Assembly: GCA_035998445.1 (NCBI GenBank)
Contig: DASYHQ010000056.1
Location: 1 to 64,000, forward strand
Length of the DNA: 64,000 nucleotides
DNA from: Tepidisphaeraceae bacterium
GTDB lineage: Bacteria; Planctomycetota; Phycisphaerae; Tepidisphaerales; Tepidisphaeraceae
Direction: 5' to 3'
The notes below the pieces were generated by a model, which saw only the letters and a program-made list of their open reading frames with translations, did no database searches and had not been told where the DNA came from. The stretch's first letter is position 1, and every line of letters starts with the position of its first letter. Positions 1-64,000 of this stretch are shown here, one piece after another. Made by a program: the position numbers and the translations under genes.

Positions 1-210
1 TTCCCGCGCTACCTTCGGATCTCGCGGCTCCATTCGGATCTGCACGCACACGTATGGGAACGTGAAGATGAAGACGCTTGCAATGCCGATCGCCAGCCCC
101 AGCACACCCCCGACCAGTGCCCACCCGATGCCGTATTGCCATCCCGTCGCGGCTCCGACCACAGAGCCGAGCGCCGTGCAGACGAGGATGCTGGCATAGA
201 ACAGGTTCAT
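1..210 (-). CDS. Small membrane protein, cut by the left edge of the window
   Basis: Seventy codons run open from an ATG at 210 to base 1 with no stop, so the C-terminus lies outside the window. The protein begins MNLFYASILVCTALGSVVGA and continues as two hydrophobic stretches joined by a short GWQYGIGW turn, then a polar tail (VQIRMEPRDPKVARE). Two transmembrane helices are therefore likely; no family is recognised. The start lies 10 nt after a GTTATGC box that ends an attC-like site, the usual arrangement for the first gene of an integron cassette. Function unknown; the reading frame is well supported by its hydrophobic pattern. Confidence 0.6.
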   Translation of the reverse strand, partial: MNLFYASILVCTALGSVVGAATGWQYGIGWALVGGVLGLAIGIASVFIFTFPYVCVQIRMEPRDPKVARE

Positions 211-220
211 CGCCCCCGCA

Positions 221-320
221 GCATAACGGACCGACGTTCAATGGCCGGCCCGGCACCGACCAAACCTAAGACAACGAGGACCGTTCCGCCGGGCCGGTCC
301 ATTCCAGCGGCTGGTTATTC
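221..320 (-). mobile_element. attC-like integron recombination site 1
   Basis: Read on the minus strand, the site starts with GAATAAC and ends with GTTATGC, matching the inverse-core/core pair of attC sites (RYYYAAC...GTTRRRY) with small deviations. Between them lie complementary arms, ATGGACCGGCCCGGC and GCCGGGCCGGCCAT, with an unpaired base, around a loop of about 33 nt. The TAA stop of the preceding gene (315-653) lies inside the first box. Two similar sites follow at 667-757 and 1280-1380. Confidence 0.7.
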
Positions 321-653
321 GGCTGCCGAGCGGCCGTCGACTTTGAGCAGAAATGGTTTGCCAGATTCGCGCGGCCGCCAACCATAGGACAACGCGGCTC
401 GGACCAGTCGTTCTGCATCTTTCGGGCTAACGGGCCGCTTCAGCGTTCGGCCCATGTAGAACTTCGACTCCTGCTCGGGAACTCGCTCGCCGAACAATCC
501 GGTGACACAAAGGCGCGAGCCGTTCTTCTCGGCATGCTGGACGATGAGGGACAGCGCGACGCGACCATTCGTATCGCTCGCGGCTTCGGAAACGACGTAC
601 CGGAACCGTTCGCCGTCGATCGTGAGGTTGTTACTGCCCGTGTGTTTGAGCAC
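315..653 (-). CDS. Hypothetical protein in an attC-bounded cassette
   Basis: A 112-residue soluble protein of unknown family. The GTG start at 653 follows a GAGG ribosome-binding sequence and lies 14 nt after the GTTAGTC box of attC-like site 2. Its TAA stop lies inside the first box of site 1, so the gene fills its cassette exactly. The sequence is mixed alpha/beta in character, with a conserved-looking tail (YGWRPRESGKPFLLKVDGR) and no signal peptide or membrane segment. No function can be assigned. Confidence 0.6.
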   Translation of the reverse strand: MLKHTGSNNLTIDGERFRYVVSEAASDTNGRVALSLIVQHAEKNGSRLCVTGLFGERVPEQESKFYMGRTLKRPVSPKDAERLVRAALSYGWRPRESGKPFLLKVDGRSAAE

Positions 654-666
654 CGATGCCTCAGCC

Positions 667-757
667 GACTAACGGACAGACATTCACTGGCCGGCCCGGC
701 GCCGACCACGCTTGCGGATCACGAGGACCGTTCTGCCGGGCCGGTCCAGTGCAATAG
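667..757 (-). mobile_element. attC-like site 2, one end lost
   Basis: The minus strand shows the core box GTTAGTC and the arms CACTGGACCGGCCCGGC / GCCGGGCCGGCCAGTG, as in sites 1 and 3. The opposite box is missing. Homology to site 3 stops at the ATTGCACTGG segment, exactly where the repeat starting with GGAAAAGGGACATCC begins. The site was probably cut by insertion or deletion involving that repeat. Confidence 0.6.
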
Positions 758-929
758 GCGAGGAAAAGGGACATCCAGAATATCCACACAGGATCGTTGA
801 CGGGCCAACACCGCGAACGGATATTCTGGATGTCCCCTTTTCTGGTCCGTCCGAATCAAAGACTCCCGACCCCTTATCTATCACCCGACCCCTTATCTAT
901 CACCCCTCACCCTGGATGTCCCCTTTTCC
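758..929. repeat. Palindromic repeat block (GGGACATCC / GGGGTCGGGAGTC type)
   Basis: Contains inverted copies of GGAAAAGGGACATCCAGAAT (about 762-785 and 819-843), two copies of a CGACCCCTTATCTATCACC unit (875-904), and another CCTGGATGTCCCCTTTTCCT copy ending at 930. Related pieces occur at 2319-2338 and 3653-3710. Such motifs are commonly found near REP-associated tyrosine transposases. No gene is seen here. Confidence 0.6.
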
Positions 930-1262
930 TCACCCTGCAGCTGGTGGCGATTCGACGACTGGGAATCCTTTGCCAGCCGACCGCCGCCGCCGCCGCAGCA
1001 ATTTGATCACGAGCCAAGTGACGCAGACGATGATTGAAACTGCCATCGGGAAGACGATGGATACGCCGTTGAGGATGAAGTTGTACCGGCCCACGAGCAG
1101 CGTGACTTCAGGCGTTTGATCCCCGTACGAGATGTCGAACGAGAACCATTTCGGTTGCCCCGCGTCCCATTCAACCGACGGGCGCAATACCCAGACCGCG
1201 ACCAGCAGCAGAAACAGAACGGCGGCTATGGCCGCAATTGCATCCAAGGCGCGACGGAGCAT
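930..1262 (-). CDS. Two-helix membrane protein in the cassette array
   Basis: A 110-residue protein starting MLRRALDAIAAIAAVLFLLL. One hydrophobic helix is at residues 6-24 and another near 70-92 (VSIVFPMAVSIIVCVTWLV), followed by a basic KLLRRRRR stretch that should stay cytoplasmic. I prefer this ATG to upstream frame-open codons because those lie inside attC-like site 3. The start is 17 nt after the GTTAGCT box of that site. The TGA stop coincides with the edge of a repeat copy (GGAAAAGGGGACATCC), so the original C-terminus may have been replaced. No family recognised. Confidence 0.55.
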   Translation of the reverse strand: MLRRALDAIAAIAAVLFLLLVAVWVLRPSVEWDAGQPKWFSFDISYGDQTPEVTLLVGRYNFILNGVSIVFPMAVSIIVCVTWLVIKLLRRRRRSAGKGFPVVESPPAAG

Positions 1263-1279
1263 CGGAGCTTCCCTCTGCA

Positions 1280-1380
1280 AGCTAACGGATCGACGTTCAG
1301 CGGCCGGGCGGGCACCGGACGCACTATCAAACCACGAGGACCGCGACGCCCGCCCGGTCCGCTGCAATGGGTGGTTATCT
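1280..1380 (-). mobile_element. attC-like integron recombination site 3
   Basis: The clearest site of the three. On the minus strand it runs from AGATAAC to GTTAGCT, with arms AGCGGACCGGGCGGGC and GCCCGCCCGGCCGCT. One unpaired base interrupts the helix, as expected of attC, and the variable loop is about 35 nt. The upstream gene stops at the TAA within AGATAAC, and the next start codon lies 17 nt beyond GTTAGCT. Confidence 0.72.
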
Positions 1381-1767
1381 GCCGGCCGGGCCGCCGAAAG
1401 TCTGGTTGAACGAGCCTGCCATGACCATGTCTCTTGTGAGCAGAAGACAACCGAGGCCCACGCACATGACGAACAGGTGGGACAGCGTCGTCACGACGCG
1501 AGATTGGAGTCGCGTTTGAACGGCGACACAAGCCGCCGCGACGGAGATCGGCACGACCGCAAATACGAGCGCCGGGGTCGCGAGCAGCGCCCGCATGCCG
1601 AGCGGCAGCAAGTGTGTCTTGCCCCGTGTCAGCATCTCTACGCGGCCCTGAGACTGCCACAGCTGCCAGCACACGGCGCAGGCAATTATTGTTGCAGCCA
1701 CCAGCGCTGCCCAACTCAGCCAATGGAGAAACCGCTCTTCCACTTCAGTAACACGTTCGATGCTCAC
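1375..1767 (-). CDS. Three-helix membrane protein in the cassette array
   Basis: A 130-residue protein. The GTG start at 1767 gives VSIERVTEVEERFLHWLS and is preceded by GGGGAGG; the longer upstream frame has no membrane-protein character. Hydrophobic helices are near residues 19-37 (LVAATIIACAVCWQLW), 58-80 (PALVFAVVPISVAAACVAV) and 92-110 (LFVMCVGLGCLLL). The stop TAA sits inside the first box of attC-like site 3. A GTTATCT core-like heptamer (1781-1787) lies upstream, but no matching palindrome follows it. Function unknown. Confidence 0.6.
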   Translation of the reverse strand: MSIERVTEVEERFLHWLSWAALVAATIIACAVCWQLWQSQGRVEMLTRGKTHLLPLGMRALLATPALVFAVVPISVAAACVAVQTRLQSRVVTTLSHLFVMCVGLGCLLLTRDMVMAGSFNQTFGGPAGR

Positions 1768-1869
1768 AGGCCTCCCCGGCAGATAACTAGTGATTGACCT
1801 GACCGGCGCGCGCCGAACATCGTGCCGCGGTCGGCTATTAGGCGCACGCGGCAACTGGCGGTCAAGCGG

Positions 1870-2335
1870 GGGGTTAGGGGCGGGTGGCATGGCCACGCAG
1901 TGGGGGGTCGCGGGAGCGTCGGGTCGAGGTCCCGCGTGGCCATGTCCTTCCTGCTGACCTCAGGCATGGCCACGCTCGGACGGCCTCGTCCGACTGACGC
2001 CAAACGCAGGCGTGGCCATGGCACCCGGCGGTCACGCCAGTTCCGCCTCCGGTAAGACGAAGGTGACGCACATCGAATCCGAGTAATCGATCTGCGTCAC
2101 CTTTTCCCTCCGCGTCACCTTTTCCGTCTCCGACGATCTCCCGAGCGCGTGGCCATGCCACCCGCCGACTAGACGTCCGTCATCGGAGACGGCGCGTCCG
2201 TCATCGGAGACGGCGCGTCCGTCATGGGGGTTATTCGGACGTGGGGTGCGGCGGATCAGGCGTGATGTGCGAATAATGCGGGTGGGACGTGGACGCGGGG
2301 CGGCGGGGTGTGCGGGCGAGGAAAAGGGGACATCC
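1870..2335. repeat. Repeat-filled intergenic region with REP-like and tandem units
   Basis: Holds REP-like palindromes built on GTGGCATGGCCACGC (1883, 1930-1975, 2010-2020, 2145-2160), two copies of GCGTCACCTTTTCC (2093-2125), and 2.5 tandem copies of a 21-bp unit GTCCGTCATCGGAGACGGCGC at 2175-2225. Open frames across it have no protein-like composition. No gene is supported. Confidence 0.5.
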
Positions 2336-2337
2336 AG

Positions 2338-2547
2338 GGCGAGACGTACTCGAGCGATCCGGGCGACTGGGAATTCGCCGGCGCCGCCACGCGGGCGAAC
2401 TTCACGTTCACGCTGCCCGAGGGCATCGCGCCCGGCACGACCGTGTGGACGTGCGCCGCATGGGTGAGCCGCCGCCAGCAGGCGGGGATGCTCAGTTTGC
2501 CGGCATCCACCCGCGTGCAGTTCGGCGGCGTGCAGAAGGCGGCGTGA
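2338..2547 (+). pseudogene. C-terminal remnant of an unknown protein
   Basis: About 69 codons read GETYSSDPGDWEFAG...LPEGIAPGTTVWTCAAWV...LPASTRVQFGGVQKAA, with the alternating hydrophobic pattern of a beta-sandwich protein. The frame enters directly from the GGGGACATCCAG repeat and has no credible start of its own. I read it as the 3' end of a larger gene whose 5' part was removed at the repeat junction. Confidence 0.4.
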
Positions 2548-2582
2548 GGGCGTGACGATTACCGTGCCACCGTGACGCGTGA

Positions 2583-2690
2583 GCCAGTTGCCACAGGTCG
2601 CGGTACGCCGAGACCTGTGGCCTTCGTCTTTGTCCGGCGAATTAGCCACAGGTCTGCGAGTACGCCGACCTGTGGCACCCGGCTGGAAGC
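2583..2690. repeat. REP-like hairpins (CCACAGGTC / GACCTGTGG)
   Basis: Two imperfect hairpins with CCACAGGTC...GACCTGTGG arms (2589-2623 and 2648-2677). They end in GGCACCCGGC, the terminal motif shared with the GGTGCCACGG family at 2951 and around the transposase gene at 27089. They lie directly downstream of the gene at 2690-2914. Confidence 0.5.
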
Positions 2691-2914
2691 TAGCGGTCGC
2701 GCAAGAGCAATGGCAGCACAATCGCACCAAGCCCAAAAAAGACGAGGGCGAAGCAATCGATATCCTCTTGGAACTTCATGGCGTCCCCGGCAAACGTTGC
2801 GGAGATGCCCGCGCATGAGAAGAAGACCGCGTAGGGCAAGAAGTTGATCCGACTTCGGGAAGGTCGCGGGTTCGGCGATTCGTAATCGAGCGGGTTACGC
2901 TGCATAACAGACAT
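2690..2914 (-). CDS. Small two-helix membrane protein
   Basis: A 74-residue protein from the ATG at 2914 (MSVMQRNPLDYE); an internal ATG at 2905 is also possible. After a basic, polar N-terminus come two hydrophobic segments, INFLPYAVFFSCAGISATFAG and CFALVFFGLGAIVLPLLL, ending in a charged RDR. The polar linker carries KFQEDID. The longer upstream frame runs through a REP element and is not credible. It lies in the run of small minus-strand membrane genes but has no full attC site beside it. Function unknown. Confidence 0.5.
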   Translation of the reverse strand: MSVMQRNPLDYESPNPRPSRSRINFLPYAVFFSCAGISATFAGDAMKFQEDIDCFALVFFGLGAIVLPLLLRDR

Positions 2915-2950
2915 CTCGTGCGCACAGTAAACGCTTTCCACGGCGAGCGG

Positions 2951-3041
2951 CCGGGTGCCACGGTACGGTACTCCGTGCCGTGCTTGGGGTCGATGGCACG
3001 TCGCGCACGGCACGGCGAGTACGCCGTACCGTGGCACCCGG
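2951..3041. repeat. REP-type hairpin, GGTGCCACGG family
   Basis: A long imperfect palindrome: CCGGGTGCCACGGTACGGTA at the left and TACCGTGGCACCCGG at the right, with internal CCGTGCCGTG / CACGGCACGG pairing. Four further members flank the transposase gene at 27089-27658, which is the probable mobiliser of this family. Confidence 0.65.
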
Positions 3042-3068
3042 CCGAGACCTGTGGCACCTGGCAGGCGG

Positions 3069-3437
3069 TCACTGGTCGGCGTTGGCGATGGGGTGGACGT
3101 TCTGCACCTCAAACGCCCGGCGCTCCGCGACGGGCGGGCGGTCCACGAAGACGGCTGCGACGAGGGCGCCGATCCCCATGGCGTGGAGGATCGCGAGCCC
3201 GTAAGAGACCATCACAACCGTCTGGCCTTGGATGCCGGCAACGGTGCTCAAGTACGCGCTCAGGGCCGGGCCCGCCCATCCGCATACGAGCATCAGCCCC
3301 AGCCCAATCGCGGCAAGGGCCGCCGCGCGCGGCGCACGCCGCCGCCACCTCGCTGCGAGAATGATCCCGCCGATGAGGACGACGAGTTGAAGCGCGATCG
3401 CCAGGTATGCCAGGATGGCGAACAGGTACGATTGCAT
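3069..3437 (-). CDS. Four-helix membrane protein
   Basis: A 122-residue protein starting MQSYLFAILAYLAIALQLVV. Hydrophobic helices are predicted near residues 4-28, 40-60 (AALAAIGLGLMLVCGWAG), 66-88 and 90-106 (AMGIGALVAAVFV), separated by an arginine-rich loop (AARWRRRAPR). I chose this ATG because the region upstream is polar and unlike a protein start. No signature motif is visible; it is a hypothetical integral membrane protein in the same small-gene cluster. Confidence 0.55.
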   Translation of the reverse strand: MQSYLFAILAYLAIALQLVVLIGGIILAARWRRRAPRAAALAAIGLGLMLVCGWAGPALSAYLSTVAGIQGQTVVMVSYGLAILHAMGIGALVAAVFVDRPPVAERRAFEVQNVHPIANADQ

Positions 3438-3579
3438 GAGGACCCGTCCGATCAGCGAGAGGGTTGACGCATCTGCGCCGCACCGCCGTTGATTATCCCG
3501 TGCGCGTTCCATGCGACGGAAGGCACGGGCGGGCAAGCCGCCCGTGGCACCCAGGTTGAACGCGTTCCGGTGCTGGTTA

Positions 3580-3642
3580 ATCCAGCAGGTTCAGCGTGCT
3601 GAACTCGCCGCTTTCGAGGAACTCCAAGGACGCCCCGCCGCC
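3580..3642 (-). pseudogene. Relic of a second pgk 3' end
   Basis: Read on the minus strand, this encodes [20 protein letters not shown] plus D and a TAA stop, the same C-terminus as pgk (4079-5260). All nucleotide differences in this stretch are synonymous, including an AGC/TCC serine swap and TAG/TAA. Homology ends abruptly at a GGGGTCGGGAGTC repeat. It is therefore the tail of a diverged, once-functional pgk, separated from the present pgk end by about 440 bp that carry one small gene. Confidence 0.65.
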
Positions 3643-3650
3643 GGGAGGCA

Positions 3651-3730
3651 TAAAGGGGTCGGGAGTCATTGTTCCACCGCATTAAAGACTCCCGCCCCCT
3701 TTATCTCCCCGTGCCGACTTGTGGCACCCG
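3651..3730. repeat. Inverted repeat, AAAGGGGTCGGGAGTC type
   Basis: AAAGGGGTCGGGAGTC (3652-3667) pairs with GACTCCCGCCCCCTTT (3687-3702) across a short loop. GGCACCCGGC then borders the next gene. It resembles the block at 758-929. Confidence 0.5.
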
Positions 3731-3731
3731 G

Positions 3732-4022
3732 CTACTTGACCATAAGTCGGTACCAAGCCACGTACAACCCGCGCGCCACGATCAAGCCGAGACCGATGCA
3801 GAACAAGAACGCAGCCCACCAAACCGCAGTAAATGTGGTGACGCGAATCGTCGCGATTTGGCCGCCGTGCTTCAGGTGGCGGGCCACATCGGGGAAAATC
3901 ATGGTGGCGACCACATCGGCAAAGTCGCGGCCAACGTAGCAGAAGACCACCATAGACAGGATGAGGAACGCAAAGCCGACGACGTCGTCGGAGGACTTGG
4001 TTGGTTCGGGAGTACGTTCCAT
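3732..4022 (-). CDS. Small membrane protein downstream of pgk
   Basis: A 96-residue protein from the ATG at 4022 (MERTPEPTKSSDDVVGFAF). A GTG at 4079 would lengthen it and overlap the pgk stop, but the ATG is preceded by AGGGTTGATGTG and is preferred. One hydrophobic helix is at residues 13-32 (VVGFAFLILSMVVFCYVG) and a second near 66-88 (AVWWAAFLFCIGLGLIVARG). The gene lies between the pgk 3' end and a second, relic pgk 3' end, so it may have arrived with that rearrangement. Function unknown. Confidence 0.55.
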   Translation of the reverse strand: MERTPEPTKSSDDVVGFAFLILSMVVFCYVGRDFADVVATMIFPDVARHLKHGGQIATIRVTTFTAVWWAAFLFCIGLGLIVARGLYVAWYRLMVK

Positions 4023-4078
4023 CACATCAACCCTGCAAATCAAGGCGATAGGCGAGGACGCCACGTCGCCCGGCTTCA

Positions 4079-5260
<1,182 letters not shown>

Positions 5261-5444
5261 TTTGATATCTCCGAGAGTGTTTTACCTAAGCGCGGCGATG
5301 CTACGGGGCGGGCGGGGCAAGTCAAGTTAAGGCGGGGTGAGGATGGGGTGAAGGGGTGAAAGTGGAAATCGCCTTGTCACCGCTTCACCTTGCCCCTATC
5401 TCTCCGCGACGCGCTGAACGACAATGGTCGCAACAGGAGCAGAC

Positions 5445-5651
5445 ATGGCGACTCTCGATGAATTGCTGCCGTTGATCGATGCGCTGTCGGCCGATGAGAA
5501 GCGGGCGCTGGCGGAACATTTGTCGCGCACGGCCGCGGGAAAGCCGGCGGAGAAGGCGCCGGCGAAGAAACGCGTCATTACGCATCCCAGCGGGCGGGGT
5601 GGTGCGCCGATGGCGCGGATCGTGATGCCGAACAAGCGGCCGGGGAAGTAA
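5445..5651 (+). CDS. Small hypothetical protein, helical N-terminus
   Basis: A 68-residue protein starting MATLDELLPLIDALSADEKR, with an AGGAGC ribosome-binding site 6 nt upstream. An in-frame upstream ATG at 5424 is less well placed. The first 30 residues form an amphipathic helix resembling the N-terminus of small addiction-module proteins (DELLPLI..LSADEKRALAEHL). The C-terminal half is basic and proline/glycine rich (KKRVITHPSGRGGAPMARIV). No toxin partner is seen beside it. The similarity is too short for a family call. Confidence 0.55.
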   Translation: MATLDELLPLIDALSADEKRALAEHLSRTAAGKPAEKAPAKKRVITHPSGRGGAPMARIVMPNKRPGK

Positions 5652-5674
5652 CAGGTTGGGGCGGCTTCATCGGG

Positions 5675-6115
5675 TTCCCTCTCCCTCCGGGCGAAGGTCA
5701 GGGTGAGGGCGGGTGTTGCGGGAGAGCGTCGACTAAGCACGCGTTGTCCCACGTTCGGGTCCTCACCCCGGCCCTCTCCCGGCGGGATAGGGAGAGACTT
5801 GCGGACCAAGTAAAAGTTCACCTGCATTCCTTCGTGTCCGCCTTTGCGTTCTTCGCGCCTTTGTGGCTCCCTGTAATTGGGTCGCGGCTCCGCCGCGTGG
5901 CAAAGACAGAAGACAGAAGAGACACAGGCAAGAATGCCTGTGCCACAGAAGAGAGGCAGAGAGAATACGGGGGAAACGAAGACGGGGGGAGAGACAGGCA
6001 GGAATGCCTGTCCTACAGAAGAGGTGGTTCGACAGGGTCGGACCGCCTTCCCCCTCCGCACTCCGCAATCCCCCCTCCACTTCCACCGTTCCTTCCCCTC
6101 CGCCGCCGTCGGGCT
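5675..6115. repeat. Intergenic REP cluster upstream of hisI
   Basis: No gene seen. In order: CCCTCTCCCTCCGGGCG...CCCGGCGGGATAGGGAG-type inverted repeats (5683-5800), a CTTCGCGCCTTTGTGGCTCC unit (5845-5870), and a REP pair GACACAGGCAAGAATGCCTG (5929) and GACAGGCAGGAATGCCTGTC (5994), each ending in CACAGAAGA or TACAGAAGA. Their reverse complements show GTGG or GTAG followed by a palindrome, the classical REP layout. Confidence 0.6.
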
Positions 6116-6127
6116 TAAACTTCAGGC

Positions 6128-6514
6128 ATGGACCCCCTGCTAGACACGCTGAAGTACGATGCGAACGGCCTGATCCCCGCGATCATCCAGGATCACGCGA
6201 CCGGCCAGGTGCTGATGTTCGCGTTTATGAACCGCGTTTCGCTCGAGAAGACGATCGAGACCGGCCAGACGCACTTCTTCTCGCGCAGCCGAAACAAGCT
6301 GTGGCTGAAGGGCGAAAGCAGCGGCCACACGCAGGACGTGAAGTCGATCGCGACCGATTGCGATAAGGACGTCGTCCTGATTAAGGTCGAACAGCACGGG
6401 GCGGCGTGCCACGACGGGTACTACTCCTGCTTCTATCGCCAGCATGAGAAAGAGGGCGATTGGAAGATCATTGGCACGAAGGTGTTCGACCCGGAGAAGG
6501 TGTATACGAAGTAA
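6128..6514 (+). CDS. hisI: Phosphoribosyl-AMP cyclohydrolase
   Basis: Third step of histidine biosynthesis: opens the purine ring of phosphoribosyl-AMP to give ProFAR. The 128 residues cover the single cyclohydrolase domain without a HisE fusion. Diagnostic motifs are VLMFAFMN near the N-terminus, [19 protein letters not shown], the metal-binding DCDKDVVL segment, and the zinc ligands in [15 protein letters not shown]. The ATG directly follows the repeat cluster, so any promoter must lie in or before those repeats. No other his genes are in the window. Confidence 0.95.
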
Positions 6515-6526
6515 GGGCGCGACCCT

Positions 6527-6722
6527 CCGGCCCCTCTCCCGGTACTCCGGGAGAGGCTGGGTGAGGGTGATTCGAATGACTAGCGAAACAAGAATGACCA
6601 ATGACAAAATCCGAATGACCAATGAATGACCAAGCACCAATGTCCAGATGAAAACCGCGTTCATCGGTCATTGGTCATTGGGGCTTGATTGGTCATTCGG
6701 GTTTGGTCATTGGTCATTTATC
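6527..6722. repeat. Repeats between hisI and the TrkH-like gene
   Basis: A CCCCTCTCCCGGTACTCCGG hairpin (GGTACTCC type, 6531-6570) is followed by short direct repeats of GAATGACCAATGA and its inverted form TCATTGGTCATT (6574-6720). The same units recur at 23575-23620 and 43380-43420. No coding potential. Confidence 0.6.
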
Positions 6723-6737
6723 GGCACCCCCTCACCC

Positions 6738-7931
6738 ATGTCTTCCTCCGCCGATTCCAACCACGACCTGCCGCTTGCCGCCGGCCGCGATGGGGCGTCG
6801 CTGGTGTTGCCGTGGCTGACGGCGGCGTGGTTGGTGTCAATCGTGTTCGGCGCGGTGCTGCTGCCGCTCGTCGGTTCGCCGGCGGGCAACGAGATGACGC
6901 TCGACCGGGCGTTGTTCGTCGCCACCAACGCCGCCACGCTGACCGGGTTCGGTGGCGCGGGGATGGATACGCTGAACGTCATCGGCCGCAACGTGCTGCT
7001 GATGCTGACGGCCGGGGGCACGATCTACACGCTGACCGTCGGTGGCACGCTGCTGTCTCGCATCCTGCGCCTGCCGTACACCGCGTGGGACCTCTTCTGG
7101 GTCGCCGCGATGGCGGTTGGGGCGATCTTCCTGCTGGTGACGATCGCCACCCCCAGCCGATCGGTCGAGCTGATGCAACAGCTGTCGCTCGGCGGTTTAG
7201 GTAACTCTGGATTGATCGTCGGTGGGCGGCCACCCGCGGTCGACCGGCCGATCGTTCACCTTATCGTATTGCCGCTGGCGGTACTTGGCGGCCTTGGTTT
7301 GCCGGTGCTGCTGAACTTATGGCACGCACTGCGCCGCCGCGAGGCGGTTCACCCGTACGTAAGTCTCGTGTTGCGCCTGACGGCCGGCGCGTACCTGCTG
7401 GGCTTTGCGATCATCTTCGCCTGCCACCTGCTCGACGGGCGGATGGGCACGTCGATGGTCGTGTCGTCGTCGGTGGCGTCGCTGGACGCGCGATCGCTGG
7501 GGATGGGGTTCGAGTCGATCTCGAATTGGCCGCGGACGGTGCCATGGGTGCTCATGCCACTGATGATCCTCGGCGCAGCGCCCGGCGGCACCGCCGGTGG
7601 CATCACGCTGCTGGCGCCGGTGCTGCTGTGGATTGGCCTGCGTCGCACGTTCTCCGGCGAGTCAGCCGGGCGAGCATTCGGCATCGCCTGCGTGTGGCTG
7701 GTGATCTATACCGTCGCCCTCAGTCTGACGACGCTCGGCCTGGTCGCGACCACGCCGCAGGTCGGGGGCGATCGATTGCTGTTCATGGCCGTCAGCGCCG
7801 TGGGCACGGTTGGGCTGTCACACGAACCGGTTTCGATCGTCGGCCCGCCGCTGCACGTGCTGACCCTGGCGATGCTGTTCGGACGATTGGCGCCGTTAGC
7901 GGTGATGGCTTGGCTGGATGATCGCGATTGA
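6738..7931 (+). CDS. TrkH-family potassium transporter subunit
   Basis: A polytopic inner-membrane protein of about 397 residues. Four pore-loop signatures typical of TrkH/KtrB are visible: TLTGFGGAG, LGGLGNSGL, SLDARSLGMGF and AVGTVGLS. An APGGTAGGI motif precedes the last repeat, so it should conduct K+ (or Na+). I place the start at the ATG at 6738 (MSSSADSNHDLPLAAG), because the frame upstream encodes only GGTCATTGG repeat sequence. TrkH-type proteins normally work with a cytoplasmic RCK subunit (TrkA/KtrA), and none is encoded here. It is shorter than the usual 450-480 residues, with a compact N-terminus. Confidence 0.85.
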   Translation: MSSSADSNHDLPLAAGRDGASLVLPWLTAAWLVSIVFGAVLLPLVGSPAGNEMTLDRALFVATNAATLTGFGGAGMDTLNVIGRNVLLMLTAGGTIYTLTVGGTLLSRILRLPYTAWDLFWVAAMAVGAIFLLVTIATPSRSVELMQQLSLGGLGNSGLIVGGRPPAVDRPIVHLIVLPLAVLGGLGLPVLLNLWHALRRREAVHPYVSLVLRLTAGAYLLGFAIIFACHLLDGRMGTSMVVSSSVASLDARSLGMGFESISNWPRTVPWVLMPLMILGAAPGGTAGGITLLAPVLLWIGLRRTFSGESAGRAFGIACVWLVIYTVALSLTTLGLVATTPQVGGDRLLFMAVSAVGTVGLSHEPVSIVGPPLHVLTLAMLFGRLAPLAVMAWLDDRD

Positions 7932-7965
7932 TGTGCGGCTTGGGGTCGCGGCGTACGCCCTCCAC

Positions 7966-8103
7966 CCGTGGCATGGGCGTCTCGCCCATGCATGTGGCTG
8001 GAACGAGTGTCGCTATTGATAGCAAATAGCGCCAACGAAGCGGCAACTAACTAAACAAGTCTTTCGGCCTCAACGCGGTCATGGGCGAGACGCCCATGCT
8101 ACG
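7966..8103. repeat. REPIN-like element, family A, copy 1 (138 bp)
   Basis: Conserved ends CCGTGGCATGGGCGTCTCGC and, inverted, GCGAGACGCCCATGCTACG. Each end is a GTGG tetranucleotide followed by a CATGGGCG/CGCCCATG palindrome. The interior (about 86 bp) contains a GCTATT...AATAGC hairpin and is unrelated to the interiors of the other copies. It lies between convergent genes. Confidence 0.75.
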
Positions 8104-8124
8104 TTCGGATGCGGATCAACCGAT

Positions 8125-9978
8125 CTACTCGCGGGGCGACAGGTCGTACACGAAGTACGCATCGCCCGGGGCCGTGAAGACCGGCTTCCCACCCAACGCT
8201 TCATCGAACGATCGCGTCGTCACGATATACCGCGCGCCCCATTTCTCCGCGGTCGCCCGCAGATATTCCGGCGGCAGGTCGTTGTAGATCCGCCGGATCT
8301 CACGCAGCGTCGCGGGCATGGGCGTGGACAGCGTGCGCAAATCGTCCAGATCCAGCACGCTTTCCAGCCGATCGCGCCATTGCGGCAGTTCGGTCGACAG
8401 TTGCGGCACGCCCTTGAAGTTCACCACGATCGCCCGCCGGGCAGCCAGGCGGAACGTCTCCTCGTCCGGCGGCACCAGGAAGACCGCATCGGGTGGCGTG
8501 CGCTTACGCGCCCAAGCCGTCACGGCGTTCATGCCCGCGTCGGGCCGGGGAATCAGCAGGCCATAATTCTCCGGCGACCAGCCGAACAGCGTCAGCGATC
8601 CCAGCGCCAGCAACGCCGCCCCGTACACTTGCTGCCGGCGATAGATGTAGCGGTCGACCAAGATGGTGAGGAACGGGATAAGCGACAGCCCACACGCGAT
8701 CACCATCGGCCGGGCGTTCAGCGTCTGGAAGAACGGATCGTCGATCAGGAACCGCTGGCCGTCGGTGAACCGCAGCGTCGCGTAGATCAGTCCCGCCGGC
8801 AGCGCCAGCGCGACGAGCGGCCGCGACAGTGCCCACAGCGGGCGCACGTGGCTGATCCAGATCGCCACCGCGATGCACAAAAACAGCTGCGGGTAGATGC
8901 TGAAGCGGAAGAGGCTCATCTGCACTAGCCGCTCGTCGATGAACGTCCAACCGGCGAAGTAGAACGCCGCGCCCAAGATCGCCAGGAACAAAATCGTCAA
9001 CCGCGTGCCGCGCAGCCAGGTAATCGGCACCACCCCGACCGCCCGCCCCACCTGTGTCGCGCGCCACGCCGCCCACATCGCCGGCAGGATCGGCCAGGCG
9101 CAGGCGATCCACATCGCCTTTGGCCAGCTTAGCGGGTCGTAGTGATGCGGGTGGCGCAGGTGGACGTACAGGTCCAGGAACTCCTGCAGCGGCAGCTTCG
9201 CGCCCGTCTGCGGCATCGCCCGCAGAGCCAGCAGGATGCTGACGCCCGCCGGGACCAGCGCGACGAGGGTGGAGAAGATCTTCGTCCAGTTCAACGATTG
9301 GAAGACGACCGGATCGTGTACCGGTTCCAGCCGGCCGCGGAGGGTGTCCCAGGCGTCCCAGAACAGAATGGCGAGCCAGATCACCGGCGCGACCACCGCA
9401 TAGTTCAGGTGAAACGCCGCCGCGATGCCAAACCCCACCGCTGCGGCCATAGGCCGGTTCAGCAGCCACAGCAGGATGCCCCACAGCAGCGCGACGCTGG
9501 AGATGTTGCTCGGCAGAAACGCGCTGTCCTGCAAAAACCCGTACGCCCCCAACGCCGCCCCACCGCCCGAAGCGTAAACGAACAGCACCGACAGCATGTA
9601 CGCGAATCGCCCACCCCCTGCCCGGCGGGTCAGCAGGAACCACGCCGTGTGCAATAGCACGACCAGCCCGAGGTAGCCGAGGAGGAACGCCGTCTGAATG
9701 TTCGACCACAGCAGGCGCGTCAGCAGGCCGAACAGCGCATGGTATTGAAACGTCTCGGTGGTGAACCAGTCGTTGGCCAGCGTCGACCGGTTCATCTTGT
9801 GCAGGCCGTCGAGCAGGTAGACCGTGTGATTGCTCAGCCCGAACTGGTAGTACCCCAGCACCAGCGTCACCACGACACCGTACGCGATAGCGAACCCATC
9901 GGCCCAGCTGAACCCCCGCCGCTCGCGCAACGGGTCGTCGACCAAGGAAATCTGCGGATTGAGATAATGTGATTCCAA
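8125..9978 (-). CDS. Large polytopic membrane protein of unknown function
   Basis: 617 residues with about ten to twelve predicted membrane helices, for example AIAYGVVVTLVLGYYQ, FLLGYLGLVVLLHTAWFLL, SSVALLWGILLWLL and LALPAGLIYATLRF. A C-terminal soluble domain of about 140 residues carries VNFKGVPQLSTELPQWR. The large loop containing LDGLHKMNRSTLANDWFTTE after the first helix resembles the first periplasmic loop of GT-C glycosyltransferases, but I see no DD/ED catalytic motif I can vouch for. Translation probably begins at TTG (ESHYLNPQ). It is a single gene, convergent with the TrkH-like gene. A role in envelope assembly is conjecture. Confidence 0.75.
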   Translation of the reverse strand: MESHYLNPQISLVDDPLRERRGFSWADGFAIAYGVVVTLVLGYYQFGLSNHTVYLLDGLHKMNRSTLANDWFTTETFQYHALFGLLTRLLWSNIQTAFLLGYLGLVVLLHTAWFLLTRRAGGGRFAYMLSVLFVYASGGGAALGAYGFLQDSAFLPSNISSVALLWGILLWLLNRPMAAAVGFGIAAAFHLNYAVVAPVIWLAILFWDAWDTLRGRLEPVHDPVVFQSLNWTKIFSTLVALVPAGVSILLALRAMPQTGAKLPLQEFLDLYVHLRHPHHYDPLSWPKAMWIACAWPILPAMWAAWRATQVGRAVGVVPITWLRGTRLTILFLAILGAAFYFAGWTFIDERLVQMSLFRFSIYPQLFLCIAVAIWISHVRPLWALSRPLVALALPAGLIYATLRFTDGQRFLIDDPFFQTLNARPMVIACGLSLIPFLTILVDRYIYRRQQVYGAALLALGSLTLFGWSPENYGLLIPRPDAGMNAVTAWARKRTPPDAVFLVPPDEETFRLAARRAIVVNFKGVPQLSTELPQWRDRLESVLDLDDLRTLSTPMPATLREIRRIYNDLPPEYLRATAEKWGARYIVTTRSFDEALGGKPVFTAPGDAYFVYDLSPRE

Positions 9979-10185
9979 GCGGGGCGAACAATAAAGGCTC
10001 GCCCCGCACGCCGCAACGTTCGCGATGAGTGGGAACAGGCTTGGTAACGGAACTCAACGGAGGATGAACCGCTGCCGACCACGGTCCACCGACAAATAAC
10101 ATTTCAAAGTCCGATAAATACCTTTGCAATCGCACGGCCGATTCGCTTTGCTAGGGGTTAACCCACTTCGGCAGGGAAGGTGAGC

Positions 10186-10530
10186 ATGTCACACGCGGAT
10201 ACACCCACAACGCAAGTGAAGTCGTCGACGCAGGCGAAGCAGACGCCCAAGTCGTTGCCGCCGTACAAGGTGGTGTTGTTGGACGACAACGACCACACCG
10301 TGGAGTACGTGATGGTGATGCTGAAGCAGCTGTTCGGCATTCCGCAGGAGGCCGGTTACCTGCTGGCGATGGAGGTCGACGCCAACGGCTGGGCGGTGGT
10401 GGTGACGACGCACAAGGAGCGCGCCGAGCTGAAGCGCGAGCAGATCCACGCCTACGGCCCCGACCACGCCGTCGCGACGTGCAAGGGCAGCATGAGCGCC
10501 TACATCGAACCGGCCGACGCGGGCGCGTGA
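10186..10530 (+). CDS. clpS: ATP-dependent Clp protease adaptor ClpS
   Basis: Delivers N-degron substrates to ClpA or ClpC-type unfoldases. From the ATG at 10186 (MSHADTPTTQ, with GGAAGG just upstream) the protein has 114 residues. It has a disordered N-terminal arm of about 28 residues and the ClpS fold: PYKVVLLDDNDHTVEYVMVM, LFGIPQEAGYLLAMEV, VVTTHKERAELKREQIHAYG. Residues of the N-degron pocket are broadly recognisable (D-N-D, later H). The usual second D of the LLNDD motif is shifted (LLDDND), a variant common outside proteobacteria. No clpA lies adjacent. Confidence 0.9.
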   Translation: MSHADTPTTQVKSSTQAKQTPKSLPPYKVVLLDDNDHTVEYVMVMLKQLFGIPQEAGYLLAMEVDANGWAVVVTTHKERAELKREQIHAYGPDHAVATCKGSMSAYIEPADAGA

Positions 10531-10571
10531 GGGAAAGCGTGAGGACGTCGCGTCTCTTGCGGCCGCCTTGA

Positions 10572-10710
10572 CCGTGGCATGGGCGTCTCGCCCATGCTCG
10601 AAAAAAGGTGAGAAAGTTCATTTGTGGCCTACGACTCCGTCGGCAACGTCTGCCACAAATAGTGACACCCGTGCTGGCCACACGCATGGGCTCTGGCGCC
10701 CATGCCACGG
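10572..10710. repeat. REPIN-like element, family A, copy 2 (139 bp)
   Basis: Ends CCGTGGCATGGGCGTCTCGC and an inverted, slightly diverged GCATGGGCTCTGGCGCCCAT followed by GCCACGG. The interior carries its own TTTGTGGC/GCCACAAA hairpin, different from the other copies. Confidence 0.75.
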
Positions 10711-10847
10711 GCATGCCTCGGCGTCCGGATCGGCCAACCTTGCGGTTTATGACGACGGCGTGACGCGCGCATTTCACCACTCAACCCGCCGCCGATCGGC
10801 AATACCCATCGCATCACGGCGGTGTCGCGGGTAGATTCCCACCACGT

Positions 10848-11708
10848 ATGAACATCACGAAAGCCGTCATCCCCGCTGCCGGGTTCGGAACCCGCATGTT
10901 GCCCGCCGCCAAGGCGGTGCCGAAAGAGCTGTTGCCGATCCTCGATCGCCCGACCATCCAGTTCGTCGTCGAAGAGGCGGCCGCCGGTGGCATCGACGAC
11001 GTGCTGCTCATCACCTCGCGCGACAAGCGCGCCGTCGAAGATCACTTCGACCGCAACAAGGAACTCGAGGACCGCTTGAAGGCCGGCGGCAAGGAAGCGC
11101 TGCTCGCATCGCTGGCGAAACTGGCCAGCGTGAAGGTGCACTCGGTGCGCCAGCCCGACCAGCGCGGCTTGGGCGACGCCGTCTACCAGGCCAAGCGCCA
11201 CGTCGGCAACGAGCCGTTCCTCTGCCTGCTGGGCGACACGATCTTCAGCGGCGACGTCGGCCCGGCATCGCAGTTGGTCGAGGCGTACAAGGAGTTCGGC
11301 ACGAGCGTGATCGGCGTCGAAGAGGTGCCGCCGGAGAAGGTGGACCGCTACGGCATCGTGGGCGGCGAGATGGTGCGCGACGGCGTGCTGCGGTTGAACG
11401 CGCTCGTGGAGAAGCCGTCGAAGGAGAACGCGCCGAGCCGTTACGCGATCGCGGCGCGCTACGTGCTGTCGCCGCGCATCTTCGACGCGCTGGAACGCAC
11501 TCCTGCGGGCAAGGGTGGCGAAATTCAACTGACCGACGCGATGAAGTTGCTGCTCGCCGACGAGCCGATTCACGCGGTGGTGCTGAAGGGCAAGCGCCAC
11601 GACATCGGCAACCCGGTCGACTGGCTGAAGACCAACCTGCTCTACGCGTGGCGCGACGCGAAGCTGCGCGAGCAGATCGAACCGATGCTGCGCGAACTCC
11701 TGCGATAG
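10848..11708 (+). CDS. galU: UTP--glucose-1-phosphate uridylyltransferase
   Basis: Makes UDP-glucose from UTP and glucose-1-phosphate for polysaccharide and glycolipid synthesis. 286 residues, the family length. The nucleotide-binding signature KAVIPAAGFGTRMLPAAKAV is at residues 4-23, followed by KELLPILDRPTIQFVVEEA, QPDQRGLGDAVYQAK, the LGDTIF metal/uridine motif (residues about 125-130), and RYVLSPRIFD with GEIQLTDAM near the C-terminus. The ATG lies at the N-terminal end of the conserved domain. A strong hairpin with a T-run at 11801-11840 can end its transcript. Confidence 0.96.
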   Translation: MNITKAVIPAAGFGTRMLPAAKAVPKELLPILDRPTIQFVVEEAAAGGIDDVLLITSRDKRAVEDHFDRNKELEDRLKAGGKEALLASLAKLASVKVHSVRQPDQRGLGDAVYQAKRHVGNEPFLCLLGDTIFSGDVGPASQLVEAYKEFGTSVIGVEEVPPEKVDRYGIVGGEMVRDGVLRLNALVEKPSKENAPSRYAIAARYVLSPRIFDALERTPAGKGGEIQLTDAMKLLLADEPIHAVVLKGKRHDIGNPVDWLKTNLLYAWRDAKLREQIEPMLRELLR

Positions 11709-11753
11709 CGCGGCGTACTGAATAAGAGATTGCGCCGAACGCAAAAGAAAGTG

Positions 11754-11781
11754 TTGACCGATTGAGAAACCATTCTATGCT
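11754..11781 (+). promoter_or_regulatory. Candidate sigma-70 type promoter for a short transcript
   Basis: TTGACC (11754-11759) and TATGCT (11776-11781) are separated by 16 bp. They match the -35 and -10 consensus at five of six and four of six positions. No gene starts downstream; only an intrinsic terminator follows about 20 bp later. Confidence 0.35.
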
Positions 11782-11787
11782 GTAATG

Positions 11788-11840
11788 CATAGTTGTTTCG
11801 AACGGATCGAGAGCGGTGGCTCCCCTCGATCCGTTTTTTT
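11788..11840 (+). ncRNA. Candidate small RNA of about 53 nt ending at an intrinsic terminator
   Basis: Would start about 7 nt after TATGCT and consist of a short A/T-rich leader and one stable hairpin, AACGGATCGAG (11801-11811) with CTCGATCCGTT (11825-11835), then seven T residues. The alternative is that this is only the galU terminator and the promoter match is chance. Confidence 0.3.
11801..11840 (+). terminator. Rho-independent terminator downstream of galU
   Basis: An 11-bp perfect stem (AACGGATCGAG / CTCGATCCGTT) with a 13-nt loop, followed by TTTTTTT. It is the only classical T-run terminator I found in the window; others lack long T-runs. Confidence 0.8.
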
Positions 11841-11969
11841 ATGCGCCGCGCGAACGACGTGCGCGCCCGCCGACACGATGCACGTCACGTCTTGCTGCTT
11901 CGCACGTCTCGTTGTGAAGCCCACGTGACGAAAAGATAATCGTCTTCTCGCAACCGTCATTCACCCCAT

Positions 11970-12700
11970 CGTCATCCTGAGGTACTCCGGAGGATCTCCC
12001 CCCGTATTCACTTTGAACAGGAAGAGATCCTTCGGAGTACCTCAGAGGGTATTTATTCAGTTTGGTCCCCTCTCCTGGTACTCCGGGAGAGGGTTAGGGT
12101 GAGGGTGATTTCGATCGACGGAACTCGTCAGCAGTTCGAAAGCACCCTCACCTAGCCTCTCCCGGAGTACCAGGAGAGGGACCGGAGCGAGCTCGCCGCT
12201 CTTGATAAACACCCTCTCAGGATGACGCACGTGGCTCCTTCGGGGCGGGATGCGCCGCTCCGGCCGTGGCATGGGCGCCAGAGCCCATGCATGTGGATTG
12301 GAAGAGGAAGTACGATTTGGTTGTTGCCGCGCCGACCAAACCGTTGAAACAAAGTAACTCTTCCGGCCTCACCACACGCATGGGCGAGACGCCCATGCCA
12401 CGGTCGGAGCGGACGCGGCGTCGTTATTTAACACCCTCTGAGGTACACCGAAGGATCTCTTCGTCTCACGTAGCACGGGCGGCCCGCCCGTGGAGCCGCG
12501 GTACCCCGCGGTGTCGGACGGTACGCCGTCCGAAGCAAAGCGCGTGAGCGATCTCCTATCCGGTCTTCTCTGAAATCCGTTCGCTGGCGCGATTGCTTAT
12601 TCGGATGGAGTACCATCCGACGCGTCGGCGTACCGACGCCATGGGCGGGCCGCCCATGCTACGGTGAAGTCCGCGCCGAAGCGGCGGCGGCTCCGGCGAG
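11970..12700. repeat. Dense mixed-repeat block, no gene
   Basis: Contains in order: CATCCTGAGGTACTCCGGAG and its inverse GATCCTTCGGAGTACCTC (11972-12048), GGTACTCCGG / CCGGAGTACC hairpins (12065-12180), the family A element at 12264-12403, a CCTCTGAGGTACACCGAAGG unit (12431), GCACGGGCGGCCCGCCCGTG (12476-12495), and a GACGCGTCGGCGTACCGACG palindrome near 12618-12640 followed by ATGGGCGGGCCGCCCAT. Open frames here are repeat translations. Confidence 0.65.
12264..12403. repeat. REPIN-like element, family A, copy 3 (140 bp)
   Basis: Ends CCGTGGCATGGGCGCCAGAG and, inverted, GCATGGGCGAGACGCCCATG then CCACGG. The interior has its own pairing (GGAAGAG / CTCTTCC and TTTGGT / ACCAAA), unrelated to the other copies. 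Confidence 0.75.
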
Positions 12701-12710
12701 TAGCATGCCG

Positions 12711-13670
12711 TTACTCCTGCGGGCGTTCATGTTGTGCGTTCAACTGCATCGCGCTTTGGGCTGGGTCGGTCTCGCCGGGGGGCTTGGCGTAATCTTTGCC
12801 GAGGAACTGGCGGAGTTGTTCCAGCGTGACGGCCGGCACGCGATGGATCGCAGAGTTTCGCTCGGCCAGTTGCACGCCGATCACCTGGTTGCCGAACAGC
12901 ACGGGACCGCCGGGCGTTGCGGGGTGCTTGGTCGCCTCGATCGTCCAGGGTGCCTTGGCGGACGGGCGCTCGGCCTTGCAGTCGGCGAACTCCAGCGTCA
13001 CCTCGAACAAATTCATGCCGAAGTAGCCGCACGTGCGCATCTCGCCGCCGCTGTTGATCTTGGCCGCATCGAAGCTGTCGGCGAGACGGAGGGCCTTCAT
13101 CGGTGGCCCCTTCACACGCAGCAGCGCCAGGCCCAGCTTGTCATCGGCGCGAACCAGTTCGAACGGCACGGCGTCGCCACCGCGATCGGTGAGTTGCGGG
13201 TTGATCGCATCGACCACCACGCGCGCGCTGGTGACGACGAGGTCGGGCGCGACCGGAAATGCCACCGCGCGCTCGTTGCGTAACTCGACCTGCCGACCAA
13301 CGTGGGACGCGGGGTTGTGATTCTCCACCGACGCGTTCACGCCGCCCGGCGTTGCATCCACCGGCGCGGTCGCGGCGTCCGTGGGCTCGGTCGTGGTGTC
13401 GGTGGGTTCCTCGGTGGGCGCCTCGAACTTCAACTCTCCGAGCGGCGTGGTAAAGGGCTCGGCCTCAGTCTGCCCGGCGATCCACTCGGCGACCTCGGTG
13501 TCGGGGATGCTCGTGCGCTTGCCCTCGTGTTCAACGATGTAGACGCCGTCCCCCTCCTCCACCTTCCCGTTCACCCGGCGGCCATCCTTCAACACGAGCG
13601 TATCCGCCAGCGCCACACTGGCGCATGCGACAACCACGGCAACAAACGACATCAACGAACGGCGGTACAT
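12711..13670 (-). CDS. Secreted trypsin-like fold protein, probably catalytically inactive
   Basis: 319 residues from MYRRSLMSFVAVVVACASVALA, a clear signal peptide with likely cleavage after ALA. A small SH3-like segment follows (LVLKDGRRVNGKVEEGDGVY), then an acidic, threonine-rich linker (residues about 85-120), then a trypsin-like domain. The HtrA-type anchor points are recognisable but altered. The TNAHVV position reads VTSARVVVDA (no His), and the SGGP position reads TPGGPVLFGNQVIGVQ (Pro in place of Ser). This suggests a pseudoprotease acting as a binding or scaffold protein outside the cytoplasm. The ATG at 13670 is preferred to an upstream one that gives a polar extension. Confidence 0.7.
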   Translation of the reverse strand: MYRRSLMSFVAVVVACASVALADTLVLKDGRRVNGKVEEGDGVYIVEHEGKRTSIPDTEVAEWIAGQTEAEPFTTPLGELKFEAPTEEPTDTTTEPTDAATAPVDATPGGVNASVENHNPASHVGRQVELRNERAVAFPVAPDLVVTSARVVVDAINPQLTDRGGDAVPFELVRADDKLGLALLRVKGPPMKALRLADSFDAAKINSGGEMRTCGYFGMNLFEVTLEFADCKAERPSAKAPWTIEATKHPATPGGPVLFGNQVIGVQLAERNSAIHRVPAVTLEQLRQFLGKDYAKPPGETDPAQSAMQLNAQHERPQE

Positions 13671-13819
13671 AACGGCATCCTTCCCGAACAACGGGCAACG
13701 CGGTCGGGAGTTCATCAGGCGTCCCCAGTGCAGCGCGCGGCAGGCTCCCCAACCCGTACTACATGGGAAGACGCCCGGCGTTGCAAGTCGTTACGTTAAG
13801 GATGCGTTAAGACGGCCAA

Positions 13820-15592
13820 TTACCGCTTTTTAGCGATGAACGACATTAAATCATGAACTTCCATGCAATTGATTACGCTGCCCACCGTCGTGCCCGCTCG
13901 GCGGGCGACGTTGATGCCGTAGATCATCTCGGTCAAGCCGCTCACGCTGTGCGCGTCGGTGTTGATCGACAGCATCACGCCCGTCTCCAGCGCGGCCCGC
14001 GCGTTCACCTCGTTCAGGTCCAACCGCGGATAGCCGGCGTTAATCTCCATGGCCGTTCCGTTCTTGGCGGCCACCGGGAACAGCTGCGCGAAGTCCAACG
14101 GCAACCCCTCACGGCTGTTGATCAACCGGCCGGTCGGATGGCCGATGATGTTCACGTAGCGCGTGTCGATCGCCCGCTTGATGCGGTCGGTCGCCTTCTT
14201 CGAATCCTGCTTCAGCGACACGTGCGGGCTGGCCACCACGATGTCCAGTTCCTTCAGCACGGCGTCGTCGAAATCCAGCCGCCCGTCGACCAGAATATCG
14301 ACCTCGCAGCCGGCTAGCAGCTTGATGCCCTTGATCTTGTCGGCCACCTTGCGAATGGCGGCGACGTGCTTCAACAAGCGATCAGCGGTTAAACCGTTGG
14401 CGATCACCTGACTCTTGGAATGGTCGGTGATCGCCAGGAACGCGTATCCCATCGCCTTGGCAGCCTCGGCCATTTCTTCGATGCTGTTGGTGCCGTCGGA
14501 CGCCGTCGTATGCGTATGAAGGTCGCCGCGAATGTCGGCCAGCTGAATCAGCTTCGGCAGCGTGCCGGCCTCGGCCAGCGCCACCTCGCCGCGGTCTTCG
14601 CGCAGTTCCGGTTCGACGTACGCCAGGCCCAGCGCCGCGTACACGTCGGCTTCGGTCCTGCTCGCGATCGGCGCGAGCTTCGGCGCCTCGGCCGTCTTCT
14701 TGGCAGCCTTTTCGTACTTCGCCAAATCGTACAGTCCCCACTCGCTAAGGGTCATGCCCTTGTCGAGCGCCCGGCCACGGATGCGCACGTTGTGGTCCTT
14801 GCTGCCGGTGAAGTAGAGCAGCGCGGCACCGAAGTTTTCTTCGGGCACCATGCGCAGATCGACCTGCAACCCACCGGCCGTCAGCACACTGGCCTTGCTG
14901 GCCCCTTGCCCGAGGATGTGCTGTACCTCCGGGAACGCCACGAATAGCGCCGCGATGGCGACCGGGTCGGCCTTGTCGGTCAGCGCAGCGACGATGTCGA
15001 CGTCGCCGATCGTCTCTTTCCGCCGCCTTAGGCTTCCCGCGACCTCGGCCCGGGCAATGCCCTTCAGCGCCCGCACGCGCTCGATCAGGCTCTCGCCCAT
15101 CGGCAGCGCCTCCACGATGCCCACGCGCCCCTTCGCCTGGGCCCGCAGCGCGATGCCCTGCTTAATCGAGTCGATCTTCTTGGCGCCAATGCCCTTCAGC
15201 CCGTCCAGCTTGCCCTCGTCGATCGCCCGCACCAGTTCTTCCTGGTTGGTGATGCCGCGCTCCTTCCAGAGCAGCGAGATCGTCTTCGGCCCCAGGCCCG
15301 GAATCTCCAGCATCGGCAACAGGCCGGCCGGCACGCTGGTCGAGACTTCCTCGAAGTCGACACTGCGGCCGTTGCGGATGTAGTCTTCAATGATCTTCCG
15401 GCTGGCCGGGCCGATGCCCTCCAGGTCCTTCAGGGTGCCGTCGTCGTGGGCCTTCTTGATGTCGAAGGTCATGTCGTTCAGGATGCGCGACACCTTCGAG
15501 AACGCGATCGCCTTGAAGACGCTTTCCCCTTTGATCTCCATAACGGCGGCCATGATGCGGAAGATTTCGGCTAGGTCGTGGTTCAGGGCCAT
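13820..15592 (-). CDS. polX: DNA polymerase/3'-5' exonuclease PolX
   Basis: A family X polymerase fused to a PHP domain, used in base-excision repair and gap filling. 590 residues, a typical length. The N-terminal HhH region has LEGIGPASRKIIEDYI (residues 58-73), IPGLGPKTISLLW and LKGIGAKKIDSI. The polymerase motif AGSLRRRKETIGDVDIV spans residues 185-201 (metal Asp197 and Asp199), with VDLRMV near 244 supplying the third carboxylate. The C-terminal PHP domain opens with DLHTHTTASDG (357-367) and continues with ITDHSKS, EINAGYPRLD and SINTDAHS, the metal-binding histidines of an active nuclease. It is divergent from the Nif3-like gene with only 23 bp between start codons. Confidence 0.95.
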   Translation of the reverse strand: MALNHDLAEIFRIMAAVMEIKGESVFKAIAFSKVSRILNDMTFDIKKAHDDGTLKDLEGIGPASRKIIEDYIRNGRSVDFEEVSTSVPAGLLPMLEIPGLGPKTISLLWKERGITNQEELVRAIDEGKLDGLKGIGAKKIDSIKQGIALRAQAKGRVGIVEALPMGESLIERVRALKGIARAEVAGSLRRRKETIGDVDIVAALTDKADPVAIAALFVAFPEVQHILGQGASKASVLTAGGLQVDLRMVPEENFGAALLYFTGSKDHNVRIRGRALDKGMTLSEWGLYDLAKYEKAAKKTAEAPKLAPIASRTEADVYAALGLAYVEPELREDRGEVALAEAGTLPKLIQLADIRGDLHTHTTASDGTNSIEEMAEAAKAMGYAFLAITDHSKSQVIANGLTADRLLKHVAAIRKVADKIKGIKLLAGCEVDILVDGRLDFDDAVLKELDIVVASPHVSLKQDSKKATDRIKRAIDTRYVNIIGHPTGRLINSREGLPLDFAQLFPVAAKNGTAMEINAGYPRLDLNEVNARAALETGVMLSINTDAHSVSGLTEMIYGINVARRAGTTVGSVINCMEVHDLMSFIAKKR

Positions 15593-15615
15593 AACTCCAG
15601 TGTACAGTCTGTCGC

Positions 15616-16722
15616 ATGCGCCTCCACGACCTCGTCATCACGCTAGACGAAATCGCCCCGATTCGCTTTGCCGAAACGTGGGACAACGTCGGCCTGCTCG
15701 CCGGCGATCCGCAGCAGAGCGTCAGCAAGGCGATCCTGACGATCGACTACACCCCCGCCGTCGCCGCTGAAGCGACCGCGATCGGGGCGGACGTGGTGAT
15801 CGCGTATCACCCGCCGATCTTTACACCAGTAAAGCGACTGACGGCCAACTCGTCGTCCGGCCTGGTCTTCGATGCCATCCGACGAGGCGTGGCGATCTAC
15901 TCGCCGCACACCGCGATCGACGTGGCGCCCGGTGGCACCAACGACATGCTGGCCGACGCGCTCGGACTGCCCGCGGACGACCGCCAGCCGCTGCGCATCG
16001 TTCAACCGAAGGCCAATCAGTACAAGCTGGTGACGTTCGTGCCGAAGGATGCGCTCCCGCGCGTTAGCGAGGCCCTTTTCGCCGCTGGCGCGGGGCATAT
16101 TGGCAATTACAGCCACTGCAGCTTTCAGATCGACGGCCGAGGCACGTTCGTGGGTGAAGAAGGGACGAACCCGACCGTCGGCCAGTCCGGCCGATTGGAA
16201 ACGACCGCCGAGGTGCGGCTGGAGACCGTCCTGCCCATCGCGCGCCTGAACGATGCCCTGACCGCCCTTCGCGCCAGCCATCCCTACGAGGAACCCGCGT
16301 TCGACCTCGTGCAGTTGGCCGCACCACCGGAGAAGACCGGGCAGGGCCGGATCGGCAACCTTAAACAGCCCGTTGCGCGCCGCGAGCTGATCGAGCGCAT
16401 CAAGACCGCCTTAAACCTCGATCACCTGCTGATCGCCGGCCCGACCGATGGCGACGCGACCCGGCTGGCCTGTTGCGCCGGCAGTTGTGGCGACCTGCTC
16501 GACGACGCGATCGCCCAGCACGCCGACCTCTACCTCACCGGTGAGATGAAGCACCACGAAGCCCTCCGCGCCGCCGCAAGCGGCATGACGGTCATCTGCA
16601 CCCTGCACAGCAACAGCGAGCGGGCGGTGCTGCGGCGTATCCAAGCCAAGTTGCGCGACGCGCTGCCCAACTTCCCCACGCACGTCAGCGAACACGACCG
16701 CGACCCGTTCGTGATTGTGTGA
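15616..16722 (+). CDS. Nif3-like dinuclear metal centre protein (DUF34/YbgI family)
   Basis: 368 residues, the long form with a PII-like insert between the two halves. Metal-site motifs: YHPPIF (residue about 72), SPHTAID (about 105), and near the C-terminus TGEMKHHEAL with HSNSER. The middle domain begins around YKLVTFVPKDALPRVSEAL. Family members hydrolyse or bind nucleotide-like ligands and were once labelled GTP cyclohydrolase I type 2; the true substrate is unsettled. The N-terminus MRLHDLVITLDEIAPIRFAE is the conserved family start. It runs toward hflX and is separated from it by a repeat. Confidence 0.88.
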   Translation: MRLHDLVITLDEIAPIRFAETWDNVGLLAGDPQQSVSKAILTIDYTPAVAAEATAIGADVVIAYHPPIFTPVKRLTANSSSGLVFDAIRRGVAIYSPHTAIDVAPGGTNDMLADALGLPADDRQPLRIVQPKANQYKLVTFVPKDALPRVSEALFAAGAGHIGNYSHCSFQIDGRGTFVGEEGTNPTVGQSGRLETTAEVRLETVLPIARLNDALTALRASHPYEEPAFDLVQLAAPPEKTGQGRIGNLKQPVARRELIERIKTALNLDHLLIAGPTDGDATRLACCAGSCGDLLDDAIAQHADLYLTGEMKHHEALRAAASGMTVICTLHSNSERAVLRRIQAKLRDALPNFPTHVSEHDRDPFVIV

Positions 16723-16729
16723 TTCTCTT

Positions 16730-16772
16730 ACCCCTCTCCCGGTACTCCGGGGGAGGCTGGGTGGGGGTGATT
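16730..16772. repeat. GGTACTCCGG hairpin repeat between nif3-like gene and hflX
   Basis: CCCCTCTCCCGGTACTCCGG and the following GGGAGGCTGGGTGGGGGTGA. The same unit occurs at 6531, 12065, 43276 and 48741. The hflX frame reads open through it, but the translation is repeat-derived. Confidence 0.6.
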
Positions 16773-16922
16773 TCCGATTCCATTGAAACAGATCCTTCGC
16801 TCCAATTTTTGCCCGCTAGCCCATCCGTCGCGCATCCGCATACAATACCCACCAACGATCGACCGCCGTCGCACCTGCGCGTGCGACGAACGGCCGACGA
16901 GCAACGAAGGAACCACGAAACC

Positions 16923-18284
16923 TTGGCTGAACTGAAACGTACCGATCTCTCCGTCCGCCAGGAGCGGGCGATCCTCGTCGGCGTCATCCTGCCCGGCACG
17001 ACCGCCGACCCGCGCGATCCGCTGGGCGAGCTGGCCTCGCTCGCCAAGACCGCCGGCGCCAAGCCCGTCGCCACGCTGCTGCAGCGGCGCCAGCGCGTTG
17101 ACCCCGGCACCTATCTCGGCAGTGGCAAGGCCCTCGAGATCGCGCACCTGGCGATGGAACACAAGGCCAACGTCGTCCTGTTCGACAACGAGCTTACCCC
17201 CAGCCAGATCGGCGCCCTCGAGAAGATCATCAACGAGGAGGCCAAAAGCCCGCGCAACCAAGGCATCAAGGTCCTGGACCGCAGCGAGCTGATCCTCGAC
17301 ATCTTCGCCACCCGCGCGCAAACGCACGAGGCCAAGCTGCAGGTGGAACTGGCGCAGCTGCAGTACACCTTCCCGCGCCTGGCCAAGATGTGGGGCCACT
17401 TGGAACGCATCGCCGGCAGCGGCGCGGGCATGGGCATCGGCGCGCGCGGTCCGGGTGAAACGCAGCTGGAAACCGACCGCCGAATCGTGCGCAAGCGCAT
17501 CGCCGATTTGCGCGACGACATCGGGCAGATCCAGGAGCGCAAGACGCGGCTGGTGTCGGAGCGCACGCGGCACCACTTCACGGTCTGCGTCGTCGGCTAC
17601 ACGAACGCCGGCAAGAGCACCCTCTTCAACACGCTGACCGCCGCCGGCACTTACGCCGACGACAAGCTGTTCGCCACGTTGGACACGAAGACGCGCGCCT
17701 GGAAGCTGGAGAAGGGCACCGAGGTGCTGTTGAGCGACACGGTCGGCTTCGTGCGCGACCTGCCGCACAACCTCGTCGCGTCGTTCAAGGCGACGCTGGA
17801 AGAGGCCGTGAACGCCGACCTGCTGCTGCACGTCTTAGACGTCGGCCATCCGCACGCCGAGCAGCAGTTCAAGAGCGTGCACGACGTGCTCGACGAGATC
17901 GGCGCCAAGGGCAAGCCCGAGGTTCTGCTGCTGAACAAGATCGACACGCCCGAGGGCGAAGAGGCCATGTCGTTCTGGCGCGCGCTGCACAGCGACGCGA
18001 TCGCCATCAGCGCCAAGACCGGCGCCGGCCTCGACAAGCTGCACGAGGCCGTCTACCAGTTCGTGCGCGGCCAGCAGGTCGACGTGACGCTGGAGGCCGA
18101 CGTGACCAACGGCAAGCTGCTGGCCTTCCTGGAGAGCAACACGCGCATAAGCGACCGCCAGTTCATCGACGGCGACGGCCGCGTGCAGGTCCGCACCATC
18201 ATGGGCCGCCAAACCCTCGCCGACCTCGCCCGCAACGGCCAGATCGACATCAAGACCGTCGAACCCGCCGGTGAGGTTCGGTAA
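16923..18284 (+). CDS. hflX: Ribosome-associated GTPase HflX
   Basis: Splits stalled or hibernating ribosomes under stress. With the TTG start at 16923 (AELKRTDLSVRQER), preceded by GAAGGA, the protein has 453 residues, near the family norm. The open frame continues 68 codons upstream, but through a repeat. The N-terminal HflX domain shows TLLQRRQRVDPGTYLGSGK and VLFDNELTPSQ, and the helical linker holds GMGIGARGPGETQLETDRR. The G domain has the P-loop GYTNAGKST (residues about 226-234), FATLDTK, DTVGFVRDLPH, NKID and a SAKTG G5 motif. Start choice is the main uncertainty. Confidence 0.92.
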   Translation: MAELKRTDLSVRQERAILVGVILPGTTADPRDPLGELASLAKTAGAKPVATLLQRRQRVDPGTYLGSGKALEIAHLAMEHKANVVLFDNELTPSQIGALEKIINEEAKSPRNQGIKVLDRSELILDIFATRAQTHEAKLQVELAQLQYTFPRLAKMWGHLERIAGSGAGMGIGARGPGETQLETDRRIVRKRIADLRDDIGQIQERKTRLVSERTRHHFTVCVVGYTNAGKSTLFNTLTAAGTYADDKLFATLDTKTRAWKLEKGTEVLLSDTVGFVRDLPHNLVASFKATLEEAVNADLLLHVLDVGHPHAEQQFKSVHDVLDEIGAKGKPEVLLLNKIDTPEGEEAMSFWRALHSDAIAISAKTGAGLDKLHEAVYQFVRGQQVDVTLEADVTNGKLLAFLESNTRISDRQFIDGDGRVQVRTIMGRQTLADLARNGQIDIKTVEPAGEVR

Positions 18285-18299
18285 GGCGCGTTGTCTCGC

Positions 18300-18640
18300 G
18301 GCTGACAGTCTCCCTCTTCTGTAGGACAGGCATTCCTGCCTGTCTCTCCCCCCGTCTTCTGTGGCACAGGCATTCTTGCCTGTGTCTCTTCTGTCTTCTG
18401 TCTTTGCATTGGTGGGGCAGACATTCTTGTCTGCCCCGCGGCGGCAGCCGTGATCCACTGATGAGGAGAGGGAGCCACGAAGGCGCGAAGGACGCGAAGG
18501 CGGGCACGAAGAGATGCAGGTAAAATTGAGGTGGGCCAGTAATCCTCCCCCTCTCCCTCCGGGAGAGGGCAGGGGTGAGGGCCCGAAGGTGGGATGAACT
18601 TGTGCTTAGCCGAAGCTCGCTCGCCTAACCGCCGTCACCC
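18300..18640. repeat. REP cluster downstream of hflX
   Basis: Contains TTCTGTAGGACAGGCATTCC, TTCTGTGGCACAGGCATTCT and GGTGGGGCAGACATTCTTGT units (18315-18440; GTAG or GTGG plus palindrome), a GCCACGAAGGCGCGAAGG unit (18474), and a CCCTCTCCCTCCGGGAGAGG hairpin (18548). No gene. Confidence 0.6.
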
Positions 18641-18827
18641 TAGGCACTGTCTGACGGATCGCGCACTGGCGAAAGGTATGTCATCCCGACGGGAGCCTTG
18701 GCGACCTGAGGGATCTCCCACTGGCGTGAATTGCTCGTCCATCGAGATCCCTCAGGTCGCCTTAGGCTCCCTTCGGGATGACAACCACACGTATGGGCGC
18801 TCACTATGATCCGTCAGACAGTGCCTA
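18641..18827. repeat. Nested inverted repeat (family G, copy 1)
   Basis: Outer 20-bp perfect arms TAGGCACTGTCTGACGGATC (18641-18660) and GATCCGTCAGACAGTGCCTA (18808-18827) enclose an inner palindrome, TCATCCCGACGGGAGCCTTG...GGCTCCCTTCGGGATGA (18681-18781), with GACCTGAGGGATCTC / GAGATCCCTCAGGTC. The inner part recurs at 28613-28712 inside quite different outer arms. Confidence 0.7.
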
Positions 18828-18880
18828 ACGCTCTCCCCGGAGAGAGACGGAACCAGCCCGCATCCCGCAAATCCCACCCT

Positions 18881-19849
18881 TCACCCCGGCGGCCGCCACA
18901 GCGTCCACGTCACCGTCAGGCTTCCCGCCGCCAATTGCTTTGCATCCCAGATCGGCGTGATGAACTCCAGTTCGACATACCCGCTGCCCGCCGGTTCGTC
19001 CGGCTGCGTGTAGAGCTGCGCTCGCTCGGCGGGATCAAGCGGCCCCTCCTTTGGCGAGAACGCCGCCTGCTGCATAAAGAACGTATCGCCGATCTTCACG
19101 CGCATCTTGTCGGCTTCAATCCCCACCTTCGCCGACGTCGGCGGGCGCGTGAAGATCACGTCGCCCAGCCCGATGGGCGACGGTTGCGGCGCCGGCCAAC
19201 GGCCTTTGAATTCCTCAAACGCTTTCGGATAAACCGCGCTGTTGAGCCCCCCCGGCGACCGCGCGAAGAGCGGCGTGACGATCACCTCGTCCACCACGGG
19301 CAACTGCGTCACCGTCCACAGCCCCACGCCGTGGGCCTTGGCGGGGTCCACCACTTCCACCCGGTTGACGACCGTCATGCGCGGCTGCCCCTGCACCAGC
19401 GACAGTTCCCGCACGATGCGCACGCCGTACGCGTCGATCACCGGCGACGTCATCACCAGCCCGTCCTTCGTCGTTCGCACCGTGTACGGTTCCTTCGGTG
19501 GATCGCCCGGCGGTGGCCACGCCTTGCCGTTGCGCTTCTCCCAATCCGCCTGCGGCCACAGCCACACCTTGTCGCCGCCCCAGTTCTTCCACGCGTCCTT
19601 GCTCAGGTCCGATTGCGGGTTCACCCACAGCACGTTCGGCCCGCCGATAAAGCGGAACTCGGTGATGCGCCCCTTGGCCGGCTCGACGATCACCTCGATC
19701 ATGTCGTTCGCCAGCCGAACCACCTGCTGGCCATCGGGGCTCGTCAACGTAGTCGTCTGCACCGCCGGGGCACGCTGTGCGCACCCCGCGCCGGTCACGG
19801 CAAGCACGGCCAGCAAGGGGATGGCGATGAAGTGGGTGAGTTGTTTCAT
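18881..19849 (-). CDS. Lipoprotein, probably DUF4380 family
   Basis: 322 residues from MKQLTHFIAIPLLAVLAVTG, with the lipobox VTGAGC placing the mature N-terminal cysteine at residue 24, so it is membrane anchored. The body is all-beta, carbohydrate-mutarotase-like: IEVIVEPAKGRITEFRFIGG, NVLWVNP, NWGGDKVWLWPQADW, MTVVNRVEV and WTVTQL. That pattern fits DUF4380 proteins, which are thought to bind or act on sugars; no catalytic residues are established. The ATG at 19849 is chosen over an upstream frame extension. It is divergent from the methyltransferase gene at 19968. Confidence 0.75.
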   Translation of the reverse strand: MKQLTHFIAIPLLAVLAVTGAGCAQRAPAVQTTTLTSPDGQQVVRLANDMIEVIVEPAKGRITEFRFIGGPNVLWVNPQSDLSKDAWKNWGGDKVWLWPQADWEKRNGKAWPPPGDPPKEPYTVRTTKDGLVMTSPVIDAYGVRIVRELSLVQGQPRMTVVNRVEVVDPAKAHGVGLWTVTQLPVVDEVIVTPLFARSPGGLNSAVYPKAFEEFKGRWPAPQPSPIGLGDVIFTRPPTSAKVGIEADKMRVKIGDTFFMQQAAFSPKEGPLDPAERAQLYTQPDEPAGSGYVELEFITPIWDAKQLAAGSLTVTWTLWRPPG

Positions 19850-19967
19850 GACGGCCGACACTATACCGGGCCCCCCATCGCTGACGCGAACCGAACAAAC
19901 TGGCAGCGTCCCGACTAACGTTCGGTATCCTTCCGACACCTCTCATGCACAAGGAGCCAGAACAACG

Positions 19968-20990
19968 ATGAGCCAGACCACCCCCGCCGACGTTCCGCCC
20001 GCCCAAGCCATGCTGCAATTGATCGGCGGCTTCTGGGTGTCGCGCGCCCTCTACGCGGCCGCCACGCTTGGGTTGGCAGACCTGCTGAAGGACGGCCCCC
20101 GGTCGGCCGACGCGCTGGCCGCCGCCACGGGCATGAAGGCCCGGCCGATGTATCGCCTGCTGCGCGCCCTGGCGAGCGTGGGCGTTTTCCGCGAGCGCGC
20201 CGACGGCACGTTCGAGCTGACCGCCGTCGCCGCCACGCTGCGGTCCGATGTGCCGGATTCGCTGCGCGCCACGGCGATGTCCGAACTGGGGCCGTCGCAC
20301 TACGGCGCGTGGGGCGAGATCCTGCACAGCCTGAAGACCGGCGACCCGTCGTTCGACCACGTCCACGGGATGCCGGTCTTCGAATGGTTCGGCCAGAACC
20401 CCGACCGCGCCAAGATCTTCAACCAATCCATGACGGAATTCTCAACGATGGTCGAGGCGGCGGTCGTCGAGGCGTACGACTTCTCCGCCTGCGGCACGAT
20501 CGTCGACGTCGGCGGTGGGCACGGTTCATTCCTCGCCGGCATCCTGAAGAAATGGCCGTCGCTGCGCGGCATCGTCTACGACAGCCCGCAGGTCGTCGCG
20601 GGCGCTGCGCCATTACTGGCCAGCGCCGGATTAACCGACCGCTGCACAACCGCGGCCGGCGACTTCTTCCAATCGGTGCCGGCCGGTGGCAACACCTACG
20701 TGATGAAGCACATCATCCACGACTGGTACGACGACCGCTGCCAGGCCATCTTGGGCCACTGCCGCAAGGTGATGAAGCCGGGCGACCGCGTGTTGATCGT
20801 CGACCAGGTGCTGCCAGGCGGCAACGAGCCCTCGATCGGCAAGTTCACTGACCTAGTCATGATGATCATGCCCGGCGGCATGGAGCGCACCGCCGCCGAG
20901 TTCGAATCGCTCGTCACCCGCGCCGGCCTCCGTTTCGGCCGCATCGTGCCGACGAAGTCGCCGGTCTGCGTGGTCGAGGCGTTCGCTTAA
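19968..20990 (+). CDS. SAM-dependent O-methyltransferase (Methyltransf_2 type)
   Basis: 340 residues starting MSQTTPADVPPAQAMLQLIG. An N-terminal winged-helix dimerisation domain (residues 15-100: GFWVSRALYAAATLGLADLL, MYRLLRALASVGVF) is followed by a Rossmann domain with the SAM motif TIVDVGGGHGSFLAGILKKW, then GDFFQSVPAGG, MKHIIHDWYDD and VLIVDQVLPGG. This is the architecture of hydroxyneurosporene and small-phenol O-methyltransferases. The HDW motif supplies the catalytic base region in that family. The substrate cannot be told from sequence. It is preceded by AAGGAG at 19951. Confidence 0.88.
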   Translation: MSQTTPADVPPAQAMLQLIGGFWVSRALYAAATLGLADLLKDGPRSADALAAATGMKARPMYRLLRALASVGVFRERADGTFELTAVAATLRSDVPDSLRATAMSELGPSHYGAWGEILHSLKTGDPSFDHVHGMPVFEWFGQNPDRAKIFNQSMTEFSTMVEAAVVEAYDFSACGTIVDVGGGHGSFLAGILKKWPSLRGIVYDSPQVVAGAAPLLASAGLTDRCTTAAGDFFQSVPAGGNTYVMKHIIHDWYDDRCQAILGHCRKVMKPGDRVLIVDQVLPGGNEPSIGKFTDLVMMIMPGGMERTAAEFESLVTRAGLRFGRIVPTKSPVCVVEAFA

Positions 20991-21013
20991 CCGCGAGGGA
21001 TGTCCGCTTCCTG

Positions 21014-21150
21014 CCGTGGCATGGGCGTCTCGCCCATGCATGTCAGCAGAAGAGGGGACTCGATTTACTTCAATTGCTCTTAAACGTCTCCTCAACCAAA
21101 AAAGACTTTCTCCTCCGGGCCAGTGCATGGGCGAGACGCCCATGCCACGG
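21014..21150. repeat. REPIN-like element, family A, copy 4 (137 bp)
   Basis: Ends CCGTGGCATGGGCGTCTCGC and GCGAGACGCCCATGCCACGG in inverted orientation. The A/T-rich interior is unrelated to the other copies. It lies between the methyltransferase gene and pgi. Confidence 0.78.
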
Positions 21151-21254
21151 TAAGCCGATCTCGCACGCGCACCCTCGCCCCTTCGCGTCTCGGCCGCTTC
21201 GCGGTAATCTGCCTCGCTGGATCGTCAGACGAAACAACAACCACGAGGCCCGCT

Positions 21255-22889
21255 ATGTCCATCGCCCCCTTCACGCAGCGTCCCGCTTACACGGCTTTGA
21301 AGAAGCACCACGACGCCATCAAGGGCCAGCACCTGCGCGAGCTGTTCAAGTCCGACGCCTCGCGCGGCAGCCGAATGACGCTGGACGCCTGCGGCCTCTA
21401 CATCGACTACTCCAAACATCGCGCGACGGATGAAACGCTGAAGCTCCTCCTCCAACTCGCCCGCGAGAGCGACCTCGAAGCCCGCCGCGACGCGATGTTC
21501 GCTGGCGAGCGGATCAACATCACCGAGGACCGGGCCGTCCTTCACACCGCCCTTCGCGCGCCGCGCAGCGCCACGATCAACGTCGATGGGAAGAACGTCG
21601 TGCCCGATGTCCACGCCGTGCTCGATAAGATGAGCGCCTTCGCCGACAAAGTTCGTTCGGGCGACTGGAAAGGCTTTTCGGGCAAACCGATCAGGAACAT
21701 CGTCAACATTGGCATCGGCGGGTCCGACCTTGGCCCCGTCATGGCGTACGAGGCCCTTCGCAAATACAGCCAGCGAAACCTGACGTTCCGCTTCGTCTCC
21801 AACGTCGACGGCACTGATTTGCACGAGGCCACCATCGACCTCGATCCGGCTGAAACGCTCTTCATCATCGCCAGCAAGACCTTCACGACTCAAGAGACCA
21901 TGGCCAACGCGCAATCTGCCCGCGCGAAGTTCCTGAACACCGCTAAGGACGAATCTGCCGTCGCCAAGCACTTCGTCGCCCTCTCAACCAACGCCGCCGA
22001 AGTGAAGAAGTTCGGCATCGACACCGCCAACATGTTCGAGTTCTGGGATTGGGTCGGCGGGCGCTACTCGATGGAATCCGCCATCGGCCTCTCCACCATG
22101 CTCGCGGTCGGCCCCGACAACTTCCGTCGGATGCTCTTCGGCTTCCATCAGATGGACGAACACTTCCGCACCGCGCCGCTCGAGAAGAACGCCCCCGTGC
22201 TGCTCGCGTTGCTCGGCGTGTGGTACGTGAACTTCTTCAACGCCCAGACGGTCGCCGTCCTGCCGTACGACCAGTACCTGAAGCGCTTCCCCGCGTATCT
22301 GCAACAGCTGACCATGGAGAGCAACGGCAAGAGCACCAGGCTCGATGGCCAGCGCGTGAACTACGAGACCGCCCCCATCTACTGGGGCGAACCCGGCACC
22401 AACGGCCAGCACTCGTTCTACCAACTGATCCACCAGGGCACGAAGCTCATCCCCTGCGACTTCATCGGCTTCGCCAACACCCTCAACCCGCTCGGCAACC
22501 ACCACGACCTGCTGATGGCCAACATCTTCGCCCAGGCCGAAGCCCTCGCCTTCGGCAAGACCGCCGACGAACTGAAGGCCGAGCAGACGCCCGCCGATCT
22601 CATCCCCCACAAAACCTTCGAAGGCAACCGCCCGTCCACGGTCATCCTCGCCGACCGCCTCACCCCCGAAATCCTCGGCTCGCTGATCGCCCTCTACGAG
22701 CACATCACCTTCACGCAAGGCATCCTCTGGTCCATCGACTCCTTCGACCAATGGGGCGTCGAACTCGGCAAGGTACTGGCCAAGCGCATCGTCCCCGAAC
22801 TGGAATCGAAGGAAGCGCCCAAGCTGGAACACGACAGCTCGACGAACACCCTCATCTCCCGCTACCGCAAACTGCGCGGGCGGGCGTAG
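21255..22889 (+). CDS. pgi: Glucose-6-phosphate isomerase
   Basis: Interconverts glucose-6-phosphate and fructose-6-phosphate. From the ATG at 21255 ([19 protein letters not shown]) it has 544 residues, as in the E. coli-type enzyme. Signature regions: [78 protein letters not shown], and the catalytic Glu/His region [16 protein letters not shown] with [15 protein letters not shown]. The final lysine helix lies in [19 protein letters not shown]. The frame extends upstream through repeat sequence, which I exclude. With pgk and galU it forms the window's central carbon set, but they are not an operon. Confidence 0.97.
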
Positions 22890-23003
22890 TTCGCCTATCC
22901 ACGGAGAAAGCGAACGCGAAGGCGCGATGGCGCGAAGAATGCCGCGAAGGGTGGGCAACGCGGCATCCGTCGTCGCAAGTGGCAGAAGCGGGAGAAGTGA
23001 ACA

Positions 23004-23228
23004 GTGCGTCCCACCCGAATCCTTTACTTCGCCGTGGCAGGCGTCTGGGCCTTCGCCGTTGGCTTCTTAGCGTGGATCGTGGTGGCCGTGCTCACGTCAC
23101 AAATGTTCAAAGAGGTGGAAGGCTGGCAGAGCGCCGCGCCGCTACTACTTCAACTCGCGGTATTTCTTGCCACATCCATCTGGGCGTTCCGAAACTACAC
23201 GAAGGGAATGCGCCCGCCCATGACTTAA
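23004..23228 (+). CDS. Small two-helix membrane protein
   Basis: 74 residues from a GTG start (RPTRILYFAVAGVW) with GGGAGAAG 8 nt upstream. Two hydrophobic helices: residues 6-31 (LYFAVAGVWAFAVGFLAWIV) and 45-62 (PLLLQLAVFLATSIWAFRN). It resembles the small membrane proteins at 1-4022 in size and style. No family recognised. Confidence 0.5.
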   Translation: MRPTRILYFAVAGVWAFAVGFLAWIVVAVLTSQMFKEVEGWQSAAPLLLQLAVFLATSIWAFRNYTKGMRPPMT

Positions 23229-23289
23229 AGCAATTCCGCTCCGGCCCCCGTTAACCTAGCCACCTTGGCTAATCGCCAAACTTGCGTTC

Positions 23290-23745
23290 TTGCCCGTCTC
23301 TCTTCTGTAGGACAGGCATTCCTGCCTGTCTCTCCCCCCGTATTCTCGCTGCCTCTCTTCTGTGGCACAGACATTCCTGTCTGTGTCTCCCCCCGGGCTT
23401 CTCGTCTGTCTCCTGCATCGGACGGGGCGGACATTCTTGTCTGCCGCGCGGCGCTAGGCGCGATCACACAAGGGGAGCCACGAAGGCGCGAAGGCGGACA
23501 CGCAGAATAAGGTTCAACCCCAGAGGACACAGAGAGCACAGAGGCAGACACAGAGCCAAGCCCTCTTCATTGGGATTTGGGCCCTGGTCATTTGTTTGGC
23601 ATTGGGGCTTGGGAGTTTGAATTCGTGAATACGGGGGGACAGAAGACGGGGGGAGAGACAGGCAGGAATGCCTGTCCTACAGAAGAATCCCGCACACCCC
23701 TTCGCGGCCGCCTTCGCGTCATCGCGCCTTCGCGTTCTCCGCCGC
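23290..23745. repeat. REP cluster between small membrane gene and 23754 gene
   Basis: TTCTGTAGGACAGGCATTCC (23305), TTCTGTGGCACAGACATTCC (23359), GGACGGGGCGGACATTCTTG (23419), GCCACGAAGGCGCGAAGGCG (23476), a GGTCATTTGTTTGGCATTGG unit (23586) and GACAGGCAGGAATGCCTGTC (23657). The first and last can pair across 350 bp. No gene. Confidence 0.6.
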
Positions 23746-23753
23746 CCCCTCCC

Positions 23754-24488
23754 TCATGCCGCGCTTTGAAACCGCGGCGCCTGGTCGAACCGGATCGGTG
23801 TCTCGCAGGCGAAGACCGTGCTGACCGGGTTGCTGAAGGCGCCCGTTTCGCCGCGGCGGGTGACCCAGCGGGCGACGAAGGTCATGCGGTCGCCGAACGA
23901 TTGGGCGCGGGCGGGCACGGTAAAGCGGTGCCGCGTGAACGTGCCGACCAGCCGCCAGTTCAATTCGATGTCGCCCGGCGGATCGCCGGCGGCCGTGCCG
24001 AGGGGCTGGATGAACTCGAACAGCTGCAGGCCCACCGTGTCGCGCGGGCGGGCCGTGCGATGGCGGTGGCCCGAGTGGACCGCCGTCAGCGTCGTCTCGC
24101 CATGTCGCCCCGTGACGACCGTCAGCACCGGTTTGCCATCGGGTGGACCGACGTGGCGCACGCGCCGCTTCGCTGGCCGCAGTCCCAGGTTCACCTTGAG
24201 CGCCGGCGCCAGCTCTGAATCGCTTCGCAACCGCTGGGCCATCGGTCGCACGATGCGCTCGGCCGCCCGGCGGGCGATCGTTTTCGTCAGCACCATGGCC
24301 CGCGTGCGCGTGATCGGCTCCCGGGCCGCCACCAGCGCTAGCCGGTACGTTCGCACCCGGTCCGCGACCTCGTCGGCCCCGGCCTGCGACACGCGATAGG
24401 CCGCTAAATCGCGCAGCAGTTGTCGCGCGAAGCTCTTCATCCAGATCGCCGCGTGCAGGTCCTGTTCCGGAATGTAATCGGCACCCAT
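23754..24488 (-). CDS. Hypothetical protein with a C-terminal fibronectin III-like segment
   Basis: 244 residues from MGADYIPEQDLHAAIWMKSF. The N-terminal 100 residues are helical and arginine-rich. The C-terminal half is beta-rich and ends WVTRRGETGAFSNPVSTVFA, as in fibronectin type III tails, following VGLQLFEFIQPLG and RFTVPARAQSFGDRMTFV. There is no signal peptide, so it is probably cytoplasmic. An ATG five codons upstream (MGASRM) is also possible. A second frame is open over the same stretch on this strand but is low-complexity Arg/Gly/Ala and unlikely. Function unknown. Confidence 0.6.
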   Translation of the reverse strand: MGADYIPEQDLHAAIWMKSFARQLLRDLAAYRVSQAGADEVADRVRTYRLALVAAREPITRTRAMVLTKTIARRAAERIVRPMAQRLRSDSELAPALKVNLGLRPAKRRVRHVGPPDGKPVLTVVTGRHGETTLTAVHSGHRHRTARPRDTVGLQLFEFIQPLGTAAGDPPGDIELNWRLVGTFTRHRFTVPARAQSFGDRMTFVARWVTRRGETGAFSNPVSTVFACETPIRFDQAPRFQSAA

Positions 24489-24549
24489 TCGACTCGCTCC
24501 CATCCGCGCCCGCGCGCACCGGCCACCGCCAATCGGTAGTGGGCCAGCC

Positions 24550-24613
24550 AGGCGTGGCACGGGCTTTCAACCCGTGTCTTCAATCGCCCCATGGATTGAA
24601 AACCCATGCCACC
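24550..24613. repeat. REPIN-like pair GTGGCACGGG / CCCATGCCAC
   Basis: GTGGCACGGGCTTTCAACCC (24555) and the inverted ATTGAAAACCCATGCCAC (24595-24612) form one hairpin with internal CAACCCGTG pairing. GTGG plus palindrome again fits the REP format. Confidence 0.55.
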
Positions 24614-25021
24614 TCAAACCGATCCACCGGCCAGCGGCCACGGTTGTCTTATCGTCGCAATTCCTTGTTTAGTGCAGTTTTCGAGATGAAAACCCCGGTT
24701 CGCTCGCCGCCCCACCCCCGCGGCTGATCGTCCGCGCCCCGTGCGAATGTCCGCCGACGCCTCGGCCAGTTGTCGCAAACGCCCGCGGACATTCGCCGCA
24801 CCCGCGTCCAATCTCCCGAGCCCCCGGCGGACCTCCGCCCGCGCTCCGTCCAACTTCCCGCCACTCGCGTCCAACTTCCCCAACCTTGTGCGGACATTCG
24901 CCCGCCCCCCATCCAACTTCCCCCCACCCCCGCGGATATCCGCCCGCCCCCCGTCCAACCGCCCAACATCTCCGCGCACATCCGCGGACCTCTCCACCAG
25001 TCCGCCGCGCGGCCCGTCCAT
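24614..25021 (-). CDS. Doubtful frame with 14-residue tandem repeats
   Basis: From an ATG at 25021 (MDGPRGGLVERS) the frame encodes about six tandem 14-residue units of the form A-[DN]-[VIA]-R-x-x-[VLG]-G-[RK]-L-D-x-[GA]-x, for example ADVRGDVGRLDGGR and ADIRGGGGKLDGGR. Hydrophobic residues at positions 3, 7 and 10 fit two heptads, so a coiled coil is possible. The DNA shows a 42-bp period. A tail (HLENCTKQGIATIRQP) follows the repeats. The opposite strand is also open (Pro/Ser-rich), there is no clear ribosome-binding site, and composition is extreme. It could be a remnant or non-coding minisatellite. Confidence 0.25.
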   Translation of the reverse strand: MDGPRGGLVERSADVRGDVGRLDGGRADIRGGGGKLDGGRANVRTRLGKLDASGGKLDGARAEVRRGLGRLDAGAANVRGRLRQLAEASADIRTGRGRSAAGVGRRANRGFHLENCTKQGIATIRQPWPLAGGSV

Positions 25022-25228
25022 CCCGCCTCGATCGCCAGCCGTTCTGCTCCCGAGACGCCCCACCCTGTCGGCCCGCCGATCCAACCGCAATTCCCTCCGA
25101 TCCCCTCTCCCGCGTCCCCGCGCGGGAGGGCCAGGGATGCGGCCCCACCGCACGCCCCCACGCGTCTCCACAATTGTCGCCCCTCCCGCCCCCCGCTACA
25201 GTCGCGACACCCAACGCGCGACAGCGGC

Positions 25229-25408
25229 GACTACATCGGGTTCTGGGACTTGAAATCCGACCCGACGTACCACGAGCGAATGGCTGATAAACAAGCTATC
25301 TACGCGAAGCATGGGTTGAGGTTGATCGAGTTGGTATACGGGGAGATCGAACGGCTGGAGGATGTGCCGCCGTGGATATTGTTGAGGTATGGTATTGAGA
25401 GTGCGTGA
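25229..25408 (+). pseudogene. C-terminal remnant of a nuclease-like protein
   Basis: Reads DYIGFWDLKSDPTYHERM, then KQAIYAKHGLRLIELVYGE. This matches the well-known C-terminal pattern of PD-(D/E)XK-like nuclease domains (a Y-x-E-x-W-G-like strand, x-Y-x-x-R, then a K-x-x-x-Y-x-x-x-G-x-x-L-I-E-L helix-strand). The sequence upstream in this frame is Pro/Arg low complexity, and the catalytic core is absent. An ATG at 25280 would give only 42 residues. I read it as the 3' end of a lost gene. Confidence 0.45.
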
Positions 25409-25432
25409 CAACGTGCGTAGCTGGGCGCGAGC

Positions 25433-26722
25433 ATGAACCACTTCGACTGGAAGACATTCCTACAGCAATGGAGCACGTACATGCTCGCCTCGTCGTGGGC
25501 GGACGAGCTGACTGCGGACGTGCGCTTCTCCAACTGGCTAGGGGTCGCAGGAGCGACGGAGCAGGAGTTGGCCGAGATCGAAGGCCGGCTGAAGATACCC
25601 CTTCCACCCTCCTACCGATCGTTCCTGCAAACGTCGGACGGCTGGCGCCGAACGTCCCATGCCATTCAGCGAATGCGCCCGGCGCAGGAGCTGCATTGGT
25701 TTCGTAAGGAGAACAAGGATTGGATCGCCGCGTACACCGCGCCGTCAGTCTATGGTGAGGCCGAGCCGACCCCCGATGCAGAATACTTTTCGTACGAGAC
25801 CCCGCAGGACTTCCGCCCGAAACACCTGCGGGAAACGCTTCAGATCAGCGACGTCGGTGATGCAGCCGTCTACCTGCTGAACCCGCAGGTGATCGACAAG
25901 GATGGCGAATGGGAAGCGTGGTTCTTCGCGAACTGGCTGCCGGGCGTACATCGCTATCGCTCGTTCCTCGAGATGATGCAGGCCGAGTACCACGGTTTCG
26001 CTGGCATCGAATGGAAACAACCCGTTGGCATTCTCGATGGGATGCCGGACGAGTTCGTCGGTTCGCCCGGCGCGCCCAAGCGAAAGAAGAAGCTGCGCCG
26101 CGCGACACGCGAGCCGAAGGTATTGGGCAAGCGGCTGTCGGAATGGACCACCGAAGAGTTGGTGCAGATGCTGGCGATCGACGAGCCGCACGTTCAAGAA
26201 GACGCTGCCGAAGCGCTGGGTAAGCTGGGTGACCCGACGGCGGTGGGACCGCTTTTGACCTTGGCCAAAGGGGACACGAGCAACGCGAGCATCCACGCGC
26301 TTCACGCAGCGGTGAAGCTGGCCCCCGACGAAACGCGGGACGTCCTGCTTGATGCGATTCGGCAGCGTTCCTTTTTCACGCTCTTCTCCGCGGCCACCCT
26401 TTGCGCCGAGCTACGAGAGAACCGTGCGCTGCCTCTCTTGATCGATATCCTCCGTGATCCGGATTCCCGCGCAACGCATCAGACGGAAATAGCAGGCCAA
26501 CTGATTGCAGAGTTCGGAGAAGATGGGATGCGCGCGCTCTCTGAACTACTGGCTGACGACGCGCCATACGTGCGTCGCCGTGCCGCGGGTGGCCTGCGTT
26601 ACACCAACAACGCGAACGCAAGGACGCACCTGAGCGGCGTGCTGCAGGATCCCGATCCTCAGGTACGCGAGATAGCCGAGACAGGGTTGAAGGTGCTCCC
26701 GCCGCTACGTGGCGGGCGCTAA
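25433..26722 (+). CDS. SMI1/KNR4 (SUKH) domain protein with C-terminal HEAT repeats
   Basis: 429 residues starting MNHFDWKTFLQQWSTYMLAS. A SUKH-type fold covers residues about 40-170: GATEQELAEIEGRLKIPLPP, YRSFLQTSDGWR, a long loop, then LQISDVGDAAVYLLNP, WFFANWLPGVHRYRSFLEMM. A basic linker (KRKKKLRRATREP) leads to HEAT-like repeats from residue about 240 (VQEDAAEALGKLGDPTAVGP, APYVRRRAAGGLRYTNN, DPQVREIAETGLKVL). SUKH proteins often act as immunity factors against contact-delivered toxins. No toxin is seen in the window, so here it may be an orphan. It starts 25 bp after the nuclease-like remnant. Confidence 0.8.
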   Translation: MNHFDWKTFLQQWSTYMLASSWADELTADVRFSNWLGVAGATEQELAEIEGRLKIPLPPSYRSFLQTSDGWRRTSHAIQRMRPAQELHWFRKENKDWIAAYTAPSVYGEAEPTPDAEYFSYETPQDFRPKHLRETLQISDVGDAAVYLLNPQVIDKDGEWEAWFFANWLPGVHRYRSFLEMMQAEYHGFAGIEWKQPVGILDGMPDEFVGSPGAPKRKKKLRRATREPKVLGKRLSEWTTEELVQMLAIDEPHVQEDAAEALGKLGDPTAVGPLLTLAKGDTSNASIHALHAAVKLAPDETRDVLLDAIRQRSFFTLFSAATLCAELRENRALPLLIDILRDPDSRATHQTEIAGQLIAEFGEDGMRALSELLADDAPYVRRRAAGGLRYTNNANARTHLSGVLQDPDPQVREIAETGLKVLPPLRGGR

Positions 26723-26863
26723 GGACATGCCTTGGTTTACCCCATCTCCTCCGGCAGCGGCCCCGCCCTCGCCAATCGATACGCCGCGACCCCCTTCTGC
26801 CGCACGAATTCCGGCGTGAGGTTCACGCCCGCCGAGAAGCGGACGATCGGGAAGCTGGCGTGG

Positions 26864-27051
26864 CCGGGTGCCACGGTACGGTGCTCCGTGCCGTGTCTTG
26901 CCCCGCCCGCGGAAGGCACGGCTTGGAGTACCAAACCGTGGCACCCAGAAAGGCGTCGCGGGCACGGGGTCGGGTGCCACGGTACGGTACTCCGTGCCGT
27001 GTCTTGCCCCCCCGCGGAAGGCACGGCTTGGAGTACCAAACCGTGGCACCC
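26864..27051. repeat. Two REP hairpins left of the RAYT gene
   Basis: Units 26864-26946 and 26971-27051 are in the same orientation. Each begins CGGGTGCCACGGTACGGT and ends GGTTTGGTACTCC-type sequence in inverted form, closing with CCGTGGCACCC. Arms of about 30 bp surround a TCTTGCCCC...GCGGAAGG loop. They are separated by AGAAAGGCGTCGCGGGCACG. Confidence 0.75.
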
Positions 27052-27088
27052 GGAAAGGCGTCCCGGGCGGTGAGCTACTGAAGTTCGG

Positions 27089-27658
27089 TCAGAACAGCGA
27101 ACGGTCGCCGCGTGGTACGAGGTCGAACGCGATCGGGGGATGCCCCGGCTCGTCCTGATCTGCGTAGGCCCGGGCGCTCGACCACACCCATGAGACCGAA
27201 TCGGTCGTCAACCCACGCCGGATCGGGTTGCGGTGGACGTAGGCGATCTTCTCGATCAACTCGACGCCGAGGACATTCCGATCGTACCCGCCGCCCGGCT
27301 GCCAGAAGTGGGCGCGGCGGCCGTCAGGCGCCTGGAGCTTCGAAAGGATCGGCGCGTTCAGCGCTCGCCAGCGGGCGAACACCTCGGCCGCCAGGGGGCG
27401 TTTCAACGCCTGAAGGAACGGCGTCAACGGCTGGCCGCTTGGTTGGCAGACGATCAGGTGGAGGTGGTCCGGCATCACCACCCACGCGATGAGCCGAACC
27501 TCGTGCCGCAGCGTGGCGGCACCGAGGTGGGCGACGAGGCGGTCTTTGATGCGGCCATTACTGAACAGGGGCAAGCGGCGGTAACACGAGAAGGTGAGGA
27601 ACCGGGCCGTGCCTGGGACGTCGCGGCGGCGCATCGTCTTTCGCGGTGGCAGGTCCAT
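27089..27658 (-). CDS. REP-associated tyrosine transposase (RAYT, Y1_Tnp family)
   Basis: 189 residues. The single-strand DNA-cutting Y1 transposase fold is evident: FLTFSCYRRLPLF at residues 20-32, the metal-binding HUH motif in MPDHLHLIV (His65, His67), and the catalytic tyrosine in EKIAYVHRNPIRRGL (Tyr140), followed by WVWSSARAY. These enzymes recognise REP palindromes and are thought to spread them. Two REP hairpins lie on each side within 200 bp (26864-27051 and 27706-27890), the usual REPtron arrangement. The gene appears intact. All catalytic residues I can check are present, so it could be active. Confidence 0.9.
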   Translation of the reverse strand: MDLPPRKTMRRRDVPGTARFLTFSCYRRLPLFSNGRIKDRLVAHLGAATLRHEVRLIAWVVMPDHLHLIVCQPSGQPLTPFLQALKRPLAAEVFARWRALNAPILSKLQAPDGRRAHFWQPGGGYDRNVLGVELIEKIAYVHRNPIRRGLTTDSVSWVWSSARAYADQDEPGHPPIAFDLVPRGDRSLF

Positions 27659-27705
27659 GAAGTCCTGAGCATCATACCGGAGGCTGGAAATATCAAACCA
27701 CGACG

Positions 27706-27890
27706 GGGTGCCACGGTACGGTACGCCGTGCCGTGTCTTGCCCCCCCGCGGAAGGCACGGCTTGGCGTACCAAACCGTGGCACCCGGAAAGGCGTCGCGG
27801 GCAGGGGGCCGGGTGCCACGGTACGGTACGCCGTGCCGTGTCTTTTCCGTCGATCAGAGCACGGCTTGGAGTACCAAACCGTGGCACCCG
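27706..27890. repeat. Two REP hairpins right of the RAYT gene
   Basis: Units 27706-27786 and 27810-27890 belong to the GGTGCCACGG family described at 26864. The spacer GAAAGGCGTCGCGGGCAGGG is nearly the same as on the left side, so the double unit as a whole was copied. Confidence 0.75.
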
Positions 27891-28064
27891 GCGCAGTTCA
27901 CCTTCTTCACGATCGCCCGCATCAGCACGTTGGCGACGATTTTCTCGGTCTCGGTCCAGAAGCGGTCGACCCAGCCTGCCCGGGCGATGGCCGATAAACG
28001 GCGGCGGTAAGATCGACTGGCGAACAATGGCGAACGGGCGGCGCGGTGGCCGATAGTTGCGGGT

Positions 28065-28379
28065 ATGGGCACGCGATCAAACAAGCGGGACCGCAAGGGG
28101 CACGTCGATCCGTTTCACGCACGGCGGACGCGCTTTCGCGCGGCGCTGGGGGCGGTCGGGCTGTGGGACGCGTTCGCGGCCATGCCGTGGTTGGCGCAAG
28201 AGCAGTTGATGAAGATGAAGTTCGCCGACCCGGTGGTGGAGTTCGACGCGAGCGTGCCGGCCGACGACGCGACGGCGATGCGGCCGGCCATGGAAGCCAG
28301 GCTGCGCGCGGCGGCGGTCGCCAACCCGTACCTCCGCAAGGCGATCGACCGCGATCGGCGGGAGCTTTATGCGGCTTGA
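28065..28379 (+). CDS. Truncated paralogue of the 30167 protein
   Basis: 104 residues. Residues 1-87 match the N-terminus of the 395-residue protein at 30167-31354 at roughly 85% (MGTRSNKRDRKGHVDPF, FRAALGAVGLWDAFAAMP, FADPVVEFDASVP). Similarity then stops, and a different 15-residue tail (PYLRKAIDRDRRELYAA) ends the frame. About 140 bp upstream are also shared. It is probably a broken duplicate, though a short functional product cannot be excluded. Confidence 0.5.
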   Translation: MGTRSNKRDRKGHVDPFHARRTRFRAALGAVGLWDAFAAMPWLAQEQLMKMKFADPVVEFDASVPADDATAMRPAMEARLRAAAVANPYLRKAIDRDRRELYAA

Positions 28380-28503
28380 GGCGGCCAAGCTGCTCGAGGA
28401 CATCCGCGTGGCCGCGTCCGACGCGTCGGCGTACCGACGCCATGGGCAAGTTGCCCATGCCACCGTCGAAGCGGTCACCGCCTTGTTCCCAAACACCCTC
28501 TGA
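28369..28503 (+). pseudogene. N-terminal remnant running into a repeat
   Basis: The frame starts MRLEAAKLLEDIRVAASDAS, overlapping the previous stop by 11 nt. After about 15 residues it passes into a GACGCGTCGGCGTACCGACG repeat and stops. The start looks like the helical N-terminus of a real protein cut off by the repeat. Low support. Confidence 0.25.
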
Positions 28504-28572
28504 GGGTTTCCGCACGGCACGGTGGGTGACGTGGGTGGGTGACACGGGTGGGTACGCCGACCTGTGTCGTAA
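28408..28572. repeat. REP-type repeats after the truncated paralogue
   Basis: The GACGCGTCGGCGTACCGACG palindrome (28419-28438) is followed by CATGGGCAAGTTGCCCATG. Further on are a CACCCTCTGAGGGTTTCC unit (28494) and GTGGGTGACGTGGGTGGGTGACACGGGTGGG direct repeats (28522-28551, each under 12 bp). Confidence 0.5.
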
Positions 28573-28752
28573 GGCTAGCGGACAAAACCTCGGCGGGATG
28601 CGTCGCGCCTGTCATCCCGATGGGAGCCTTGGCGACCTGAGGGATCTCCCACGGCCCGCACCCTCAGTCGGTCGAGATCCCTCAGGTCGCCTTAGGCTCC
28701 CTTCGGGATGACACGGGTGCACCGTCGCGCAACGGGGTTTTGTCCGCTAGCC
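28573..28752. repeat. Nested inverted repeat (family G, copy 2)
   Basis: Outer perfect arms GGCTAGCGGACAAAACC (28573-28589) and GGTTTTGTCCGCTAGCC (28736-28752) enclose the same inner palindrome as at 18681 (TCATCCCGATGGGAGCCTTG...GGCTCCCTTCGGGATGA, 28613-28711). The outer arms share nothing with those at 18641. Confidence 0.7.
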
Positions 28753-28816
28753 TTTAGCATTCCCCGCTCGCCTCGCCGGTTGGAGTACCCGCCTGTGCCG
28801 CCCGATCCGGTTGGAT

Positions 28817-29548
28817 TTACGCGGTGGGCACCTCACCGGTGGGAACGACGACGGCGCCCGGTTGCCGGCGGCGCAGCAGCGCGAGGCTGGACAGGGCGGC
28901 GAGGGCGAGCGCGGCGGGTTCGGGGACGGGCGCGGCGGCGAAGTGGGCGGTGAAGACGGCGTCGGCCTTGAAGTCGCGCGGGCTGTCGGACCAGGCGGTG
29001 GTCGTGAGCGCGGCGAGGTCGCTGCCGTTGATGGCGAAGACGTGCCGCCCGCCCTCGTAGGTGTTGCCGGCGGTGGCGGCCATGGCGCCGTAGTCCTCGA
29101 TGCCGTCCAGCACGGCCGACGAGCTGAGGAACGCGACGTACTCGTTCACCGGCGTTAGCGCCAGCGCCCCGACGCTGGCGACGTAGGTGGCCGGCGCGCC
29201 GGAGTGGGTGACCTCGAGGGTGCCGCTTTCGTACAGCACGCTGCCGCTGGCCTTCTCGCCGTCCCACGCCATCAGGTAAAAGCGGAAGTAGCTGCGCCCG
29301 GGCCGAGGGGCGGCCGGGTCGAGGCGGAGGTCGAACGAGAAGTCGGTCAGCACGCTGTCGGCGGGCGCGATGAACGTCTGGCCCATCGTCTGGACGTCCC
29401 CCTCGCCCCAGTACCCGAAGTAATCGAACGGCGCTGCGGCGATCGGCCCCGTATCGATGGTCGTGGCCGCCCCCGCGCGTTGCTGCGCCACAACGCCACC
29501 CAACACCGCCGCTGCGACGAGGGTCGTCCGTAAGAACTGCTGCTTCAT
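28817..29548 (-). CDS. PEP-CTERM sorted secreted protein
   Basis: 243 residues. The signal peptide starts MKQQFLRTTLVAAAVLGGVV and is likely cleaved after AGA. The beta-rich body has FDYFGYWGEGDVQTMGQTF, SFDLRLDPAAPRPGRSYFRF and YVAFLSSSAVLDG. The C-terminus carries the PEP-CTERM signal: VPEPAALALAALSSLALL followed by RRRQP, with an unusual 13-residue extension after the arginine cluster. Exosortase normally cuts at PEP and attaches the protein to the surface; no exosortase gene is in the window. The ATG at 29548 has GGGAGA-type sequence upstream. It sits between the two copies of the duplicated unknown gene. Ligand unknown. Confidence 0.85.
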   Translation of the reverse strand: MKQQFLRTTLVAAAVLGGVVAQQRAGAATTIDTGPIAAAPFDYFGYWGEGDVQTMGQTFIAPADSVLTDFSFDLRLDPAAPRPGRSYFRFYLMAWDGEKASGSVLYESGTLEVTHSGAPATYVASVGALALTPVNEYVAFLSSSAVLDGIEDYGAMAATAGNTYEGGRHVFAINGSDLAALTTTAWSDSPRDFKADAVFTAHFAAAPVPEPAALALAALSSLALLRRRQPGAVVVPTGEVPTA

Positions 29549-29639
29549 CTGAGTCTCCCGGAGAGAAATGCACCCGCCGAAACCGGCTGCCTCCCCACGT
29601 GTGGGCAGCCGCCGTGAGAATAACAAGGGCGCGACGGAG

Positions 29640-30166
29640 ACTCCAAGGAATATCTGAGAGGAGATGGATTATCGCTCGTGGTGATTCGTTGAACGCGCGA
29701 GCCCGGATGCATCGGCACCGCGCGGCAGCGCGACCCCGGCCGCCGTCGGGCGGGATGGAGATTCCGCCATGAGGCTCGAGGGTCGACGCGACGGCGAGAC
29801 GGGATCGGAATGCCGCCGGGAGTGGGACCGGGGCGGCATCGGCAGGATTGCGATCCGGGCGGCGCGACGCGGCGGCGCGACGCGGTGCGGTGGAATCCTC
29901 ATCCCGCCCTACGGAACCATTACGGGCATCGAAACGCCCGCATCAGCACGTTCGCAGCGATTTTCTCGGTCTCGGTGCAGCGCGAGCGCGGGGGACGGCG
30001 GCCTTTGGGCACGTCGCGCGATGGACCCCCGTCCTGCCAAACGGGGCGTTCAACCGGCGGCCGACGGTTGACCCGGCCTGCCCGGGCGGTGGCCGATAAA
30101 CGGCGGCAGGCAGATCGACTGGTGAACAATGGTGAACGGGCGAGGCGGTGGCCGATAGTTGCGTGT
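29640..30166. repeat. Intergenic region holding a duplicated upstream segment
   Basis: 29650-29930 is GC-rich with CGGCGCGACGCGG direct repeats and no credible gene. 29936-29978 and 30070-30166 match 27916-27957 and 27973-28064, the region in front of the truncated paralogue (GCATCAGCACGTT.GC, GATTTTCTCGGTCTCGGT, GCCGATAAACGGCGG, GGCGGTGGCCGATAGTTGCG). About 90 bp are inserted in this copy. Confidence 0.55.
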
Positions 30167-31354
30167 ATGGGCGCGCGATCAAACAAGCGGGACAGGAAGG
30201 GACACGTCGACCCGTTTTACGACCGGCGGGTGCGCTTTCGCGCGGCGCTGGGGGCGGTCGGGTTGTGGGACGCGTTCGCGGCCATGCCGCGGCTGGCGCA
30301 AGAGCAGTTGATGCAGCGGAAGTTCGCCGACCCGGTCGTCGAGTTCGACGCGAGCGTGCCTGAGGAGGACGCGACCGCGATTCGGCCGGCCATCGAAGCC
30401 AGGCTGCGCGAGGCGGCGGTCGACGCGACGGCGGGATCGCTGAAGGTGCGCGACTATTACGCGATCCTCACCCTATGTCGACTGTTGGCGGAGCAACCGC
30501 TGAATCCCAGGACGCCGGACGAGGTGCGGCGCTTCTTCGCGCAAGCCCTGCCGGTGCTGCAGGAGGTCGAACGCACGCAGCACCTGCCAATCGCCCGCGC
30601 GATGTTCGAAGCGGTTCACGCCCCGGTCGTCGGCCGCAGCCGATTGGACGGGCGGCTGTTCACGGCGCCGCTGGAGTTCAGGACGACGCCCGCCGGCAAA
30701 CGGCAGGTTCGCATCGTCGTGCGCGCGACGGACCCCCAGATGCGCTACGTGACGCTGGACGGCGAGCGCCGGCCAATGTATCGCGTGACGACGGCGAGCC
30801 CGCACGACCACTTGCAGTGGCTCTCGTGGACGGCCGAGCAGTTCGGCAAATCGCCCGGCGCGCCCGAACGCCCGGTGTACGTGCAGTCGCACGCGCTGCG
30901 CGCCCTGCAGCAGCGCGCCAACCTGCCGGCCATCGCGCCTTACCTGCACGCGTGGTTGTGCCACGCGATGGAGGAAGCGAAGGTGATCGATCGCATCGGC
31001 GACGACCTGCTCGTGGAACTGCGCGTGGACAAGTACCGCTTCGGCTACTTCGTCGTCTCCGTGCTGCCCGACCTGATCGCGGTGCGCACGTTCCTGTTCC
31101 TGACGATGGAGGGCACGCCCGAAGCCCGCAACCTGCGGCGCGAACTGAACCTGTCGCGCCGCGATGTGGACTGGCTCGGGCTGGACAACCTGAACGCGTT
31201 CACGCAGACCGACCTGCGCAACGATCAGGAACTGCGCCGGATGCTAAAGCGGTGCGGCTGCGGGCACTTGTTCAAAATGGATGAGGAACACTTCTCGCCC
31301 GAACCCAAACCGTTCGCCACGGAAATGCGAAAGTACCTGCGATTGGCGGCGTAA
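30167..31354 (+). CDS. Unknown protein, full-length member of a duplicated pair
   Basis: 395 residues from MGARSNKRDRKGHVDPFYDR. No family recognised. It is soluble, arginine-rich and mostly helical: YYAILTLCRLLAEQPLNPRT, VRRFFAQALPVLQEVERTQH, LAEQFGKSP-like helices, and a central beta segment (LEFRTTPAGKRQVRIVVRAT). The C-terminus has a CGCGHLFKMDEEHFSP stretch whose cysteines and histidine could bind metal. The frame runs open farther upstream, but the duplicated region shows both copies share this ATG. The first 87 residues are repeated at 28065. Codon use is like its neighbours. Confidence 0.7.
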   Translation: MGARSNKRDRKGHVDPFYDRRVRFRAALGAVGLWDAFAAMPRLAQEQLMQRKFADPVVEFDASVPEEDATAIRPAIEARLREAAVDATAGSLKVRDYYAILTLCRLLAEQPLNPRTPDEVRRFFAQALPVLQEVERTQHLPIARAMFEAVHAPVVGRSRLDGRLFTAPLEFRTTPAGKRQVRIVVRATDPQMRYVTLDGERRPMYRVTTASPHDHLQWLSWTAEQFGKSPGAPERPVYVQSHALRALQQRANLPAIAPYLHAWLCHAMEEAKVIDRIGDDLLVELRVDKYRFGYFVVSVLPDLIAVRTFLFLTMEGTPEARNLRRELNLSRRDVDWLGLDNLNAFTQTDLRNDQELRRMLKRCGCGHLFKMDEEHFSPEPKPFATEMRKYLRLAA

Positions 31355-31577
31355 GGGGGTGGCGGAGCGCCCGACCACGCTCGCCGCTTGCATCGGTCGT
31401 TCCGCCGGATTGACGCCCGCGTCACGTCATTTATGATGACGCGCACGGCGATTCAGGGCGCCGCCTGTCCGCGGGAAGGACCGAGTCCACCTGGCTGCAC
31501 AATCTAACGACGGTTCGCGCGAACCTTCTTTCAGCCCACGCATGCGGATAACGGGCAGCACTTGAAAGGAGATCGCC

Positions 31578-32825
31578 ATGGCCGCTCGTCATTTTCCCGT
31601 TCGTCCGAATCTGGATCAGCTGAAACATCAGGCGAAGGACCTGCTGCGCGACGCGCTCGCCGGTGAACCGGCCGCGACGGCGGATTTTACGGCGTTTCAC
31701 CCGCGGAGCATCAAGGCAAGCGAGGCGAAGCTGGCGGATGCGCAGCTCGTGTTGGCGCGGGCGTACGGCATCGCATCGTGGCCGCGGCTGGTGCTGGCGT
31801 GCCAGATGACCGCTGCGATTCAGCGCGATGATGCGGACGCCGTTCGCGCGTTGATCGTGAGCAATCCCGAGTTGCTGCACGAGGACGCGCGCGGCACGCC
31901 GGGCAACTGGGGCCCGCCGATGTCGTACGCGGCCAACCTGGGGCGCGATCGCATCGTGCAGATGCTGGCCGACATGAACGCGACCGACCTGCAGCACGCC
32001 TTCGACCGCGCGTGTCTTCAGGGCAAGATTCAGACCGCCCGCTGGCTGTTGAACCGCGGGGCCAGAATAGAGCGCGGCATCGCGATGGGACCATGCGAGA
32101 CGCAGAACGCAGCGGGACTGAAGCTGCTGATCGAACTGGGCGCGGAGATCTGCGATGGGGATGGCGACCGGTTGGCGCCGGTTGCGTTGCTGCTGCAAAC
32201 GTACAGCCGCAACCCCGCCGGCAAGCACGAGTGCCTGGAACTGCTGGCCCGCAATGGCTTCGAGCTTCCCGACACGCCGGTGATGGCGCTGCATCGCGGG
32301 CGGATTGATCTGCTGGAAGCCCATCTGCAGCGCGATTCGCAGTTGCCGCATCGGCGGTTCGGGTATCGCGACGTGTACCCGCTGGAGCTCGGCTGTCACG
32401 CGGACACGTCACTTGGCCTGCACGGCACGCCGTTGGACGGCACCACGCTGCTGCACATGTGCGTGGACTTCGACGAGATGGAGATCGCCCAATGGCTGAT
32501 CGCCAATGGTGCCGACGTGAACGCGGCCGCCTCCGAAGACGCCGACGGCTTCGGCGGTCACACGCCGTTGTTTAACGCGACCGTCTGCCAGTCCTACCGC
32601 GTCGGCCGCAGGAAGGACGACGCATTCGCGGCGCTGCTGCTGTCGCACGGCGCGGCCCCCAACGTTCGCGCGTCGCTCCGCAAGCGGCTGCGCTTCGTGA
32701 AGGACGAATCGACTCACACGTTCCGAGACGTCACCCCGCTGGCCTACGGCCAACAGTTCCACGACCAGGACTGGGTGAACAAGGCGGCGATGAAGACGAT
32801 CGCGGAACGAGGGGGAGGGGTCTGA
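31578..32825 (+). CDS. Ankyrin-repeat protein
   Basis: 415 residues with an AAGGAGAT ribosome-binding site before MAARHFPVRPNLDQLKHQAK. The N-terminal motif (LDQLKHQAKDLLRDAL...F, then KLADAQLVLARAYGIASWPR) is a conserved lead-in of a group of bacterial ankyrin proteins. Ankyrin units follow: DDADAVRALIVSNPELLHED, GPPMSYAANLGRDRIVQMLA, GTTLLHMCVDFDEMEIAQWL, IANGADVNAAASEDADGFGG and HTPLFNATVCQ. No signal peptide; probably a cytoplasmic protein-binding scaffold. Partner unknown. Confidence 0.85.
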   Translation: MAARHFPVRPNLDQLKHQAKDLLRDALAGEPAATADFTAFHPRSIKASEAKLADAQLVLARAYGIASWPRLVLACQMTAAIQRDDADAVRALIVSNPELLHEDARGTPGNWGPPMSYAANLGRDRIVQMLADMNATDLQHAFDRACLQGKIQTARWLLNRGARIERGIAMGPCETQNAAGLKLLIELGAEICDGDGDRLAPVALLLQTYSRNPAGKHECLELLARNGFELPDTPVMALHRGRIDLLEAHLQRDSQLPHRRFGYRDVYPLELGCHADTSLGLHGTPLDGTTLLHMCVDFDEMEIAQWLIANGADVNAAASEDADGFGGHTPLFNATVCQSYRVGRRKDDAFAALLLSHGAAPNVRASLRKRLRFVKDESTHTFRDVTPLAYGQQFHDQDWVNKAAMKTIAERGGGV

Positions 32826-32858
32826 GGTTCATCTGAAAGAGCGAGGCGCCCGCTCCGA

Positions 32859-32996
32859 CCGTGGCATGGGCGTCCCGCCCATGCTCGTCATGAGGCTGAC
32901 GACAGAATTAGTTGCAGCGGCATGGTCGGCGCAGCAACCCGCAAATGAAATCGCTCGTTCCAATCGACACGCATGGGCGAGACGCCCATGCCACGG
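32859..32996. repeat. REPIN-like element, family A, copy 5 (138 bp)
   Basis: Ends CCGTGGCATGGGCGTCCCGC and, inverted, GCGAGACGCCCATGCCACGG. The interior is unrelated to the other copies and contains a GTTGC/GCAAC stem. It lies between the convergent ankyrin and GH81 genes. Confidence 0.78.
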
Positions 32997-33029
32997 TCAG
33001 AGCGGGCGCGACACCGCCGTCCCACACCT

Positions 33030-35357
33030 TCACTTCACAACAGCCGACGTCAGCGCCTGCGGCTTGGCGGTGATCTCGCCGATGGGCTTGCCGTTCTCGT
33101 AGACGGTGACCGATTGCTCGGCGGCGTGCGGGTTCCAGACGACGGCGGTGCGGGTGTTGGTCTCTTTGTTTAGGAAGACCATGGACGTGGGAGACGACGT
33201 GTGGCAGGCCCAATCGACCAAGCCTAGGCCGCGCATGGAGTGGGCCATGTAGTACATGATGGCCATCTCCTTGGCGTCGCGGGCGATCTTGTCGCCGGGC
33301 TCGTTCCAGAGGTCGTCCAGTTGCGCCGCGGCCCAGGCGGGGTCGTACATCAGCACGTAGCCGAGCATGACGCTGCCGAGCGCGGGGCCGAACGACTTGA
33401 TCGTGGTCTCCTTGTCCTGCTTGCGCACGTCGGCGTGCATGTGGTCGTACATCTGCCGCGCGAAGGCGGGATCGCGCACGAGGTACGACAGCGCGGGCGA
33501 CGCGGGGATCCACTGGATGGCATAGACCCACGAGGCGTCGCCGGTGAAGTAGGTGCCGAAGACCTTCCCGCCGCCCCAGACCATGCCGGTGGCCTTGTGC
33601 GGCCACTCGGGCGGGAAGACGTCGCCGTGCGGGTCGAACCAGTATTCCATGAGAGCGCGCGACTCGGTGGCGTAGCCCATCGCGCCGGCGGCGAGCATGT
33701 CCTTGTCGCCCAGGGCTTGGCCGAGCATGATGAGGCCGGCGAAACTTTGGGCATCTTCCGATGACGATTCCTGGTTGTTTCCCCCCGGCGAACTCGTGCC
33801 GCCCGCCCAGCCGTGGCCGGCCCAGAGGTCGAAGTTGCGCATGAAGGGAAAGCGCGTGTCGGCGCGGTCCCAGTTGGCGTATTCCTTGGCCACCAGCGTG
33901 GCCATGGGGCCGTAGTCCTTGGCGAACTGCGGGTCGTGCGCCGCCAGCAGCGCGGCGGCCTGCGTGAAGTAGCCGTAGTGGAAGTGGTGGTCGTTGAACT
34001 CTTCCGATCCGTAGCTGAAGTTCTTGCCGACCAGCCCGCGCCACTTGGGATACCACATGAAGTAATGTGCCGTCTCGCCGGGCTCGTAGGTGAACCAATC
34101 GACCATGGCGGCGCGCAGGTTGGCGATGAACTTCTGCTGAAGATCCGCGTCGCCGATCTGCTGCGACATGAGGATGTCCTGCCCCATGCGCAGGATGTCC
34201 TTGCCGCCCCAGTAAGTGTCCTCGCCGTACTTCGGGTTGGCGGCCAGCGTGTCGAGGTACCACTTCATGCGGGCGGGGTCGTACGGGTTCGCCTCGTCGC
34301 GCACCTGCGGCGCCGGCAGGTTGGGGACGATGCCGTTGAACGGATAATCGATCGTAAACGTGCTGCCGATGCCGCACTTCAGCGGCCCGCGTGGGCTGAG
34401 GTACGTGAAGGCGGGCGACAACTTCAGGTCGTTGGTCGTGTTGCGCCAGTGGTGCGGCAGCCAGCCTTGAATGACCTGCGTGTTCGTGCCCTTCAGCGCT
34501 TCGGCCTCAATCGTCCACGTCGTCTTCACCGTGGCCTTCTCAGGGCTGTACTCCCACGAGACGGCCGTCTTGCGTGGAATGGCGAAGGCGTGCTGCGCGA
34601 CGACCGCGATGTCCTCCGCCGCCAGCAGCGGGCAGACGACAAGGTATGAGCCGTTGCCGCCGGCGAACTGAATTTGCGGGCCATCGGGCGTCAGCGTGAA
34701 CGACGTGCCATCGGGCGCGAAGATGCCGAACCGTCTGCCGCCGATCTCGAAGCCGACGCAGTCGCCCTTGACGTTGCCGGTGATCGGCTTGCCGGTGCGG
34801 TCGAAGTACTTTGCCTGCCCGGCATTGCGCAGCGACAGCGTCGGTTGCAGCCCGGCGAACTCGAACCAGGCGCACGGCATGCCCTCGCCAAGCGTCACAT
34901 CGATGTACTGCGACGCGTCGTCACCGGCCATTCGGAACGAGACGAGCCAGTCGCTCCAGTCCTTCGCCTTGGCGGCGGTGGGCTTGAAGTTCGCGGCGCT
35001 CACCAGCAGGGGAAACTCGCTGGCGGGATCATTGCCCGGCGGCTGCCAGCGCGTGGGGAAGAACAAATCGATCCCCTGATCGCTCGTGTCCACCTTCATC
35101 GGGTACGCCCACAGCGACCGCGCAAACGGCGTGACGAGCAGCTGCGTCCACCACTTGTTCGTCGGCAGCGCGCGGTCGCCCTGCTCGACGACGAACAGCT
35201 CCCGCCCTTCCATCTTTTTGGCGCCATCTAGCGCATCGGCCGGTGGCGCGACGGCGTACGAGCCGGCGCCCACTTGGACGGCCTCTTGCGCGTGAAGGTT
35301 GCTGGCGGTGGCGCTGATCAACATGACGAGGACAACAAGGCGGGATAGACGGGCCAT
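33030..35357 (-). CDS. GH81 endo-beta-1,3-glucanase, secreted
   Basis: 775 residues from MARLSRLVVLVMLISATASN, with a signal peptide likely cut after LHA. Glycoside hydrolase family 81 hydrolyses internal beta-1,3-glucan (laminarin, curdlan) bonds by inversion. The N-terminal beta-sandwich begins ALPTNKWWTQLLVTPFARSL. The helical catalytic domain has DTYWGGKDILRMGQ, the acid motif NDHHFHYGYF near residue 455, and GNNQESSSEDAQSF near 527-537 supplying the catalytic glutamates, followed by WFDPHGDVFPPEW and ASWVYAIQW. Both catalytic motifs are intact. It is the last gene of the minus-strand locus headed by the LacI-type regulator, 51 bp after the prepilin-like gene. Confidence 0.93.
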   Translation of the reverse strand: MARLSRLVVLVMLISATASNLHAQEAVQVGAGSYAVAPPADALDGAKKMEGRELFVVEQGDRALPTNKWWTQLLVTPFARSLWAYPMKVDTSDQGIDLFFPTRWQPPGNDPASEFPLLVSAANFKPTAAKAKDWSDWLVSFRMAGDDASQYIDVTLGEGMPCAWFEFAGLQPTLSLRNAGQAKYFDRTGKPITGNVKGDCVGFEIGGRRFGIFAPDGTSFTLTPDGPQIQFAGGNGSYLVVCPLLAAEDIAVVAQHAFAIPRKTAVSWEYSPEKATVKTTWTIEAEALKGTNTQVIQGWLPHHWRNTTNDLKLSPAFTYLSPRGPLKCGIGSTFTIDYPFNGIVPNLPAPQVRDEANPYDPARMKWYLDTLAANPKYGEDTYWGGKDILRMGQDILMSQQIGDADLQQKFIANLRAAMVDWFTYEPGETAHYFMWYPKWRGLVGKNFSYGSEEFNDHHFHYGYFTQAAALLAAHDPQFAKDYGPMATLVAKEYANWDRADTRFPFMRNFDLWAGHGWAGGTSSPGGNNQESSSEDAQSFAGLIMLGQALGDKDMLAAGAMGYATESRALMEYWFDPHGDVFPPEWPHKATGMVWGGGKVFGTYFTGDASWVYAIQWIPASPALSYLVRDPAFARQMYDHMHADVRKQDKETTIKSFGPALGSVMLGYVLMYDPAWAAAQLDDLWNEPGDKIARDAKEMAIMYYMAHSMRGLGLVDWACHTSSPTSMVFLNKETNTRTAVVWNPHAAEQSVTVYENGKPIGEITAKPQALTSAVVK

Positions 35358-35407
35358 GGACAACCGATACCTTTGTTCGAGCCAGACGAAGTTGGGTTTA
35401 CCTGCAG

Positions 35408-36289
35408 CTACTTGTACGACAGCGTGGTGTTGACGTTGCTCTTCAAGAGGTCGCACTGGCCACCGACGCCGCCGACGCTCGCCTTCTTCAGCTTGCGCGA
35501 TTCGGCGTGGCCGTCCACAAAGAGGAAGTTGGCGCTGTTGTTGGCCATGTGGCGCCAGCGGATTGAGCCCGCGGCGTCGTTGTTCCATATCGTGGCGGCC
35601 TCAACATTTGGGCCGGGATCGATCGACTGAGCATTGTTGGCGTTCGGACTGTCTTCCAGCAGCAGACTGGCGTTGGCTACTCCAATGCCATATCCATCGT
35701 ATTGGTGGCCGTCGATGCACCAAGCAGTGGAAATCGACCGCCATTCGTTCTCGGCCACCTGTGCGCTATCCATGATCAGCACGATCTCAGCAGAACGCTT
35801 TACCCTCGTGATCTTCGAGGGCACGCGAACGCCGCCTGGTGGGCCTGCTACTGCGGGGTCAGGCGTCAAAGGCCCGGTTGGCATGAGTCGCGGGTGAGCT
35901 GCGTAATGCACCGTCATACCGATGGAGGCAGGTACGTCGATCGTGTCTTTGTCGATGAACAGTTTCCGCGTCCCCGCGTCCCTTTCCTGATCAATGTACC
36001 GGTTGCCCTTGCCGTTCAGGGTATTCAACAACAGCACGGTCCAGTCGGTGCTCAGATCGCCGGGATTAGTTGCTTCGTAGTAGTAGCTCCAGGGCAGCGA
36101 GCCCTTGTTGGCGTTCGTGTACATCGCCATGGCCAGGCCCATCTGCTTCATGTTCGACAGGCACGCCACGTTGTTGGCCGCCCGGCGGGCGCGGTTCAGC
36201 GAGGGCAACAGGATGCTGATCAGCACGGCGATGATCCCGATCACCACCAACAGCTCGACCAGCGTAAATCCGCGATTGCGCTTGTCCAT
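35408..36289 (-). CDS. Prepilin-type secreted protein with LFVDGH motif
   Basis: 293 residues from [20 protein letters not shown]. The type IV prepilin N-terminus is exact: basic leader, Gly before Phe at the cleavage point, Glu at +5 and a long hydrophobic helix. The NMKQMGLAMAMYTNANKG helix typical of planctomycete DUF1559-like pseudopilins follows. Near the C-terminus is RWRHMANNSANFLFVDGHAE. It should be processed by a PilD-like peptidase and sit in the inner membrane or a pseudopilus. It lies between two glycoside hydrolase genes, which suggests a part in presenting or exporting the glucanases; that is inference. Confidence 0.85.
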   Translation of the reverse strand: MDKRNRGFTLVELLVVIGIIAVLISILLPSLNRARRAANNVACLSNMKQMGLAMAMYTNANKGSLPWSYYYEATNPGDLSTDWTVLLLNTLNGKGNRYIDQERDAGTRKLFIDKDTIDVPASIGMTVHYAAHPRLMPTGPLTPDPAVAGPPGGVRVPSKITRVKRSAEIVLIMDSAQVAENEWRSISTAWCIDGHQYDGYGIGVANASLLLEDSPNANNAQSIDPGPNVEAATIWNNDAAGSIRWRHMANNSANFLFVDGHAESRKLKKASVGGVGGQCDLLKSNVNTTLSYK

Positions 36290-36384
36290 GTCCAACCTCG
36301 CTGCGTAAGAGATGAAAAGGCGGCGGCCACGACCTCCCACAGTCGATGTGCCGCCGCCTACTTCCTCGGTCGTCTCGGTTTCGT

Positions 36385-38199
36385 TTACTCGAACCGAATG
36401 TCATCCAGGTAGAACGTGACCGGCTTGCCCTGCCCGGCCAGCGTCCAGACGAATCCCGTCTTGATCGTCGACAGGTCCTTGCCGGTCAGATCGATCTCGT
36501 ATTCCTTCCAATCCTTGGTCAGCGTGACCGGCGCGATGCCCGACTCGCTCGAGTCGTTGAAGGGCTTGTCCTTGAGGATGCCGAGCTTGAACTCGACCTT
36601 CTCGCCGCCCTCTTCGCCGCGCGCCCAGAAGCTCAGGCGCTTGGCGCCGGTCAGGTTGAATCCGCCGGGCAGGTCGCCCCAGTCGTTGGCGGGGCTCTGC
36701 CAGACGACGCCACCGAAGTTGTCGGAAGCGCGGTACGTGAACTTCATGCTCGTCGTGCCGCTGTGCGGATTGTTCGTGTTGCGCTCCTCCATGGCGATCG
36801 CGTCGGTGTTGCCCATCCAGCCCGAGGGGATGTAAGGCACCGTCGGCTGGCTGTCGGCATAAACCACCAGCGGCAGGTTGGCCTTGGCCGCGGCGGGCTT
36901 GGCAGCGTCGCCGTTGACGTACAGCGACGTGTTGGCGACGGCGGCGCCGTTGTGGTCGTCGTGCACGACGGCGTACAGCCAGTAGGCGCCGCCGTCGGTG
37001 GGCATCTTCAGTTCCACCTCGCGCTCGCCGTTCTTCACGATCGCATCCGGGAACGACGGCGGCGAGACCTGCGCGTCGCCACCGGTCTGATACTCGCCGT
37101 AGTCTTTCGTTAGCCGCCACTCGATCTTCAGCGGGTCGCCTTCGGGGTCGGTCACGTCAACCTTCGCCTTGATCGTCTCGCCCGGTTCCACGCGGGCGGC
37201 CCCAACCACCTCCACCGGTTTGATCTGCGGACACCGGTTAGCGGGCTTGTTGCCGCCCCACAGTTCCGTCATCGTGTCGGTGGCTTCCAGCCGGCTGCCA
37301 TCGGGCATGAACAGGCCAAACCAGGTGGCGCTGGCCTCCTGCTTGTTTCCCCAGGTGAAGGCGTACCCGCCGAGGCAGAGCTTGTCCTTCTCGGCCAGGA
37401 TGGTCTTCTCGTAGGTGGCGCGGTACTGATCGGCCTTGGCGGTGCTGGTGAGCTCCTGCGGTGCGCCCCACTCGTTCTTGCCGACTTCCCACGTGCCCGC
37501 CGGGCCGTACTCGGTCATGATGAATGGCTTGGTACCGCCAGCGGCACGGTAGCGCTCGGCGATGGATGGGCCACCGCCGTACGAGTTGATGCCCATCACG
37601 TCCACGCTCGGGCAAAGCTTGTGGAACAGCGGCACCCGCTTGCCGCCGACTTCGGCGAACACCGACATCGTCGGGTGGTTCGGGTCGAGCTCCTTGATCA
37701 TCTTGGCGATGTCCTCGACCGCCTCGTAAATTAGTTCGTTGTCCGCCTCGGCATACCCTTCCATCTCGTTGCCGATCGCCCACATCAGCACCGCCGGGTG
37801 ATCCTTGTACTTCATCACCGCCTGACGGGCGCGCTCCTTCTGCTCGCGCACTTGCTTGACGCTGTTGTAGTCAAACCCGTGGCGCTCGTGCCCCAGCCAG
37901 ATGCCGACGGTAACGGTGAGGCCGAGTTTCTGCGCCTCATCGAGCTTGGCGTCGATATCCTCGGCCCCCCACGTGCGGAACGAATTCCCGCCGCACTCTT
38001 TGAGGAAGGGTTTGGAGGCATCGCCACCCGCGCCTTCGATGAAGTAGGGTTGGCCTTCGCGGATGAGCTGGTAGTTGTCGCCGGACTTCTTCAGTTCCAC
38101 CTTCGTGGCGGCGGCGTCGGCGGTACCACAGGCGGCTAGCGCGGCCAACCAAGCGGCGTGGGTCAGGATCGTTCGACTGATACGTTTGGACTGATTCAT
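36385..38199 (-). CDS. Secreted clan GH-A glycoside hydrolase (GH2/GH5-like TIM barrel)
   Basis: 604 residues. Signal peptide MNQSKRISRTILTHAAWLAA, cut near ADA-A. The TIM barrel covers residues about 35-330, with the acid/base Glu145 in VLMWAIGNEMEGYA and the nucleophile Glu230 in KPFIMTEYGPAGTWE, in the order and spacing of clan GH-A. A beta-sandwich (residues 350-440, EPGETIKAKVDVTDPEGDPL) and a C-terminal carbohydrate-binding-like jelly roll (SGTTSMKFTYRASDNFGGVV to KPVTFYLDDIRFE) complete it. Given the GH81 neighbour, the substrate is probably a beta-glucan or its oligosaccharides. Exact family and linkage cannot be fixed by eye. Confidence 0.82.
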   Translation of the reverse strand: MNQSKRISRTILTHAAWLAALAACGTADAAATKVELKKSGDNYQLIREGQPYFIEGAGGDASKPFLKECGGNSFRTWGAEDIDAKLDEAQKLGLTVTVGIWLGHERHGFDYNSVKQVREQKERARQAVMKYKDHPAVLMWAIGNEMEGYAEADNELIYEAVEDIAKMIKELDPNHPTMSVFAEVGGKRVPLFHKLCPSVDVMGINSYGGGPSIAERYRAAGGTKPFIMTEYGPAGTWEVGKNEWGAPQELTSTAKADQYRATYEKTILAEKDKLCLGGYAFTWGNKQEASATWFGLFMPDGSRLEATDTMTELWGGNKPANRCPQIKPVEVVGAARVEPGETIKAKVDVTDPEGDPLKIEWRLTKDYGEYQTGGDAQVSPPSFPDAIVKNGEREVELKMPTDGGAYWLYAVVHDDHNGAAVANTSLYVNGDAAKPAAAKANLPLVVYADSQPTVPYIPSGWMGNTDAIAMEERNTNNPHSGTTSMKFTYRASDNFGGVVWQSPANDWGDLPGGFNLTGAKRLSFWARGEEGGEKVEFKLGILKDKPFNDSSESGIAPVTLTKDWKEYEIDLTGKDLSTIKTGFVWTLAGQGKPVTFYLDDIRFE

Positions 38200-38291
38200 G
38201 TAGTGACTTCCAAAGGTGATTGTTTCAGATGCTGGAATAGAATCCGCTTCAGCGGATGAGACGGTTGTGCGGCCAAGCGCCGTTAACGCGT

Positions 38292-39101
38292 TTAGTAGTA
38301 CGACGAGATGTTCCGCCACCGCAGCGAATCATTCGTGGCTGTCGTTGGCCGGGGGAAGCTGCTGGCGTGGCCATCGACGAAGAGGACGTTGGTGAAGCCA
38401 GCCTTAAGGCTCCCGTGGCGGTAGCGAAGTTTGTACGTCGTGGTGTTGTCGGAGTCGCTCCAGAACGGCAATCCAACGCCGTGGGCGCCACCCGAAGTGG
38501 GATCGGTGACTACCCGGTTGGCATTGGCTGGGTTATCGATGATGCCGCCATAGGTGTACTTGTCCGTGTACTCCAAGAACCCCGACGCCGTCAGGTCCGG
38601 CGGCGGCTGGCTGCTGTCCCCGATCGCGATCACCTCGGCCGACCGCTTGATCTGCGACACCTTGCGAAGGCGTTCGTTTGCCGGCGTTGGCGGGGTCAGC
38701 GACAGGTGAACCCCGCGGTTCGCGCCATAGCTGCGTGGGAACTGAACGCTGACACGAGGCGAGGCGCCACAAGTCCAGACCGTGCTGTTCTCCTGATTTG
38801 GGAGGTACTTCTTCAGGATGCCCTCCATTCGATCTGCCTGCTGGCCGGAAGGGTCATAGTTGCCCTTCGAGTCCACCCGGTAACCCGGCGCAAAGCAAGG
38901 GAACAGGTAGCCCTTGTTATCGCTCGAGTACAAAGCAGATGCTTGGCCGATCTGCCGCAGCTGGCTCAGACAACTGACCGTGACGGCCGCCGCGCGCGCC
39001 TTGTTGAGGGCCGGCAACAGCATCGAGATCAACAGCGCGATGATTCCGATCACCACGAGAAGTTCAACGAGCGTGAACGCGTAACGTTTGGTGCGTGACA
39101 T
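38292..39101 (-). CDS. Prepilin-type secreted protein with LFVDGH motif (second copy)
   Basis: 269 residues from [20 protein letters not shown], with residue Ala in place of Gly before the FTLVEL cleavage point. It has the same layout as the protein at 35408: [20 protein letters not shown] after the helix, [14 protein letters not shown] in the middle, and [20 protein letters not shown] near the end. The frame continues upstream, but the ATG at 39101 fits the short basic prepilin leader. It is the second of the locus genes after the PEP-CTERM gene, 93 bp ahead of the GH-A hydrolase gene. Confidence 0.85.
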
Positions 39102-39183
39102 GACGGCTCCGACTGCGAGAGGTGTACTGCTAAGACAAGGCCGGCGGCCCGCGGTTGGCGGGCCGCCGACGGAAGAGGGACGC

Positions 39184-39897
39184 TTAGTGAGCGGCACGCT
39201 TGCGACGCAGGGCGGCCAGGGCGCCAAGGCCCAAGACCGACAAAGCGGCGGGCTCGGGGACGGCGGCGACGCCGTCATCAAAGACCACGTTGTCGAAGTT
39301 GAAGGTCGACGTGAACGTCGAGTTGGCACCGACCACCGTGTACAACACCAGTTGCGCCGCCGTTACGGTATTACCGAAATCGGTGCCGGTCGGCACTGCG
39401 GCGGTGGTGAAGCTGACGGTTTGGTACTCGGCATTCTTCGAAAGAGTCAGGAAACCGCCTTCCTGTACGGCTCCACCGGCACCGTTCACGAACCGATATC
39501 GAAGCTGCGCAAGTCCTGACGTGAACGTGTCGACGGGAACTTGGATATCGAGACCGAACGTGTAGGTAGAGCCAGCGACCGCGGGAATGTTGAACTCGGA
39601 CGAACGGATTTCGCGGATTGTGCCAGCGCCATCTCCGCCCGACAATTGCACGCTGAGCGCGGCAGTGGTCGATGGGTTTCCGCCCGTCGCTGTCCGTCCG
39701 ATTGAACCCGTCCCTGGGCCACCGGCGGCCGTGACCGTGTAGCCAGCAGCGCTGGTCTGCCCGGTCGCCGTATTCAGCAACGGCGCTGAACCGTCAGCCG
39801 TCTCGAAGCCAGCATTTGCGGCATAGTTTGCCGCCGACACCGGTATGGCCATAGCGACAACCGAAAGCGACGCGAACAGAATCGTGCTGCGAACCAT
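39184..39897 (-). CDS. PEP-CTERM sorted secreted protein of the glucan locus
   Basis: 237 residues from [20 protein letters not shown], signal peptide cut after SAA. AGGAGGAG lies 8 nt before the ATG, an unusually strong ribosome-binding site for this window, hinting at high expression. The body is beta-rich, in the style of a carbohydrate-binding module ([54 protein letters not shown]). The C-terminus is [20 protein letters not shown] with KRAAH, a standard PEP-CTERM sorting tail. First gene after the LacI-type regulator. A surface glucan-binding role is inference from context. Confidence 0.85.
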
Positions 39898-39921
39898 ATG
39901 TTTCTCCTCCTGCGGACTTCG

Positions 39922-39957
39922 CGTGTCGATGACACGCACTTGATGTGGACCATGGTC
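39922..39957. promoter_or_regulatory. Candidate operator palindromes before the glucan locus
   Basis: Two perfect short palindromes lie 25-60 bp upstream of the PEP-CTERM gene start: CGTGTC-GAT-GACACG (39922-39936) and GACCATGGTC (39948-39957). Their position suits binding by the adjacent LacI-type regulator. No convincing promoter boxes were identified with them. Confidence 0.3.
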
Positions 39958-40029
39958 ACAACGGACCATCGTTGGACTGCCCGCCCTGCCGCTCTAACGG
40001 CCGGGCCGACCTCATTGTCTTCGGGTCTG

Positions 40030-41043
40030 TTAGTTTGTTGAGCCTGCGCCAGGCGGCGCCGTCGAACCGTGTACTTCCAGCCAAGTGCGCATCGCCTTTT
40101 GGACGACGGGCATATCACCGGCGCTGGTGGCCAGCAGGTGACAGGCCGCGAACGCCTCGCGGCCGAGGGCCTCGGCGTCCTGGCAGACGGCCGTCAGCTC
40201 GGGGGTTAAGCCGTAGCGCATCTGCGTGTCGTCGAACCCGACGATCGACAGGTCTTCCGGCACGCGCACGCCCGTGCGACGCGCCTCGCTCAGCAAACCG
40301 ACGACGGCGGCGGCGTCGGTCATGAAGACGGCGGTCGGCGCATCGGGCAGCGTGCGCAGCCGCCGCAGGGCCTGGGCTCCGGGCTCGCGGTGGGCCGGCA
40401 CGCGTAGCACCAGCTTCGGGTCGAACTCGATTCCGGCGTCCTGCAGGGCCTGCGTGTAGCCGGCGACGCGGTCGGCGTGGTCGGAGTCGTCGACGATGTT
40501 GATGCAGATCGCGATCCGGCGATGGCCGAGATGAATCAAATGCTCGACGGCCTCGCGGCTGCTGTCGCGCGAACAGGCATAGATGTAGTTGACCTTCGGG
40601 TTCTCGAACCGGTCGGCGACGACGACGGCGGGAAAGCCCTCTTCGGCGATCGCCTCGCAGACCGTGCGGGTCGCGAGCGTCGTTCGCAACACCGCGCCGC
40701 GCACACCCTTGCGCAGGAACATCTGCGTGTACGTCTCGCCCGGCAGGCGCGCCCGGCGGGCGTCGAGGATCAGCAGGTCGTAGCCGTGTTCTTCCATCCC
40801 GCACGACATGCCGTACATCAGCGCCGCGTCGAACGGGGAGCCGAGCGACGATTCACCCGTGTGGACGAACGCGATGTTGCTGGTCGACTTGCGACCGACG
40901 TTGGCGACGTATCCGGCCTCGTTGCTGGCGGCAACCACGCGTTCGCGGACGTCCTTGCTGACCATCGGGTGATTGTTCAGCACCCGCGACACCGTGGCCG
41001 CTGAGACGCCCGCCCGCTTCGCGATGATTCTTACGTTTGCCAC
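40030..41043 (-). CDS. LacI-family transcriptional regulator
   Basis: 337 residues using the GTG at 41043 (ANVRIIAKRAGVSAATVSRV), the normal position for this family; the open frame upstream is not family-like. The helix-turn-helix and hinge are at residues 3-50 (IIAKRAGVSAATVSRVLNNH, VSKDVRERVVAASNEAGY). A periplasmic-binding-protein-like sensor domain follows, with NIAFVHTGES, HLGHRRIAICINI, APTAVFMTDAAAVVGLL and LSIVGFDDTQMRYGL. It should bind a sugar and control the genes directly downstream on the same strand (33030-39897), which include two glycoside hydrolases. Effector unknown; a glucan oligosaccharide is the natural guess. Confidence 0.9.
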   Translation of the reverse strand: MANVRIIAKRAGVSAATVSRVLNNHPMVSKDVRERVVAASNEAGYVANVGRKSTSNIAFVHTGESSLGSPFDAALMYGMSCGMEEHGYDLLILDARRARLPGETYTQMFLRKGVRGAVLRTTLATRTVCEAIAEEGFPAVVVADRFENPKVNYIYACSRDSSREAVEHLIHLGHRRIAICINIVDDSDHADRVAGYTQALQDAGIEFDPKLVLRVPAHREPGAQALRRLRTLPDAPTAVFMTDAAAVVGLLSEARRTGVRVPEDLSIVGFDDTQMRYGLTPELTAVCQDAEALGREAFAACHLLATSAGDMPVVQKAMRTWLEVHGSTAPPGAGSTN

Positions 41044-41260
41044 AGATTTGCCTTCGGAACGGGACGGATATGAAACTGTTTCTGTGACAACATACACCGG
41101 CTTTTCACGAAGGCAAATCAGAATTTTTGTTTTGCGGTGGGGTATAAGCCTTCGCGAGCGCAACCGTATTTTTTACCGATATTTGGCGATTTTTAGCACT
41201 TGGCGCGAGAAATATCAGGTTGTGGCCGTGTGATAACGATGGGTAAAGAGGAATGAAAGA

Positions 41261-41300
41261 GGCCACGATTCACTGAAACATGTTTCAGTGAATCGTGGCC
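41261..41300. terminator. Perfect 40-bp palindrome, terminator or operator
   Basis: GGCCACGATTCACTGAAACA followed by its exact reverse complement. On the minus strand it lies 50 bp after the lipoprotein gene (41350-41814) and is followed by TCTTTCATTCCTCTTTACC, so a terminator hairpin is likely. The centre TGAAACATGTTTCA also resembles LacI-family operators, and the LacI-type gene starts 218 bp further on. Confidence 0.55.
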
Positions 41301-41349
41301 TGTCAGGGCGTGTATCGGTATCGCGATCGGCGCGTGGCCGGTCGGGAGG

Positions 41350-41814
41350 TTAGATGGCGATCTTTGACGGCACGTCGTAGATCGCGCCGTTACGCAGGAT
41401 CTGGACGCTCTGGATGCGCGGCTGGCCGTTCACGGACTTCGGAATCGTGTTGCCACGGCCATCGTAGAACATCTTGAAGTTCAGCGTGCGCAGGCGGCCA
41501 GCCTCGATCTTCGGGACGTACACGACGTACTTGCCGTTCACCCAGACCTCCACCTCGTCCCACTGCTCGCTCGACAGGTTGGTCAGCTGGACGACCTCCA
41601 GCGTGTAGTCGAGCCGAGCCACCCCGTCGGCGGCGCCGGCCTTGGGCAGGTCGGCCTTGAACGGGTGACGGTTGGCGGCGTCGGCGCTGAACTCGGCGGG
41701 CTTGCGGTTGAGCGCCGGGTCCGAATTGGCGAAGAACGTCGCCTGCTTCGTGCAACCCACCATCGCCACCGACAACCCGACGAACGTCAACGCGACCTGC
41801 AACATACGGCTCAT
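41350..41814 (-). CDS. Hypothetical lipoprotein
   Basis: 154 residues from MSRMLQVALTFVGLSVAMVG, with the lipobox VAMVGC, so Cys21 should be acylated. The mature part has YTLEVVQLTNLSSEQWDEVE, VWVNGKYVVYVPKIEAGRL, TLNFKMFYDGRGNTIP and VQILRNGAIYDVPSKI. This beta-rich pattern is found in small planctomycete lipoproteins of unknown role. The ATG at 41814 is chosen over upstream starts because it gives a proper signal. A hairpin at 41261-41300 follows the gene. Confidence 0.75.
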   Translation of the reverse strand: MSRMLQVALTFVGLSVAMVGCTKQATFFANSDPALNRKPAEFSADAANRHPFKADLPKAGAADGVARLDYTLEVVQLTNLSSEQWDEVEVWVNGKYVVYVPKIEAGRLRTLNFKMFYDGRGNTIPKSVNGQPRIQSVQILRNGAIYDVPSKIAI

Positions 41815-41958
41815 TGTGAATCTCCTGCGAGTACAACCATCCAATAACATGGGCCGGTAGACCAACCCATTTATGTTATCGGACGCAGGCGACCCGAATC
41901 TTCAATCCACTGGCGGCGCGAATGGAAAACCGTTTGGGCGCTGTCATTCGGCACTCCC

Positions 41959-43164
41959 CTACCCGAGGGTCTTCAACCACGCTTCGATGCGGTCGATGCC
42001 CTTGTCGATGTTCTCCATGCTGGTCGCGAAGCTCAGGCGGACGTGCGTCTCGAAGCCGCTGTCGTTGCCGGGAACGACGGCGACGTGGGCCTGCTCCAGC
42101 AGCGCCGCGCTGAAGCTGACGGCGTCGGTGATCTCGGCGTTGCCCGCCTTCTTACCGAAGTAGGCCGAGACGTTCGGAAAGCAGTAGAACGCCCCTTGCG
42201 GCCGCACGCAGGTGACGTTGGGCAGCTTGCTTAAGCGCTCCCACATGTGCCGGCCACGCTTCTCGAACTGCACGCGCATCTGCTCGACGCTTTCAGCGGC
42301 CCGGGGGTCGGTGAGCGCCAGGGCGGCGGGCATCTGCGTGAAGCTGGTGATGTGGCTGGTCATCTGGCTTTGCAGCTTGTTGATCGCGTCGATGATCGGC
42401 TTCGGTCCGCCGATATAGCCGATGCGCCAGCCGGTCATCGCAAAGCTCTTGCTGTGGCAGTTGAAGGTCAGCGTCTGGTCGAGCAGGCGATCGTCCAACG
42501 CGGCAAAACTGACGAATTTCAAGCCGTCGTAGACCAGCTTTTCGTAAATTTCGTCTGAAAAGACGACGACGTTCGGGTGCTTCACCATCACGTCGGCCAG
42601 CGCCTTCAGTTCGTCGGGCGTGTAGGCATGACCGGCCGGATTACTAGGGGAATTGATCACGACCACCTTCGTCCGCGGCCCGATCGCGCGCTCCAGTTGC
42701 TGCGGTGTGATCTTGAAACCGTTCGCCTCCTCGCCGCGCACGACCTTCGGTGTGCCACCGGCCAGCTTCACCTGTTCGGGATAGCTGACCCAGAACGGCG
42801 ACAGGATGACGACCTCGTCGCCGGGGTTCAGGATCGCCATGAACGCCATGTACAGGCAGTGCTTGCCCCCGGCACCCACGGTCACGTTCTCGGGCTTGTA
42901 CGGCAGCCCGTTCTCCTTCTGGAACTTGTCGGCAATCGCGGACTTCAGTTCGGGGAACGAGGGGGTCGGCGTGTACTTGGTCTGTCCCTTATCCAGCGCG
43001 GCCTTGGCGGCCTCCTTGATGAACGCGGGCGTGTCGAAGTCCGGCTCGCCGGCACCGAACCCGACGACGTCCACCCCCGCTTTCTTCAACGCGTTCGCCT
43101 TGGCGGTGACGGCCAGGGTGATCGATTCGGACACCAGCTTCATACGCTCTGCAAGGGCAACCAT
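41959..43164 (-). CDS. Class I pyridoxal-phosphate aminotransferase, aspartate aminotransferase-like
   Basis: 401 residues from MVALAERMKLVSESITLAVT. Fold type I: the substrate loop VVGFGAGEPDFDTPAFIKEA, the PLP-phosphate region VTVGAGGKHCLYMAFMAILN, VVVINSPSNPAGHAYT, DEIYEKLVYDG, and the Schiff-base lysine in CHSKSFAMTGWRIGYIGGPK (about residue 237). The C-terminal carboxylate-binding arginine is in ETHVRLSFATSMENI. Closest in style to subgroup I-gamma aspartate/prephenate aminotransferases, which exchange amino groups between aspartate and 2-oxoglutarate. A TTG four codons upstream is a possible alternative start. Confidence 0.92.
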   Translation of the reverse strand: MVALAERMKLVSESITLAVTAKANALKKAGVDVVGFGAGEPDFDTPAFIKEAAKAALDKGQTKYTPTPSFPELKSAIADKFQKENGLPYKPENVTVGAGGKHCLYMAFMAILNPGDEVVILSPFWVSYPEQVKLAGGTPKVVRGEEANGFKITPQQLERAIGPRTKVVVINSPSNPAGHAYTPDELKALADVMVKHPNVVVFSDEIYEKLVYDGLKFVSFAALDDRLLDQTLTFNCHSKSFAMTGWRIGYIGGPKPIIDAINKLQSQMTSHITSFTQMPAALALTDPRAAESVEQMRVQFEKRGRHMWERLSKLPNVTCVRPQGAFYCFPNVSAYFGKKAGNAEITDAVSFSAALLEQAHVAVVPGNDSGFETHVRLSFATSMENIDKGIDRIEAWLKTLG

Positions 43165-43275
43165 TTGAGGCTCCAATGTTGGGAAATCAGCGGCGGGAAA
43201 CGGTATCGGGGGGGCGGGAAGAAGGCAAATGACCAGGCCCGGTAGTATGTCCGTTTGAATTGAGACGGGTCTTTA

Positions 43276-43432
43276 CCCCCTCTCCCGGTACACCGGGGGA
43301 GGGCTGGGGAGGGGGCCTGTTCTCTTCTCTTACCATGACACGTGCGACGGCGCAGCCCTCTGACCGTTTGGGATTTGGAGCTTGGTCATTTGTTGGTCAT
43401 TGGGCTTGGGATTTTGCATTCCGATCCTTCCA
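43276..43432. repeat. Intergenic repeats before the PLD-like gene
   Basis: CCCCTCTCCCGGTACACCGG hairpin (43276) and GGTCATTTGTTGGTCATTGG units (43383-43407), as at 6531 and 6660. No gene between the divergent starts. Confidence 0.55.
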
Positions 43433-43452
43433 ATCCAGCCGATACCACCCCA

Positions 43453-44022
43453 ATGCCCCTGCGCCTCTCACTGAGCCCGGAAACCGTCGCCGGTCAGGCG
43501 GAACTGATCTTCGATGGTGACCACCTCCAACGGGTCGTGCTGGAGGGGATCTTGACCGCGAAGGTCAGCCTGGCGATCGCGACGGCGGACTTCAAGGCGA
43601 TGCTGATCCCGCGGCCGCGCGAACGGCGGGCGAAGTCGATCGTGCAGCACCTGCGCGCCCTGGCCGACCGTGGCGTCGAGATCCGCCTGCTGCATGCCGG
43701 CACGCCATCGTCGGCGGCGCTGCGCGAGCTGAAGGTCGCGCTGCCGCACAACCTCACGATCCGCCGCTGCCCGCGCCTGCACGCCAAGACGGTCGTCGTC
43801 GACTGCAGCGCGATGTACCTCGGCAGCGCCAACCTCACCGGCGCCGGCCTAGGCGCCAAGGCCGACGGCCGACGCAACTTCGAGTGGGGCGTGTGGACGA
43901 GAAGCGGGTCGATGATCGACGCCGTGCTGGCGCAGTTCGACGCGTTGTGGGAAGGCCACCACTGCGAAACCTGCAAGCGCCGCGACGTCTGCCCCGTGCC
44001 GCTGGAAGAGCCGGATCTGTAG
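43453..44022 (+). CDS. PLD-like domain protein, single HxK motif
   Basis: 189 residues from MPLRLSLSPETVAGQAELIF. One phospholipase D-type half-site is visible: RLHAKTVVVDCSAMYLGSAN, LTGAGL (HxK with downstream G-S-x-N). Ahead of it are ILTAKVSLAIATADFKAMLI and LADRGVEIRLLHAG. A single motif means it must dimerise to form an active site, as in Nuc-type nucleases. The C-terminus has CETCKRRDVCP, with four cysteines in a possible zinc or Fe-S knuckle that is unusual for this family. No signal peptide, so a cytoplasmic nuclease is likelier than a lipase. Confidence 0.8.
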   Translation: MPLRLSLSPETVAGQAELIFDGDHLQRVVLEGILTAKVSLAIATADFKAMLIPRPRERRAKSIVQHLRALADRGVEIRLLHAGTPSSAALRELKVALPHNLTIRRCPRLHAKTVVVDCSAMYLGSANLTGAGLGAKADGRRNFEWGVWTRSGSMIDAVLAQFDALWEGHHCETCKRRDVCPVPLEEPDL

Positions 44023-44049
44023 GACCTGCGAGTAGTCTCGCGTTGCAGT

Positions 44050-44645
44050 TCTTCTGTAGGACAGGCATTCCTGCCTGTCTTTCCCTCGTCTTCCTCTCTC
44101 CCCGTATTCCTACTTCTGTGGCACAGGCATTCTTGCCTGTGTCTCCCCCTGTCTTCTGTCTTGGGCGGGACGGACATTCCTGTCTGACTCTCTTTGCGTT
44201 GCGCTCCCCTAAAGAAAACGTAAGAGACGCGAAGTCTCGAAGGCACGAAGGAAGCGCGAAGGAAACCGCAACCCGATGCCCTGGCGGCGGTTTGGGCAAG
44301 CGAAAACGCGAACTTGTGCACCATTGTGCACCATTCTGCACCATCGGGTGATGGGAATGGGGTCTGGCCACGTCCTCGGCACGTCTATTCATATGTCAAA
44401 GAGCACACTATCCATCTCTACGCCCGCGCTGCGCGATTAAGTCGAGTTTGGCGCAACGCCCTCTGTTTTCTTCGTGTCTATCTTTGCGTCTTCGTGCCTT
44501 TGTGGCTCCCCATATTGGGTCGTGGCTCCGCCGCGTGGCAGGCAAGAATGTCCGCGCCACCAAAGACAGAAAATAGGCAGAGAGAATACGGAGGGATAGG
44601 AAGACGGGGGGAGAGACAGGCAGGAATGCCTGTCCTACAGAAGAT
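44050..44645. repeat. REP cluster between convergent genes, no gene
   Basis: Contains TTCTGTAGGACAGGCATTCC (44050), TTCTGTGGCACAGGCATTCT (44112), GGGACGGACATTCCTGTCTG (44167), GAAGGCACGAAGGAAGCGCG-type units (44240), three direct copies of TGCACCATT (44315-44344), a CTTCGTGCCTTTGTGGCTCC unit (44491) and GACAGGCAGGAATGCCTGTC (44615), the inverse of the first REP. Confidence 0.6.
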
Positions 44646-44747
44646 TGGAGAACGTGTGGAGTGGAAAAGCTGATACCGCTCCACCGTTATTATACGGTAG
44701 AGGGGACTGGACGCGTGCGCCGAACAAATCGTAGCAATGTTAGAAAG

Positions 44748-44782
44748 AACGACGGCCCTCCCGTTGTGGGAGGGCCGTCGTT
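44748..44782 (-). terminator. Hairpin terminator of the 44829 lipoprotein gene
   Basis: AACGACGGCCCTCCC (44748-44762) pairs perfectly with GGGAGGGCCGTCGTT (44768-44782) around a 5-nt loop. It is followed on the minus strand by CTTTCTAAC. A very stable 15-bp stem without a long T-run. Confidence 0.7.
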
Positions 44783-44828
44783 TGTCGGTGTTCGTTCGCG
44801 GGTACGCGTGTCGCACCCTTAGCGAAGC

Positions 44829-45404
44829 TTACATTCCCGGAGCCGTCACGCCGCCACCGGCCTTGGCGGTGTTGTACATGGTCTTCAGCTGCTGATAGCG
44901 GGGCTTCAGGGCCTCAGGCATCTGGGCCTGCATGCCCTCCAGCTTGGCCATGGCTTGGTCGGCCATTTCCATCTTGTTTTCACGAACATACTGCGTGGCC
45001 TGCGTGATGAGGGTCTCGGCCTCGTTCTGCGCGCTGGCGGCGGTGCCGGTGACGCCCGTGGAGTCGGCGGGGCTGTCGGCGGCGGCGTCCTTGGCTTCGC
45101 TGCCGGCGTTACGCACCTCGGTGCCGGCGTTGATGATCGCCTGACCAGCACGGTCGGCGGCATTGCCCGCGGCATCGACGGCGCCCGACGCCGTGTTCGC
45201 CGCGCCCTCGCCGGCATTCTCCACCGCATTTCCGGTCGCGTTGGCGGCGTTGTTCATGTCATTGGTGGTGTTCTCGGCCGCAGGCGCCGGTGCAGGCGTG
45301 GTCGGCGTCGCGGGAGTTACCGTATCGGTGGTCTCCGATCGATCACAGCCAACAATAGCGGCCAACGACAACGCTGCGGCAACGGCAAGATAATTCTGAC
45401 GCAT
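44829..45404 (-). CDS. Lipoprotein with Ala/Asn-rich helical linker
   Basis: 191 residues from MRQNYLAVAAALSLAAIVGC, with the lipobox AAIVGC (Cys20). A Thr/Pro/Ala tether (residues 25-50) leads to an Ala/Asn/Gly repeat-like stretch, for example NAANATGNAVENAGEGAANT, with period near 11, as in amphipathic LEA-like helices. The C-terminal helix pair (NEAETLITQATQYVRENKME, MADQAMAKLEGMQAQMPEAL) resembles small helical-hairpin domains. Probably an envelope protein with an elongated helical spacer. No family call. The ATG at 45404 is right behind AGGACC. Confidence 0.7.
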   Translation of the reverse strand: MRQNYLAVAAALSLAAIVGCDRSETTDTVTPATPTTPAPAPAAENTTNDMNNAANATGNAVENAGEGAANTASGAVDAAGNAADRAGQAIINAGTEVRNAGSEAKDAAADSPADSTGVTGTAASAQNEAETLITQATQYVRENKMEMADQAMAKLEGMQAQMPEALKPRYQQLKTMYNTAKAGGGVTAPGM

Positions 45405-45529
45405 AAGGTCCTCCAAGGGAGTTTGAGGGTTTCGTTCGTCCTGTTCCCAATAGGCTATGTCGCTCGGGCAGATCTGGGCAACGGGAAATCCCGTAAATTG
45501 CGGAAATGGAGTCCTGGCAGCGGACACAT

Positions 45530-46145
45530 GTAGGATTCGCCGCGGAGACCGTGAAATACGCGGAGACAGAGGAGAAGGCGGAGATCTTGCCTCCCTGTCG
45601 AGGCACAGGCATTGAGCGGCTCTGTTGAAAAGAGGGTTGAACGCCAAGACGCCAAGGACGCCAAGCGAAGAAGCGCGAAGAGAATCCTCTTCTCTCTTCT
45701 TTCCTACCTTGGCGTTCTTAGCGTCTTGGCGTTCAACGACGAATGTTTTCCACAGAGCGCGTTGAGCCCATCATGCTGAGAGATTTCTCATTTCATCTGT
45801 AGCGGGCGCAGGAAACGTTGTTTTCCCGAAGAGAGCGGTAGCGACCTGACCCATCTCGACAGGACGAGCACTTATCCTCATGCCGATCCCTCAGGTCGCT
45901 ACCGCTCCCGTTCGGGATGACAGTGCCTTGATCCCCGACGAATGAAGTGAAAGTGCTCTGGGTGCGGGTGATTTCGTTCTTCCCGAGTCGACAGCCGCTC
46001 AAAATCACCCTCACCTAGCCTCTCCCGAAGCATGCGGGAGAGGGACCGGAGCGGTGTCGCCCAACGGCTGGACGTCGAAGCGCCTCCACCTTCTCCACCC
46101 CTCTCCGCGTCCTCCGCATCTCCGCGGTTCGTGTTCTCCCAACCC
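45530..46145. repeat. Repeat-filled intergenic region, no gene
   Basis: CGCGGAGACAGAGGAGAAGG units (45557), GCCAAGACGCCAAGGACGCC (45644) with its inverse GGCGTTCTTAGCGTCTTGGC (45712), a degenerate family G palindrome (45833-45922, CGACCTGA.CCATCTC / GATCCCTCAGGTCGCTACCG), and a TCACCCTCACCTAGCCTCTC hairpin (46003). Frames are repeat translations. Confidence 0.6.
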
Positions 46146-46177
46146 CGGTGGACGATCGGCGTGCCTGCGCAACAGAA

Positions 46178-48568
46178 CTAGTCACTGACCGGCGTGGGGC
46201 GCAGGTGCTGATGGATGGTTTCCACCAGCTTCGCGGGATCGAGCGGCTTGGTGAGAAAGTCGGAACAACCGGCCGCCAGGCAGGCGGCGCGGTCGGAATC
46301 GCGGGCGTGGGCGGTGAGCGCGATGATCGCCGTGCGCACGCCGGCGGCGCGCAGTTGCGCGGTGGCTTGGTAGCCGTCAACGCCGGGCATCTGCATGTCC
46401 ATCAGCACGAGGTCGAACGGTTCGACCGACGCCGCGGCGGCGTTGAACGCGTCGATCGCAGCAGCGCCGTCCCCCACCGCCGTCACCGTGGCGCCGAGCC
46501 GCTGGAGGATCATCTTGAACATCAACTGGTTGGCCGGCACGTCCTCGGCCAGCAGGAGGCGCAGGCCCTTCAGGTCTTGCTGTACCTGCGGCGCGGCCGT
46601 CGCGCAGGGCATGGGATCGGTCATCATCGCCACGCCGTTCAGTGAACCGGGATCGATCGTGACGCTGAAGGTCGATCCCCGGCCGGCCTCGCTGGTAACG
46701 GTGATGTCACCCCCGAGCATGCGCGCCAGTCGCTGCGAGATCGCCAGCCCCAGCCCGGTGCCCTCGTAGCGGCGCGACGGCGAGGTATCGACCTGCCCGA
46801 ACCGCTGGAACAGGCCATCGATCTGCACGGGCGTCATGCCGATGCCGGTGTCGGTCACGTCAAACCGCAACTGCGAAGGTAGTGACGACGGCGCGTCCTC
46901 ACCGTCATTGGACGACTGCCCGGCGGGCGACTGCACAGTGGGCGACGGCTCTGTGGGCGGTGTTGCGGCAGGTGACGATGTGAGGCGCACGCGCAGCGTG
47001 ATGCCGCCAACCTCGGTGAACTTGATCGCGTTGCCGACCAGGTTGATCAGGATCTGCCGCAGGCGCATCGGGTCGGACTGGATGAACCGGGGCACGGGCG
47101 CGTCGCACGCGACCGTGAGCGACAGCCCCTTCTCGGCCGCGCGCGGGTGCAGTTCGGAGACGACCTCGTCCAGCGTGCGGGCGACGTCGACGTCGCCCAT
47201 GCGGATCGTCAGCCGGCCGGCCTCGATGCTGGCCAGGTCCAGCACCTCGTTGATGATCGACAGCAGGTGCCGCGCGCTGCGATGGATGACGCCGAGGTGC
47301 TGCTGCCGTTTGCTTGCCGGCAGTTCGGGGTCGGACAGCACGTCGGCGTAGCCGAGGATGGTCGTCAGCGGCGTGCGCAGCTCGTGGGACATATTGGCCA
47401 GGAACTCGTCCTTGGCGCGGCTGTGGGCGTAGGCGGTCTCGCGGGCGGCGCGCAGTTCGGTGTTGCTCTTGCGCAGCTGCTGCGTGCGCTGCGCAACGCG
47501 GTCCTCGATCGTGCGGTAGGCCTTCTGCAGGTTGGCGGCCATGCGGTTAAACGCGCTGGCGAGCGTGCCGATCTCGTCGCGGCGCCCCTCGGCGACGGGG
47601 ACGTCCCAGCGGCCCTCGGCGAGCGCTACGGCGGCGTTGGCGATGTTCAGCACCGGGCGCGTCACCCGCGTCGCCAGCACCCAGGTGAGCGCCGCCACCG
47701 TCGCGCTGGCCAGCACCGCCGCGATCAGCCCGAACATGCGGATGCGGTTGCCCGCCGCCAGCACCTCGTCCTCGCGCTGCATGCTGACCACGCCCCACCC
47801 GTTGCTCGCGCGGGCCGCCTGCGACAGCCATCGCACGCCCTGCGAATCGGTAAAGGCCAGCGCGCCGTCGCGCTGCGTTTCCAGCATGGCGGCAACGGGT
47901 GGAAACTCGGCGTAGTCGGTCAGTTGGTCCTGCGGCGCCAGTTGCGGGTGCGCGACCAGCAGGCCTTGGTCGTCGACGACGAACGAGTACCCGGTCTCGC
48001 CGACCGTCGCCGTCCCCACCTGCTGGCCGAGGCGCTCGAGCGACACGCCGATCACCGCAACGCCGACCACCTGCCCCTGGGCGTTGCGGATCGGCGCGGC
48101 GAGCGTCATGCCTGGCAGATCGGTCGTGCGGCTGATCACCGCCTGGCGCGTCACCCGGTTGCCCTCGGCGGCGCCGCGGAACCAGGCGCGGTCGTGGTAG
48201 TTGCGCGGCGACAGGTCGTCGGCGCGCACGAAGTCGCGCCCGTTCAGGTCGACGATCGCGATCAGGTAGAACCAGCTGTAGACCCGCTTCACGCGCAACA
48301 GCACCGACCGCTGCTGCTCGGGGTCCATCGTCATGATGGCCGGGTTGGACGCCAGCATCTGCAGCACGCTGATGGTCGCCTCGTCCCACATCTCCACGTT
48401 TTCCGACAATCGCTGGGCCACCTGGGCCAGTTCGGCGTGGGCCTTGTCGCGCAGCGTGCGACCGGCGAGCCAGCTCGGTACCAGGATGCCCGCCGCCATC
48501 ACCGGCACCGTCGCCAGCAGGATGAGCGCCACAAGGCGGGACCGAAGGCTGATGGGCGTGAACGTCAT
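46178..48568 (-). CDS. Hybrid sensor histidine kinase with extracytoplasmic dCache-like sensor
   Basis: 796 residues. A first membrane helix at 10-32 ([20 protein letters not shown]) is followed by a periplasmic dCache-like sensor (about 35-275: [51 protein letters not shown]). Next come a second helix near 285-305, HAMP (310-362), HisKA with the phospho-histidine in [20 protein letters not shown] (about 393), HATPase_c with [23 protein letters not shown] and GTGLGLAIS, and a C-terminal receiver with acceptor Asp near 719 ([14 protein letters not shown]). A Pro/Ser insert ([19 protein letters not shown]) interrupts the ATPase lid. No partner regulator is adjacent. Confidence 0.93.
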
Positions 48569-48659
48569 GATTGAAGGCCGTGGACGGTGCGGGGGTTACG
48601 GCGTCCCATTGTACATCGGATGAGCCGAATGCCGCAGGTGAATCGGCGGAGGTTAAATG

Positions 48660-48960
48660 CAGGATTGAACCGCGGAGGACGCGGAGATGGAGGGAGGAGA
48701 AAGATCGCAATTTGAACATCAATACGAGGCGCCCTGCTCTGGTCCCCTCTCCCGCGTACTCGCGGGGGAGGGTTAGGGAGGGGGCCGCTTTTGGACAGGT
48801 CCACGATCAGTCCCCCTCCCTAGCCCTCCCCCGGAGTACCGGGAGAGGGGACCGGAGGGCAACGCGTTTGCTCGAGCGTGCGTCGCGTACGGTGATTACC
48901 CCTCACTCCGCCTCTTCTCCCTCCATCTCCGCGTCCTCCGCGCCTCCGCGGTTATCCGAA
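48660..48960. repeat. Repeats between the sensor kinase and the UbiA-type gene
   Basis: ACCGCGGAGGACGCGGAGAT (48670) and its inverse CTCCATCTCCGCGTCCTCCG (48920), with GGTCCCCTCTCCCGCGTACT and CCCTCCCCCGGAGTACCGGG units between (48741-48855). The outer pair could fold the whole stretch. No gene. Confidence 0.6.
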
Positions 48961-49040
48961 CGTTGCGTCCAGAGGCCTTGGTCAATGGGCCTGCGTGCTC
49001 CGTTGGTCGTTGGCCGTCGCGCGGCTATCATCGGCGGCGC

Positions 49041-50036
49041 GTGTTGTCCCAACTGTCTCACAAGCTCTTGCCGTTGCTTCAGCTGACGCGCATGGCGTTG
49101 GTCTTCACCGCCATCGCGGACGCGGCCTGTTCGTTTCTGCTGTTGCATCGGTTTCACCTCGATACGCTGCCGTGGCGCGAGCTGGCGTGCGTGGTGGGGA
49201 TTTCGGTCGGGTTGTACGGGTTCGGGATGAGCCTGAACGACATCATCGACCGCCGGCGCGACGGCACGGTGGCGCCGCACCGGCCGCTACCGAGCAACCG
49301 CATGGGATTGACGACCGCCCACCTCGTGTGCGGCGGGCTCTTCACGCTGGCGATCGCGTCGGCGGCGGCGTACTCGCAGTTCACCGGGATCTGGCTCAGC
49401 CTGGGCCTGGCCATCTGGACCGGTCTGCTGATCTACTTCTACGACGTGGCCGGTAAGTATCTTGTTGCACCGGGGTTGCTGAGCCTTGGGTTGATCCGGT
49501 TCTTCCACTGCCTGATTCCGGCGCCGCAACTGCCGGTGTTGTGGCATCCGTTGCTGTTGCTGAACCACGTCGCGGTGCTGTCGGCGATCGCGTATCACTT
49601 GGAAGAAAAGCGGCCGGCCCTGACGCGGGCGCACTGGTGGACCGCGTTGGGCGGCCTTGCGGTGCTGAACGTCGCGGTGATCGCGCTCGTCGCCACCCGC
49701 CGGGCCGAGCGGTTTGGGAGCTGGATGGGGGCCTTGAACCTGACACCGGGGCTGCTCATACCCGCCGGCGCCGTGGTCGCGTTCGGTCTGCTGGCGGTTT
49801 GGACGGTTCGGCGTTGCGCGACGGGTCGTGAGGCGGGGCAGCAACTGATGCTGTACGGCCTGCTCTGGCTGATCGTCTACGACGCCGCGTTTACCGGCGC
49901 GTACGTCAGCTGGCAGGCCGCGATTGCGATCGCGCTGTTGCTGCCGGTGGCGTACCTGTCGGTGCAACTAATGCGCTGGTGGTCGGCCGTCGTCGCGATC
50001 AGCCAGCGTCCGGCGTACAAGCGGGCCGAAAGCTAG
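49041..50036 (+). CDS. UbiA-family prenyltransferase-like membrane protein
   Basis: 331 residues using a GTG start (LSQLSHKLLPLLQLTRMALV); an ATG at 49092 is an alternative. Eight to nine helices. The first aspartate-rich motif NDIIDRRRDGTVAPHRPLPS (residues about 66-85) is the UbiA prenyl-diphosphate site. The second is represented by YFYDVAGKYLVAPG (about 132) and retains one Asp only. UbiA enzymes attach isoprenoid chains to aromatic or chlorin acceptors. The weakened second motif leaves activity and substrate open. It stands alone, 155 bp before the PilT-type gene. Confidence 0.8.
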   Translation: MLSQLSHKLLPLLQLTRMALVFTAIADAACSFLLLHRFHLDTLPWRELACVVGISVGLYGFGMSLNDIIDRRRDGTVAPHRPLPSNRMGLTTAHLVCGGLFTLAIASAAAYSQFTGIWLSLGLAIWTGLLIYFYDVAGKYLVAPGLLSLGLIRFFHCLIPAPQLPVLWHPLLLLNHVAVLSAIAYHLEEKRPALTRAHWWTALGGLAVLNVAVIALVATRRAERFGSWMGALNLTPGLLIPAGAVVAFGLLAVWTVRRCATGREAGQQLMLYGLLWLIVYDAAFTGAYVSWQAAIAIALLLPVAYLSVQLMRWWSAVVAISQRPAYKRAES

Positions 50037-50191
50037 GGAAGTGGACTTTCGGCATGTTTGCTGAAGCCCATCCTGCCTGCGTACGGCGTGGGCAATCTCC
50101 GTCTCACTTGCCTACGATTAGTGTTGTGCGTCCGGCCCGCGCGCGGGTACGATGAACGCCCCGTTTTTCGCACCCTGAGGAGTAATCACCG

Positions 50192-51460
50192 ATGTCCACC
50201 GCCGCCTCCCCCACCGCCGGGTTGCCGACCAGCAGCGTAACGGCCCACCAGGGCAACGTCACCGATGCCGTCAGCGCACCGGCCAACCCCAGCAGTGGCA
50301 CGCAGCCGGCCGACGGCGCGTCGGCTGAGGGGTCGTCCACGATTCACGTTGAGGAACGCAAGCTCTCCCTGCACGACTTCCTGAAGACCGCCGTGAAGAT
50401 CGGCGGTTCGGATATCCACCTGCAGGCCAGCAGCGTCCCGATGATCCGCGTCGACGGCCACGCCAAGTTTTTGGACGTGCCCAAGCTCACCGACGAGGTC
50501 ATAACCGAGTACGTCGACCAGATCCTCAACGCGCAGGGCGAGCCCAAGGAGAAGCGCGACCTGCTGGAACACAAGGGCAGCGTCGACGTGGCCTACAGCT
50601 TGGGCATCGGCCAGCCTCGCTTCCGTACGAACATCTTCCACAGCCGCCAGCAGTACGCGATCGTCATGCGTCGCATCGTGACGAAGATCCCGAACTTCGA
50701 AGAGCTGAACCTGCCGCCGCAGATCGAGACGATGTCCGACTACCGCCGCGGCATCGTGATCGTGTCGGGCACGACCGGTTCGGGTAAGTCGACCTCGCTG
50801 GCGGCCGTCATCGGCAAGATCAACCGGACGCGCAACGAACGCATCATCACGGTTGAGGACCCGATCGAGTTCGAGCACCAGAACGCCAAGTCGCTGGTGA
50901 GCCAGGTGGAGGTGGGCCAGGATTCGGAAAGCTTCGATTACGCGCTCCGCGCCATGATGCGTCAGGACCCGGACGTGATCCTGATCGGTGAAATTCGCGA
51001 CAGCTTCTCGCTGACGACCGCCCTTCGCGCCGCCGACACGGGCCACTTGGTCTTCACGACGATCCACGCGACGAACGCCCCGATGACGATCGGCCGCATC
51101 AGCTCGCTGTTCATCCCCGAACAGCGCGAGCTGCAGCAGGAACAGCTGGCGATGAACCTGAACGCGGTGGTCTGTCAGCGCCTGGCCAAGCGGCGCGACG
51201 GCAAGGGCCGCGTGCCGGTGAACGAGATCATGATGGCCACGCCGCTCGTGCGCAAATACATCCTGGAAGGCGAGTTCGACAAGCTCAAGGGCTGCGTGGG
51301 CAACCGCGAGAGCGGCAGCCAGAGCTTCGACCAGCACCTGACCGAGCTGTTCCACAAGCAAATCATCGACGTCGGCGAAGCCACCCGCCTGGCCAGCAAC
51401 GTCGACGCGCTGAAGCTGGCCCTCCGCGGCATTAGCAACAGCGATACGCGCTTGCGATAG
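50192..51460 (+). CDS. Type IV pilus retraction ATPase, PilT/PilU family
   Basis: 422 residues. A disordered Ala/Ser/Pro N-terminal extension of about 55 residues precedes the PilT core, longer than in classical PilT. Core motifs: GGSDIHLQASSVPMIRVDGH, Walker A GTTGSGKSTSLAAVIGKI (about 192-209), the Asp box VEDPIEFEH, Walker B DPDVILIGEIRD (about 258-269) and the His box TTIHATNA. The protein is a cytoplasmic hexameric motor for pilus disassembly or, by kinship, secretion. The AIRNLIRE motif of PilT is not seen; the end reads QIIDVGEATRLASNVDALKL, closer to PilU. It could serve the prepilin-like proteins at 35408 and 38292, but no assembly genes are here. Confidence 0.9.
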   Translation: MSTAASPTAGLPTSSVTAHQGNVTDAVSAPANPSSGTQPADGASAEGSSTIHVEERKLSLHDFLKTAVKIGGSDIHLQASSVPMIRVDGHAKFLDVPKLTDEVITEYVDQILNAQGEPKEKRDLLEHKGSVDVAYSLGIGQPRFRTNIFHSRQQYAIVMRRIVTKIPNFEELNLPPQIETMSDYRRGIVIVSGTTGSGKSTSLAAVIGKINRTRNERIITVEDPIEFEHQNAKSLVSQVEVGQDSESFDYALRAMMRQDPDVILIGEIRDSFSLTTALRAADTGHLVFTTIHATNAPMTIGRISSLFIPEQRELQQEQLAMNLNAVVCQRLAKRRDGKGRVPVNEIMMATPLVRKYILEGEFDKLKGCVGNRESGSQSFDQHLTELFHKQIIDVGEATRLASNVDALKLALRGISNSDTRLR

Positions 51461-51500
51461 CTGCCTGGAGCGTGCTGCAATAGGCACGCGGGCTAACCGT

Positions 51501-51572
51501 AATGACAAGGGCCTCTGAACCGAAGGAAGCTTTCCCTTGAAAGCTTCTTGCGGTTCAGAGGCCCTTGTCATT
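51501..51572 (+). terminator. Long perfect hairpin after the PilT-type gene
   Basis: AATGACAAGGGCCTCTGAAC plus CG (51501-51522) pairs exactly with 51551-51572. Inside is a second stem, GAAGCTTTC / GAAAGCTTC (51525-51533, 51538-51546). There is no T-run, but position and stability suit transcript end formation. Confidence 0.65.
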
Positions 51573-51784
51573 GAAGGCGCGCAGAACGTCGATCTCACCT
51601 GGGTTTGCTGCCGAAGTATCACCGCCGAAGTCGTGAGCGCCGGTGCAGCAGCGTCATAACCCGCACATTTGAATTCGAAGGTACGCGCGCGCGACAGAAG
51701 ATATTTTAGGAACGGGTTTTATTGTTGAACCTGCTGGACAGCCGATGAAGATGGCTCAGCCCCCTTGCAGGAGAGACCTTCTCG

Positions 51785-54688
51785 ATGGATTTTCGTCGTA
51801 GCCCCAAGCGTCGTACCGCCCGCCCGACCACCGTCAACATGATCGAACAGCTGGAGCGGCGCACGCTGATGTGTTCCGACCTGCACGACGCCTACCAGTT
51901 GCCCGCCACACATTTCAACGTGAATGGCGCAGTGCTGGCCGCGTCGGCGACCGCGACCGCCGTCGCGGCGGTGGAGTCGCGCGATATTGGGAACGTCGGC
52001 GCAGCGGGGAGCACGTCGGAGTCGAACGGCACCTACACGATCGCCGGCAGTGGCCACGACATCTGGGGAAACAACGACGGCCTCCGCTTGACATCGCAAT
52101 CGCTCACCGGTGATGGCTCGATCGTCGCCCGCGTCACCAGTCAGCAGAACACCGACCCCTGGGCGCGCTCCGGCATCATGATGCGCGAGTCGCTCGCCTC
52201 GAACAGCAAGTTCACGATGGTCGCCGTCACACCGAGTAACGGCACCTTCTTCAGCGGGCGAGGCTCGACCGGTGGCTACGCTTGGCGCAGCGCCAACCCG
52301 TCCTACGCCAACCCGCTGTGGTTGAAGCTGACGCGGGCCGGGAACACGTTCATCGGCTACCGCTCGACCAACGGCACCTCGTGGACCGAATCGGGCCGGA
52401 CGACGATCAGCATGAGCGCGACGATCCACGTCGGCCTGGCCGTCAGCAGCCACAAGGTAGGCACGCTGTCGGTCGCCAGGTTCGACAACGTCCAGTTCCC
52501 CACCCCGCTGCCGGGCGACACCGAGAGCGCCCCGACCGCCCCGTCGCAGCTATCGGCACGGCCCGATGCAACGCCGAGCGTCAGCCTGACCTGGACCGAC
52601 AACTCGTCGAACGAGACGCTGTTCCGCATCCAACGCAGCACCAACGGCGGCTCGACCTGGTTCGACCTGGCCACCACGGGCCCCAACGCCACCAGCTACA
52701 ACCATAGTTCCGTGCTGCCCGGTCAGTCCTACGCCTACCGCGTGCGTGCCGAGGGCACCGCCGGCGTCTCGAATTACAGCGCGATGGTCAGCGGCACGAT
52801 CCCACAGCCCAACCTCGGCGACTGGACGAGCGGCGACATCGGCAACGTTGGAGCGGGTGGCGGCAATGCCGTGGCCAACGGTGTGCACAGCGTCGCCGGC
52901 AGTGGTCACGACATCTGGGGCAACAACGACGCGTTCCGCTTCGTCCACCAGCAACTGACCGGCGACGGGTCGATCGTCGCCCGCGTCACCAGCCAGCAGA
53001 ACACCGACCCCTGGGCGCGCTCCGGCATCATGATCCGCGAGTCGCTTGCGTCGAACAGCAAGTTCACCATGGCCGCGGTTACGCCAAGCAACGGCACGTT
53101 CTTCAGTGCGCGCAATTCGACCGGCGGCTACGCCTGGCGCAGCGCCAACCCGTCTTACGCGCTCCCGCTGTGGTTGAAACTGACGCGCACGGGCGACACG
53201 GTCGTGGGGTACCGTTCGACCAACGGCACCACCTGGACCGAGACCGGCCGCACGACGATCAGCATGAACCGCACGGTCTACGTCGGCCTGGCCACCACCA
53301 GCCACCGCACCGGCACGCTCTCGACCGCGAAGTTCGACAACGTCGCCGTGGACAACGACACCACGGTCCCGACACCCGGCGGCTTCACGCCGTTGTTCAA
53401 CGGTCAGAACCTCAGCGGCTTCTACACCTGGACGCCCTCGCAGGGAAAGAACAACGACACCGCCGGCTATTTTGAGGTCGAGAACGGCATGATCCACGTG
53501 CTGGGCATTCCCAACACGGGCGCGCAGCAGGAGTTCGGCTACCTCTCGACCAACGCGTCGTACGCGAACTATCACCTGCGGTTCCAGTACAAGTGGGGCG
53601 TGACCAAGTTTGCCCCCCGCGCCGGCAGCAGCACGCCGCGCGACTCGGGCGTGCTGTACCACGTCAACGGGCCCGACCAGCTGTGGCCCCTGTCGGTGGA
53701 AACGCAGGTACAGGAAGGCGACACCGGCGACTTCTGGATGCTGGGCACGGGCGGCAGGGAGACGACGATCGACACGACGATCGTCAACGGGTCGTATCCG
53801 AAGAAGTACGCCGTCGGTGGCGTCGCGGCATCGCAGCGTGGCGGGCGAGTCGTGAAGGGCACGACGGCCGAATCGCTGACCGACTGGAACACCGTCGAGG
53901 TGATCGCCGACGGCAACGTGCTGACGGTGATGGTCAACGGCGTCGTCGTGAACCGCGCGACCAACGTGCGCATGCCCGACCCGAACGACCCGACGAAGAC
54001 CATCTCCCTCACCAGTGGCCGGATCGCCTTCCAGGCCGAGGGCGCCGAGGTCTGGTATCGCAACATCGAGATCCGCAACCTCGGTTCGACTCCCGCGCCC
54101 GCCGGCGCCACCGTGCTGCTGAGCGGCAGCACCGGCACCGGCAAGTTCGAGAAGCGCAGCGGAGGCGGCGCCGTCGGCTGGACCTACACCGGTGGCGCAA
54201 TGACGGTCGCCAGCGGCACTGGCGACATCCGCACGAAGGACCGCTTCGCCGATTACAAGCTGCACATCGAGTTCAAGACCAATCCCAAGCCCCACAACGT
54301 CGCCGAGCAGGACCGCGGCAACAGTGGCATCGCGCTGGCGGGCAGCTACGAGCTTCAGGTGCTCGACTCGTACGAGCGCGCCCTTGCCGACACGAACGAC
54401 CTGGGCGCGATCTACGGCGTGAAGAACGCCGCGGTCAACGCCGCCCTTCCCGCCGGGGTGTGGCAGGCCTACGACATCGACTTCACCAATGCCCGCTGGA
54501 ACGGCAGCACGAAGATCGCCAACGCGCGCGTCACCGTGCGTCTCAACGGTGTCCTGATTCACGACAACGTCGAGATTCCCACGAGCACCCTGACGTTCGA
54601 AAGCGAAACGCCCGGCCTGCGCCCGATCATCCTGCAGGACCACGCCAACGCCGTTCAATACCGTAACATCTGGCTTATCAACGGCTAA
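51785..54688 (+). CDS. Large secreted protein: two DUF1349-like, one FnIII, two DUF1080 domains
   Basis: 967 residues. The N-terminus MDFRRSPKRRTARPTTVNMI, EQLERRTLM matches the LE-R-x-L type leader of planctomycete exported proteins; a usual signal peptide is absent. Two near-identical lectin-like repeats (about 70-240 and 345-525) share SGHDIWGNNDG, SQQNTDPWARSGIMMRESLA and FSARNSTGGYAWRSANPSYA-type blocks. A fibronectin III domain lies between them (about 250-338, APSQLSARPDATPSVSLTWT). Two DUF1080 (3-keto-glycoside hydrolase-like) domains complete it: 532-770 (FTPLFNGQNLSGFYTW) and 775-966 (NSGIALAGSYELQVLDSYER). Probably acts on or binds polysaccharide outside the cell. An upstream GGAGAG precedes the ATG. 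Confidence 0.88.
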   Translation: MDFRRSPKRRTARPTTVNMIEQLERRTLMCSDLHDAYQLPATHFNVNGAVLAASATATAVAAVESRDIGNVGAAGSTSESNGTYTIAGSGHDIWGNNDGLRLTSQSLTGDGSIVARVTSQQNTDPWARSGIMMRESLASNSKFTMVAVTPSNGTFFSGRGSTGGYAWRSANPSYANPLWLKLTRAGNTFIGYRSTNGTSWTESGRTTISMSATIHVGLAVSSHKVGTLSVARFDNVQFPTPLPGDTESAPTAPSQLSARPDATPSVSLTWTDNSSNETLFRIQRSTNGGSTWFDLATTGPNATSYNHSSVLPGQSYAYRVRAEGTAGVSNYSAMVSGTIPQPNLGDWTSGDIGNVGAGGGNAVANGVHSVAGSGHDIWGNNDAFRFVHQQLTGDGSIVARVTSQQNTDPWARSGIMIRESLASNSKFTMAAVTPSNGTFFSARNSTGGYAWRSANPSYALPLWLKLTRTGDTVVGYRSTNGTTWTETGRTTISMNRTVYVGLATTSHRTGTLSTAKFDNVAVDNDTTVPTPGGFTPLFNGQNLSGFYTWTPSQGKNNDTAGYFEVENGMIHVLGIPNTGAQQEFGYLSTNASYANYHLRFQYKWGVTKFAPRAGSSTPRDSGVLYHVNGPDQLWPLSVETQVQEGDTGDFWMLGTGGRETTIDTTIVNGSYPKKYAVGGVAASQRGGRVVKGTTAESLTDWNTVEVIADGNVLTVMVNGVVVNRATNVRMPDPNDPTKTISLTSGRIAFQAEGAEVWYRNIEIRNLGSTPAPAGATVLLSGSTGTGKFEKRSGGGAVGWTYTGGAMTVASGTGDIRTKDRFADYKLHIEFKTNPKPHNVAEQDRGNSGIALAGSYELQVLDSYERALADTNDLGAIYGVKNAAVNAALPAGVWQAYDIDFTNARWNGSTKIANARVTVRLNGVLIHDNVEIPTSTLTFESETPGLRPIILQDHANAVQYRNIWLING

Positions 54689-54866
54689 CGAGCGATAGGC
54701 CTATGGCTCTCGAATGGTTTAGCCAGAAATGAAAACTTCCGAAACCCCTTCCCTCCCCCATCCGTACTGGTACAATGGGAAGCCCTTCGCGACGGATCAG
54801 TCCGTCGAATAGAAGGCTGAACGGTCGAGTCGGCCTTTCTCCCGATTCGATCAAGAGTCTCTTACT

Positions 54867-54921
54867 CGCGGTGCCACCCGAGCGTCTCCTGCGGCCTTTT
54901 TGGCCGTAAGCCACGCTCCCG
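54867..54921. other. Structured leader hairpin with T-box-like motif on the minus strand
   Basis: GAGCGT (54880-54885) pairs with ACGCTC (54914-54919), enclosing CGGCC-TTTTT-GGCCG (54892-54906). Read on the minus strand, the hairpin is followed directly by GGGTGGCACCGCG, identical to the T-box core consensus. No tRNA synthetase or amino-acid gene lies downstream on that strand, so a working T-box is doubtful. The hairpin could equally belong to the leader of the gene at 55063. Confidence 0.25.
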
Positions 54922-55062
54922 AGGGTCGCGGGAAGAACAGACTGCCGAGCGATTCACGCTTGCCACCGGCTGGGCCTTCCGCCCCGTCGTGTCATGCCGT
55001 GGCCGTCCCGCCGCCTGCTTTTCCCCGTTCTCCCTCATCACCGCTGAAAAGGTTGGCCGAAC

Positions 55063-58000
55063 ATGGCGGTAGATCCTCGTTTTCTCGTCGAATCTGGTCC
55101 GGAAGTCTTCACCGGCAACGAACTTCTGGTGAAGGGCTGCCTCGAAGTTGAAGGTGGCCTGAACCTCATGACCGGCTATCCCGGTTCCCCGGTCGCAGGC
55201 TTTTTCGACACGATGGGCGACCTCGCCCCCCTGCTGCAGAAGCACGGCGTTCGCGCCTTCCAAGCCAACAACGAAGCCCTCGCGGCCGCGGCACTGAACG
55301 GCAGCCAGATGGCGCCGATCCGCGGCATCATCGCGATGAAGAACGTCGGCCTGCACGTCGCCGCCGACGCGCTGGCGCTGGGCAACCTCGCCGGGGCGCA
55401 CCCGCAGGGTGGCGCGGTCGTGGTGTGCGGTGAAGACCCCTGGTGCGACAGCACGCAGGTGCCGGCCGACAGCCGATTCCTGTGCGAACATTTGCGCATG
55501 CCCGTCGTGGAACCGGGCAACGGCCAGCAGGTGAAGGACTGGATCAACCTGTCGTTCAAGTTGTCGCAGAGCGCCGGCCTGTTCATCGGTTACATCATCA
55601 CCACCGCCCACGCCGACGGCGGCGGCACCGCCTACTGCAAGCCCAACCAGTGGCCGACGCTGAACACGAACGACAAGGTCGCGCTGGAGACGCCGAAGAT
55701 CGATCTGAACAAGCTCCTGCTGCCGCCGCGCACGTGGCAGGAAGAACTGAAGGTGCCCGCCCGCTTCGAAACGACCATGAAGGTCGCGCGGGAACTGGGC
55801 ATCAACCGGATTGAGTATGCCAACCGTGGCATGGGCGTCTCGCCCATGCGTGCAAATAGGCCGGATGATTCAATTGGTAGCAGCGGCGCGGCCGAAGCGA
55901 CTGGCGACAATAACGATTCTCCTACTGCTGACATGCATGGGCGAGACGCCCATGCCACGGTAAAAGCCCCGCTGGGCTTCATCGTCACCGGCATGGGCGG
56001 GCCATATCTCCGCCATATCCTGGCCGACATTGGCCTGGGTGGGCACTTCCCCATCCTGCAGATGGGCATGAGCTACCCGGTCGACGTGAAGCTGGTGGCC
56101 GAGTTCAGCCAGTTGTGCGACAAGATGATCGTGATCGAGGAACGCCGCAGCTTCCTCGAAAAGGGCATTCGCGACGAGGCGTTCCACAAGCTGTCGAACG
56201 CCGATGCCATGGACCTCGTCGGCCGGTTGTACGGCAAGACGTTCCCGCACGATCTGGCCGGCATTCCCGACTCGCGCGGCCTGAACCCCAGTGTGCTGGC
56301 GCAGTACATCATCCCGCTCATCAAGGCGACCGAAGAGGTGCCGCCGGAACTGCGCAACGGCAAGCTGAGCGCCGAGTTGCTTCGCCTGCGCACCGCCAGC
56401 AAACCCAAACTGAACGTGCTGGGCGCCAGCGTGGCGGATCACATCGTCCCCCGCACGCCCACCTTCTGCCCCGGTTGCCCCCACCGCGATAGCTCGGCCG
56501 CCTTGCTGGAAATTCGCAAGAACTTCCAGGACCCCGAGTACATGCTGAAAAACCACGGCACCGGCCCGGTCGACATGGTCGCCCACGGCGACACCGGCTG
56601 CTACACGATGCTGATGTTCGCCCCCACCGAACAGCTCATGCACAACTACAGTGGCATGGGCCTCGGCGCCGGCACGGGCAGCGGCATCGACCCGTTCATC
56701 ACCAACAAGCAGATCGTCTTCATGGGCGATGGCACGTTCTTCCATAGCGGCCAGATCGCCATCAGCAACGCGATCAAGGCCGGGCAGGACATCACCTTCA
56801 TCATCCTGGAGAATGGCACCACCGCGATGACCGGCCACCAGGAACACGCCGGCACCGAGATCGACATGCTCGGCAACCGCAGCTACCTGCAGAACATCGA
56901 GGAGATCTGCCGCGGCCTCGCCGGCACGTCGCCGTTGACGGTCGTCAAGCTGCGCCCCGAGCGCCGCTCGCAGTACAAGAGCGTGCTGGAGAAGACGATC
57001 ATCAGCGACGGCGTGAAGGTGATCATCGCCGACAAGGAGTGCGGCATCACCTACAACCGCACGCAGCTGAAGGAAGAGCGCAAGACGATCAAGAAGCACG
57101 GGTATCTTCCCAAGAAGACCCACATGAACGTGACGCCCGAGGTGTGCGAGCACTGCCTTGAATGCACCAAGGCGACCGCTTGCCCCGGTTTGACGACCGT
57201 GGAGACCGACTACGGGCGCAAGATCGACACCGATCTTACCTGGTGCACGAACGACGGCGCCTGCGAGCGCGTGACGACCAGCAACGACTACGGCGACAGC
57301 GTGAAACCCTGCCCGAGCTTCGAGCAGATCACCGTCGTGCGCCAGCGCCGCCGGCGATACACGCTGCCGCACATGGCGCTCGACAAGCTGCCCGACCCGG
57401 TCGCGATCCACGACCTGTCGGCCCCCGGCTCTGCCTGGCGCGCCCACATGGCGGGCGTGGGCGGCATGGGCATCGGCGTCGTCAACGCGATCCTCGTCCG
57501 CGCCGGTCATAAGCAGGGCTACCGCGTTTTGTTCCAGGACAAGAAGGGCCTGGCCATCCGCAACGGTGGCGTGTACAGCCAGATCACGTTCATGAACGAT
57601 GACGCGGCAGCTCGTTCCACGGGCGGCCCGCCCGTGTCTTCGCCGGCCTCGTCAGACCAGGACAATCACGGGCGGGCCGCCCGTGGTACGACGGACCTCG
57701 AATCGTCCGTCGCCATTCCACCGGAACACGCGACCACCGGCGCCATTCCCTACGCCAAGGCCGACCTGCTGCTCGGCATCGACATCCTGGAAGCCGCCCG
57801 CGCGATTGATCCGCGCGAGCCGTTCCGCGTGGCGCACAAGGATCGCACCTGTGCCGTGCTGAACACGCACAAGCAGCCGACGGTCTTCCACCTGCTGGGC
57901 AAGAGCGACTTCGACCCCGAGCAGTTGCGCCAGGACATCTTCGACACCTGCCGCGTGGAACATTCGTACGCGAAGAATTTGTCGGAACTGTGCGAGCAGC

Positions 58001-59004
58001 GGCTGGGGTCCAAGCAGTACATGAACATCATGATGCTCGGCGTGGCGTTCCAGCTTGGGCTCATCCCCGTGTCGGCCCACAGCATCGCCTGGGCGATCAA
58101 GGACAGCATCCGCCGCGACCACCGGAAGAACCTGAAGGCCTTCAACATCGGCCGCAAGCTGGCGCTCGAACCCCGCGCGCTGCCGAAGAAGCCACAGGCC
58201 GAGACGTGGGATCAGCTGGTGACGAACAAGGTTCGCATCATCCGCAAGAGCGTCGCCTTCGGGCGCAACCACGCAATGCGCTTCGAGAAGATCGTGCAGG
58301 GCGCGATGAAGCAGTTCCGTGACTTGCCGGAGGAACTGAAGTACGACCTGACCCTGCGCATCTACGATTTGATGCAGTACGAGGGCGCGACCTACACCAA
58401 GCGCTATTTGGACGCCGTGCGCACCGTGTACAAGCGCGACCTCGCGTCGCCCGTCGCTGACGCCCGCAGCTTCGCCGCGACGCAGGCGACGATCTGGAAT
58501 TTGGCCAAGGTGATGCTGATCAAGGACGAGCCGTACGTCGCCTACCTGCTGACGCGCTTCGAGAAGAAGCAGCGCGACATTCACAAGTTCGGCGTCGACG
58601 TCTCCAACGGTGACCGCATCGTCTACCGGCATCACACCAGCCCCGAGTTCAACGTCGGGCCGTGGCGCGTGCGGCTGAAGATCACCACGAGCGACTGGCA
58701 GCTGAACATCGTGCGCCACATGAAGTGGTGGCGCAAGCTGCCCGGCTGGCACAGCCGCGAGGTGTCGTTCCGCGAGTGGTACTTCGATTTGCTGGACCGC
58801 GTGAGCCTCGCCGGCGACGCGCAGTACGCCCAGGCCCTGCGCGTGCTGAAGTGCCCCGAAGAGGTCAGCGGCTACCGCGAGGTGCGCTACCCGAAGATGG
58901 ACCGGGCCAAGGAACTGGTGGAAGCCGAACTGTCGCCGGTGGTATCGGATCGACAGTCGGAACAGAAGCCCGAGGTCGAACTACGCGCGCCGTCGCGGGT
59001 TTGA
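55063..59004 (+). CDS. Fused indolepyruvate:ferredoxin oxidoreductase (2-oxoacid oxidoreductase)
   Basis: 1313 residues. Oxidatively decarboxylates aryl-2-oxoacids to acyl-CoA, reducing ferredoxin. Domains in order: pyrimidine-binding domain (1-240, MTGYPGSPVAGFFDTMGDLA, NNEALAAAALNGSQ), transketolase C-like part, TPP-binding domain with TFCPGCPHRDSSAALLE (about 466-482) and MGDGTFFHSGQIAISNAI, a 4Fe-4S segment CEHCLECTKATACPG (about 695-709) with further cysteines in WCTNDGACE, the gamma-type domain from about 785 (MAGVGGMGIGVVNAILVRAG), and a C-terminal DUF6537-like region (1080-1290). It is longer than the roughly 1150-1200 usual for the fused form. Two in-frame repeat insertions at residues about 254-300 and 852-875 explain part of this. 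Otherwise the frame and motifs are intact. Confidence 0.92.
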   Translation: MAVDPRFLVESGPEVFTGNELLVKGCLEVEGGLNLMTGYPGSPVAGFFDTMGDLAPLLQKHGVRAFQANNEALAAAALNGSQMAPIRGIIAMKNVGLHVAADALALGNLAGAHPQGGAVVVCGEDPWCDSTQVPADSRFLCEHLRMPVVEPGNGQQVKDWINLSFKLSQSAGLFIGYIITTAHADGGGTAYCKPNQWPTLNTNDKVALETPKIDLNKLLLPPRTWQEELKVPARFETTMKVARELGINRIEYANRGMGVSPMRANRPDDSIGSSGAAEATGDNNDSPTADMHGRDAHATVKAPLGFIVTGMGGPYLRHILADIGLGGHFPILQMGMSYPVDVKLVAEFSQLCDKMIVIEERRSFLEKGIRDEAFHKLSNADAMDLVGRLYGKTFPHDLAGIPDSRGLNPSVLAQYIIPLIKATEEVPPELRNGKLSAELLRLRTASKPKLNVLGASVADHIVPRTPTFCPGCPHRDSSAALLEIRKNFQDPEYMLKNHGTGPVDMVAHGDTGCYTMLMFAPTEQLMHNYSGMGLGAGTGSGIDPFITNKQIVFMGDGTFFHSGQIAISNAIKAGQDITFIILENGTTAMTGHQEHAGTEIDMLGNRSYLQNIEEICRGLAGTSPLTVVKLRPERRSQYKSVLEKTIISDGVKVIIADKECGITYNRTQLKEERKTIKKHGYLPKKTHMNVTPEVCEHCLECTKATACPGLTTVETDYGRKIDTDLTWCTNDGACERVTTSNDYGDSVKPCPSFEQITVVRQRRRRYTLPHMALDKLPDPVAIHDLSAPGSAWRAHMAGVGGMGIGVVNAILVRAGHKQGYRVLFQDKKGLAIRNGGVYSQITFMNDDAAARSTGGPPVSSPASSDQDNHGRAARGTTDLESSVAIPPEHATTGAIPYAKADLLLGIDILEAARAIDPREPFRVAHKDRTCAVLNTHKQPTVFHLLGKSDFDPEQLRQDIFDTCRVEHSYAKNLSELCEQRLGSKQYMNIMMLGVAFQLGLIPVSAHSIAWAIKDSIRRDHRKNLKAFNIGRKLALEPRALPKKPQAETWDQLVTNKVRIIRKSVAFGRNHAMRFEKIVQGAMKQFRDLPEELKYDLTLRIYDLMQYEGATYTKRYLDAVRTVYKRDLASPVADARSFAATQATIWNLAKVMLIKDEPYVAYLLTRFEKKQRDIHKFGVDVSNGDRIVYRHHTSPEFNVGPWRVRLKITTSDWQLNIVRHMKWWRKLPGWHSREVSFREWYFDLLDRVSLAGDAQYAQALRVLKCPEEVSGYREVRYPKMDRAKELVEAELSPVVSDRQSEQKPEVELRAPSRV
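55824..55960. repeat. REPIN-like element, family A, copy 6 (137 bp), in frame inside a gene
   Basis: Ends CCGTGGCATGGGCGTCTCGC and GCGAGACGCCCATGCCACGG, the same as the intergenic copies. It is translated as part of the oxidoreductase, adding [20 protein letters not shown] through to [10 protein letters not shown] between NRIEYAN and KAPLGFIVTGMG. The interior is unrelated to the other copies and free of stops in this frame. Confidence 0.85.
57617..57686. repeat. Second in-frame REPIN-like hairpin (70 bp) in the oxidoreductase gene
   Basis: CCACGGGCGGCCCGCCCGTG (57617-57636) and CACGGGCGGGCCGCCCGTGG (57667-57686) are perfect inverted copies. Intergenic relatives are at 3525-3546 and 12476-12497. 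It is translated as TGGPPVSSPASSDQDNHGRA and ARGT within the gamma-type domain, after QITFMNDDAA. Confidence 0.8.
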
Positions 59005-59020
59005 TTCCAGCAGAACGTTC

Positions 59021-59114
59021 ACCGCGGAGGCGCGGAGAACGCGGAGACAGAGGGAGGAGAAGCCACGGCATTCGTCTTCTCCCTCTATCTCCGCGTCCTC
59101 TGCGTCTCCGCGGT
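59021..59114. repeat. ACCGCGGAGG...CCTCTGCGTCTCCGCGGT inverted repeat
   Basis: ACCGCGGAGGCGCGGAGAAC at the left pairs with GTCCTCTGCGTCTCCGCGGT at the right, with GGAGGAGAAG / CTTCTCCCTC inside. It is the same family as 45557 and 48670-48955. It lies between convergent genes and may double as a terminator. Confidence 0.6.
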
Positions 59115-59149
59115 TGCATTTGGATTGAGAGGATGAAAGCGGCTTCTGA

Positions 59150-60367
59150 TCAAGCCGCCTCTAACGCCGAAGCCCTACGCCCCTGCACCGCCGCCCCCGC
59201 GATCACGCATAGCAGCGGCTCCACCGGCACGCGGTATCGCAGCGAACCCACCGACATCACGTGCACCAGCGAAAAATAGATCGCTGGCGCGACGAGGAAC
59301 AGCACCACACCCCACGGCAGCCCGCGCCGCCATAGGCCGAGGATGATCAGCACGTACAGCGGCAGCGCGTAAGCGATCCCGATCACCTGATACAACGGTC
59401 GGCCGAATTCGGCGCTTAGGGGAATCGGTGACCACGTGCGCGCCAGCTTCACCACGCCCAGCCGCATTGCTTCAAGGGGTCGCTCGGAGATAAACCGCCA
59501 GCCGAGCGATTCGAGGTAGTCGGATCGCTCGACCTCGTTCATCGCCTGCAGTTCCGGCATCCGCTGCACGAACGACTGATCGCTCGCCCCCGTCGCGGCG
59601 GGGTTAAAGCCGTCGTACAGCGTGATGCCGCCGTTCGTGGTCGCCAGCACCGCCCGGCCGAGCAGCCGCTCGTTGCGCATCGCCCAAGGTGCGAACAGCG
59701 CCGTCAGGCAAGCAACCGCTGCGACGGTGATTACCGCGCGACGGCGCCAGCCGATTGGCATCACCATTGGCAGCGCGATCGCCAGCAGCAACGCCGACGG
59801 TCGGACGATCGCCGACAGCGCAAGGCATGCGGCCCCTAGAATCGCGGGCCACGCTCGCCGAAGGTCGCCCGTGCTCCACGCCAGCCCTGCCGCCCCCCAC
59901 GCCAGCAGCGCCGTGAACAGCGTCTCGCTTAGCGCCAGCCCGGTAAAGTAAACGAGAAACGGATTAAACGCCGTGAACGCCGCCGCCAACAGTGACGGCC
60001 CCACCGCCAGCCACCGCCGGGCCAGCAGGTAGGTGGCCAGTACAGTCGACGTGTCGATCAGCGCCTGCAGCAATCGCGCCAGGCGAAGGTCGGGCCCGGT
60101 GAGCGCGAGAAACACGGGATAGCCCGGCGTGCGATACGCGTAGACATCCTGTTCGAACCGTGGATCGGTGAAGTGCATCACCGCGCCGTCAGCAATCGAT
60201 TGCGCCAGATCGAAATACTCAAGTTGGTCCGGCAGATCCCGGAGCGCGTCACGCCCGCTGTCCGGTAGCGATAGCGCCCACCCCACCCGCAGCGCGAGCG
60301 CGGCGAGTAGCAGCAACGGCAGCCAGAACTTCCGAGGCGTCGCACGATGAGAAGATTCGCCCAGCAC
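59150..60367 (-). CDS. GT-C type membrane glycosyltransferase (GT39/ArnT-like)
   Basis: 405 residues from MLGESSHRATPRKFWLPLLL. A first helix is followed by a periplasmic loop with DQLEYFDLAQSIADGAVMHF, where the D-x-x-E/Y-type acid of GT-C enzymes is expected, then YRTPGYPVFLAL, a conserved R-x-P-G-Y-P motif of PMT/ArnT-like proteins. Around ten helices follow, with LARRWLAVGPSLLAAAFTAF, NPFLVYFTGLALSETLFTAL and a final PVEPLLCVIAGAAV. Such enzymes transfer a sugar from polyprenyl-phosphate to lipid or protein on the outer face. Donor and acceptor cannot be named from sequence. Confidence 0.85.
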   Translation of the reverse strand: MLGESSHRATPRKFWLPLLLLAALALRVGWALSLPDSGRDALRDLPDQLEYFDLAQSIADGAVMHFTDPRFEQDVYAYRTPGYPVFLALTGPDLRLARLLQALIDTSTVLATYLLARRWLAVGPSLLAAAFTAFNPFLVYFTGLALSETLFTALLAWGAAGLAWSTGDLRRAWPAILGAACLALSAIVRPSALLLAIALPMVMPIGWRRRAVITVAAVACLTALFAPWAMRNERLLGRAVLATTNGGITLYDGFNPAATGASDQSFVQRMPELQAMNEVERSDYLESLGWRFISERPLEAMRLGVVKLARTWSPIPLSAEFGRPLYQVIGIAYALPLYVLIILGLWRRGLPWGVVLFLVAPAIYFSLVHVMSVGSLRYRVPVEPLLCVIAGAAVQGRRASALEAA

Positions 60368-60435
60368 CCGCGCTAGGCTACCACGGGCGACCGTTCACGT
60401 CCTGATCGCGTGATTCGACCGTGGCGGCTGACACA

Positions 60436-60502
60436 TAGCCCCGGGCTTGCTCGGGTTTTTCTTCGATTGATGACAGAAAGACCCCGGGCAAGCCCGGGAC
60501 TA
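60436..60502. repeat. REPIN-like pair TAGCCCCGGGCTTGC / inverse
   Basis: TAGCCCCGGGCTTGCTCGGG (60436-60455) and ACCCCGGGCAAGCCCGGGAC (60481-60500) form a hairpin around TTTTTCTTCGATTGATGACAGAAAG; each half is itself a palindrome. It separates the glycosyltransferase and sensor kinase genes. Confidence 0.6.
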
Positions 60503-60528
60503 TTTAGGTCGCAATCCGATATGGCGTC

Positions 60529-62604
60529 CTAATCCGAGAGGTCATCGCGCCCGCGCACCGCGCTCGCGATGGCGGTCGCCAGTTCCAATGGTGTGACGGG
60601 TTTGCTCATGTGCACGTCGAACCCCGCTGCCAGCGCGAGTCGGCGGTCGCCGAGGGTGGCGTAGGCGGTCAGCGCGATCGCGGGGAGGTGACGGGCGTGG
60701 CCGTCGGCCTGTTCGCGCTCGCGCAGGATGCGCACGAGCGCGTAACCGTCCTGGCCGGGCATGCCGATGTCGCTCACCAGCACGTCGGGGCGGAAGGTGT
60801 CGATCATCGCCAGCGCCTCGTCGACCGACGCCACCGCGCGCGACGTGGCGCCGGCCTCGCGTAGCACGACGGCCACCAGGGAGCGCACGTCCGGCTCGTC
60901 GTCCACCGTTAGCACGCGCACGCCCGCCAGCGACGGCTGCGCCTGCTTCTCGAGCCTCGTCGCCAGCGTGGCGGTGGCATGACCGTTGGTCTCGGGCGAC
61001 ACCACGACCGCCGGCACGTCGGCGCTTGCGTCGTCTTCGATGTGCGCGCCATGCGACACTGGCCCGTTCTGCACCGCCAGCAACGGCAGCGCGACGATGA
61101 ACGTGGCGCCCTTGCCGTCCCCCTCGCTCTCGGCCCGCACCGAGCCGCCGTGCGACTCGACCAGGTGGCGCACGATCGCCAGCCCCAACCCCAATCCGCC
61201 ATGGCTGCGGCGGCTGGTGCTGTCTGCCTGGCGGAAGCGGTCGAAGACGTAGGGCAAGAACTCGGGCGCGATGCCCTTGCCCGAGTCGATCACGTGAATC
61301 TCCATGTGCGACTCGCTGCGCCCCACGCGCACGGTCACGTGCCCGCCGCGCGGCGTGAACTTGATCGAGTTGCTCAGCAGGTTCCACACCACCTGCTGCA
61401 ACCGCCCTGCGTCGCCCATCACCACATCGGAACCGGGATCGACCACCAGCTCCATGGTGATCTGCTTCCCGCCGGCGGCCAGCTGCAGCGCCTCGATCGA
61501 TTGTTCGACGATCGCGCCAAGCGAGGTCGGCGTCACCTCGAGCCGAAGCTTGCCCGAGATGATGCGCGACACGTCCAGCAGGTCCTCGATCAACTGAGCC
61601 TGGCTGCGCGCGTTGCGCTCGATGATCTCCAGCCCCTCGGCGAGGTCGTCGCCCGTGCTGTTGGGCGTCCGCAGCATGGCCGCCCAACCGAGAATGGCGT
61701 TCAGCGGCGTGCGCAGCTCGTGGCTGAGCGTCGCGAGGAACTCGTCCTTCATGCGGTTGGCGTTCTCCGCCTCCAGCCGCGCGGCCTGGCTGGAGGCGTA
61801 CATGCGGTCGCGCTCCTGCTCGGCGCGCTTCTGGTCGTCGATGTCGGTCGCCGTGCCGAACCACTTCTGGATGCGCCCGTTCTCGTCCTTCCACGGCACG
61901 CACCGACCGATGTGCCAGCGATACGCGCCGTCGCTGGCCCGGCGGAAGCGGTACTCGCAGTCGAACGGCACGCCCTCCTGCGCCGACCGCTGCCACGCCA
62001 TCGTGCAACCGCCCAGGTCGTCGGGATGCACGATCTCGAAGAACCGCAGCACGGTTTCCTCGGCGTTCAGGCCCGTGTACTCGAACCACCGCTGGTTCAC
62101 GTAATCGCAGTAGCCGTCGGCGTTGGCGGTCCAGACGATCGTCGGAATGCTCTCGGCGAGGAAGCGGTACTTCGCCTCGCTGTCCTCCAGGCGTTTCTGC
62201 GCGTCGCGCAGTTCGGCGCGCTCGCGCGATTCCTTCAGCGCACGCGACACGGCCGGCACCAGGCGATCCATGCGGTGCTTCAGCACGTAATCGGTCGCGC
62301 CGGCCTTCAGCAGGTCGATCGCCACCTCTTCGCCGATCGTGCCCGACACGAAGATCAACGGCAGGTCCGGGTGCAGCTTGCGCACCTGCGCCAGCGCGTC
62401 GGGCACGTCGTAGTGCGGCACGTTGTAATCGGACAGGATCAGGTCGAACTGCCCGGTGCGCACGGCGTCCAGAAACCCCTCGGGGCTGTCGACGCTCGTC
62501 ACGTCGAACTCGAAGCGCCCATCGCGCAGCGTCTCGATCGTCAGCTCGGCGTCGAGCGGACTGTCTTCCAACAACAAGACGGACAACTTCTTCACGCGCG
62601 ACAT
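60529..62604 (-). CDS. Hybrid histidine kinase, receiver-PAS-kinase-receiver
   Basis: 691 residues from MSRVKKLSVLLLEDSPLDAE. The N-terminal receiver is at 5-125 (acceptor in FDLILSDYNVPHYD, Asp about 55). A PAS domain at about 150-270 has YRFLAESIPTIVWTANADGY and the PAC motif DCEYRFRRASDGAYRWHIGR. HisKA carries the His in [20 protein letters not shown] (about 290), HATPase_c has WNLLSNSIKFTPRGG, DSGKGI and GGLGLGLAI, and a C-terminal receiver has its Asp near 610 (VLVSDIGMPGQDG). No membrane segment, so it is a cytoplasmic phosphorelay hub. The leading receiver lets it take input from another kinase, plausibly the one at 63226. Confidence 0.93.
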   Translation of the reverse strand: MSRVKKLSVLLLEDSPLDAELTIETLRDGRFEFDVTSVDSPEGFLDAVRTGQFDLILSDYNVPHYDVPDALAQVRKLHPDLPLIFVSGTIGEEVAIDLLKAGATDYVLKHRMDRLVPAVSRALKESRERAELRDAQKRLEDSEAKYRFLAESIPTIVWTANADGYCDYVNQRWFEYTGLNAEETVLRFFEIVHPDDLGGCTMAWQRSAQEGVPFDCEYRFRRASDGAYRWHIGRCVPWKDENGRIQKWFGTATDIDDQKRAEQERDRMYASSQAARLEAENANRMKDEFLATLSHELRTPLNAILGWAAMLRTPNSTGDDLAEGLEIIERNARSQAQLIEDLLDVSRIISGKLRLEVTPTSLGAIVEQSIEALQLAAGGKQITMELVVDPGSDVVMGDAGRLQQVVWNLLSNSIKFTPRGGHVTVRVGRSESHMEIHVIDSGKGIAPEFLPYVFDRFRQADSTSRRSHGGLGLGLAIVRHLVESHGGSVRAESEGDGKGATFIVALPLLAVQNGPVSHGAHIEDDASADVPAVVVSPETNGHATATLATRLEKQAQPSLAGVRVLTVDDEPDVRSLVAVVLREAGATSRAVASVDEALAMIDTFRPDVLVSDIGMPGQDGYALVRILREREQADGHARHLPAIALTAYATLGDRRLALAAGFDVHMSKPVTPLELATAIASAVRGRDDLSD

Positions 62605-62801
62605 CTCCAACGCACACTCAGGACCACGGCCGCGCATCGCGAGCCGTCAACGGTCGGGCAGATCGGAACCTGGCATCGTGTCGTCATTGTAGACACGCAC
62701 TTACCATCGACCCGTTGCACGACGCACGAAAAAATGTGCCCCGCCCCATCGCGTGCGCAAATCGATCGCACGCGCGCGTGGCCATTCGGTGGATGGGAAC
62801 G

Positions 62802-63257
62802 TCATCGTCGGGACGTCACGCTGCCCGGTGGCGGCTGGTTGATGACGGCCCAGAACAAGCCCATCTCCTTGATCGCCTCGACGAAGTCGCCGAAGTCGAC
62901 CGGTTTCACCACGTACGCGTTCACGCCCAGCTTGTAGCTGCGCAGCAGGTCCTGCTCCTCGCGCGAGCTGGTGAGCATGACGACCGGCACCTGCATGAGG
63001 TCCGCGTCCTGCTTGATCGCTTCCAGCACCTGCAGCCCATCGACCTTGGGCAGTTTCAGGTCCAGCAGCACGACCGAGGGCATGCCCTTGGCGCGAAGCT
63101 TGAAGATGCCCTCCATGCGCAGGTAGTGCAGCGCCTCTTCGCCGTCGCGCACCACCACGACCTCGTTGGCTAGGTGGTTCTCGGCGAGCGCGGCGAGCGT
63201 GAGCTCGATGTCGTTGGGGTTGTCCTCAACGAGCAGTATCGGTTTCAGATCGGCCAT
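62802..63257 (-). CDS. Single-domain response regulator, Rcp1-like
   Basis: 151 residues from MADLKPILLVEDNPNDIELT, receiver domain only. Acidic pocket EDN at 11-13, phospho-Asp near 63 in VVLLDLKLPKVDGLQVLEAI, the switch Thr in PVVMLTSSREEQD, and Lys in NAYVVKPVDFGDF. The layout, with an insert before the acceptor (LHYLRMEGIFKLRAKGMPS), is that of Rcp1 regulators paired with phytochrome-like kinases. Its start overlaps the end of the kinase gene at 63226 by 32 nt, so the two are translationally coupled. There is no output domain; the signal must pass by protein contact or phosphorelay. Confidence 0.92.
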   Translation of the reverse strand: MADLKPILLVEDNPNDIELTLAALAENHLANEVVVVRDGEEALHYLRMEGIFKLRAKGMPSVVLLDLKLPKVDGLQVLEAIKQDADLMQVPVVMLTSSREEQDLLRSYKLGVNAYVVKPVDFGDFVEAIKEMGLFWAVINQPPPGSVTSRR

Positions 63258-64000
63258 GTGCTGGGTCCTGCTGCTGGGTCTTTCTTGGTAACGAGAAGTA
63301 GAACGTCGCCCCTTCGCCGAGCGCGCTCTCGGCCCAGGTGCGGCCACCGTGCCTTTCTATTGTACGCCTGACGTTCGCCAAGCCAATTCCGGTTCCTTCG
63401 AAGTCCTCCATTCGATGCAACCGCTGGAAGACGCCGAACAGCTTGTCGCGGTAGCGCGGGTCGAAGCCCGCGCCGTTGTCGCGGACGAGGAAGACGTCTT
63501 CGTTGCCTTCAACGCGGTGACCCACCTCGACGATCGCCTCGGGCTTGGGGCGCGTGTACTTGACGGCGTTCGACAGCAGGTTGCGCACGGCCGAGCGCAG
63601 CATCGTCACGTCGGCGATCACGTTGGGCAGTTCACCGACATGCCAGGTGATCGTCCGGCTGCCCGCCTCGGCCATCTGCACTTCGCCGATCACCTCGTCC
63701 ACCAGTCGCCTCATGTCGATCTCCATCGGTCGCAGCGCGGTGCGGCTCATCTGCGAGAAGGCCAGCAGCCCGTCGACCAGCGTGCCGGCAAAGCGGGCGG
63801 AATCGGTGATGGTGCGCAGGTACCTGCGGCTCGTGTCGTCCAGGTTGCTCGTGCGTTTCTGGAGCAATTCGGAATAGCCGACGATGTGCCGGAACGGCGC
63901 CCGCAGGTCGTGCGACACCGAATACGAGAACGCCTCCAACTCACGGTTGGTGCGCTGCAGTTCACCGGTAAGCGCCGCCAGTTCCTCGGCGCGCTTCAGC
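63226..64000 (-). CDS. Sensor histidine kinase (phytochrome-like kinase core), cut by the right edge
   Basis: 258 codons are visible; the frame is open to base 64000 (LKRAEELAALTGELQRTNRE), so the N-terminal sensor is outside the window. HisKA begins LEAFSYSVSHDLRAPFRHIV, with the phospho-His in SHDLRAP. HATPase_c shows LRSAVRNLLSNAVKYTRPKP, RDNGAGFDPRYRDKLFGVFQ, RLH.MEDFEGTGIGLANVRR and GEGATFYFSLP. The NRELEAFSYSVSHDLRAP lead is typical of bacteriophytochrome and PAS-GAF kinases that work with the Rcp1-like regulator encoded directly after it. Confidence 0.92.
   Translation of the reverse strand, partial: LKRAEELAALTGELQRTNRELEAFSYSVSHDLRAPFRHIVGYSELLQKRTSNLDDTSRRYLRTITDSARFAGTLVDGLLAFSQMSRTALRPMEIDMRRLVDEVIGEVQMAEAGSRTITWHVGELPNVIADVTMLRSAVRNLLSNAVKYTRPKPEAIVEVGHRVEGNEDVFLVRDNGAGFDPRYRDKLFGVFQRLHRMEDFEGTGIGLANVRRTIERHGGRTWAESALGEGATFYFSLPRKTQQQDPAHGRSETDTAR

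Follow-up and report, generated by a model that had tools for sequence, protein, structure and literature searches.

In our view the window, the stretch of 64,000 nucleotides (1-64000) with which contig C56 of a Tepidisphaeraceae bacterium (a planctomycete of the class Phycisphaerae) starts, very probably opens with an integron array that is headed by attI and has lost its intI, one of at least 21 such fragments in the host genome. Base 1 of the window is the true start of the contig. Read on the minus strand, the order is attI-like site, cassette 1, attC, cassette 2, truncated attC, cassette 3, attC, cassette 4 and contig end. The initial annotation called positions 1-1790 an integrase-less cassette array (CALIN). 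The three sites are there and the contig has no intI, so that part of the call stands, but the right edge is the attI-like site at 1783-1889, and an array that keeps such a head goes beyond attC sites alone. The features are listed here with their scores under two covariance models, R1 and R2.

1783-1889, minus strand: attI-like site of family A, joined to cassette 1 at 1787 (G|TTAT)
1286-1786, minus strand: cassette 1, from the attI-like junction (1787) to the G of R' in site 3 (1286)
1375-1767, minus strand: cassette 1 gene, 130 aa, GTG start, four hydrophobic peaks (two overlap)
1277-1385, minus strand: attC site 3, intact; R1 104.9 bits, R2 89.7 bits
673-1285, minus strand: cassette 2, with inserted palindromic repeats at about 767-930
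930-1262, minus strand: cassette 2 gene, 110 aa, with two hydrophobic segments and a 3' end within the inserted repeat
664-772, minus strand: attC site 2, with a repeat in place of the R'' box; R1 80.0 bits, R2 65.4 bits
227-672, minus strand: cassette 3, with junctions at both ends
315-653, minus strand: cassette 3 gene, 112 aa, GTG start, soluble, stop codon within the R'' box
218-325, minus strand: attC site 1, intact; R1 113.7 bits, R2 91.0 bits
1-226, minus strand: cassette 4, with a junction, truncated by the contig start (C56 begins at base 1)
1-210, minus strand: cassette 4 gene, two hydrophobic segments

The attC sites

The three sites in the window are true attC sites. Four kinds of evidence agree on this: the R2 scores, the presence of the same sites beside intact intI, the complementarity of cassette starts to their own R'' boxes, and covariation in the stems. 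R1 and R2 stand in here for the published IntegronFinder attC model. The training set of R1 includes two of the window sites. R2 was built from 19 training sites, all from other genera and from arrays with intI or attI-like heads; these were found through R1, and R2 is independent of the window in sequence, not in discovery. Both models match all three sites, and when these and their reverse strands are set aside the best R2 score elsewhere in the 64 kb is 16.3 bits. All three lie inside 1.2 kb, which makes them a cluster in the CALIN sense. An Rfam gathering scan gave no match.

Aligned on the minus strand, the sites have a mean column identity of 80%. The paired arms with an unpaired base that had been described from the letters are borne out, as all three sites have long paired arms and one conserved unpaired A in the 5' arm (GG-A-CC). 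The RYYYAAC/GTTRRRY-like boxes also reported are found in relaxed forms of that consensus, as GAATAAC or AGATAAC (ATAAC-type) for R'' in sites 1 and 3 and as GTTATGC, GTTAGTC or GTTAGCT (GTTA-type) for R', but site 2 has no ATAAC box; its R'' is replaced by a palindromic repeat of the GGGGACATCC type that begins GAGGAAAAGGGACATCC on the plus strand. Across other genera 93.6% of stem cells are paired and 53 are changed on both sides, against at most 50% paired in slid controls. Folding z-scores for the single gene strand run from -1.5 to -3.3; these are weak alone and we give them no weight.

In a circular cassette the start pairs with the R'' box of the cassette's own attC. Over 21 adjacent pairs (15 from the host genome and 6 from G020) the start matches its own R'' at a mean of 6.5 of 8 variable positions, compared with 3.6 of 8 between other pairs and 3.5 inside a single site, and none of 100,000 permutations reached the observed match. 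Cassette 1 is matched at 12 of 12 positions, core included. In cassette 3 the start CAGCCGACTAAC (reverse complement) can be set against its own R'' CAGCCGAATAAC.

Cassette genes and palindromic repeats

All cassette genes lie on the minus strand, with a single orientation between the sites, as had been annotated. Measured from the junctions with a 7-nt core box, they start 10-17 nt past that box, again as first described. Stop codons in the first box, which had been claimed generally, hold for cassettes 1 and 3 and not for the others. The expectation of mostly unknown membrane proteins is also a fair one: three of the four products (cassettes 1, 2 and 4) have hydrophobic segments, and none of the four scores above a Pfam family cut-off. 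A search of viral contigs with the cassette 1 protein gave no match.

Short palindromic repeats are interspersed at 767-930, 2050-2130 and 3655-3710 of the window, and also on C29, C61, C28 and the end of C5. The types GGGGACATCC, GGTGACGCA and GACTCCCGACCCCTTTAT break into attC sites and intI. The host genome has eight Y1_Tnp matches (REP-associated type), one of them on C56 at 27353-27592.

The attI-like head

The junction with cassette 1 reads ...GGTCAGGTCAATCACTA|GTTATCTGCCGG at 1787, placed by the 12 of 12 match to its own R''. The head is 91% identical to the copy on C17 across 1783-1889. It belongs to family A (100-190 bp), which is also found on C17, C55, C28, C7 and C39 (twice), and on C18 as a core only. 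The exact core occurs twice in G010 (Phycisphaerales RYN_433), in G020 (Phycisphaerae GZL_FP_2_bin.106) and on contig CADDYU010000260, which is filed as Methylococcaceae; three genera share it. Among 298 genomes searched in the class, three have it (the host, G010 and G020). On CADDYU010000260 and on C92 of G020, a divergent intI start, truncated in both, borders family A on its far side; family A is therefore most readily interpreted as an attI with a decayed integrase. Judged by its sequence family and junction, the window array appears to have the attI head of a complete integron. A promoter consensus scan of window 1-2400 found none at the site; TTGACC and TAATAG-like boxes can be picked out by eye.

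CADDYU010000260.1 (L172) has the family A attI-like site, attC of the same family, and an intI interrupted by a transposase-like gene. Its place under Methylococcaceae would reflect either misbinning or transfer between phyla.

Dispersed arrays in the host and its relatives

R2 finds 37 attC matches in the host genome, in clusters of 1-7, one of them being the reverse strand of another site. The sites lie scattered across some 20 contigs. A position matrix of attI ends, applied to stretches around heads, gives at least 21 attI-like sites of several sequence families a score of 18 or more; several of the counted sites also trained the matrix, which makes the number a description rather than a test. 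Contig breakage cannot account for these heads because they are repeated within single contigs: B, A, B on C7; A, A, B on C39; and B, C on C41.

The closed genome of a relative, G013 (7.2 Mb), has 19 attC matches at about 12 places and one intact intI. One attI-like family is common to three of its places, and at another place an intI start of 54 codons accompanies a different head. Because this genome is closed, its equal scatter argues against an assembly effect. G008 has 28 attC matches and three A-like heads (GGTCAGGTTAATCAGAG|GTTA), with no intI above the integrase family cut-off. G003, G004, G017, G009 and G026 have zero attC matches. On C57 of G008 (L209, oriented, about 3150-3870) two A-like heads lie 505 bp apart, and a truncated attC (the R'' half) leads directly into the second head, resembling a tandem attI-cassette module.

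The integrase genes

No intI was found on C56, where 62 kb are resolved on the attI side and the contig edge is on the left, and no remnant of one lies beside the attI-like site of the window. In the host assembly intI was found as truncated starts only: 47 codons at the ends of C7 and C41, adjoined by family B heads, and 73 codons on C5, where another repeat interrupts the gene after codon 73 (SASSQNQA). No further fragments were found in the assembly, and no intact intI stands beside an attI in it, as one would in a complete integron. The assembly has 64 contigs and is 95.5% complete; an intact copy could be absent from it, since three contigs (C5, C7 and C41) break off within the gene. The ends of these contigs (L065, L069 and L110) share identical first 47 codons, which looks like a branch point in the assembly graph, with two copies or two strains that differ in the first cassette.

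Four genomes of the same family (G020, G013, G021 and G005) have intact intI, scoring 347-353 bits against the integron integrase family. By R1, the attC sites running away from it number 7 in G020, 2 in G005, and 1 each in G013 and G021. In several genomes (L017, L160, L172 and L200) intI stops short after 53-95 codons, with the attI-proximal end kept and the catalytic part lost.

How the array probably arose

Most likely the cassettes would have arrived singly as circles, the integron integrase joining the folded attC hairpin to attI at G|TT. Loss of intI would have followed, palindromic repeats would have invaded the array, and it should now be static unless IntI is supplied in trans. We infer this recombination history, as well as the former intI beside the attI of the window and the present immobility. 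For the many heads we favour a history in which intI-attI platforms were repeatedly gained or duplicated and their intI then decayed, because an intI start is still present at several of the heads. Alternatively, one integrase may serve many attI in trans; this is compatible with platform gain and decay. We suggest only tentatively that this one family of Phycisphaerae has a scattered, multi-headed system in which one integrase, or several mostly broken lineages of integrases, served dispersed attI in trans and cassettes were stored in short, separately headed arrays.

It could be argued instead that the assembly has cut a complete integron, with an intact intI in a gap and arrays that are active and served in trans or in cis. 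The ends of C5, C7 and C41 within intI, the window array running off the contig at base 1, and the one intact intI with dispersed attC in the closed relative G013 all speak for this. But the intI of the window array would be expected to the right, on the attI side, and the resolved 62 kb there contain none; the C5 gene is cut after codon 73 by a repeat; and an assembly this complete yields no further fragment. We consider this explanation rather unlikely. It is far less probable that IntI put dispersed cassettes into ordinary chromosomal attG targets and not into attI. Insertion at attG has been described (PMC12901181), and the sites are spread over some 20 contigs. However, the flanks of first cassettes are repeated 100-190 bp families, some beside intI starts, which is unlike unrelated targets, and the window array itself has a family A head. 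We reject random attG targets for the first-cassette junctions of headed arrays, as their flanks form families; they may still apply to a few single sites that have no recognised head (C18 219835, C10).

The idea that the sites are REP/RAYT-type palindromic repeats and not attC has almost nothing to recommend it beyond a host genome rich in palindromic repeats, with Y1_Tnp genes, and the dispersal of the sites. Against it stand the complementarity within each cassette, the presence of the site family beside intI in relatives and the single orientation of the genes between sites. REP-like repeats also differ in sequence from attC and interrupt attC sites. For the window palindromes we reject this reading on the complementarity, with its 0 of 100,000 permutations. 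Nor do these palindromes occur genome-wide outside cassette arrangements, as the other host copies are arranged as cassettes too.

Relation to known integrons

An integron or CALIN is a known kind of element, and it is the architecture here that is unusual. Like a CALIN as IntegronFinder defines it (PMC9024848), the window has cassettes and clustered attC sites without an intI close by, but its array still begins with an attI-like sequence whose family is common to several genera, and the genome has about twenty headed pieces. The attI-like site, the cassettes in one direction, the lineage-specific attC family and the relatives with intact, divergent intI and attI all resemble a sedentary chromosomal integron. 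That kind has one long array and one attI, whereas the host has many short arrays, many attI-like sites and truncated intI. The Delta-attI cassettes of mobile integrons (PMC12901181) also place attI-derived sequence inside cassette arrays. There a short piece of attI, 14-18 nt in four attI1 variants, replaces the attC behind a gene, while the attI-like regions of the host are much longer, stand before cassettes and fall into several families. In the integron remnant of Treponema phagedenis (PMC3607928) attC and cassettes likewise persist after loss of intI, but several attI sites are not part of its description.

Integrons typically have one attI (PMC9024848, PMC3607928), and attI outside class 1 is poorly described (PMC9024848). 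Planctomycete integrons, CALINs and intI pseudogenes are already known (PMC8352920, PMC9024848, PMC2426708). In the literature searched, with most subscription journals outside it, we found no paper on many attI per genome or on integrons of the Phycisphaerae.

The host lineage supplies several aligned sets of attI. With its attI-like sites, at least 21 of them and of several families, its common attC family, its broken integrases and a closed relative of like layout that has one intact integrase, it offers a system for testing the action of IntI in trans on distant attI. The host and G013 together would let one ask how integron platforms multiply within a chromosome, and why attI and cassettes outlast a decaying intI.

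Follow-up and report, generated by a model that had tools for sequence, protein, structure and literature searches.

In-frame REPINs in conserved genes of a Tepidisphaeraceae bacterium and a transposase with matching ends embedded in a helicase gene

The window analysed here, the whole stretch of 64,000 nucleotides, carries a gene for a fused indolepyruvate:ferredoxin oxidoreductase (IOR) whose open reading frame is intact and runs uninterrupted across a 137-bp palindromic element of a repeat family that we call family A (Table 1). The ends of the element are two 26-bp perfect inverted copies of CCGTGGCATGGGCGTCTCGCCCATGC, in which CC-GTGG-CATGGGCG-TCT-CGCCCATG places a GT[AG]G tetranucleotide beside a palindrome, as in a REPIN; both the GT[AG]G consensus and GTGG variants have been described for REPs (PMC6006769, PMC3733652). 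The element supplies codons 255–299 (45 residues) and one base of each bordering codon. Its RNA was predicted to fold with a free energy of -83.4 kcal/mol (z = -9.25 relative to dinucleotide shuffles). The codon-usage score was 0.48, a host-like value, on either flank of the insert and -0.10 within it, and the insert therefore looks foreign to the gene. An earlier note on this DNA had described the element as lying within the IOR gene, with an open frame and extra residues at about 254–300; its coordinates and residue range were found to be right, and no frameshift was seen.

Table 1 Features of the family-A system and of the IOR gene in the window
Feature	Position	Strand	Basis and remarks
Family-A REPIN, 137 bp	55824..55960	+	Translates in frame as RGMGVSPM...MHGRDAHAT; sequence and open reading frame, homologue gap, genome-wide family
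Left REP: GTGG tetranucleotide and palindrome CATGGGCG-TCT-CGCCCATG	55824..55849	+	Identical to the family consensus (0 mismatches)
Right REP: inverted copy of the left REP	55935..55960	-	0 mismatches
Host gene: fused indolepyruvate:ferredoxin oxidoreductase, 1313 aa	55063..59004	+	Pfam TPP_enzyme_C, POR, DUF6537; NCBIfam indolepyruvate ferredoxin oxidoreductase models
Second palindromic pair, family B (CACGGGCGGCCCGCCCGTG), unrelated to family A, in frame in IOR	57617..57686	+	Sequence and homologue alignment
Family-A pair outside genes, 139 bp	7966..8104		Sequence
Family-A pair outside genes, 139 bp	10572..10710		Sequence
Family-A pair outside genes, 140 bp	12264..12403		Sequence
Family-A pair outside genes, 137 bp; coding frame still open	21014..21150		Sequence
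Family-A pair outside genes, 138 bp	32859..32996		Sequence

A gap in relatives at the site of the insert had been set beforehand as the test of insertion, and it was found. The spacing between the GINRI and GF(I/V) anchors is 53 residues in this IOR and 8–23 residues in the aligned homologues of relatives, and the IOR of a Phycisphaeraceae metagenome-assembled genome (L096) is likewise short at this loop. Because the loops of relatives are short, we take the insertion to be real. Homologue alignment and the reading frame revealed no loop of equal length in homologues, no frameshift and no split gene. No second copy of the IOR gene was seen in the genome, where all other matches of the IOR protein were to the element peptides in other genes. 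A search by sequence gave no PDB match to the oxidoreductase, and an AlphaFold model of residues 1–480 built with two sequences (pLDDT 33) was too poor for use. The earlier note had recognised the family-A palindrome in this gene and had overlooked a second in-frame palindromic pair, of family B, downstream of it (Table 1). The loop holding the family-B pair varies from 11 to 69 residues across relatives, one of which (L038) has a different repeat, PSPLQGEGRGEG, in the same loop. Another in-frame family-B copy lies elsewhere in the same genome (G000:C41:166852-166912).

All five further places in the window at which family-A pairs had been reported outside genes were located (Table 1). Genome-wide, 149 + 151 family-A half-sites were found with at most one mismatch, compared with 0 for a reversed control pattern, and this abundance is therefore not due to chance. 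Pairs were surveyed in 2.34 Mb read base by base, in which some contigs had been chosen for holding peptide hits. This survey gave 121 inverted pairs, 53 of them of 139 bp, 22 of 140 bp, 19 of 138 bp, 16 of 137 bp and a few of other lengths, so that family A shows the inverted REPs, short spacer and high copy number of REPINs. Two other repeat features of the window were also observed. The region 26855–27840 holds a free-standing gene for a RAYT, the transposase type associated with REPs (minus strand, Y1 domain at 27353–27592, ORF of 254 aa). Each of its sides carries two inverted pairs from a different REP family (GTGCCACGGTACGGTACTCCGTGCCGTG), so that an ordinary REPtron shares the genome with the protein-embedded RAYT described below. 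A repeat search also returned an imperfect array of 42-bp units (GCGGACATTCGCC...CGTCCAACTTCCC) at 24743–25006.

A pair was called in-gene when coding sequence of one strand, continuous and open, was present on both sides according to a codon model trained on long ORFs. Seven family-A pairs in the 2.34 Mb were called in this way: two in valS (C61) and one each in dnaE (C18), purL (C22), carB (C58), smc (C39) and the IOR gene. All seven are of 137 bp, lie in a single orientation and a single codon phase, are free of stops and encode RGMGVSPM...HGRDAHAT. Their shared phase is NNC|CGT GGC ATG ... GCC ACG G|NN, that is, phase 2 on the left and phase 1 on the right. The suggestion that REP spread can create peptide was thus correct and understated, the IOR copy being one of seven in one frame. 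Left out of this count were a 139-bp pair at C41:230782 (in a gene and continuous) and one at C59:4360 (in a gene with a frameshift), as flank scores were weak (0.09–0.28). A search of the genome with a profile of the seven peptides recovered these seven, and no additional copy that is read in that phase as part of a long ORF. The in-gene fraction of 7/121 is too high, and the associated Fisher p of 1.8e-7 for length optimistic, because some contigs had been fetched for their peptide hits; with the whole genome holding roughly 150 pairs, about 5% of them would be in genes.

The same test was applied, over the same 2.34 Mb, to the other REP families. In-gene cases numbered 1/115 clusters for GTAG, 1/101 for GTGG (at the same place as the GTAG one), 0/28 for GTAC, 2/149 for the CTCTCCC family (one in frame) and 2/34 for family B. 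The idea that these families invade genes equally was ruled out by their 0–2 in-gene cases each, and family A stands out among REP families for its in-gene copies. By phmmer, the first ValS insert falls between residues 204 and 210 of Thermus thermophilus ValRS (1gax) and the second between residues 598 and 602, both within gaps that separate the aligned blocks. The first ValS site is empty in the near relatives G003, G008 and G019, with 0–15 nt between the flanks. Among 150 genomes of the class no in-frame family-A REPIN was found elsewhere; the matches were weak, three in G016 and one in G086, and all in short frames. Repeats of other kinds were also noted in two of the host genes: in ValS an in-frame CTCTCCC-type repeat (TPSPGTPGEGRG...PPPAYRERG; L097, G000:C61:127124-127234) lies between the two family-A REPINs, and the carB ORF (C58:4692-8648; L100, G000:C58) holds two more in-frame repeats of another kind, GAGLRARP...GGHGGPPL, in addition to its family-A REPIN.

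Comparison of the in-gene copies with one another showed that their ends differ by 1.1% and their spacers by about 40%, for which a simple copy-and-paste burst gives no account. Spacer differences were spread evenly over codon positions 1, 2 and 3 (0.40, 0.40 and 0.41), and the pN/pS of the in-gene spacers was 0.87, the two wrong frames used as controls giving 0.87 and 0.77. Neither test detected peptide-level selection on the in-gene spacers. Since change is equal across codon positions and pN/pS resembles that of wrong frames, the constraint on the peptide is to stay open and nothing more. The REP ends of all seven copies are near-invariant even at synonymous sites, and it may be asked whether gene conversion or hypervariable spacers underlie this pattern. 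Because synonymous sites are invariant too, what keeps the ends nearly identical must be constraint at the DNA level, or homogenisation, rather than constraint on the peptide. These tests on the spacers, together with the gap in homologues, support the proposal of the earlier note that the element was inserted, is read in frame and is tolerated as a linker. Its alternative suggestion of a recent insertion gained no support, as the IOR copy, with nearly identical ends, differs by about 20% or more over the whole element from every other copy read.

Only one Y1 gene found in the genome has family-A ends close by. This gene, a RAYT of 695 bp at G000:C58:1754-2448 (L065/L267), places a Y1_Tnp domain between two family-A REPs, both with 0 mismatches, and so gives this genome a RAYT gene alongside its cognate REPs. 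Its ORF is open through both ends as RGMGVSPM..., in the same frame as the in-gene REPINs, and its length, like 137, equals 2 mod 3. To either side the ORF runs on into a DinG/YoaA-type helicase of 927 aa. The earlier note, which had seen the in-frame element, had overlooked this matching transposase and its own in-frame position within a helicase. Both the helicase and the Y1 domains were recognised by Pfam and NCBIfam; Pfam Y1_Tnp scored above its cut-off, and NCBIfam REP_Tyr_transpos (E = 4.8e-20, 71.9 bits) under its curated cut-off of 80. A RAYT occupies the same helicase position in 6 more genomes of the family, and the helicase is without a RAYT in 16/24 matched family genomes. The possibility that the REPIN is an internal deletion of the C58 RAYT was ruled out, because the subterminal sequence of the RAYT is unlike the REPIN spacer; the REPINs are therefore not simple deletions of a copy of this gene.

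The embedding extends beyond this genome. In a set of 198 class genomes, the clade's 19 best members, namely the C58 RAYT and the 18 closest to it, all lie in host-gene ORFs of 471–1354 aa, and the HUH motif MPNH(V/I)H and the catalytic tyrosine characteristic of RAYTs are invariant in 19/19. Their hosts are DinG (7), ValS at the position of the first ValS REPIN of this genome (9), ValS at another site (1), EtfB (1) and a DUF1156 methyltransferase (1). ORFs of at least 700 aa make up 17/19 of the clade and 14/150 of the class RAYTs listed (median 213 aa), an enrichment with p of about 1e-13 that is indicative only, the members of the clade not being independent. The stronger statement that every relative of the C58 RAYT is embedded holds for the 18 closest in the class; close relatives in family f48, of 199–240 aa, are often free-standing. 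Embedding is therefore a trait of lineages and not of the protein fold, as close relatives in other families of the phylum often stand free. The RAYT tree is weakly supported, and both one origin per host gene and repeated entry fit it. Fusions were also observed outside this clade. A second RAYT family, flanked by GTAG REPs (VGQAFLPV), provides a C-terminal fusion in which a ThiD2/TMP-TENI gene of thiamine synthesis runs in frame into the RAYT (L064, G000:C64:26344-29508). More distant RAYTs in family f5 (L288–L291) lie in frame inside Eco57I-like methyltransferases, surrounded by tandem DTGIPVC/DTDIPVC peptides that are apparently REP-encoded.

The best explanation as a whole, which we hold with considerable confidence, is that the IOR insert is a REPIN that was most likely spread by the C58 RAYT and has survived in frame as a tolerated linker. 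The sequences show the insertion, its open frame, the common phase, the embedding of a RAYT whose ends match, and relatives in which the sites are empty. By analogy with known systems, the C58 RAYT is most likely the enzyme that moves family-A REPINs. The insert is a non-autonomous pair of REPs, most likely spread by a Y1 (HUH, single-tyrosine) RAYT-type transposase that has the same ends and resides in the DinG-like helicase gene. Judging from REP/RAYT biology (PMC8266576, PMC6006769), the RAYT would cleave and rejoin REP single strands and thereby spread REPINs, of which those in genes would survive only where the net insertion is a multiple of three, has no stop and falls in a tolerant loop. 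The survivors would form a 137-bp coding sublineage whose one orientation and phase are those of the read-through frame of the RAYT itself. In IOR, 45 extra residues would be made, most likely a linker that the enzyme tolerates and that contributes no function itself. We infer that the fusion proteins are made and working, that the transposase is active while inside the helicase and that its embedding guards against loss. Since the RAYT ORF reads through both REP ends in the host frame, the transposase would be expressed with its host, and its loss by frameshift or nonsense mutation would break the host gene. More broadly, a clade of RAYTs in the class may use essential or conserved proteins (DinG, ValS, EtfB, methyltransferases) as its home, its REPINs inheriting a readable frame and spreading inside proteins, a proposal whose chances we would place just short of even.

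The alternative that fares best is that the in-gene copies are a coding-adapted sublineage, derived from or moved together with the in-frame RAYT, which prefers genes and whose frame is kept by selection. The in-gene copies, with their common peptide, are mostly mutual nearest neighbours (74–82%), the RAYT ORF is in the same frame, and a single frame in all seven copies has p of about 5e-4 if drawn among the 2–5 open frames of each copy. However, the spacers lack 3-base periodicity and have a pN/pS near 1, this frame is also open in some of the 137-bp copies that lie outside genes, and common descent from a few insertable copies could yield the same pattern. We regard this adaptation as possible, though tentatively and at well below even chances. 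Recruitment of the peptide to a function, as a regulatory linker, a partner-binding site or a DNA or RNA signal within the gene, would agree with the central roles of the host genes and with the near-invariant ends, but the invariance of synonymous sites points to DNA-level constraint or homogenisation, the spacer evolves as if neutral, the hosts are six unrelated genes and relatives manage without the segment, all of which makes recruitment improbable. The highly stable hairpin could also suggest that the segment is lost before the protein is synthesised or mature, whether through intron-like excision of RNA, bypass of the hairpin by ribosomes or splicing of the intein kind. Such a loss would exert no selection for openness, yet 7/7 in-gene copies are in frame and stop-free, whereas of nine 137-bp copies outside genes 44% are open in this phase, and this counts against removal. 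Inspection by eye of the IOR junctions N|RGMG... and ...HAT|VKAP likewise found no intein splice motifs (N-terminal Cys/Ser, C-terminal His-Asn) or catalytic residues, and we consider removal very improbable. An assembly or annotation artefact or a pseudogene might be suspected of an assembly in 64 contigs, but is scarcely credible given the intact 1313-aa frame with host-like codons on both sides, the single gene copy seen, the six parallel cases in the same genome and the embedding of RAYTs in 19 separate assemblies.

By itself, the IOR insert is a fresh case of a known kind, a linker that probably has no function. Intragenic GTAG/CGTC REPs were catalogued in 2013 by Di Nocera et al. in replication, repair and other ORFs and were argued to lie in loops or linkers (PMC3733652). 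That catalogue concerns other species, whereas here one family is followed, of a single length and phase, with homologue gaps tested and a link to an embedded RAYT. The Rickettsia palindromic elements (RPEs) of Ogata et al. (2000) are described as palindromes of about 150 bp that lie in frame in unrelated genes and each encode a conserved peptide (cited in PMC10969869). The seven 137-bp insertions are alike in this in-frame placement of a palindrome of such length, the likeness being to RPEs as described. Family A matches a planctomycete REP/RAYT system and has a transposase with matching ends; RPEs are not known to have one. Inteins and homing endonucleases resemble the embedded RAYT in that essential genes carry, at sites that recur, an in-frame enzyme of a mobile element, while relatives have empty alleles. 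Unlike inteins, the enzyme here is a Y1 transposase and the segment is expected to remain in the protein.

An open question named in the literature is how RAYTs persist in genomes without behaving as insertion sequences (PMC6006769). A RAYT in frame in an essential gene would offer a simple and testable answer, as it would be translated with its host and shielded from most inactivating mutations. In-frame REPINs would likewise serve as natural, repeated tests of where ValS, DNA polymerase III, PurL, CarB and SMC tolerate about 45 extra residues. In the REPtron literature (PMC6006769, PMC8266576, PMC3733652), at least one survey of the family set aside Y1 proteins of unexpected length, taking them for fusions or errors of annotation, so that embedded RAYTs may be under-reported. 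In the open-access literature we found no report of a RAYT/HUH transposase embedded in valS or another essential gene, or accompanied by an in-frame REPIN sublineage. REPs within genes are already known; within that literature, we found no description of in-frame insertion in a single phase tied to a protein-embedded RAYT. The closest comparison is with the REPINs or BIMEs mobilised by RAYTs (TnpAREP) and with REPtrons (PMC6006769, PMC8266576, PMC3733652), which share with family A the GT[AG]G tetranucleotide and palindrome in inverted pairs, the hundreds of half-sites per genome and the single RAYT gene whose ends match. The REPtrons described so far stand free as genes, have mainly intergenic REPs and reportedly do not transpose as a unit (PMC6006769, PMC8266576, PMC3733652), whereas the RAYT of the present genome forms an internal, in-frame part of a host protein and its REPINs include an in-frame genic sublineage. 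Seen in its genome context, this is a REP/RAYT system living inside proteins rather than between genes.
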